Source: a virus
Strand: one strand, 5' to 3'
DNA length: 22,978 bases
Virus record (IMG/VR): IMGVR_UViG_3300042887_001998
Coordinates: 1 to 22,978 of that record
Shown: in pieces, positions 1 to 22,978 of the stretch
Position numbering within the stretch: the stretch's first letter is position 1
Layout of the letters: the number at the start of each line of letters is the position of its first letter
Translations under genes and position numbers: made by a program
Notes under the pieces: model-generated
Told to the model about the DNA's origin: nothing
Database searches by the model: none
Seen by the model: only the letters and a program-made list of their open reading frames with translations

Positions 1-204
1 ATTAAGTCTATGCGAACGTTCGGAGGAAAGGACGGCAGTCGTCAGCGGGCACAAGAGTTGTTCCCGGATTACGCCCATCTCTTCGCACGGAAAAAGGACG
101 ATGGCCGAGCCGAAGCTGCGCTTCTTGCCTGCTACGCCGCTGAGAGGGAAGACAATGAACCACCTATTCGATTACCAAAAAGTCGGCGCAGACTTTCTTT
201 GTAA
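1..204 (+). CDS. RuvC-like Holliday junction resolvase, C-terminal fragment (partial)
   Basis: The frame is open from the first base of the window and ends with TAA at 202-204, so only the last 67 residues are visible. The segment KDGSRQRAQELFPDYAHL followed by KKDDGRAEAALLA is typical of the end of phage RuvC-type resolvases, where the aspartates of the KKDDGRA motif contribute to the metal-binding RNase H-like active site. Such enzymes cut four-way junctions during phage recombination or before packaging. The end overlaps the helicase start by about 50 bases, which suggests the two are co-transcribed. The N-terminal catalytic residues lie outside the window, so the family call rests on the C-terminal motif alone. 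Confidence 0.6.
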   Translation: MKSMRTFGGKDGSRQRAQELFPDYAHLFARKKDDGRAEAALLACYAAEREDNEPPIRLPKSRRRLSL

Positions 205-1438
205 GAACCCCGCCGCATTCCTTGCCGATGAGCAGGGCCTTGGCAAAACACTTCAAGTGATAGCAGCCTGTGATATACTCGGCCTCACAAAAGTCGTCGT
301 GATCTGCCCGGCCATTGCCAAGATTAACTGGCGTCGTGAGTTCGAGCGGTGGGGAACCGTTGAGCGCGAAGTCAAAGTCTTTAGCTACGATAAGATCACG
401 CAATCGAAGGAGGTCCGCAATGAAATCGCAAAGTTTGAGCCAGACGTTCTTGTTTTGGATGAGGCTCATTATCTCAAGAACCGTACTGCTAAGCGCACAA
501 AGTATCTATATGGCCAGTATTGTCGTGGTGATGGGCTTGTTCGTTTTGCTGATCGTGTTTGGCTTCTTAGCGGTACTCCCATCCCTAATAATGTCAGCGA
601 TTTCTGGACCCATCTTAAAGCGATTTGGCAGTACCCGCTAAACTTCGCTGAATACACAACGTATTTTTGCAAGACATGGAGCGGCCAGTTCGGCCTTCAG
701 GTTCTCGGCAACAAGGCCGAACGCATGGGCGAGTTCAAGACCGTACTGAAAGCAATCATGCTACGCCGCAAGGGCGAAGTTGTGCTGAAGGATTTGCCGC
801 CTATCTGGTGGCAGAGCGCACCAGTCGAAATAGAAAACTGGAGCGACAGAAAACACATCGACGATCCGCGCCAAGCCGAAGCGGTCGATATGATCCTCGC
901 GCATTCCCTTACCGGGCAGGACTTGTCTACCGAGATAGAGAGCATCGCCCCTCACATTGCGTCACTAAGACGGCTAACTGGTGTAGCCAAGGCAGCGCCC
1001 ATTGCCACACAGATAGCGGGCGAGTTGGCTGATGATGCCTACGACAAGATCGTTATCTTCGCCTACCACACCGACGCGATACAGACGCTTTACGATAAGC
1101 TGAAAGACTTCAGCCCTGTCGTCGTTGCGGGCGGCATGGCTACCGCCGACCGTCAGGCGGCGATTGATAACTTCCAAACCGACCCAAAGGTGCGCGTCTT
1201 CATCGGCCAGATCACGGCCTGTTCAACCGCCATTACATTGACGGCTGCGAATCAGGTGGCGTTCGCAGAACTCGACTGGGTTCCGGCGACGAACGCACAG
1301 GCGGCTAAGCGTTGCCACCGTATAGGCCAGACAAAGCCCGTGATCGTGCGGACGTTTGGCCTTGTCAATTCTGTTGATGAGATTGTGGCTAAGACCCTAG
1401 CCAAGAAAGCCCAGATGATCTCGGAGGCTTTAGATTAA
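155..1438 (+). CDS. SNF2-family DNA helicase/ATPase
   Basis: A 427-residue two-lobe SF2 ATPase. Visible motifs are Walker A DEQGLGKT (residues 25-32), motif II DEAH (102-105), a motif III-like LLSGTP, and the SNF2 motif VI segment AAKRCHRIGQTKP with HRIGQ at 388-392. Such compact phage SNF2 proteins are ATP-driven DNA translocases or remodelers in replication and recombination. The start at 155 is chosen because a GAGAGGGA ribosome binding site lies 5 bases upstream and the protein then begins at the usual helicase N-terminus. An in-frame ATG at 101 would add 18 residues that look like a frame shadow of the upstream resolvase. It runs convergently with DUF2815 and both stop at a shared terminator. 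Confidence 0.88.
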   Translation: MNHLFDYQKVGADFLCKNPAAFLADEQGLGKTLQVIAACDILGLTKVVVICPAIAKINWRREFERWGTVEREVKVFSYDKITQSKEVRNEIAKFEPDVLVLDEAHYLKNRTAKRTKYLYGQYCRGDGLVRFADRVWLLSGTPIPNNVSDFWTHLKAIWQYPLNFAEYTTYFCKTWSGQFGLQVLGNKAERMGEFKTVLKAIMLRRKGEVVLKDLPPIWWQSAPVEIENWSDRKHIDDPRQAEAVDMILAHSLTGQDLSTEIESIAPHIASLRRLTGVAKAAPIATQIAGELADDAYDKIVIFAYHTDAIQTLYDKLKDFSPVVVAGGMATADRQAAIDNFQTDPKVRVFIGQITACSTAITLTAANQVAFAELDWVPATNAQAAKRCHRIGQTKPVIVRTFGLVNSVDEIVAKTLAKKAQMISEALD

Positions 1439-1439
1439 G

Positions 1440-1482
1440 AAGGGCCGATGGGTGACTTCCAAACCCACCGGCCCTTCCTTTT
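1440..1482. terminator. Intrinsic terminator shared by convergent genes
   Basis: The arms at 1442-1453 and 1463-1474 pair with one A-C mismatch (GGGCCG/TGGGT against ACCCA/CGGCCC). The stem is extended by AA on the left (1440-1441) and TT on the right (1475-1476) and is followed by CCTTTT. On the other strand the stem is followed by a shorter T tract only through the AA pairs. It sits exactly between the stop of the SNF2 helicase and the stop of the leftward DUF2815 gene, so it probably ends rightward transcription and may end leftward transcription too. Confidence 0.75.
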
Positions 1483-1484
1483 AC

Positions 1485-2045
1485 TTAGAGCAAATCGTCA
1501 AGGTCGGAGATGTCTGCGGACGGACGTTCCGTCGCAGTGAACTCGTCCGCAGCAGACAGACGGCCATCCATACGGGGACCGTCGGCTACCTTCTGAAGAT
1601 TGCCCAGTGAGAAGGCAACGCCGTTGTTGCCGTTGACGCTGTACGCGTAGGCGCGCAGCGAGGCACGGACCTTCGCCCCCGGATAGATTTCCTTGGGGTC
1701 TGTAATCGGAGCAGGCTTGCCGTTCTCGCCAGCAAACTTGCTGACCACACCGGGGGCTTGCTTAGATTTGACGTTCATGAAGATCGACCCTTCAGGGTAG
1801 CCCTTCTCTTCGCCATCGTTACGGAAAGGCATACGGATTTTACCGCCTTCCATGAGGCTCTTTGTCTTGTCTCCCCACTTCTCCTTGGCCACAGCCGCAG
1901 CCGTTGCTTTGAGTTCGGACATGTCAGTGCCGTCAGGGAATACAAGGCAGCAAGAATAGACTGGCTCACTTGCACCCGGAGGTGTCTGCGGTTCGAACAC
2001 ATGCGGATAAGAAATGATTGCTTCTGGTGTAATAACTTTTGACAT
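1485..2045 (-). CDS. DUF2815 family single-stranded DNA-binding-like protein
   Basis: A 186-residue protein of the DUF2815 type, a family found in phage replication modules next to DUF2800 and family A DNA polymerase and regarded as SSB-like. Its conserved core includes a short N-terminal strand region (YPHVFEPQ), RMPFRNDGEEKG, and YPGAKVRASLRAYAY. It ends in an acidic tail, DISDLDDLL (178-186), like the protein-interaction tails of SSB and T7 gp2.5. The start at 2045 is preceded by AAGGA with 7-base spacing. An upstream in-frame start at 2078 would overlap the previous gene and lacks support. It is the last gene of the leftward methyltransferase-polymerase-nuclease operon, 10 bases after DUF2800. 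Confidence 0.8.
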   Translation of the reverse strand: MSKVITPEAIISYPHVFEPQTPPGASEPVYSCCLVFPDGTDMSELKATAAAVAKEKWGDKTKSLMEGGKIRMPFRNDGEEKGYPEGSIFMNVKSKQAPGVVSKFAGENGKPAPITDPKEIYPGAKVRASLRAYAYSVNGNNGVAFSLGNLQKVADGPRMDGRLSAADEFTATERPSADISDLDDLL

Positions 2046-2055
2046 CGTAGTTTCC

Positions 2056-3201
2056 TTATTCAACGGTAAAGTCATCAATCGCTAGGGTAGCGATTGCTGG
2101 ACGGTTATCTGTATCCGCGACCATTGATGTGCCGGATGATACAGCTATGACGAGCGATGCAGGCAAGTTCTTCTTACCGACAACACGCTCGATCTGCGGT
2201 GGCGACTTCAACTTCTTTTCGTAGATGTCGTCGTCATCGAGACCTTCTTCTGTGGCCCATGCCACAAACTCTTCTTCAACACGCCAGCGGCGGGTCGGTC
2301 GTTTCTCAACCAGCTTGTAGCCGGGAAGTCCACCGCCAGTTTCCAACAAGCTATTGGCGTGGCGGCGCAAAGACTTGATCCACTCTTCGATCAGCGGAAC
2401 CCTTTGCAGATAGTCCGCGACCTCCTGTGGGGTTAGGTCATTGACGGTTCGCACTGTACCGAACTCGTCTTGTGCAACCTCAAGGGCGTTGTTGCGCAGG
2501 GCCGAACAAGTCCCCGCCGCAAGGCAGAACTTGCAGTGCTCACCCGAAATGCGCGGTGCGTCCGGCTTCAGCGACGCATGTGCTGCGTCGATAAGTTCTG
2601 TACCGTAGTCCAGTATATCGTCACGGCTGTAGCTGTACTCCCGCACCGGCCCGTCGGGGTGTGAGGCGCGTGGTTGTATAACGACCGTTATAACTTTGTT
2701 GACCGGAGCCTTCTCGCCGATCTCTAATATGCCTCCGAGCGCATAATATTTAAGCTGCTCGTTGTCCGCGACTTCAACCGCAACGCCTTGGCCGTGCTTA
2801 TAGTCGATGACGTAAAGCGTGCCGCTCTCTTTGCCGTAGATGATGCAGTCCGCCGTGCCGAACATCGGCATGGGCGGATCAAGTTTGTCTAGGCTGAAGC
2901 GTTTTTCATAGCGGCAGATGCTTGGTTCCGATGCGGCCACATCTCGGATGTAGTCGATGTAGACTTGCACCGCACGCGCCATGTTGTCGTCAACCTTGTG
3001 ACCGTTGTGCTCTTGGCCAATGAAGGCGAAGGCATCTTCATGTCCATTGACTAGGCAGAACTCACCGAATTCATGCGCAGCCGTACCAAGTTCGGCGTAG
3101 GGTGAACTCTCGTTAGGGAACGGAGCCTCGGCGTTGAGTGAGCCGGGGCAGTTGATGCGGCGCTTCGCATTCGATGCGCCAAACTTAGCGTGTGCTGTCA
3201 T
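2056..3201 (-). CDS. DUF2800 family, Cas4/RecB-like PD-(D/E)XK nuclease
   Basis: A 381-residue protein matching the phage DUF2800 family. N-terminal marks are NCPGS (17-21) and LGTAAHEF (38-45). The nuclease core shows GTAD (115-118), then VIDYKHGQG with DYK at 133-135, and the downstream QLKYYALGG helix. Together these give the D...(D)xK pattern of PD-(D/E)XK exonucleases. Cysteines at 18, 223, 226 and 232 have the spacing expected for an iron-sulfur cluster of the Cas4/AddB type; that cluster is an inference. The role is probably DNA end processing in phage recombination-replication. The start at 3201 gives a 4-base ATGA overlap with the polymerase stop and follows a GGAAAGAGG stretch; an upstream start at 3258 would lie inside the polymerase gene. 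Confidence 0.82.
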   Translation of the reverse strand: MTAHAKFGASNAKRRINCPGSLNAEAPFPNESSPYAELGTAAHEFGEFCLVNGHEDAFAFIGQEHNGHKVDDNMARAVQVYIDYIRDVAASEPSICRYEKRFSLDKLDPPMPMFGTADCIIYGKESGTLYVIDYKHGQGVAVEVADNEQLKYYALGGILEIGEKAPVNKVITVVIQPRASHPDGPVREYSYSRDDILDYGTELIDAAHASLKPDAPRISGEHCKFCLAAGTCSALRNNALEVAQDEFGTVRTVNDLTPQEVADYLQRVPLIEEWIKSLRRHANSLLETGGGLPGYKLVEKRPTRRWRVEEEFVAWATEEGLDDDDIYEKKLKSPPQIERVVGKKNLPASLVIAVSSGTSMVADTDNRPAIATLAIDDFTVE

Positions 3202-5105
3202 TTCCGATACCTCTTTCCTTCTTTGCCCTCGGCGTTGATCGGGCAGCCTTGCGCCCATGCAGGAACTTGTGTCATGATGTCAATCATTTCGTCAAGCGAA
3301 CCAAAACCATCCGGCACTTCGCTAATGATTTCATCGTGTACGGACAGGATGACATTGTAGCCTTTAAGTTCCAACGCCATCATGGCCGTGGCCATCAGGT
3401 CGCGGGCGGTTGCTTGCACCACGTTCTCCGTCAACAGGCCACCCCAGATTATCTGGGATGTCCACTGACGCGTAACGCTATTCAACGTATCGACTTGCGC
3501 TGTATCTCTCATCGCACCCCAAGGAGTTTCACGCTGAATGATGCGCGGATTGTGGTACGTAAGCGACCGCCCGCTAGGTAGTGGAAGCGGAACCGTCCCA
3601 ACACGGCCTGCCCCCTTCACCATCTCTACAAAATCTTGCTCAACATCTCGCCAGTACTGCGCGATCCTGTGGTTCTTTTCACGGTAGACAGCCACGATGC
3701 GCTTAGCTTCGTCCTCGTCTACCTTGATACCCATCGTGGCGCACTGCTCGGCGAAGCGTTTGCCGCCCATGCCGTAGCCGCAACCCAAGATTGCCATCTT
3801 ACCAACCTGCCGTTGTCCGTCAGTGACGCTCTCCACGTCCACGTTGTAGATGGCCGATGCCATTTCTTTATACACGTCTCCCCCCTTTCGGAACGTCTCA
3901 ACGAGATCGTTCTGCCCTGCTACCCACGCAAGAACGCGGGCTTCAATCGCCGAGTAGTCGGCGAACATCAGTCGATGGCCGTCGTCGGCTATCAGCATCG
4001 AACGCAACAGGTCGGACGCCAGAACCGTTCCGGCCCCATGCTCCGACACATCCTTGTCCGCTTTGAGTTTGGCGATGATCTCGTCCAACTCGTGTTGTTT
4101 CTTTTGCGGACGTGGGAAGTTCTGCGGCTGCACCAGCTTGCCCGACCAGCGGCCAGTTGCCGCGCCGTGATAAACAAGAAGGCCGCGCATCCGTCCGTCC
4201 GCGTTAACCGCGTGCAGCATCGCGTCGTACTTGGCTGTACTGGACTTGGCTCCGTTCTGCCGAAGCAAAAGAACTTGACGGATTACTGGGTGCAGTTTGT
4301 CTGAGGTCAACAGCCGGGCGACGGTCTGCTTGTCAACAGACTTGGTGGCAATCCCGTGGCTGTTAAGCCAAGCAACTAAGTCCATGCCATTTGTCGCGGC
4401 CTTGACTTGGCCTTTGGTAAGGCGTTGGATTTCTGCGTCAATTTCTACGCTGGCATTTCCGGCCAGTGCTTTGACGCGATGCACTAGGTCAACGTCGAGG
4501 GCCACGCCTCGGTCGTTGATGCGTTGGTCAAGCTGATAGAGACGACGCTCAGCGTCGGGCATTGCGTTCAAGACTTCCGCGACAGACAGTTCCGTCCGCA
4601 CGTCCTGTCGGCAATAAGCGACAAGCGCCTCAATCTTACCCTTCGTGTTCCACCATGTGTAACTGCCGTCGGCGTTCACCTTACGTGGCCGTGCCATCCG
4701 GAGCATAAGGGCCGCGCCGGTCTTGTCCTTCTGTTCTTCAACGCCAAGGACCGCAGCCGCTTGGCCCAGTGCACGAGGCAGCCCCATCGCGCTGGCCTGC
4801 GCCATTGTGCAGCGCCATTGATTGATGCGGGTGTCGGGCCACTGATAGCGGCCAACCATGATCTCGTTCCAGATCGTGCGTTCAAAGTTGGCGTTCCATG
4901 CGGACAGCAATCCGCCCGCCCTGATCCAATCTTCTAGATAGGGGTCTACCGCATCGCCCGGCTGCCATACTAGCACGTCGTCAGACCACGGGGCCTTGTA
5001 TGCCATGCACCAGATGTCAGTCGATTGGTCAGCGGCGTACTTATAGACGCCAGTCTTGCGAAGATCGACGGCGCTGCGCGTCTCGAAGTCAATTGATACA
5101 GTCAC
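3198..5105 (-). CDS. Family A DNA polymerase with 3'-5' exonuclease domain
   Basis: A replicative phage polymerase of about 635 residues. The proofreading domain shows ExoI SIDFET (D6, E8), ExoII WNANFE (about 70-75) and ExoIII YCRQD (about 164-168). The polymerase domain shows the TGRWSG template motif (about 317-322), motif A DYSAIEAR (383-390), motif B/O-helix RQVGKMAILGCGYGMGG (432-448) and motif C LSVHDE with HDE at 590-592. All catalytic residues are present, so it should be active. No ATG exists at the 5' end. The GTG at 5105 is chosen because it makes a GTGA overlap with the stop of the upstream methyltransferase-like gene and has GGGG just upstream; another GTG at 5117 is possible. 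Confidence 0.93.
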   Translation of the reverse strand: MTVSIDFETRSAVDLRKTGVYKYAADQSTDIWCMAYKAPWSDDVLVWQPGDAVDPYLEDWIRAGGLLSAWNANFERTIWNEIMVGRYQWPDTRINQWRCTMAQASAMGLPRALGQAAAVLGVEEQKDKTGAALMLRMARPRKVNADGSYTWWNTKGKIEALVAYCRQDVRTELSVAEVLNAMPDAERRLYQLDQRINDRGVALDVDLVHRVKALAGNASVEIDAEIQRLTKGQVKAATNGMDLVAWLNSHGIATKSVDKQTVARLLTSDKLHPVIRQVLLLRQNGAKSSTAKYDAMLHAVNADGRMRGLLVYHGAATGRWSGKLVQPQNFPRPQKKQHELDEIIAKLKADKDVSEHGAGTVLASDLLRSMLIADDGHRLMFADYSAIEARVLAWVAGQNDLVETFRKGGDVYKEMASAIYNVDVESVTDGQRQVGKMAILGCGYGMGGKRFAEQCATMGIKVDEDEAKRIVAVYREKNHRIAQYWRDVEQDFVEMVKGAGRVGTVPLPLPSGRSLTYHNPRIIQRETPWGAMRDTAQVDTLNSVTRQWTSQIIWGGLLTENVVQATARDLMATAMMALELKGYNVILSVHDEIISEVPDGFGSLDEMIDIMTQVPAWAQGCPINAEGKEGKRYRK

Positions 5106-5704
5106 AGCGCACCCCACTGATCCGCCATTGCAGCGGCGATACCCTTAAACGTAGTGCTGCGCAGTTTCCACCTATCGGCAGATGGTGGCAGATAATGAAG
5201 ACGCTGGCGCTGATTATCCGGCAGCGCCATCATTGCTTCTTTGACGTTATCCGTCGGCACTAGAGGTGGAAGGTTCTTTAGCCATAGACAGGTCGCTTTC
5301 TGTTCCATGTGACCAAACATCCACGGCTGGATGGTCTGGGCCTGTTGCATACCGCCGATCCGTTCTTTGGCGTATTTGTGCATCACTGGGTTCTCAATGG
5401 CGATGCGCTTGATTGGCACATCCCAAAGAGCCTTAAAGAAAGCAGCGCCTTCATCTAGTTTGGCCCAGCGTGTTGGGTCTTTGTGCAGCCAAGTAACCCC
5501 AGCGTTGGTCAAGTAAGTGCAGGGTGGGTGGGCTATCATCAAATCCCAATCATGCCCATGCGCAAGCACAAGAGCGTCACCTTGGATATGCCAATGCGGA
5601 TCACCGTCCGTCGGCAACAGGTCACACGACCAAGCGTCGTGTCCTTTAGCCCGGAAAGCATCTCGGACTGTTGCGCTGTACTCGCAAGCCACTAGAATTT
5701 TCAT
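5102..5704 (-). CDS. Short C5-cytosine-methyltransferase-like protein
   Basis: A 200-residue protein resembling the SAM-dependent Dcm-like fold seen in many phages. CEYSATVRDAF (7-17) occupies the position of the SAM-binding motif I, AHPPCTYLTNAG (58-69, PPC at 60-62) matches motif IV with the catalytic cysteine, IAIENP (102-106) resembles the motif VI ENV, and NQRQRLH (164-170) resembles the QxRxR of motif VIII. It is much shorter than typical C5 enzymes and has little room for a target-recognition domain, so specificity, or even activity, is open. It is the first gene of the leftward replication operon, with an AGAGGGAAAG ribosome binding site, and diverges from the regulator at 5840. Confidence 0.6.
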   Translation of the reverse strand: MKILVACEYSATVRDAFRAKGHDAWSCDLLPTDGDPHWHIQGDALVLAHGHDWDLMIAHPPCTYLTNAGVTWLHKDPTRWAKLDEGAAFFKALWDVPIKRIAIENPVMHKYAKERIGGMQQAQTIQPWMFGHMEQKATCLWLKNLPPLVPTDNVKEAMMALPDNQRQRLHYLPPSADRWKLRSTTFKGIAAAMADQWGAL

Positions 5705-5839
5705 GCTGTTCTTTCCCTCTTTTTCGTCGGTGTCACGTTTGCTTTCCGTATAGCTGGCACAAACAGCATAGTGTCGTCAACAAAAAAAAGTTCTTGCGTT
5801 CGATATTCAAACTGTGCCACCCAAGAAGGGCATCAACAA
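5705..5839. promoter_or_regulatory. Divergent regulatory region between the two replication operons
   Basis: These 135 bases separate the leftward methyltransferase-polymerase operon from the rightward regulator-primase operon, so they must carry promoters for both unless transcription enters from outside. They are AT-rich in the middle, with a run of eight A. I do not see a -35/-10 pair with good spacing on either strand: the best leftward candidate, TTGACG with TATACG, has a 22-base gap. The regulator encoded at 5840 is a natural candidate to bind here. Confidence 0.4.
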
Positions 5840-6622
5840 ATGAGGGAGTTTATGTCTAACAGTTTTATGCCGTGGCGCGCCGAAGAGGACGCTACACTCA
5901 CCGAACTTTACCATAAGAATCTGACATACGCGCAGATCGGGGAGGTGCTTGGCCGTTCTGCCGATGCAGTTGATACTCGGCGTAGAAAGATAGGGCTGAA
6001 GCGGGAGTTTGTTTCCCATAAATCGCCACCGCCAGATGACTTACGGGAGTTGGCGCGCACTATGAATGTGTCGCAACTCGTTAAACATTATGGCCGGATT
6101 AGGTCAGTGGTCGTTCGTTGGATGGACGAACTTAAACTTACGGAGATTGTTGTCAGTTCAAGCGGAAGAAAGCGGTCTGTTCCGGATACCTTCTGCACGA
6201 TGGCCCCGACCATGACATGCGCTCAACTTATGCGTCTGTACGGCAGCGACCGCAGAACGATTAAGGGTTGGCTTAAAGAGACGGGAACCGTCGCTGTATC
6301 AAAGACGGAACGATACGCCGAGGTAACTAAGTTCGTCCCAGCCGATACAGAAGAAGAGGAGACGGTCGCTCGGCGTGAGTTCTCCAGCCACACGAAACTG
6401 ATCGCGGCTGAAGCTGCGAACTTTCTGCGCCGCACGCACCCGTCGGTCCATCGTGCGGACATACGGATGTACGAGCAATCGGCCCACACATGGGGCGACG
6501 TTAAGAACGTACCCTTCCGGGGCGTCAATCAGTATTTTGTTTCAGGGAAAGGCATCATGTGGATCGACGATCTCATTGCCTATGCTCAGTCAAAAGGGTT
6601 TACAATCAAGGAGTTAATATAA
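5840..6622 (+). CDS. GcrA/Myb-like DNA-binding regulator with three helix-turn-helix segments
   Basis: A 260-residue basic protein. Residues 10-54 (MPWRAEEDATL...LTYAQIGEVLGRSADAV) form a SANT/GcrA-like helix-turn-helix of the kind common in alphaproteobacterial regulators. Residues 68-100 and 117-149 are two further copies of a second unit with the shared pattern TM-x3-QL-x3-YG-x5-(V/I)-x2-W, each probably another DNA-reading helix pair. As the first gene of the rightward replication operon it is a good candidate early regulator or origin-binding protein; that is inference. The start at 5840 has AAGAAGGG upstream. ATG 5852 with GAGGGAG only 3 bases away is the alternative. Its stop overlaps the next start (TAATG). 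Confidence 0.65.
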   Translation: MREFMSNSFMPWRAEEDATLTELYHKNLTYAQIGEVLGRSADAVDTRRRKIGLKREFVSHKSPPPDDLRELARTMNVSQLVKHYGRIRSVVVRWMDELKLTEIVVSSSGRKRSVPDTFCTMAPTMTCAQLMRLYGSDRRTIKGWLKETGTVAVSKTERYAEVTKFVPADTEEEETVARREFSSHTKLIAAEAANFLRRTHPSVHRADIRMYEQSAHTWGDVKNVPFRGVNQYFVSGKGIMWIDDLIAYAQSKGFTIKELI

Positions 6623-6792
6623 TGACACGTCCTACAAAAACTACTGAAGAAAAAGTTACGGTAGAAAAAACGCCGGGTGTGCACGAGAAGGACGCCCTTC
6701 TTGCGTGGCTTCGTTCGCCAAAGATGAACATGTTCGAACGCAACACGCGTTGGTTGGCGGATCGGATTGAAGAAGGGGAGCATTTGAAATGA
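6622..6792 (+). CDS. Small hypothetical protein, 56 aa
   Basis: A 56-residue, strongly charged protein that I do not recognise. A lysine/threonine/glutamate-rich first third is followed by a probable helix, DALLAWLRSPKMNMFERNTRWLADRI. There is no signal peptide or membrane segment. AAGGAG lies 8 bases before the ATG. The gene is translationally linked on both sides: TAATG with the regulator and ATGA with the following gene, which argues strongly that it is expressed. It lies between an early regulator and the primase, so a small replication- or takeover-related role is possible but unproven. Confidence 0.65.
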   Translation: MTRPTKTTEEKVTVEKTPGVHEKDALLAWLRSPKMNMFERNTRWLADRIEEGEHLK

Positions 6793-7031
6793 AACAGGTA
6801 TTAGCAGCACAACTGGCCGAGTGGATCGACAACAACACGCACGGCCTCGCCAAACGGGACGGGAATATAATTTATATCGAAGGCAAGATTGATGCTTACG
6901 AACTTCTCGTATATGCGCAGTCGCTTCAGCCAGCCAGAAGCACGGAGCTAATCCATGCGGACAACAAAGCGTCCTACACTGGCCGGTCTGTAAACGCTGT
7001 GGTTGAAGGTGGCGACTTTATGGGGGGCTAG
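6789..7031 (+). CDS. Small hypothetical protein, 80 aa
   Basis: An 80-residue soluble protein of unknown family. It has an amphipathic N-terminal helix (MKQVLAAQLAEWIDNN), a short strand-like segment (GNIIYIEGKID), a second helix (AYELLVYAQSL) and a flexible end. GGGGAG lies 8 bases upstream of the start, and ATGA overlap couples it to the 56-aa gene. It is part of the run of small genes ahead of the primase-helicase. No catalytic motif is visible. Confidence 0.65.
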   Translation: MKQVLAAQLAEWIDNNTHGLAKRDGNIIYIEGKIDAYELLVYAQSLQPARSTELIHADNKASYTGRSVNAVVEGGDFMGG

Positions 7032-7033
7032 TC

Positions 7034-7255
7034 ATGGACAAAGTAAGATGGACCGATGATGAACAAAAAGTGGAGTTTATTCCAGTATTCATCCTCGGTT
7101 TTGAAGAAGAGTTTGAACGCGGCGTAATACTAACGACGCCTGCGTATAAGATATTAACCGACGCCGAACCTGAGTTTGCGCTCTACGCCATCGACGCGGC
7201 GGTAGATATGCTGATGCAGAGACGGGACCAAATTGAAAAGAGGGAGTTGCACTGA
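7034..7255 (+). CDS. Small hypothetical acidic protein, 73 aa
   Basis: A 73-residue acidic protein that I do not recognise. Predicted order: charged N-terminus, hydrophobic strand VEFIPVFILGF, acidic EEEFERG, then a C-terminal helix (ALYAIDAAVDMLMQRRDQIEK). No membrane segment long enough to span a bilayer. GGGGGG precedes the start by 6 bases, and the stop overlaps the primase start as TGATG, so translation is coupled to the primase-helicase. A small partner of that enzyme is conceivable but cannot be shown here. Confidence 0.65.
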   Translation: MDKVRWTDDEQKVEFIPVFILGFEEEFERGVILTTPAYKILTDAEPEFALYAIDAAVDMLMQRRDQIEKRELH

Positions 7256-9729
7256 TGAAGTTTAAGACACTGTATGAGATCGGGTTCACCGATCTCGTGT
7301 CCGTCATCCCGCCGAACGCCGAGTTGTCCGCCATGTCTAAAATCCAAGCGGATCAGGCAGGCAAAGCACCCGGTCGGCAGAATGCGCAGGGCACATGGGG
7401 CGGCTACGCGTGGCAGGACTATGTGCCGACGCCTAATGACGTGGAGCGGTGGGACCGCAGCCATGCTAATATCGGCTTGAAGGCAAGCAAATATCCTGCG
7501 GTTGACATTGATGTTGTCAACGAGGGGCTGGCTCGTGTCATCGGTGATATGGCGGTGAAGGCATTGGGCAAAGCCCCGATGCGTATCGGTCGTTACCCCA
7601 AGCGCCTGTTCATGTATCGCACCGATGAAAAGATTGGTCGGATGCAGGTGCGGTTCCGCGATGGTCGCGGGGTCGAGCAGCTTGTAGAATTTCTAGGGGA
7701 CGGGCAGCAATACGTCATCGCCGGTATTCACCCTATCACTAAGGAGCCATACAGTCTTGATGTGGACTTGGAGACACGTGGTCCTGCTGGGTTGAAGAAG
7801 GTAACGCGGGAAAAGATTGAGCGGTTCTTTGCTGATCTGACGGAGACGTTGGAGATGATGGGCTGCCAGATTATCCACGCCGACAAGACGGCACAGAAGG
7901 CAGTCGAGCGGCAGTCGGTCGATCAGGCGTCGCTTACCGCGCCAAGCGTTGTCCATGTGGCTGCTGCGGTAACTGCTATCCCGAACAAGACCGAACACTT
8001 CCCCGACCGCGATGACTATATTCGCATGGGCTACGCCATCAAGGCCGCGTGTGGCCCGGACAATGAGGCGGATGCGTTCGAGATATTCGCAGGCTGGGCC
8101 GAGCGTTGGGAAGACGGGGTTAACTCGCTCGATACTATCGAAGCAGACTTCGGTCGTATGCACCCGCCCTATGAGTTGGGTTGGGACTGGCTGGCGGATA
8201 AGGCCGCGACCTTTGGCTACAAGCGCGAGGTCGATGAGTTCGATGTGACGGATTTCAGCGACGAAGACTTCGGCGTGGTGGCGTCAGCAGGCGAAACGCC
8301 CATTGAGTATAGCGACATTGCATTGGCGCAGCGCGTTGCTCGGCTACACGTTTCGGATATACGATACGTTGTGGGCGGCATGGGCTGGGTCGCATGGGAC
8401 GGGAACAAGTGGGCCAAGGACGTGGCGAACAAGCACATGTCCATCGTCCGCAAGGTCTGCGCGCAAGCATCGTCCGAGGCGTTGCAGAACATTGACAGCC
8501 CGCAGAAGGGTGAGCGGATCGCGCAGCGTGTGGCGTCGTATAATGTGATTGCAAACGTGGCGAAGCTGGCGGCGGTTGAGCCTACCATGCAGGCGACCAC
8601 CGAGCAGCTAGACGCGGACATCTATATCCTCAACACCCGGTCGGGCATGGTGGACCTGAAGACGGGGGTCTTGTTTGCGCATGACCGTTCTCGCATGTGC
8701 ACAAAATGCACATCGGTCGAGGCGGACTTCAGCAAGCCAGCCCCGCAATGGCAGGCGTTCCTCAATGAGGCGTGCAACGGTGACGCGGAGATGATCTCTT
8801 ACCTTCAAAGGTTAGCTGGTTATTCCGCGACGGGTAGCACCAAAGAGCATGTGCTTGCCTTCGCCCACGGGTCCGGCGGTAATGGCAAAGGGACGTTCCT
8901 CGGAGCGATAGGCAATATCCTTGGCGATTATGCCACCGTGGCCAGTGCGGACGTGTTCCTCGCGTCGAACAATCAGCGGCATCCCACGGAGTTGGCATCG
9001 TTGATGGGTGCGAGGCTCGTGCACGCGCAGGAGATTGACCCGTCGCGCAAGTGGGACGAAGCCAAGGTCAAGGCGCTGACTGGCGGGGACAAGATCAGTG
9101 CGCGCTTCATGCGGCAGGATTTGTTTGAGTTCAATCCGCAGTTCACGTTGATTATCGCGGGCAATACGAAGCCAGAGATTACTAACGTGGATGACGCTAT
9201 GCGTCGGCGTATGCACCTCATCCCGTTCGAGACCAAGCCCGTCCGCAAGGACATGGACTTGCCCGACAAGCTGAAGGAAGAATATCCAGCCATCTTGGCG
9301 TGGGTTATCGAAGGCGCGAAGGCTTGGCTGGAACAGGGTCTCAACCCGCCGCAGGCAGTAATCCAAGCTACCGATGAGTATCTCGCAGGAGAGGACGCAT
9401 TGGCCCGCTGGATCAGTGAACGCTGCGTGGCTGGTCCTGACAATGAGATGACTACCAATGAGGCGTTCAATGACTTCCGCGACTGGTGCAAGGATAACAA
9501 CGAAGCCAAGGGCAAGGACTGGTCGCAGCGTAAGTTCAACGGAGAGATGAAGACGCATGGCTTTGAACCCACAAGGGACCGGGCGACACGAACGAAGCGT
9601 GTGTTCCGTGGCCTTGAACTTCTCATTGGCGATGCGGATTACATGGTCATCAACGCCATGATTGATGAGCAATCGGACGATTTCTTTGGCGTTGAGATTA
9701 ACTTCAAAGCAGGCGAAGGAGATGAATGA
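7255..9729 (+). CDS. Bifunctional Prim-Pol primase / SF3 helicase (P4 alpha-like)
   Basis: An 824-residue replication initiator-type protein. The N-terminal archaeo-eukaryotic primase fold shows ANIGLKASKYPAVDIDV with metal ligands D84 and D86, and FLGDGQQYVIAGIHP with the nucleotide-binding H159. Residues about 245-320 look like a PriCT domain. After a D5_N-like linker, the superfamily 3 helicase core has Walker A GSGGNGKGT (539-547), Walker B VHAQEID (589-595), motif C AGNTKPEI (635-642, sensor N637) and an arginine cluster RRR at 650-652. All key residues are present. It should form a hexameric helicase that primes and unwinds at the phage origin, working with the family A polymerase. A GGGAG site lies 8 bases upstream. 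Confidence 0.9.
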   Translation: MKFKTLYEIGFTDLVSVIPPNAELSAMSKIQADQAGKAPGRQNAQGTWGGYAWQDYVPTPNDVERWDRSHANIGLKASKYPAVDIDVVNEGLARVIGDMAVKALGKAPMRIGRYPKRLFMYRTDEKIGRMQVRFRDGRGVEQLVEFLGDGQQYVIAGIHPITKEPYSLDVDLETRGPAGLKKVTREKIERFFADLTETLEMMGCQIIHADKTAQKAVERQSVDQASLTAPSVVHVAAAVTAIPNKTEHFPDRDDYIRMGYAIKAACGPDNEADAFEIFAGWAERWEDGVNSLDTIEADFGRMHPPYELGWDWLADKAATFGYKREVDEFDVTDFSDEDFGVVASAGETPIEYSDIALAQRVARLHVSDIRYVVGGMGWVAWDGNKWAKDVANKHMSIVRKVCAQASSEALQNIDSPQKGERIAQRVASYNVIANVAKLAAVEPTMQATTEQLDADIYILNTRSGMVDLKTGVLFAHDRSRMCTKCTSVEADFSKPAPQWQAFLNEACNGDAEMISYLQRLAGYSATGSTKEHVLAFAHGSGGNGKGTFLGAIGNILGDYATVASADVFLASNNQRHPTELASLMGARLVHAQEIDPSRKWDEAKVKALTGGDKISARFMRQDLFEFNPQFTLIIAGNTKPEITNVDDAMRRRMHLIPFETKPVRKDMDLPDKLKEEYPAILAWVIEGAKAWLEQGLNPPQAVIQATDEYLAGEDALARWISERCVAGPDNEMTTNEAFNDFRDWCKDNNEAKGKDWSQRKFNGEMKTHGFEPTRDRATRTKRVFRGLELLIGDADYMVINAMIDEQSDDFFGVEINFKAGEGDE

Positions 9730-10028
9730 TGTATGGGAATGATTTTATGAAATACAAAGAGGTGAGGGACGCGCTCAATGCCGAGGTGGTCAGTGACGAG
9801 ATTGTCGATGTGGTCAATAGCCCACCGCACTATAAGACCGGAGGCATCGAGGCCATCGAAGGGATCGAAGCGTCGATGGGTCCGGAGGCATATGCTGGCT
9901 ACCTCAAGGGCAATATCATGAAATATATGTGGCGCTATGAGAGGAAGGGGAAGCCGATTGAGGACTTGAAGAAGGCCCGATGGTATCTCGACCGGCTCAT
10001 AGGTTTACGTGAACGTAAAGCAGACTAA
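9726..10028 (+). CDS. DUF3310 domain protein
   Basis: A 100-residue protein with the full DUF3310 signature: VVNSPPHYKTGGIEAIE (28-44), then LKGNIMKYMWRYERKG (59-74) and EDLKKARWYLDRLI. The family is found alone in many phages and inside T7 gp1.7-like nucleotide kinases, so a role near nucleotide metabolism or replication is plausible, but the single-domain function is not established. AAGGAG lies 7 bases upstream and the start overlaps the primase stop (ATGA). The doublet ATGATG also allows a start at 9729. It is the last gene of the rightward replication operon, directly before an intrinsic terminator. Confidence 0.85.
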   Translation: MMYGNDFMKYKEVRDALNAEVVSDEIVDVVNSPPHYKTGGIEAIEGIEASMGPEAYAGYLKGNIMKYMWRYERKGKPIEDLKKARWYLDRLIGLRERKAD

Positions 10029-10051
10029 GGGGGCTTCGGCTCCCTTTTTTT
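10028..10051 (+). terminator. Intrinsic terminator after the replication operon
   Basis: A seven-pair stem (AGGGGGC at 10028-10034 with GCTCCCT at 10039-10045, one G-U pair) closes a TTCG tetraloop and is followed by a run of seven T. It begins at the last base of the DUF3310 stop codon. Confidence 0.93.
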
Positions 10052-10054
10052 AAA

Positions 10055-10340
10055 TCCGTGCACGGTTTGAGAGGGTCCGTGCATGGTTGGTGCACGGTTT
10101 AGGGCCAGATAAAATGGCTGAAATCTAAGGATGTGCCGGAAGTGCACGGTTTAAAAAAGTTAATCCGCTCTCACGACAGTAACAGTGTTAGAAGTGGTCA
10201 TATTACAATGTTACTTACTTATGGGAACCAATGGGCCGACAAACCGTGCACTCCGTGCACATTGGCGGAAATGCGTGGGTAAACCCGGCCCTAAACCCGG
10301 CCCGAACCGTGCACGGATTTTTCAAACCATGCACGGATGG
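10055..10340. repeat. Eight-copy GTGCAC palindrome array in two inverted clusters
   Basis: This gene-free gap (10029-10350) holds eight near-copies of CCGTGCACGG: 10056-10065, 10077-10086, 10088-10097, 10140-10149, 10244-10253, 10253-10262, 10307-10316 and 10327-10336. The fuller consensus AAACCGTGCACGGTTT is a 16-base palindrome. In the left four the conserved flank is mostly GGTTT on the right side; in the right four it is mostly AAACC on the left side. The clusters are therefore mirror images around an AT-rich centre (10150-10240) that also contains TAACAGTGTTA (10180-10190). A 12-base tandem repeat, TAAACCCGGCCC, lies at 10280-10291 and 10292-10303. An origin, packaging site or operator array are the main options. 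Confidence 0.85.
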
Positions 10341-10350
10341 CAGTTTTCCG

Positions 10351-10866
10351 TTAATCGTCGTCAAACACACCCGGCAAGTCGTCTGCATCGAGGTTATGAG
10401 AGCCGACTTGCTTGGGTGGCGTGATGTCGATGGTGACTTCTTCTTCATGTGGATTTGACGACGCCAAGTTTAGCTGGCGCAGTGCATCAAGGTGGAGTTG
10501 GTTCACGTTGACTTGGACCGCTGCGGTCGGCTTGGCTTGGAACTTCTCCGGAGCAGCGACACCCGCCAGCCATTTGCGCGTTTCGATCTTGAGCCTGTCG
10601 GCGTTGGCCGATACGTTGTCCGAAGCGTCGGCAATATCGAGGCACTCATCCGCCCATTGATCCGCCGCGATTGTCCGCGCCTGCTTAAACCGCTCCTCTC
10701 TATCTGGGTCTTTGCGTATCCAATGGTAGAGGGATAGATTGCTGATGTTTAGTTCACGGGCAAGGCCGGCCATCGTCATGCCGGAAGCAATCTTCTCAAG
10801 CAGAACGACCTCGCCAACCTTGTCTAAGTTTGACGCAATGGTGCGTCGTTTAATATGTCCAGCCAT
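10351..10866 (-). CDS. Terminase small subunit (Sf6-like)
   Basis: A 171-residue protein. The N-terminal helix-turn-helix (about 20-52, GLARELNISNLSLYHWI) is followed by the conserved helical region FKQARTIAADQWADECLDIAD and then RLKIETRKWLAGVAAPEKF, which is characteristic of Sf6 gp1-type small terminases. These form rings that recognise the packaging site and regulate the large subunit. The C-terminal 60 residues are acidic and probably flexible, ending GVFDDD, where large-subunit contacts are plausible. Unusually it lies on the opposite strand from the large subunit and 3.5 kb away, at the end of a leftward accessory operon. AAGGA lies 8 bases upstream of the ATG. Confidence 0.85.
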   Translation of the reverse strand: MAGHIKRRTIASNLDKVGEVVLLEKIASGMTMAGLARELNISNLSLYHWIRKDPDREERFKQARTIAADQWADECLDIADASDNVSANADRLKIETRKWLAGVAAPEKFQAKPTAAVQVNVNQLHLDALRQLNLASSNPHEEEVTIDITPPKQVGSHNLDADDLPGVFDDD

Positions 10867-10869
10867 GTC

Positions 10870-10962
10870 TTATCCTTTAAACAGCCATATAAGCCCGTAT
10901 ACGGCCCCTAGAGAGGCATATAGGGCAATTGCTAGGTTATGGTCCCGATTGTATCTATGCAC
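10870..10962 (-). CDS. Candidate 30-aa single-span membrane peptide (GTG start)
   Basis: A 30-residue frame starting at GTG with AAGGGG 8 bases upstream. It overlaps the last 8 bases of the XRE gene and stops 3 bases before the small-terminase ATG, so it exactly fills the interval between two real genes. Residues 10-28 (LAIALYASLGAVYGLIWLF) form one hydrophobic span, preceded by a basic, polar N-terminus and followed by KG. It could be a small membrane peptide or only a coupling device for terminase translation. No family is recognised; the tight fit and good ribosome binding site are the support. Confidence 0.42.
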   Translation of the reverse strand: MHRYNRDHNLAIALYASLGAVYGLIWLFKG

Positions 10963-11134
10963 GCTCCAGACCCCTTAGAAACGTCTCTAAGAGGATAGAG
11001 ACCGGGGCGGGCACTGAACGCCCGCCTTGCTCATAGTATCTTATCGACCGTTCGGACAGTCCAATCTTGCGGGCAAGATGCCCCTGCGTCATGTTTAGCT
11101 TCTCGCGTGTTGCTTTAAACTCATCACTTGTCAT
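10955..11134 (-). CDS. XRE-family helix-turn-helix protein, 59 aa
   Basis: A compact 59-residue protein consisting almost only of a lambda-repressor-like helix-turn-helix: FKATREKLNMTQGHLARKIG followed by LSERSIRYYEQGGR, where TQGHLARKIG and SERSIRYYEQG are the two signature helices. It has no dimerisation or protease domain, so it resembles Cro or a small antirepressor-type regulator rather than a full CI repressor. AGGA lies 9 bases before the ATG. Its leader consists of the heptanucleotide repeat at 11146-11222, and it is followed by the 30-aa membrane peptide and the small terminase, so it may control packaging gene expression or its own operon. Confidence 0.75.
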   Translation of the reverse strand: MTSDEFKATREKLNMTQGHLARKIGLSERSIRYYEQGGRSVPAPVSILLETFLRGLERA

Positions 11135-11145
11135 TTGCTTTGATC

Positions 11146-11222
11146 CTAAAAACTAAAATCTAAAATCTAAAATCTAAAAACTAAAATCTAAAATCTAAAA
11201 TCTAAAATCTAAAAACTAAAAT
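11146..11222. repeat. Heptanucleotide tandem repeat, 11 units of CTAAAAT/CTAAAAA
   Basis: Eleven perfect 7-base units run head to tail. Units 1, 5 and 10 are CTAAAAA and all others CTAAAAT. The array lies between the 64-aa gene and the XRE gene and forms the XRE leader on the minus strand; the TAG stop of the 64-aa gene is built from the next partial unit (11223-11225). Because 7 is not a multiple of 3 and each unit contains TAG on the minus strand, the array closes all three leftward reading frames. It is pure enough to be length-variable by slippage. Confidence 0.95.
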
Positions 11223-11417
11223 CTAAGTTTCGCCCTTCAATGCTTTTTCAGCGTCTTCGATCAATTCAATGGGCGGGTAACGCAGATAGCAGACGTGATC
11301 AGCGTTTATCACGCCAAGGAATTCCAGATATTCAAGCAGGCGATAGGCTAAGGTGGCTTCTGCCCGTTCGGTGTATCGGTCGAACACAATGTCGTCTTCG
11401 TCTTCGTTGTCGTTCAT
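11223..11417 (-). CDS. Small hypothetical acidic protein, 64 aa
   Basis: A 64-residue protein of unknown family. A very acidic start (MNDNEDEDDIVFD) leads into a helical region (RAEATLAYRLLEYLEFLGVI) and a short C-terminal helix ending EDAEKALKGET. The start at 11417 overlaps the stop of the upstream 45-aa gene as ATGA, and AAGG lies in the upstream leader. A longer frame starting at 11489 is less likely because it would overlap that gene out of frame. Its stop codon abuts the heptanucleotide repeat array. Confidence 0.55.
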   Translation of the reverse strand: MNDNEDEDDIVFDRYTERAEATLAYRLLEYLEFLGVINADHVCYLRYPPIELIEDAEKALKGET

Positions 11418-11551
11418 TTGCTTGGCCCTTGCTCTTTTAGGCGCTTGGCTTCTGCAAATGTTAGGCCTTCCGAATTGCGCAATGGCCAAGCATTGTCGGA
11501 CGATACGCGGCTTTTGTGGCCCATTGGCGCGGCTTGTTGCGGCTTGATCAC
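11414..11551 (-). CDS. Small hypothetical protein, 45 aa (GTG start)
   Basis: A 45-residue basic, glutamine- and proline-rich protein beginning at GTG. It is supported by a strong TAAGGGAGAATAAC leader almost identical to that of the GP88-like gene, and by the ATGA overlap of its stop with the 64-aa gene. The C-terminal half (LTFAEAKRLKEQGPSK) looks like a short helix. I do not recognise the family. Confidence 0.55.
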   Translation of the reverse strand: MIKPQQAAPMGHKSRVSSDNAWPLRNSEGLTFAEAKRLKEQGPSK

Positions 11552-11634
11552 GTTATTCTCCCTTACTGTTGTTGGCACTAGCGCCATAAACGCCGCGCCC
11601 TATTGATAGGCGCGGCTAATATGGCGGTAACGGA

Positions 11635-11796
11635 TCAATCGTTTAAATGTCCCTTTAACAATGCGTGAACTAGGCGTGCCTCACTTTTGCCTATCTTATG
11701 GCGTGATCGCCGGTTATGCGACGCAATCGATCGATTGACGCTATCGGCGCTATACGCCGCGCCCGGTTGTTTGTCCGTTATAACAAAGCTTTTCAT
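11635..11796 (-). CDS. Small hypothetical basic protein, 53 aa
   Basis: A 53-residue, strongly basic protein (SHNRRSRHKIGK in the middle) that could bind nucleic acid; no family is recognised. The ATG at 11796 overlaps the stop of the 104-aa gene (TAATG), and GGAAGGGAAAGC provides the ribosome binding site. That leader is repeated nearly base for base before the 104-aa gene. The 83 bases after its stop, up to the 45-aa gene, hold nothing I can name. Confidence 0.55.
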   Translation of the reverse strand: MKSFVITDKQPGAAYSADSVNRSIASHNRRSRHKIGKSEARLVHALLKGHLND

Positions 11797-12110
11797 TAGG
11801 CTTTCCCTTCCCCGTTAATAACCGGCGCATTATCAATAATTGACCAGGCCTGGTCTGCCCCGATTTTATCCGATAAATCCTGCAATGCTAACATTGCGTC
11901 AATGCGCTTATTGCGCTTACGATATGAATTATGATTTAAAATCATATAGGGCCGTAAATCGCAAATGCGCCTACCAGATGCATAATGCGTCAACGTTTCC
12001 CTATGAACAAAAGCCCTAAGCTTTCGATTGCCTAATGATAAAATCATAACTTGACCGGCAACAGGACGCGTCGATCCGTCAACGCAAATAATATCGATTG
12101 TTTTTGCCAT
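11796..12110 (-). CDS. Hypothetical protein, 104 aa
   Basis: A 104-residue protein of unknown family. The N-terminal half is strand-rich (TIDIICVDGSTRPVAGQVMIL, RAFVHRETLTHYASGRRICDL), suggesting a small beta fold; the C-terminal half has a basic helix (NSYRKRNKRIDAMLALQDL) and a terminal SIIDNAPVINGEGKA. GGAAGGGAAAGCATA precedes the start, which overlaps the stop of the 59-aa gene by one base. The stop in turn overlaps the next start, so the small genes form a chain of coupled cistrons. Confidence 0.65.
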   Translation of the reverse strand: MAKTIDIICVDGSTRPVAGQVMILSLGNRKLRAFVHRETLTHYASGRRICDLRPYMILNHNSYRKRNKRIDAMLALQDLSDKIGADQAWSIIDNAPVINGEGKA

Positions 12111-12289
12111 TATGCTTTCCCTTCCATTTCATAACCATAAGCTTTGACGTTTCGGAAAATGCCCGCGAAAAATTGGCGTTGAATCCAAAAATAGCGCCAA
12201 CGGGCTTTTGTATGCGTCAAGCCCTGCCAAGCTTGTTCCGGCTGGCTATCTGCAAAAGTAACGTAAACGCGGAATAAATCTTTAGTCAT
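12110..12289 (-). CDS. Small hypothetical aromatic-rich protein, 59 aa
   Basis: A 59-residue protein rich in W, F and Y (WRYFWIQRQFFAGIF), with a basic character and an EMEGKA end that mirrors the GEGKA end of the next protein because the coding region includes the shared leader. AAGGGGAAGCATA lies before the ATG. It sits 12 bases after the GP88-like gene. The hydrophobic-aromatic middle is too interrupted by charge to be a clear membrane span. Function unknown. Confidence 0.6.
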   Translation of the reverse strand: MTKDLFRVYVTFADSQPEQAWQGLTHTKARWRYFWIQRQFFAGIFRNVKAYGYEMEGKA

Positions 12290-12301
12290 TATGCTTCCCC
12301 T

Positions 12302-13165
12302 TTATCCTACTACAAATCCGGATTGATCTTTACGGGCCTTGCCCTTGGCGTATAGTGCCACAATAACGCCCTTAGGCTCTAAGTGCCTAATGTCGCTATT
12401 GTCACCGTCAACGACGGGAAGGCCTAAAAACGTTTCGCCATTGGCCAGCATTGCGTCAACGATTGATCGATCACGAAAAACAACCGCGATCCGTTCACCA
12501 TTAGCAACGGCCTTAGCGACATAAGGCGCATAATCAGGCACGCCGCTATAGCTAAACGTTAGATCATAATTAGCCGGTATATGCTTACGGTTAGCGATCT
12601 TTGTATAATCATAAAATTGGATATCTGGTAAAGCTTGCATAATGTTAGCGTAAGCATAGCCGAGACCAACGTTTTCCCAACGAATATCGCTTGTACCGTT
12701 AAGCCTAACTATAAGCTTATAGCCTTTACGCTTGGCTTTAGCGCGCTCACGGATCAATTCATTATGCAATTGATTCATGAAAAGATCGCGGTACTGATTA
12801 AAATATAACGTCTTACGCAAACGCGAAAGCATAACGTTTGACATTGCGCCGCGCCCTGCCGTGAATAGGCAGGCTTTTTCGCAACCGGCGGTTTTCGCCA
12901 TTGGGCACAATTGCACGCCCGATTGCATTGCGGGCATAAGATACAATATGGCGGTTTTGATCCCGTATTTTTCGCCTTTAATTGTTTTGGCGTTAGTGTC
13001 GATCCCTAAGAGCTTTTCCGGAAAGCGACTAAACAACGAACGATTGTGAGCGTCGCCTAATATCTGCAATTGGATATCAAGCGCCAAGCCGGATATATCA
13101 TACGCAAGCGCCGCGTCACCGAACGATTGGTTATAAGCGAACGGGTGATTAACTAAGTGTAACAT
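12302..13165 (-). CDS. GP88-like protein
   Basis: A 287-residue protein resembling the GP88 family (named from an actinophage gene product). Visible marks: LYLMPAMQSGVQLCPMAKT followed by GCEKACLFTAGRG (four clustered cysteines about residues 85-100), a basic helix with RERAKAKRKGYK, then VRLNGTSDIRWE, FYDYTKI, LTFSYSG, and a final VDGDNSDIRHLEP. The alternating strand-helix order suits an alpha/beta barrel-like fold, and the cysteines could bind metal. The biochemical role of the family is not known to me. AAGGGAGAATAAA supports the start at 13165. Its codon use is AT-richer than the replication genes. Confidence 0.6.
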   Translation of the reverse strand: MLHLVNHPFAYNQSFGDAALAYDISGLALDIQLQILGDAHNRSLFSRFPEKLLGIDTNAKTIKGEKYGIKTAILYLMPAMQSGVQLCPMAKTAGCEKACLFTAGRGAMSNVMLSRLRKTLYFNQYRDLFMNQLHNELIRERAKAKRKGYKLIVRLNGTSDIRWENVGLGYAYANIMQALPDIQFYDYTKIANRKHIPANYDLTFSYSGVPDYAPYVAKAVANGERIAVVFRDRSIVDAMLANGETFLGLPVVDGDNSDIRHLEPKGVIVALYAKGKARKDQSGFVVG

Positions 13166-13166
13166 T

Positions 13167-13280
13167 TTATTCTCCCTTATTATCGTTGCGGCTAGCAAAC
13201 GCTAACCCCGCCAGCATGCTGGCAATCCAGATAAATGCAAATACGTTAAACGGTATATATTGTGATAAATCGAATAGCAT
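13167..13280 (-). CDS. Small membrane peptide, 37 aa
   Basis: A 37-residue frame with a good AGAGGGA ribosome binding site 7 bases upstream of ATG 13280. Residues 9-29 (IPFNVFAFIWIASMLAGLAFA) form one membrane span, and the charged tail SRNDNKGE overlaps the ribosome binding site of the GP88-like gene, whose ATG follows the stop by one base. It is the first gene of the leftward accessory operon. Single-span phage peptides can be holin-like, superinfection-exclusion or regulatory; nothing here decides among these. Confidence 0.55.
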   Translation of the reverse strand: MLFDLSQYIPFNVFAFIWIASMLAGLAFASRNDNKGE

Positions 13281-13738
13281 TTGATAGTCCCTCTATTGTT
13301 GCTACCTGATTGCCAATAGGAACAGCGTGCCGGTTCAGTCAATGACTAAATTGAAAACAATTGTAAACAATATAATATAACGCAACCGGCACAGCATGCC
13401 GGTTTGAGAAGGGAAAAACGGATCGCCGGGCCTCCGTTTTCGCGTGCCTCCGACGCTATCTGGTCCAGCACTAATACACTGTTACACCCTGAAACCCGCA
13501 GGATTGCGTGGTTTTTTGGGTATGGAGCCTGAAATGGCCTTTCGATCTGACCCCCCCGGCCCCCGCCGCGCACGGGGGGCGTGTGTGTACAACCTGACAG
13601 ACATGGAGATGTGGCCCCCACCCCCCTATACCCTTGTATTTAACATAATCCTGTCCAAAAAATTCCTAACTTTTTCGCTTGCCAAGTTGTAACATTAGAG
13701 TGTAACAGCGATGGACAACAAAAAACGGGAGAAATACG
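13281..13738. promoter_or_regulatory. Divergent intergenic region upstream of GP88 operon and recombinase
   Basis: These 458 bases contain no convincing gene. A weak leftward promoter candidate is TTGACT (13342-13337) and TATTGG (13318-13313) with an 18-base spacer. An AT-rich core at about 13347-13380 follows. TGCCGGTT occurs at 13328-13335 and 13397-13404 and inverted at 13384-13391. Homopolymer C and G tracts lie at 13551-13626. TGTAACA-type boxes at 13688-13694 and 13701-13707, plus an inverted partner at 13479-13487, lie before the recombinase. Operators and a recombination site are both possible. Confidence 0.45.
13384..13404. repeat. Perfect 8-base inverted repeat AACCGGCA/TGCCGGTT
   Basis: The arms 13384-13391 and 13397-13404 are perfect complements around the five bases CAGCA. 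A third copy of TGCCGGTT, with the same ACAGC flank (ACAGCRTGCCGGTT), lies in direct orientation at 13328-13335. There is no T run, so it is not a terminator. A binding site for the XRE protein or a recombinase site is possible. Confidence 0.6.
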
Positions 13739-14419
13739 TTGGCAGTTTATGGATACACACGCGTCTCGACTGAAGACCAGATCGAGAACACATCGCTCGA
13801 CGATCAAGCACGCCAAATCCAAGGCATCGCGCTCACACATAATATGGAACTAGACCATATCTACGAAGAGCGGGGCGTCTCCGGCGGCGTTCCGCTGCTA
13901 CGCCGAGAAGAAGGTTGCAAGCTGGCGTTCCTCCGGCCGGGCGATACTGTCATCGTATCGAAGCTAGACCGTATGTTCCGCGATGCGCGGGACGCACTAA
14001 ACGTGATTGCCGACTGGGAGGGGGCCAACATCAACCTAATCATCAACGGCTACGGCAATGTGATGGACAAGGCCAACCCGAACGGACGCTTCATGCTAGA
14101 GATCATGGCCGTCTTCTCTGGTGAGGAGCGCCGCCGTATCAGAGAACGTGTCACCGCCGGTAAGAGGGCCAAGAAGTCACAAGGTGGATATGTCGGTGGC
14201 AAAGTGCCATTCGGCTTTAAGAAGTCAGGCACAGGCCGCAAGGCCAAGCTGCACCCAGAGCCAAACGCGCAGGACGCGCTAATAACAATGAAAGCCGCAC
14301 GCGTTAAAGGTCATAGCTACCGCGATATTGCTATTATCGTAGCAAAGCGTCATGGTATATCCGTTAGCCATCAAACAATCGCACGTGTAATCAGGGGAGA
14401 TAAGAATGACGAAATCTGA
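13739..14419 (+). CDS. Serine recombinase (resolvase/invertase family, TTG start)
   Basis: A 226-residue site-specific recombinase. The N-terminal catalytic domain has YTRVSTEDQ with the nucleophile S10 and R8, the KLDRMFRDARD motif (R78, R81) and the E-helix region FSGEERRRIRERV. From about 150 it has a short 'Recombinase'-type segment (GGKVPFGF, then a helix-turn-helix around YRDIAIIVAKRHGISVSHQTIARVI), so it is longer than resolvases but far shorter than large serine integrases. The start is TTG with GGGAG 7 bases upstream; no in-frame ATG would keep the catalytic segment. It overlaps the large terminase by 14 bases. It could move the adjacent accessory block, resolve genomes, or act in integration. 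Confidence 0.85.
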   Translation: MAVYGYTRVSTEDQIENTSLDDQARQIQGIALTHNMELDHIYEERGVSGGVPLLRREEGCKLAFLRPGDTVIVSKLDRMFRDARDALNVIADWEGANINLIINGYGNVMDKANPNGRFMLEIMAVFSGEERRRIRERVTAGKRAKKSQGGYVGGKVPFGFKKSGTGRKAKLHPEPNAQDALITMKAARVKGHSYRDIAIIVAKRHGISVSHQTIARVIRGDKNDEI

Positions 14420-15815
14420 GCCGAACTTCTTTTTGGAGTTCCTGAAGAAGTACCGCGATGATCCCGTCGGGTTCGTGCGCGATATCTTAAGGACTAAACC
14501 GGACCCGTGGCAAATCGAGTTTCTGAAAGCGATTAGTTCTGGCGAACGCCGTATCTCCGTCCGCTCAGGCCACGGTGTCGGTAAGTCTACAGCCGCAAGC
14601 TGGGCCATGCTGCATTACTTCCTAACGCGCTATCCGGTGAAAGTTGTCGTGACTGCGCCGACATCCGCACAGTTGTTCGATGCGATGTTCGCGGAACTGA
14701 AGCGATGGGTGAATGAACTGCCCGAAGTGCTGAAGGTTCTGATCGAAGTCAAGGCCGACCGTATTGAATTGAAGGCCGCAGCCAGTGAAGCGTTTATCTC
14801 CGCCAGAACGAGCCGCGCTGAAACGCCGGAAGCGTTGCAGGGTATCCACGCCGACAACGTGCTGCTCGTCGCCGACGAAGCGTCCGGTATTCCAGAGAGC
14901 GTGTATGAAGCTGCGTCCGGTTCTATGTCGGGCCACAACGCGACGACGCTTCTTCTGGGTAACCCTACGCGAAACAGCGGTCTGTTCTACGATACGCACA
15001 ACCGTCTGAAGGGCGAATGGAAAACCTTCCACGTTAGCTGTCTCGACAGCCCACGCGTATCCGATGCGTTCGTTCGAGAGATGCAGTTGCGATACGGGGA
15101 AGACAGCCCGGCGTATCATGTGCGTGTCCTCGGTAACTTCCCGCCGCGTGAAGAAGATACCGTCATCCCTGTCGAGTTGATTGACAGCGCCATGAACCGC
15201 GAGATTAAGATCGCCAAGCAGACGAAGAGTGTGTGGGGCTTGGACGTTGCGCGTATGGGGTCGGACGCTTCCGCACTCGCCAAGCGGCGCGGCCCGGTTG
15301 TAGAGGAGATACAGACTTGGAAGGGTCTGGACCTGATGCAGCTAACCGGCGCAGTCGTGGCCGAGTTCGAGGCGCTTGTACCTTCCGAGCAGCCAGTCGA
15401 GATATTGGTCGATAGTATCGGGTTAGGGGCAGGTGTTCTTGACCGTCTGCGCGAACTGGGCCTGCCAGCACGCGGGATCAACGTGGCGGAAAGTCCTGCG
15501 ATGAAAGGGACTTACGCCAACCTACGCGCCGAATTGTGGTTCAAGTGTAAGGGGTGGCTGGCGAACCGTGACGTAAAGATACCGAAGGATGAGCAGTTGT
15601 TCGCCGAGTTGGCGTCGCCGCGCTACACCTTTACCTCGTCGGGTAAGATGCAGGTGGAGAGTAAGGAAAGCATGAAGAAGCGCGGACTTCCGTCACCAGA
15701 TAAGGCGGACGCGCTTTGCCTGTGTCTGGCCACCGATATATCGACGATCATGCACGGATACTCGATGGCCAACAAGACGGGGGCCTTAAAGCGGAACATC
15801 AAGGGTGTTGTTTGA
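14406..15815 (+). CDS. terL: Terminase large subunit (ATPase-nuclease)
   Basis: A 469-residue packaging motor. The ATPase domain shows Walker A RSGHGVGKST (53-62), Walker B VLLVADEAS with D157 and E158, and the coupling motif LLLGNPT (182-188). The RNase H-like nuclease domain shows LDVARMGSD (D280), LVDSIGLGAG (D336) and SPDKADALC (D432, D435). All catalytic residues are in place. It fits the short, Sf6-like branch that pairs with the small subunit at 10351. GGGGAG lies 7 bases upstream of the ATG, inside the end of the recombinase gene. The small-subunit gene is unusually distant and on the other strand. Confidence 0.95.
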   Translation: MTKSEPNFFLEFLKKYRDDPVGFVRDILRTKPDPWQIEFLKAISSGERRISVRSGHGVGKSTAASWAMLHYFLTRYPVKVVVTAPTSAQLFDAMFAELKRWVNELPEVLKVLIEVKADRIELKAAASEAFISARTSRAETPEALQGIHADNVLLVADEASGIPESVYEAASGSMSGHNATTLLLGNPTRNSGLFYDTHNRLKGEWKTFHVSCLDSPRVSDAFVREMQLRYGEDSPAYHVRVLGNFPPREEDTVIPVELIDSAMNREIKIAKQTKSVWGLDVARMGSDASALAKRRGPVVEEIQTWKGLDLMQLTGAVVAEFEALVPSEQPVEILVDSIGLGAGVLDRLRELGLPARGINVAESPAMKGTYANLRAELWFKCKGWLANRDVKIPKDEQLFAELASPRYTFTSSGKMQVESKESMKKRGLPSPDKADALCLCLATDISTIMHGYSMANKTGALKRNIKGVV

Positions 15816-15839
15816 CATAAGCCAATGATGTGTTATATT
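15812..15839 (+). promoter_or_regulatory. Strong sigma70-type promoter
   Basis: A perfect -35 box TTGACA (15812-15817) and a 5/6 -10 box TATATT (15834-15839) are separated by 16 bases. The -35 box overlaps the last codon and stop of the large terminase. The predicted start of transcription, about seven bases after the -10 box, is the first base of the hairpin at 15846. It is the best consensus promoter I see in the window. Confidence 0.75.
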
Positions 15840-15845
15840 TCTTTT

Positions 15846-15967
15846 GCCCGGCAGGTTTCTCCTCTCCCTCTCCCTGCCGGGCGACTGAGGGTGTGCGCGG
15901 CTAGGCCGGTAATAGCGACGAGACGATGTGGCTCCTTCGTTTAGAACGCCGCCACCCTACTTTTTTT
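15846..15967 (+). ncRNA. Candidate structured small RNA with anti-Shine-Dalgarno loops
   Basis: About 122 bases bounded by a strong promoter and a run of seven T. The 5' end is a perfect 10-pair hairpin (GCCCGGCAGG 15846-15855, CCTGCCGGGC 15873-15882) with a 17-base, all-pyrimidine loop TTTCTCCTCTCCCTCTC. The 3' part is a long stem, AGGGTG plus GCGGC (15888-15893, 15897-15901) against GCCGC plus CACCCT (15948-15958), with a three-base bulge; its interior contains CTCCTT. The loop complements AGAGGGAG-like ribosome binding sites found before several genes here. The region has no good open frame. It may instead be the leader or attenuator of the downstream virion genes. Confidence 0.5.
15888..15967 (+). 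terminator. Terminator-like stem with seven-T tail
   Basis: Eleven base pairs (6 plus 5, split by a three-base bulge) bring 15888-15901 and 15948-15958 together. They are followed after AC by TTTTTTT at 15961-15967. The loop is long (about 46 bases), so folding kinetics may make termination partial, allowing read-through to the HNH and virion genes. Confidence 0.5.
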
Positions 15968-16015
15968 GCTTTTCTGTAAAGTATAGGCTATATGCCCGTA
16001 ACAGGGAGCGTATCC

Positions 16016-16438
16016 GTGGAAACAAAAACTTGTACGAAATGTGGCGAAGAGAAGCCAACTGACGAATTCTATCCCTATCGACCCGCCTGCAAGGTTTGCC
16101 TACGCGAAGCGCAGCGCCGTCAGAGAGCCGCCCGCCCAAACTACCACCGCGCCAGTAATCTCAAACAGCGATATGGAATGAGCCTTGATGAATATCATAC
16201 TATCATCGCCAATCAGAATTTCGCTTGCGCAATTTGTGAGGTAGAAATATCTGAGACAATAGAGTATAAGCAAAAACGACCAGTTGTCGTTGACCATAAC
16301 CATGATACAGGTGATGTGCGCGGCATACTCTGTTCGATGTGTAACATGATGCTAGGCCACGCAAGAGAAAGTACGGAGATTCTTTACCGGGCCATTGTGT
16401 ACTTGAGTGAACGCGGCGCGTATACGCCAAAAAAGTAA
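16016..16438 (+). CDS. HNH endonuclease, recombination endonuclease VII family
   Basis: A 140-residue HNH protein. It has zinc-type pairs CTKC (6-9) and CKVC (25-28) near the N-terminus, a second set CAIC (71-74) and CSMC (106-109), the catalytic VVVDHNHDTGDVRGILC segment (DHNH 93-96), and the family end MCNMMLGHARES...L..AI.YL. The LKQRYGMSLDEYHTIIANQ block is standard in endonuclease VII-type phage proteins. It may be a free-standing homing endonuclease or a packaging-linked junction nuclease. GTG 16016 is preferred because GGGAG lies 7 bases upstream; an in-frame ATG at 15992 adds 8 residues but lacks a ribosome binding site. Confidence 0.8.
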   Translation: METKTCTKCGEEKPTDEFYPYRPACKVCLREAQRRQRAARPNYHRASNLKQRYGMSLDEYHTIIANQNFACAICEVEISETIEYKQKRPVVVDHNHDTGDVRGILCSMCNMMLGHARESTEILYRAIVYLSERGAYTPKK

Positions 16439-16512
16439 ATAACCTCAGTAGCGTTTTTTATGAGGATGCTGTATAGACCTGTTGCGTAGCCGTAATGCTA
16501 AGGAAATAGAAT

Positions 16513-16827
16513 ATGTCGAAAGTTTTTTTCCCCATTCAGTCAGTTCGGATTGACTCGTCAACAACGAGCAAGCGCGTAGCTCTCCCCGCCAACACGACGA
16601 ACATTCGTATTTACAACAGCTCGGCGTCCATAGCGTGGATCGTGTTGGGTAATTCGTCGGTAACGGCGGCGCTTCCCGCTGCGGATACTGCAAGCGTTGG
16701 CTTCCCGGTTGCCCCTAATACCGTTGAGAACTTTACCGAGACTGTTGACGGCACTGCTACGCACATTGCGGTTGTCTTGCAGACAGGTACTGGCTTTGTA
16801 AATGTGACCTGCGGCGAGGGCTGGTAA
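16513..16827 (+). CDS. Small beta-rich hypothetical virion protein, 104 aa
   Basis: A 104-residue protein of low complexity in A, T, V and S, with alternating strand-like segments (VRIDSS, RVALPANTTNIRIYN, IAWIVLGN, THIAVVLQTG, FVNVTCGEGW) and no helix-forming stretch. That pattern is common in small phage structural proteins next to terminase and portal genes, such as decoration or spike-base proteins. AAGGAAA lies 8 bases upstream. It ends directly before the first spike gene, whose ATG follows the stop with no gap. No specific family is recognised. Confidence 0.65.
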   Translation: MSKVFFPIQSVRIDSSTTSKRVALPANTTNIRIYNSSASIAWIVLGNSSVTAALPAADTASVGFPVAPNTVENFTETVDGTATHIAVVLQTGTGFVNVTCGEGW

Positions 16828-18615
16828 ATGCAGCGGCTCCGGACGCGACTGCGTTCAGGCGCTTCCAGCGGTTTCGCGCCCCCGTCATTGTTGCTGGACT
16901 TTACATCTGGTGCGGGTTTTGACAGCCGCATTACGTTCACACGCGGCAGCAATGCCACGCTGGTGGATAGCACGGGCAAGATCACTTACGCTCCGGCGAA
17001 TTTGCTGTTGCAGTCGCAGACGTTTGACAACGCTTCTTGGACTAAAACTGCCGCGACGGTAACGCCCAACGCCACGACCGCGCCAGACGGAACGCTGACT
17101 GCCGATAAACTTGTAGAGGATACTAGCACCTCGCAGCACAGGACTGACCAAACGCCTACATCTCCTGCAGGCGCGCAGACATTTTCTGTTTTTGCAAAAG
17201 CAGCAGAGCGGGCGTTTATGGGGCTACGCATAGGGTCAATAGGTTGTGGATTTAACCTTAGCGACGGAACCACATACGCCCTATCCGCTGGTGTCACCGC
17301 AACCATAGTCTCGGCGGGTGACGGGTGGTATCGCTGTTCAATAAGTGTTTCTTCTGCTGCAGCTAACGATATTTGCCGTATCAATCTGTCACAAACTGCT
17401 GGAACTTTAGCGCCAAGTTACACTGGCAACGGCACATCTGGCATCTTCATCTGGGGCGCTCAACTCGAACCAGTAACCTACCAGACCACCCCGTCCACCT
17501 ACGTCGCCACAACCACAGCGGCATATTACGGCCCGCGCTTTGATTACGACCCCGTCACGCTGGCCCCGAAGGGCATCCTGATCGAAGAGCAGCGGGTCAA
17601 TTTGGTCACGTATAGTGAGCAGTTTAATAATGCTGCTTGGAGCAAGTCAAGCGTCACCGTGACAGCCGACACTACAGTTGCGCCAGATGGAACGACAACG
17701 GCAGATACATTAACAGCCTCAACTGCAGCAGCGTTCACTTGGCAAGTAATTAGTTTTACAGGTGATGGTGACAAAACTATGTCCTGCTTTGTAAAAGCGG
17801 GAACGGCTGCAACGTCGGTTGTGCAAATACGAGATGCCACCGCTGTAGCCAATCGCGGTTATTTCATTATTACATGGACTGCGGGCGTTCCGTCCGTTGC
17901 GCCATTGACTACCGGAACAGTGCTTGGCGTTGATGCGTTTGGCAACGGGTGGTATCGCTTGCGGTTACTAGCGACAGGTGTTGTGGCAGCAAATTCAAAT
18001 CAATATAGGTTTTTGCCTGATACTACTTCTGGAACCGGAACCGTTATCGCTTGGGGCGCTCAGGCTGAGAACGGCTCCTTCGCCACCAGCTACATCCCCA
18101 CAGTTGCCAGCCAAGTAACACGCAGCGCAGACGTTGCGACCATGACAGGCACGAACTTCTCTAGCTGGTATAACGCTGCTGAAGGTAGCTTTGTATTTGA
18201 GGGTTCAACGCAACTTGGAGCAACAAGGCACTTTCTTAACGGGCAGACATCCAATGACCGCTTTTTATCGTCATCCGCCGCAGGCTCTACCGGCATAAGC
18301 GACTTAACAAACTCAGCCGTTGGTGGGATTATTACGGCCAACACCACATTTAAGGCTGCTGTTTCTTACGGATTAGGGGGGTTGGCGGCTTCGCTTAATG
18401 GCGGCACAGCAGGGACAAGCGCGTACAGCGGAGTTTTTGCCTCTGTCAATGAGCTTCAAATTGGTCGGCGTGGGGCGCTTTATATAATCGGCCACATCCG
18501 CTCAATCGCGTACTATAACACGCAACTTCCAAACGCCCAGCTACAGGCGCTGACCGCACCGCAGATGATTACGACACTCAGCCTCGATTTCATCAACGGA
18601 ATATACGACGCATGA
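16828..18615 (+). CDS. Phage spike/fibre protein 1 (two repeated modules plus lectin-like end)
   Basis: A 595-residue beta-rich protein of the type often called 'head spike fiber domain' protein. After an N-terminal segment with FTRGSNATLVDSTGKI (37-52) come two copies of a module of about 170 residues, starting NLLLQSQTFDNASWTK (58) and NLVTYSEQFNNAAWSK (258). Each has an APDGT-x-TAD turn, GWYR and a closing (I/W)WGAQ(L/A)E. They are joined by RFDYDPVTLAPKGILIEEQ. The last 160 residues (HIRSIAYYNTQLPNAQLQAL) resemble a concanavalin-like lectin fold. Likely a receptor- or glycan-binding virion spike. The stop overlaps the paralogous next gene as ATGA. Confidence 0.75.
   Translation: MQRLRTRLRSGASSGFAPPSLLLDFTSGAGFDSRITFTRGSNATLVDSTGKITYAPANLLLQSQTFDNASWTKTAATVTPNATTAPDGTLTADKLVEDTSTSQHRTDQTPTSPAGAQTFSVFAKAAERAFMGLRIGSIGCGFNLSDGTTYALSAGVTATIVSAGDGWYRCSISVSSAAANDICRINLSQTAGTLAPSYTGNGTSGIFIWGAQLEPVTYQTTPSTYVATTTAAYYGPRFDYDPVTLAPKGILIEEQRVNLVTYSEQFNNAAWSKSSVTVTADTTVAPDGTTTADTLTASTAAAFTWQVISFTGDGDKTMSCFVKAGTAATSVVQIRDATAVANRGYFIITWTAGVPSVAPLTTGTVLGVDAFGNGWYRLRLLATGVVAANSNQYRFLPDTTSGTGTVIAWGAQAENGSFATSYIPTVASQVTRSADVATMTGTNFSSWYNAAEGSFVFEGSTQLGATRHFLNGQTSNDRFLSSSAAGSTGISDLTNSAVGGIITANTTFKAAVSYGLGGLAASLNGGTAGTSAYSGVFASVNELQIGRRGALYIIGHIRSIAYYNTQLPNAQLQALTAPQMITTLSLDFINGIYDA
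17537..17604 (+). repeat. 68-base linker repeat, copy 1 (spike gene 1)
   Basis: This stretch encodes FDYDPVTLAPKGILIEEQ and matches 19261-19328 at 61 of 68 bases. It joins the two modules of each spike protein and is the longest near-identical block I found shared by the two spike genes. Confidence 0.85.
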
Positions 18616-20336
18616 CAAACTATACCTTCGACCAGCTTCTCGACTTCACCCGCACCACTGCGGGTTCATTCGTTGACAGCAACGGCCTGATCCAGAACAC
18701 GCCAGCCAGCGTGAACTTGCTGTTGCAGACGCAGCAGTTTGATAACGCTGCTTGGTCGAAGGTCCGGACCACCATAACAGCCAACTCGACTGTTGCGCCT
18801 GACGGCACTTCTACGGCTGACAAATTGGTTGAGGACACGACTGCGTCTAGCACTCATTTTACAAGCCAAAGCGCCAATTACACGGCTGGCACTACATATA
18901 CGCTCAGTGTGTCAGTTAAGGCAGCGGAGCGGAGTTGGTTTGATATTCAACTTCCTGCCGCCCTTATGGGGACAATACGAAACGCTTTCTTTGATGTTAG
19001 TAACGGGACTGTAGGGACAGTAACGAGCGGGGTCACAGCGGCAATCGTTTCCACAGGTAATGGCTGGTATCGCTGTTCGGTTACATTCACGCCTACCGCA
19101 AGCGCGGGCACGGGTTCCGCATTTTTGTTGGCAAATGCTGACAATTCCATTTCCTACACTGGCGACGGCACTTCAGGTTTGTTCCTCTGGGGCGCACAGC
19201 TTGAAGTCGGCAGCACAGCCACCACCTACACGCGCAACAACGGCGGCAGGTTCCCGCCACGCTTTGACTACGACCCCGTCACGCTCCAGCCGAAGGGCAT
19301 CTTGATCGAAGAGCAGCGGGTGAATTTGCTGTTGCGCTCTGAGGAGTTTGACGTTTCATGGACAGGTTTTGTAGCTACAGTTAGCAGCAACGCTGCGGTG
19401 TCGCCTGACGGCACTACTGATGCGGATAAGATTATTCCTGACAACGCTGCGTCTCTTGGAAGTTCCGGCGTAACGCAAACTGTAACCGCCGCCGCTGCCA
19501 CCTACACCTATTCGGTTTATGCCAAAATTGGCGAATATAATCGGGTTCGTCTGCTCGTCCGCGATAGCGCGTCTGCCGCTAATAATGCGTCTGTCATAGT
19601 CTCGCTGGTTGATGGAACAATTACTACTGCCGCCGCCGCTGCCGGTACGTTTACTGGCGCATCCGCAACTGTGATTGCCGCTAAAAACGGTTTCTACCGC
19701 GTATCGTTGACGTTCACATCAACGGGTGCATCTTCCGTGCTGGTTCGCGCATTTGTTGCCGACAGCGTTGCCACAACAGGCGACGGCACATCCGGCATCT
19801 TCCTCTGGGGCGCACAGCTTGAAGCCGGGGCATTTGCCACAAGCTATATCCCCACGGTCGCAAGCCAAGTAACACGCGCCGCTGACAGTTGCGCCATCGT
19901 CGCGCCGATGTTCGCGCCTTGGTATAACCAGAGCGAGGGGACGTTTGTTGTGCAGGCATCTTACGCCGTTGCATCTAACCTTGGCGACCGTTTTACAACA
20001 CAGACCGATGACGATACTGCGAATAACAGGCTGTTGACCACAATTGATACAGGCGCGGTGGACGTCGGCGGCGCAAGGCAGGCAACAATTGACGGCGGCA
20101 CACCTATAGACGGATTACCAAATAAACTAGCCTTTGGCTATAAGATCAACGATTTTGCCGTTTCTCTCAATGGCGCTGCTGTCGTTACAGACACCAGCGG
20201 GACAATACCGACTGTAAATCGCGTTATAATCGGTTCGCGCACTGGCGGCGCGTCGTTCCTAAACGGCCACATCCGCTCCGTCCAATATTACCCCGTCCGT
20301 CTTGCGGACTTCCAACTACAGGCACTTTCAGCATGA
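18612..20336 (+). CDS. Phage spike/fibre protein 2 (paralogue of the preceding gene)
   Basis: A 574-residue paralogue with the same order: a short FTRTTAGSFVDSNGLI entry segment (12-27), module 1 from NLLLQTQQFDNAAWSK (35), the linker RFDYDPVTLQPKGILIEEQ (217-235), module 2 from NLLLRSEEFDVSW (238), then YIPTVASQVTRAAD and a lectin-like C-terminal domain ending HIRSVQYYPVRLADFQLQALSA. The modules close with LWGAQLE as in the first spike. It lacks the first 25 residues of that protein, so only one of the two may carry the virion anchor. ATGA overlaps link it to both neighbours. Likely role: receptor binding; the exact virion position cannot be told. Confidence 0.75.
   Translation: MTNYTFDQLLDFTRTTAGSFVDSNGLIQNTPASVNLLLQTQQFDNAAWSKVRTTITANSTVAPDGTSTADKLVEDTTASSTHFTSQSANYTAGTTYTLSVSVKAAERSWFDIQLPAALMGTIRNAFFDVSNGTVGTVTSGVTAAIVSTGNGWYRCSVTFTPTASAGTGSAFLLANADNSISYTGDGTSGLFLWGAQLEVGSTATTYTRNNGGRFPPRFDYDPVTLQPKGILIEEQRVNLLLRSEEFDVSWTGFVATVSSNAAVSPDGTTDADKIIPDNAASLGSSGVTQTVTAAAATYTYSVYAKIGEYNRVRLLVRDSASAANNASVIVSLVDGTITTAAAAAGTFTGASATVIAAKNGFYRVSLTFTSTGASSVLVRAFVADSVATTGDGTSGIFLWGAQLEAGAFATSYIPTVASQVTRAADSCAIVAPMFAPWYNQSEGTFVVQASYAVASNLGDRFTTQTDDDTANNRLLTTIDTGAVDVGGARQATIDGGTPIDGLPNKLAFGYKINDFAVSLNGAAVVTDTSGTIPTVNRVIIGSRTGGASFLNGHIRSVQYYPVRLADFQLQALSA
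19261..19328 (+). repeat. 68-base linker repeat, copy 2 (spike gene 2)
   Basis: Partner of 17537-17604, in direct orientation 1.72 kb away. Recombination between the two would fuse the front of spike 1 to the back of spike 2 in frame. Confidence 0.85.
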
Positions 20337-20584
20337 CCGATCTATATCTTAAAGCACCCACCCAAGAGGACATGGACGCCGCTTTGCTTGAGGCAGGCGT
20401 CATCGACGACGAGGGCAACCCGACGCCGGACTTCTCCGTTGACCAGATTGGCCCGTTCACCCGCGACGACGTTGACTACACCGACTGGCACACCAACCTT
20501 CGCGGCAGCTTTACAGAAGACCAGTTGGCTTTGCTGACACCGCTCAGCGTTGAGCCGCCCGTTCCCTACCGGGTTTGGGCATAA
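20333..20584 (+). CDS. Hypothetical protein, 83 aa, downstream of spike genes
   Basis: An 83-residue acidic protein (many D and E, ending VPYRVWA) whose start overlaps the stop of spike 2 as ATGA. It begins with a probable helix (TQEDMDAALLEAGVI), then a proline- and aspartate-rich middle (DDEGNPTPDFSVDQIGPFTRDD), a WHTNLRGSF segment and a short end. Translational coupling to the spike suggests a co-made partner, such as a small chaperone or tail accessory protein, but no family is recognised. Confidence 0.65.
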   Translation: MTDLYLKAPTQEDMDAALLEAGVIDDEGNPTPDFSVDQIGPFTRDDVDYTDWHTNLRGSFTEDQLALLTPLSVEPPVPYRVWA

Positions 20585-20608
20585 AAACTCCTGCTAAGGA
20601 AAAACAAT

Positions 20609-20785
20609 ATGAAGAAACCTACTAAGGCCGACAAGAAAGTGGCTAAGGTCATGGGCGAGTTTAAGCGCGGCACATTGCACGCTGGCGTAAACCCTAAAGG
20701 CCCGGCAAAGGCTCCCTTGGCTAAATCGCGCAAACAGGCTATAGCTATTGCCCTGTCCGAAGCTGGCAAGTCCAAAAAGAAGTAA
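20609..20785 (+). CDS. DUF6496-like small basic protein, 58 aa
   Basis: A 58-residue lysine-rich protein with the pattern KKVAKVMGEFKRGTLHAG, then SRKQAIAIALSEAGKSKKK, as in DUF6496 proteins found near phage portal genes. It is too small and basic for an enzyme; nucleic-acid or capsid-interior binding is a guess. CTAAGGAAAAACAAT gives a good ribosome binding site. The stop region supplies AAGG for the portal ribosome binding site. Confidence 0.75.
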   Translation: MKKPTKADKKVAKVMGEFKRGTLHAGVNPKGPAKAPLAKSRKQAIAIALSEAGKSKKK

Positions 20786-20794
20786 GGCTAAAAT

Positions 20795-22978
20795 ATGGCG
20801 TATCGCAATAACCGTAAGCCGAGTAAGGCCGACATGGCTAAGAACAACCGTATGTATCAGGACACCGGGGTTCCCAACGCCAACTCGGAAAACGACGACA
20901 GCGAAGATATGTCCAATGAAACTTCGATGGAACTTCCCGACGGTACGGAAGTTTCCATCGAAGAACCAGAGATGGAAGACGAGCAGGTCGAAGAGCCTAT
21001 GTCTGAAGAAGAACTTCAGAACATCGTCATCGCCGAGATTGACGATGCTCAAAATTATATAGACGACGACATCAGCCCGCAGCGTGCGCTTGCGGGCCAG
21101 TACTATAAGGGCGAACCCTTCGGCAACGAAGAGGAAGGCCGCTCTCAGGCGATGTCAATGGATGTACGGGATACTGTACAGGCCATGATGCCGTCGATCA
21201 TGAAGGTATTTTTCGCGGCAAACAACGTCGTCGAGTTTGCGCCGAACGGCCCAGAAGATGTTGAAAGCGCGCAGCAAGCAACGGACTACGTCAATTACTG
21301 CCTGACACGCGATAACAACCTATTCAGCGAATGCTATTCCACATTTAAGGACGCCTTGATCCGTAAGAACGGTATCATGAAAGTCTGGTGGGATACTGAG
21401 AAAGATGTCACGACCCACTACTTCACGGGTCTGGACGAGGCTACCTTCTCGGTCCTTCAGTCCGATGTCAATATCGAAGTTAAGGACGTAGAGATTACCT
21501 ACGGCGAGACGATGGTCGAAACGCCGATGGGCATGATGGGCCAAACCCAGCCCGCGACCTACGACTGCACCGTTGTCCGCACAACAGAGAAGGGCCGCCT
21601 GCGCGTTCAATCCGTACCGCCCGAAGAGTTTCTGATTGACCGCCGTGCGCGTTCTATTGAGACGGCCGAGTTTGTAGCCCACCGTCGTTACGTTACCGTA
21701 TCCGATCTTGTGAAGATGGGCTACGATTTCGATGAGGTTCAAGACCTTGGCTTCGAAACGCTTGACGACTTTGAAGGCAACCCAGAAACCTTCGACCGTA
21801 ACCCGCAAGCGTTCGTTCAAATCACAGGCCGCACAGATACGACATCCCGCAAAGTCCTCTACATCGAGGGCTATGTGTATGTTGACATGGACGGCGACGG
21901 GATCGCGGAACTTTGCCGCGTCTGCGTTGCTGGCTCCGCCAACAAGATACTGCATTGGGAAGCTTGCGACTTTATTCCGTTCGTAGACTTCTGCCCCGAT
22001 CCAGAGCCGCACACATTCTTCGGCATGTCGATTGCCGACGTGACGATGGACATTCAGCTTATCAAGTCGAATATCCTTCGTAACACGCTGGACAGCTTGG
22101 CCCAGTCGATCCACCCACGCACGGGTGTTGTTGAAGGCCAAGTCAACATCGAAGACGTGATGAACACCGAAGTTGGTGGCATCATCCGTATGCGTGCACC
22201 GGGTATGGTGCAGCCATTCGTAATGCCGTTCGTCGGGCAGCAAGCCTTCCCGATGTTGCAGTACATGGACGAACTGCGCGAGAACCGTACAGGTATTTCC
22301 AAGGCCGCGTCTGGCCTCGATGCGAATGCGCTTCAGTCTTCGACCCGCGCTGCGGTCGCCGCCACGATTACTGCTGCGGCGCAACATATCGAACTGATTT
22401 GCCGTATCTTTGCCGAGACGGGTATGAAGAGCCTGTTCCACAAGTCGATGCAGCTTATCGCCAAGAACCAAGATGCACCGCGCATGGTGCGTCTGCGCAA
22501 TACGTTCGTGCCGATTGACCCACGTGTGTGGGACACGAACATGGATGTCGTTGTCAACGTCGCTCTTGGTACGGGTAGCAACGAAGAGAAGATGGCGTTC
22601 TTGGGTCAAGTTGCAGCCAAGCAAGAGATGCTGATGCAGATGGGCGCACCGTTGGCTGATATGCAGGGCTACTACAATACGCTGGCTCAAATGATGGCGC
22701 TGGCTGGATACAAAGACCCAACGGTATTCTTCAAAGACCCAGCCATGATGCCGCCTCCGCCACCGCCTGCACCACCGCAGCCGACACCGGAAGAGATGCT
22801 GTCGCAGGTTCAGATGGAAGCAATCCGCGCTGACATCCAGAAGAAGGCAGCCGAACTTGAGTTGCAGCGCGAAGAGATGCTGCGCAAGGACGACCGTGAG
22901 CGCGACAAACTCGATGCCGATATGATGATTAAGGCAGCCGAGATTGAAGCCAAATACGGCGCGCAGGTCAACACAGCC
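20795..22978 (+). CDS. Portal protein (partial at the right end)
   Basis: The frame runs from ATG 20795 for 728 codons to the window edge without a stop. After an acidic N-terminal region of about 85 residues come conserved P22/Sf6-type portal marks: MDVRDTVQAMMPSIMKVFF, GIMKVWWD, VQSVPPEEFLIDRRARS, FFGMSIADVTMDIQLIKSNILR, and RTGISKAASGLDANAL. The C-terminal part has a proline run (MMPPPPPPAPP) and then a long charged coiled coil (ADIQKKAAELELQREEM). It forms the dodecameric ring through which DNA is packaged and ejected. AAGG lies 7 bases upstream. The gene lies some 5 kb from the large terminase, separated by the spike block. Confidence 0.9.
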   Translation, partial: MAYRNNRKPSKADMAKNNRMYQDTGVPNANSENDDSEDMSNETSMELPDGTEVSIEEPEMEDEQVEEPMSEEELQNIVIAEIDDAQNYIDDDISPQRALAGQYYKGEPFGNEEEGRSQAMSMDVRDTVQAMMPSIMKVFFAANNVVEFAPNGPEDVESAQQATDYVNYCLTRDNNLFSECYSTFKDALIRKNGIMKVWWDTEKDVTTHYFTGLDEATFSVLQSDVNIEVKDVEITYGETMVETPMGMMGQTQPATYDCTVVRTTEKGRLRVQSVPPEEFLIDRRARSIETAEFVAHRRYVTVSDLVKMGYDFDEVQDLGFETLDDFEGNPETFDRNPQAFVQITGRTDTTSRKVLYIEGYVYVDMDGDGIAELCRVCVAGSANKILHWEACDFIPFVDFCPDPEPHTFFGMSIADVTMDIQLIKSNILRNTLDSLAQSIHPRTGVVEGQVNIEDVMNTEVGGIIRMRAPGMVQPFVMPFVGQQAFPMLQYMDELRENRTGISKAASGLDANALQSSTRAAVAATITAAAQHIELICRIFAETGMKSLFHKSMQLIAKNQDAPRMVRLRNTFVPIDPRVWDTNMDVVVNVALGTGSNEEKMAFLGQVAAKQEMLMQMGAPLADMQGYYNTLAQMMALAGYKDPTVFFKDPAMMPPPPPPAPPQPTPEEMLSQVQMEAIRADIQKKAAELELQREEMLRKDDRERDKLDADMMIKAAEIEAKYGAQVNTA

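What the first reader, a model, noticed from the sequence alone, without database searches (positions are those of the whole stretch)
10055..10340. Mirror-image array of eight GTGCAC palindromes around an AT-rich core
Eight near-copies of CCGTGCACGG lie within 281 bases of a convergent gene gap, where promoter operators are not expected. Left copies carry GGTTT on their right, right copies carry AAACC on their left, so the array is a large dyad. Pairs even match in detail: TCCGTGCACGGTT (10055-10067) is inverted exactly at 10305-10317, the GCATGG variant at 10077-10086 is inverted at 10327-10336, and GTGCACGGTTT (10142-10152) is inverted at 10241-10251. The centre is AT-rich. P4 alpha-type primases, like the one encoded just upstream, are known to bind iterons at their origin, so a phage origin is my first choice; a small-terminase packaging site is the second, as that gene starts right beside it.
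Basis: partly seen in the sequence, partly recalled or inferred. Interest (0 to 1): 0.77.

Follow-up and report, generated by a model that had tools for sequence, protein, structure and literature searches.

The report
Phage origin with coevolving initiator sites
The mirror-image repeats are most likely the spot where a family of uncultured phages starts copying its DNA, bound by the phage's own primase-helicase, and related phages have changed the repeats and the matching protein residues together many times.

Summary
The array is real and larger than reported: twelve sites, six per arm, with mirrored spacings (outward 9-31-12-11-21 left, 9-31-12-11-20 right) around an 88-bp core; four sites use GGGCC or GTGCC words. 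All 86 distinct DUF3310/terS gaps examined (the window's own included; 4 found only through the array's words) carry such an array. The word differs between relatives (GTGCAC/GTGCCG/GGGCCG versus GGGACG, GGGACAC, GCGGACG). Of 18 window proteins, 15 had enough rows to test; only the primase-helicase covaries strongly with the word, at residues 733, 735, 762, 763, 772 and 774, which map to the helix-2 start, recognition helix and wing of a predicted winged helix. DUF3310, which lies between these codons and the array, stays near background, so linkage does not explain it. On a primase tree the word changes 17 times; in 13 independent pairs residue 774 goes the same way in about 11.5, opposite in none. 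Best reading: a replication origin bound by the primase-helicase, working like P4 alpha/ori and SaPI Rep/ori. A packaging site or operators are not supported. Binding and origin activity were not measured; L077 and a collapsed contig (L080) break the rule.

The parts
10058..10068 (+). array site L1, GTGCACGGTTT
10079..10089 (+). array site L2, GTGCATGGTTG
10090..10100 (+). array site L3, GTGCACGGTTT
10102..10112 (+). array site L3b, GGGCCAGATAA (variant word in a conserved slot)
10133..10143 (+). array site L4a, GTGCCGGAAGT (variant word)
10142..10152 (+). array site L4b, GTGCACGGTTT
10153..10240 (.). core between the arms, AT-rich in its middle
   Evidence: core type and word type vary independently
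10178..10215 (.). core dyad AGTAACAGTGTTA (10178-10190) / TTACAATGTTACT (10203-10215), present in arrays of both main word types
10241..10251 (-). array site R1, GTGCACGGTTT
10250..10260 (-). array site R1b, GTGCACGGAGT
10281..10291 (-). array site R2, GGGCCGGGTTT (variant word)
10293..10303 (-). array site R3, GGGCCGGGTTT (variant word)
10304..10314 (-). array site R4, GTGCACGGTTC
10324..10334 (-). array site R5, GTGCATGGTTT
7255..9729 (+). primase-helicase (824 aa; D5_N, DUF5906, P4-family primase C-terminal segment), proposed initiator
9400..9624 (+). codons 716-790, predicted C-terminal winged helix; covarying codons 733/735, 762/763, 772 and 774 lie at 9451-9576
10029..10052 (+). terminator-like hairpin plus T run between the DUF3310 gene and the array
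   Evidence: read from the sequence; no terminator scan was run

Best explanation
The array is the phage's replication origin. The C-terminal winged helix of the primase-helicase encoded upstream reads the half-sites (on the strand facing the core G-K-G-C-M-N-G-G-W-T-T in the window's type), probably with residue 762 in the recognition helix and residues 772 and 774 in the wing. Six phased sites per arm place helicase subunits on each side of the core, two rings open the core, and the primase domain primes both forks. Shown by sequence: the twelve-site mirror layout, its presence in every gap examined, and covariation of word and winged-helix residues. Inferred: direct binding, one site per subunit, double hexamer, core melting, bidirectional start.
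For: Array in 86 of 86 distinct gaps, 4 of which (L166, L171, L172, L181) were fetched only by the array pattern and one of which is the window's own. 54 of 56 core-dyad arrays fill all 6+6 slots at fixed spacings; shuffled left arms filled at most 5 of 6 in 1,120 trials. Primase columns against word type, 77 rows: N762 in 54 of 54 type-A and 2 of 23 other arrays, R774 likewise 54 of 54 and 2 of 23, MI 0.72 of 0.88, mean permutation maximum 0.13; the next proteins are far weaker. Nucleotide MI peaks at 9400-9579 and from the 10000 bin to 10359; the bins between stay at 0.15 or less. Residue 774 against base 4: R-C 533, R-A 19, K-A 209, K-C 5 sites; arrays with R: 53 C, 2 mixed, 1 A; with K: 21 of 21 A (the site pattern admits only C or A there). 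Tree of primase codons 1-700, 57 arrays: 17 word changes, as many as shuffled labels give (16.1); 13 independent pairs, residue 774 same way 11.5, opposite 0, p about 0.0005; 762 same way 12.5, p about 0.0002; four control columns of DUF3310 and terS not significant. Nine loci outside the 86: 8 fit, 1 does not. Winged-helix model of the C-terminal fragment with PrimPol tail domains and RFX as best matches. Words form no other cluster in the 18 records scanned. Sites are helically phased, R 0.83-0.95 per arm. Mirrored arrays also lie downstream of related primases in AcaML1, Acinetobacter phage 4316 and BIP-1; 0 of 900 shuffled loci gave that pattern.
Against: L077 carries GGGACG words with N762/R774; L080 has a type-C primase beside a collapsed array with two GTGCAC sites. 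L144 keeps N762 with type-B words, so no single residue is decisive. P772 goes with A at base 6 in two arrays (0.85) but only 0.40 in L009. GC skew: the array sits at the cumulative maximum, not the minimum. 11 of 15 named-phage loci showed no convincing mirrored array. With a loose site pattern only 45 of 86 arrays counted exactly 6+6. Portal (0.45 against 0.34, 23 rows), exo (0.33 against 0.24, 32 rows), DUF3310 (0.16 against 0.10) and the 11223 gene (0.15 against 0.08) also lie a little above their mean permutation maxima. Only one of five structure models was good. No binding, mapping or replication data.
Confidence: 0.87

Rival explanations
1. A primase-bound regulatory locus (copy-number control or incompatibility, like P4 crr) rather than the start site itself.
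For: Covariation shows only that the primase probably reads the array; in P4 the alpha protein also binds crr (recalled).
Against: No second cluster of these words in the 18 records scanned, several of them partial; mirrored arms flank a partly AT-rich core; some related primases have such arrays downstream.
Confidence: 0.08
2. A packaging site (pac) read by TerS.
For: terS ends beside the array and the array stays next to terS when genes are inserted on the other side.
Against: The best terS column reaches MI 0.12 against 0.11 in 86 arrays; some relatives with type-B or D arrays have terS 94-98% identical to the window's.
Confidence: 0.02
3. Operators or stoperators for the regulator at 5840-6622, or att/res sites for the serine recombinase at 13739-14419.
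For: Palindromic words in a phage; the regulator matches a D5-like regulator family.
Against: Neither covaries (regulator 0.22 against 0.28, 39 rows; recombinase 0.16 against 0.16, 50 rows); words form no other cluster; the gap is convergent.
Confidence: 0.02
4. The mirrored geometry is a DNA hairpin or cruciform recognised by shape, as proposed for pRN1 and BIP-1 (PMC4234260).
For: Large inverted repeats; the core dyad could form a hairpin.
Against: Sites keep spacing and orientation while the word changes with protein residues, which points to base reading; BIP-1 has a mirrored 9-bp-spaced word array apart from the published stem-loop. Hairpin formation was not tested.
Confidence: 0.04

Closest known systems
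SaPI Rep / ori (and SCCmec Cch2)
   Same: Helicase-type initiator whose C-terminal domain reads short repeats just downstream of its gene; [quoted passage not shown]
   Different: This phage encodes its own DNA polymerase; twelve sites in a mirrored 6+6 layout; word switching tied to a few residues. The SaPI origin papers were not held, so their layout was not compared
Phage P4 alpha protein / ori and crr
   Same: Helicase segment of the P4 family; a winged helix binds repeats at the origin (PMC4234260, section 18 part 1)
   Different: P4's primase is described there as Toprim type, and Pfam found none here; no second site cluster like crr (crr recalled)
pRN1 ORF904 and Bordetella phage BIP-1 replicon
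   Same: Primase, SF3 helicase and winged helix in one protein, origin downstream of the gene (PMC4234260)
   Different: Origin described as a stem-loop; here a repeat array, and BIP-1 also has a mirrored array
PLE RepA / ori of Vibrio satellites
   Same: Initiator DNA-binding domain and origin covary and are swapped (PMC8263062, passages)
   Different: Unrelated RepA_N initiator and whole-domain swapping; here a few residues differ
ASFV PrimPol (C962R) tail domain and RFX DNA-binding domain
   Same: Best structural matches of the predicted winged helix, Z 8.9 and 8.2; C962R is a dodecamer of two hexamers (PMC10516667, passages)
   Different: Identity 10-23%, Foldseek E no better than 0.003; a shared fold shows no function

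Membership tests
P4-family phage/plasmid primase (NCBIfam TIGR01613) | Match above the curated cut-off | tested here: met
   302.5 bits against 108.7
P4 alpha protein proper | Toprim-type primase domain | tested here: inconclusive
   Pfam matched D5_N, DUF5906 and a sub-threshold PriCT_2, no Toprim; the P4 domain type is taken from PMC4234260
P4 alpha protein proper | C-terminal winged-helix domain | tested here: met
   Predicted model, pLDDT 79 (the other four of five models 50-62), winged-helix order of elements; matches to PrimPol tail and RFX
P4 alpha protein proper | Structural match to the P4 origin-binding domain itself | tested here: inconclusive
   Not among the rows shown
Repeat-array origin read by a helicase-type initiator (SaPI Rep type) | Cluster of short repeats downstream of the initiator gene | tested here: met
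Repeat-array origin read by a helicase-type initiator (SaPI Rep type) | Initiator DNA-binding domain specific to the repeats | tested here: inconclusive
   supported by covariation only; no binding test
Repeat-array origin read by a helicase-type initiator (SaPI Rep type) | Autonomous replication from the site | not testable with these tools
   needs bench work
TerS packaging site | Site varies together with TerS | tested here: not met
   max MI 0.12 against mean permutation maximum 0.11, 86 rows

The most novel reading that the evidence does not exclude
Origins in this phage family behave as interchangeable specificity groups: each arm carries one site per subunit of a hexameric helicase (6+6 for a double hexamer), and rival phages or endonuclease genes at the origin drive repeated joint switches of the twelve sites and of a few winged-helix residues. 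In support, an HNH-type gene lies beside all 22 arrays of the second layout (21 by a shared motif, L066 by a variant read by eye; one of them confirmed by Pfam) and the motif is in none of the other 64 gaps.
Probability: 0.25. Interest if true: 0.85.

Novelty: new variant of a known kind. Interest (0 to 1): 0.68.

Why it matters
It offers a natural experiment in how a helicase-type initiator changes its DNA target: many separate changes of type, a handful of residues and a matched base change, among otherwise very similar phage genes. It predicts a testable reading code (residue 774 with base 4, perhaps 772 with base 6) and suggests that mirrored repeat arrays, not stem-loops, may be the origin signal for some phages with D5-type primases.

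Tried and rejected
Association of window proteins with the array word: 18 taken, 15 tested; the genes at 5102-5704 (8 rows), 11796-12110 (2) and 12302-13165 (10) had too few rows. Only the primase C-terminus stood far above permutation; portal, exo, ssb, DUF3310 and the 11223 gene lay slightly above their mean permutation maxima. C and D words were pooled with B; columns under 80% filled were dropped. Proteins outside the window were not tested. Association with the two layouts: no column stood clearly out (eight distant arrays left out), but an HNH-type gene does go with the second layout. AC-rich against CG-rich words within type A: top primase column 0.11, no permutation run. GC skew in 8 records: cumulative maximum at the array, follows gene direction. 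Full-length primase model: pLDDT 42. Sequence search of solved structures with the C-terminal profile: only C962R at E 0.33 and above. Host: one MAG contig with a 63% TerL, not enough to name a host. Mirrored-array scan of 15 named-phage loci (12 picked by hand from the 60 rows, plus AcaML1, 4316 and BIP-1): convincing in AcaML1 and 4316 (1 of 40 Markov controls as good), Staphylococcus DS11 (0 of 40) and BIP-1 (an 8-letter word; its 7-letter best was matched by 7 of 40 controls). The other 11 gave none; LastHope's hit (0 of 40) lies inside the primase gene; Enterococcus 4995_2 looks mirrored by eye only. The 9-bp-spaced 2+2 pattern tested was chosen after seeing it. Papers: passages of PMC7581432, PMC4234260 (with section 18, part 1 of 2), PMC8263062, PMC7145576 and PMC10516667; all others as search listings only.

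Full report
Observation. The palindromes lie where stated and are far denser than chance (6 GTGCAC in 300 bp; at most 3 in 500 Markov sequences). Reading the facing strands gives twelve sites, starting at 10058, 10079, 10090, 10102, 10133 and 10142 on the plus strand and at 10251, 10260, 10291, 10303, 10314 and 10334 on the minus strand. Spacings outward from the core are 9, 31, 12, 11, 21 on the left and 9, 31, 12, 11, 20 on the right. The gap is convergent: the DUF3310 gene ends at 10028 and terS at 10351.

Relatives. Two protein scans and one pattern scan of IMG/VR plus five loci of the window itself gave 184 loci; 156 hold both neighbouring genes and 86 distinct gaps, all convergent. One of the 86 is the window's own and four (L166, L171, L172, L181) came only through the array pattern, so they say nothing about conservation. 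The protein scans kept the best 80 of 128 and of 116 relatives. Each of the 86 gaps was assigned a word family by its commonest words (61 type A, 21 B, 3 D, 1 C). Longer gaps have genes inserted between the DUF3310 gene and the array, which stays next to terS. Two main layouts occur, 21-11-12-31-9 and 10-20-45-10-9, each with type-A and with type-B words. A loose pattern counted exactly 6+6 in 45 of 86 arrays, the others showing extra or missed hits; a slot test filled 6+6 in 54 of the 56 arrays with the common core dyad, against at most 5 of 6 in 1,120 shuffled left arms. Site positions are phased near 10.5 bp in both layouts.

Which protein reads it. Amino-acid columns of 15 of 18 window proteins could be compared with word type. 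In the primase (77 rows) N762 and R774 reach 0.72 bits of 0.88, G763 0.62, P772 0.61, T733 0.55, N735 0.39, with a mean permutation maximum of 0.13. The best columns elsewhere are portal 0.45 (mean maximum 0.34, 23 rows) and exo 0.33 (0.24, 32 rows); DUF3310 has 0.16 (0.10), terS 0.12 (0.11), the regulator 0.22 (0.28), the recombinase 0.16 (0.16). Permutations ignore relatedness, hence the tree test below. At nucleotide level the association peaks at 9400-9579 and again from the 10000 bin to 10359, with bins of 0.15 or less between and 0.16 or less elsewhere in 7000-11559. Physical linkage would have raised the DUF3310 gene, which lies between. Residue 774 matches base 4 of the site (R-C 533, R-A 19, K-A 209, K-C 5 sites; the pattern admits only C or A there). 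With lysine 774, H772 goes with G at base 6 (0.81); P772 goes with A in two arrays (0.85) but only 0.40 in L009, so the second pairing is tentative.

Independence of events. On a tree of primase codons 1-700 (57 of 86 arrays had enough sequence) the word changes 17 times, about as often as shuffled labels (16.1), and residue 774 changes 15 times; these changes may be mutations or recombination. Thirteen independent pairs give residue 774 the same way in about 11.5 and never opposite (p about 0.0005), residue 762 in 12.5 (p about 0.0002), residue 772=H in 9 (p about 0.004); four control columns of DUF3310 and terS do not reach significance. Nine loci outside the 86 were read afterwards: L076, L084 (left arm only), L275, L276, L277, L278, L280 and L281 fit, L080 does not. 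They are not all independent: L076 is near L074, L277 near L278, and L275 near L079 in its primase, though in another layout. L077 is an exception inside the 86.

Structure. The C-terminal fragment (25 sequences) gave one good model of five (pLDDT 79; the others 50-62) with a helix at 758-767 and wing strands at 772-774 and 782-789 (fragment position plus 695). Foldseek found nothing better than E 0.003; best by VIA-align were the tail domain of the ASFV PrimPol (Z 8.9, rmsd 3.9, 88 aligned) and RFX (Z 8.2), values that can reflect a common arrangement. PMC10516667 (passages) compares that tail with the P4 origin-binding domain and RFX1 and describes a dodecamer of two hexamers. The full-length model was poor.

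Generality. Fifteen hand-picked named-phage loci with related primases were scanned. Mirrored arrays downstream of the primase are clear in AcaML1, Acinetobacter phage 4316 and Staphylococcus phage DS11, and BIP-1 has one downstream of its rep gene, apart from the stem-loop proposed in PMC4234260; a mirrored 9-bp-spaced 2+2 pattern, chosen after seeing it, occurred in 0 of 900 shuffled loci. The other eleven gave no convincing array, so the layout is not universal.

What is shown and what is inferred. Shown: the layout, its conservation, and covariation with winged-helix residues. Inferred: direct binding, origin activity, one site per subunit, two hexamers, melting in the core. The iteron words form no other cluster in 18 records (17 relatives and the window; the patterns did not cover the GTGCCG words of G004). 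Known precedents are SaPI Rep and Cch2 (PMC7581432), P4 alpha and pRN1 (PMC4234260) and the RepA/origin swaps of PLE satellites (PMC8263062). Nine literature searches listed no paper that by title or abstract describes this array; most subscription papers are absent from that library.

Side finding. All 22 arrays of the second layout lie beside an HNH-type gene (21 carry a shared motif; L066 a variant, judged by eye); the motif is in none of the other 64 gaps. One of these proteins (L020) was tested and matches HNH_3 (49.8 bits, cut-off 24.8). Eight other gaps carry an AP2-like motif; of three such proteins tested two pass the AP2 cut-off. Such genes at the origin could drive its diversification, as proposed for PLE origins, but this was not tested.

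Noticed in passing
L020, L066, L067 and other second-layout gaps: An HNH-type gene sits beside all 22 arrays of the second layout (21 by motif, L066 by eye); the motif is absent from the other 64 gaps. The residue before the HNH histidine is arginine in the sequences read.
   Followed up: partly
L050, L077, L112: AP2-like proteins in the gap beside the array; L112 and L077 pass the Pfam cut-off, L050 falls just below; eight gaps carry the motif.
   Followed up: partly
window 10178-10215: Core dyad of two GTAACAnTGTTA-like half-palindromes, present in arrays of both main word types; no reader identified.
   Followed up: partly
window 10112-10126 and 10262-10275: A GGCNGAAAT-like element lies in the 31-bp spacer of both arms, on the same strand; similar GCAGAAAAC elements occur in relatives (read by eye).
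   Followed up: no
window 13739-14419: Small serine recombinase (226 aa, Resolvase domain) just upstream of terL; sub-threshold similarity to Ccr recombinases.
   Followed up: no
window 12302-13165 (minus strand): Gene product 88 family protein (PF17338).
   Followed up: no
L080: Only about 106 bp between the DUF3310 and terS matches, with two array sites; may be an assembly collapse across the repeats.
   Followed up: no
L284 (BIP-1), reverse-complement positions 3791-3894: Mirrored 2+2 TTGCCTCG array, 9-bp spaced, apart from the published stem-loop.
   Followed up: partly

Follow-up and report, generated by a model that had tools for sequence, protein, structure and literature searches.

Does the short region between terL and the endonuclease VII gene of this viral DNA (22,978 nucleotides, hereafter the window) encode a small RNA, and if so, which transcripts would its pyrimidine loop address? 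An initial annotation had proposed a phage small RNA with two anti-Shine-Dalgarno loops that turns early genes down in the late phase. The features that bear on this proposal are collected in Table 1.

A conserved RNA unit downstream of terL

The promoter had been described as near-perfect, with the transcription start on the first base of a hairpin. It agrees with 11 of the 12 consensus bases and ranks best among the 7 sigma70-like sites between positions 13000 and 18500, where shuffles lead one to expect 4.7. The predicted start, 7 nt past the −10 box, coincides with base 1 of the hairpin P1; since P1 starts a few nucleotides beyond the −10 box, the predicted transcript begins with it. A second promoter beyond the terminator did not rise above shuffles. 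The folding energy of the 125-nt stretch (−51 kcal/mol, z = −2.1 against shuffles) is moderately unusual and by itself unexceptional, and the case for the RNA therefore rests on its relatives.

A TerL search of IMG/VR viral contigs gave 80 loci, 72 of them with a TerL 94–100% identical (group A); one contig (L063) ends too soon and was excluded, which leaves 71 readable loci. All 71 have the promoter, the hairpin and a junction domain downstream of terL, and the terminator is present as well unless the contig ends first (L002, L039). TTGACA is retained across all group A loci, and 46 of 56 distinct loci keep 11 of the 12 consensus bases. The loop varies in length from 13 to 19 nt but is always purely pyrimidine, with the seed CTCTCCCTC constant, while the P1 stems around it differ between relatives (GCCCGGCAGG, GTCCGGCAGG, GCTTGGCGAG, GACCGGTGGG, GTTGCACAAG and others). 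In a MAFFT alignment of 33 sequences, 9 of the 11 P1 pairs showed changes in both partners and 99.4% of cells were paired, and the whole structure scored above all 500 shuffles and every slid control; in a model-fitted alignment of 47 sequences, which leans towards the structure, the corresponding values were 10 of 11 and 99.2%. The perfect 10-pair hairpin with a 17-base all-pyrimidine loop is present at 15846–15882 as initially described, and the compensatory stem changes and the loop conservation on which the initial annotation had staked its proposal were both found. An unpaired core that changes less than the stem carrying it is the hallmark of a pairing seed or of a protein site.

The 3′ part had been read as a second long stem followed by seven T. 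The seven T are there and are retained in relatives; the stem corresponds more accurately to a three-way junction with a small P4, in which the closing stem P2/P3 doubles as the terminator. Its P6 hairpin is variable (65.9% of cells paired, covarying pairs present), being missing in four loci (L016, L022, L030, L180) and duplicated in another (L183), so that of the two proposed anti-Shine-Dalgarno loops the first is conserved and the second is not. In L183 (positions 33–179), the 3′ domain has its apical hairpin twice in tandem, with two occurrences of GACGATGCTGCTCCTTCGT. A likeness of CGGUAAUA to the 530 loop of 16S rRNA was dropped because its GGU is not constant among relatives (GAU, AGU, GUU). 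No conserved open reading frame was seen in the RNA region, where the loop length varies by single nucleotides, which speaks against a small protein.

Table 1. Coordinates of the predicted RNA, its parts and the proposed target sites in the window (RBS, ribosome-binding site).
Feature	Position	Strand	Remark
RBS GAGAGGGA of SNF2-type helicase (start 155), proposed target	142–149	+	8 nt complementary to loop; family median 8 nt
RBS AGAGGGA of DNA methyltransferase, proposed target	5714–5720	−	7 nt complementary to loop
RBS GAGGGAG of D5-like transcriptional regulator (start 5852), proposed target	5842–5848	+	family median match 7 nt
RBS AGAGGGAG of primase-helicase (start 7255), proposed target	7239–7246	+	family median match 7 nt, ten genomes
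RBS GGGAGA of serine recombinase (start 13739), proposed target	13727–13732	+	GGGAGA in most group A loci
RBS GGGAGA of terL (start 14406), possible target	14395–14400	+	family median match 6 nt
Sigma70-type promoter TTGACA-16-TATATT, TG upstream of −10	15812–15839	+	overlaps terL stop codon; predicted boxes TTGACA 15812–15817, TATATT 15834–15839, 16-nt spacer; 11/12 consensus bases
Predicted small RNA, ~122 nt	15846–15967	+	structured unit kept in 71/71 readable relatives; scores 110.9 bits in the window with covariance model R1
P1 stem, 5′ arm GCCCGGCAGG	15846–15855	+	covariation (see text)
Pyrimidine loop TTTCTCCTCTCCCTCTC, 17 nt	15856–15872	+	all pyrimidine; seed in 71/71 TerL-selected loci
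Invariant seed CTCTCCCTC within the loop	15862–15870	+	
P1 stem, 3′ arm CCTGCCGGGC	15873–15882	+	ten perfect pairs with 5′ arm; covariation
3′ domain, three-way junction	15888–15958	+	fold and covariation on both alignments
P2	15888–15893/15953–15958	+	junction stem
P3	15895–15897/15950–15952	+	junction stem
P4	15899–15901/15905–15907	+	junction stem
Constant TAATAGCG	15910–15917	+	junction
P5	15915–15917/15947–15949	+	junction
P6	15920–15926/15936–15942	+	junction
Second loop TGTGGCTCC with CTCC	15927–15935	+	variable; hairpin dispensable
T run of intrinsic terminator, T7	15961–15967	+	T run retained in relatives
RBS AGGGAG of endonuclease VII (GTG start 16016), possible target	16003–16008	+	directly 3′ of RNA; family median 6 nt

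Sister lineages and the reach of the family

The remaining 8 of the 80 loci (group B, TerL 89–90%) carry a different RNA in the same place, built from a hairpin with the loop TGTCTCCTTTCC and a long terminator, with another hairpin between them. Searches with divergent TerLs added group C (TerL 86–88%), where the RNAs have a hairpin, in most of them with a CTCCTCTCC-type loop, and a long terminator. The junction domain is retained in neither group; only the C/U loops and the terminator are. Differently built RNAs, nearly all with C/U-rich loops and strong terminators, follow terL in L072–L076, L078–L080, L275, L278–L282 and L288–L298, so among the sister lineages position and loop type outlive the fold. 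Searching with the group A covariance model gave a single strong hit per record in nine long group A records and in the window; three group C RNAs were recognised weakly where they were expected (E 0.003, 0.006 and 0.017 in 558 kb), and for this reason the RNAs of groups A and C may be homologous.

Beyond these groups, TerL relatives at 47–63% identity (MW202879, MW202711, phiM5, MW202496, C72C1 and one MAG contig) have no such RNA after terL. In Rfam, searched at curated and permissive thresholds, no family was matched at gathering level, and a single permissive hit (15.6 bits, on the opposite strand) looks accidental; comparing the region with named phages by blastn yielded nothing. In motif scans for the junction and for loop plus junction, all genuine copies with terL in view lie after this terL, and other matches, considered as further RNA copies, look like chance matches in coding sequence. 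The named-phage relatives of TerL, primase and exonuclease indicate no single host, and a TerL scan that covered 84,980 bacterial and archaeal species with one genome apiece returned a single relative, at 63%, on a MAG contig. The conserved promoter, compensatory stems, invariant core and terminator, together with one copy per genome, strongly support the proposed phage small RNA; on this comparative evidence we take it to be real, and as far as these searches reach it represents a new family.

Ribosome sites of early and late genes

We compared fourteen records, the window and thirteen of 29–39 kb, in which genes and their start codons were called mechanically and families were clustered. Genes after terL up to the SNF2-type helicase were taken as late and the rest as early, an assignment made by position and likely function. 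Start regions in group A use AGAGGGAGA-type words and seldom AGGAGG or AAGGAG. In this group, the purine 6-mers found most often before early genes are GGGAGA, GAGGGA, AGAGGG and AGGGAG; all four are complements of the loop and none is a complement of the 16S tail. Before late genes, AGAAGG and AAGGAA are the commonest. Early, replication-type genes thus have AGAGGGAGA-like sites complementary to the core, and structural genes have AAGGA or GAAGG (ten group A-type phages).

Of the 12 early families, 8 had a median perfect match to the loop of at least 6 nt; of the 14 late families, 1 did (Fisher p 0.002; ten genomes). This late family is endonuclease VII, which belongs to DNA metabolism and is encoded immediately 3′ of the RNA. 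By the same test the 16S tail matches 2 of 12 early and 0 of 14 late families, and the group C loop gives the same counts. The strongest matching families are the SNF2-type helicase, primase-helicase, DNA polymerase, D5-like regulator and recombinase. Predicted pairing energies are about −12 to −17 kcal/mol for members of the helicase, primase and D5-type regulator families and about −3 to −4 kcal/mol for structural family 6. Since the late genes of these phages have a motif of their own, a simple host preference is a less likely explanation. Between lineages, the recombinase site differs in the expected sense, being GGGAGA in most group A loci and GAGGAGA or AAGGAGA in most of group C, in which AGGAGA is the commonest early word.

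The loop complementarities quoted in the initial annotation hold for the SNF2-type helicase, the primase-helicase and the methyltransferase (minus strand, above 5704), but the site quoted for a 37-aa peptide was not identified. Its suggestion that the RNA turns early genes down gains indirect support, since across ten genomes the loop core matches the motif of the early-gene sites and not that of the structural genes.

Several neighbouring sites deserve mention. The methyltransferase gene (window 5102–5724, minus strand) is not called in the relative G001, where the DNA polymerase start at that place has nearly the same AAAAAGAGGGAAAGA site, and the ribosome-binding site seems to have been kept through gene gain or loss. 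The site AAGGGAGAATAAA of a GP88-domain gene (PF17338; 12302–13198, minus strand) also fits the loop. In some relatives the endonuclease VII start lies in an inverted repeat, CACAGG...CCTGTG (L010, about 1780–1815), which may hide its ribosome-binding site. Two adjacent related tail proteins, both phrog_5939, are encoded at 16828–20336 and probably reflect a tail-gene duplication.

The specificity of the loop against shuffled pyrimidine loops is modest (p about 0.05–0.1): among permuted loops, 161 of 2000 reached the observed value for early minus late at 6 nt and 91 of 2000 that for the early count at 7 nt. Because early sites are purine-rich, random pyrimidine loops also distinguish the two gene classes, and since shuffled loops do nearly as well, the exact order of the loop adds only weakly to a generic anti-Shine-Dalgarno effect. 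In mean duplex energy, a test generous to G-U pairs and spurious ORFs, the true loop was no better than permuted loops (18% reach its value). Own-loop variants compared with the fixed group A loop gave no within-group signal (5.33 vs. 5.30). Paired co-variation of loop and ribosome site between groups A and C went in the right direction and was non-significant (Wilcoxon p 0.15; groups B and C with two long genomes each), and group B showed no clear preference for its own loop.

Proposed function and alternatives

The RNA has three features expected of base-pairing anti-Shine-Dalgarno sRNAs: its own predicted promoter and intrinsic terminator as conserved sequence features, a conserved unpaired seed on a covarying stem, and complementarity of this seed to the ribosome sites of a coherent gene set, the last with the modest specificity just described. 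On this basis we lean towards a trans-acting phage sRNA that would cover the Shine-Dalgarno region of early mRNAs and so shut off early translation. The RNA unit, the invariance of the seed, the match to early sites and its absence at late genes are read directly from the sequences; transcription, pairing, repression and timing we infer. An RNA of about 122 nt would be made from its own host-type promoter directly after terL; its 5′ hairpin would present the seed CUCUCCCUC in an open loop, and the 3′ domain would provide stability and termination. The loop would pair with AGAGGGAGA-like Shine-Dalgarno regions of replication and DNA-metabolism genes and block ribosome access; structural genes, with their AAGGA or GAAGG sites, would escape. 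As the RNA built up with genome copies, translation would shift from early to late proteins. Because the promoter looks constitutive, accumulation with genome copies would be the simplest timer, or some unseen regulator might act.

Phage RNAs that pair with the Shine-Dalgarno region of a phage gene are exemplified by the C4 antisense RNA of P1 and P7, which acts on one operon; the RNA after terL matches no Rfam C4 model. The UCCC-loop sRNAs of Firmicutes (RNAIII, LhrC) also aim C/U-rich seeds at Shine-Dalgarno sequences but have another seed and structure and differ in host and targets. Lambda 6S RNA and HK022 put are short structured RNAs that head the late region, with a role in transcription antitermination; they share this position with our RNA and have no pyrimidine seed. 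The phi29 pRNA differs in that here an ordinary terminase small subunit is encoded and there is no Rfam match. In the alpha-r14 sRNAs of rhizobia, stems of variable sequence carry constant anti-Shine-Dalgarno loop motifs, and in the case of NfeR1 silencing results from occlusion of the ribosome-binding site (PMC10746234). The likeness lies in the invariant pyrimidine motif in a loop on stems differing in sequence; however, alpha-r14 RNAs have three hairpins with an identical unpaired CCUCCUCCC and are chromosomally encoded, whereas the phage RNA has one conserved loop with CUCUCCCUC, a 3′ three-way junction and proposed targets among the phage early genes. Neither the three CCUCCUCCC hairpins nor a match to an Rfam sRNA model was found. 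T4 RegB, an endoribonuclease, cuts GGAG in early Shine-Dalgarno sequences and thereby inactivates early mRNAs (PMC3014915); the expected outcome, silencing of early genes at a Shine-Dalgarno motif, is alike, but RegB is a protein that cuts and the RNA would pair. The phage RNA is unrelated to both. In a recent review on phage-derived sRNAs, as far as a key-term search of its text reaches, no comparable genome-wide early shut-off RNA is apparent (PMC12197685).

The separation of early from late phage genes by the loop, which the 16S tail does not achieve, speaks against the alternative that the main targets are host mRNAs, or that the RNA is a sponge for host anti-Shine-Dalgarno sRNAs, with the match to phage early sites a by-product of their Shine-Dalgarno-like sequence. 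In its favour, any pyrimidine loop matches Shine-Dalgarno sequences, and permuted loops score nearly as well; rhizobial sRNAs with anti-Shine-Dalgarno loops silence host mRNAs (PMC10746234), and passages of the review name phage and prophage sRNAs acting on host RNAs (PMC12197685). Nevertheless, group A keeps CUCUCCCUC and not CCUCC, the best fit to common Shine-Dalgarno sequences, and we consider such a host-directed role unlikely. The location of the RNA between terL and co-directional structural genes, its conserved structure and terminator, and the absence of a second promoter above chance beyond the terminator would suit a late-operon leader, either attenuated like lambda 6S RNA or acting as an RNA antiterminator like HK022 put, with read-through from a late promoter into the structural genes. 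Such a leader would leave the invariant unpaired pyrimidine core and the early-site match unexplained and shows no similarity to known Rfam elements, which makes it quite improbable.

If the RNA were made from resident phage DNA, it could block the early genes of an incoming relative, as P1 C4 or P4 CI RNA do; the constitutive-looking promoter, targets among early genes needed at entry, and the presence of a short serine recombinase and an HTH_3 protein are compatible with this. A resident state is unlikely because the scan of 84,980 species found one TerL relative (63%, MAG contig), and with no Rfam C4 match superinfection immunity is a very improbable role. The RNA always lies close behind terL, with the seed about 50 nt after the stop, and resembles phi29 pRNA in size and multi-helix fold, which could suggest a packaging RNA working with the terminase. 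Given the ordinary terminase small subunit (phrog_1482), the TerL relatives at 47–63% identity without such an RNA, and the preservation in groups B and C of C/U loops and terminator but not of the junction domain, this is scarcely credible.

Returning to the shut-off of early translation, a broader version, which we offer tentatively and think rather doubtful, is that these phages use two ribosome-site dialects: an early address, AGAGGGAGA, which fits the RNA perfectly and the 16S tail less well, and ordinary late sites, with loop and address co-evolving. In that case the sister lineage would have changed both its loop (CTCCTCTCC) and its address (GAGGAGA), the rest of the RNA being freely rebuilt, and the early-to-late switch would be genome-wide and made by an RNA alone.

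For the change from early to late expression in phages, the usual explanations are polymerases, sigma factors, antiterminators or nucleases. A single sRNA able to silence a whole class of phage genes by way of one Shine-Dalgarno word common to them would offer a simple alternative, easily tested and possibly to be borrowed as an orthogonal translation switch. Since this RNA is absent from Rfam yet occurs in at least 71 viral contigs, RNAs of its kind may be common and overlooked.
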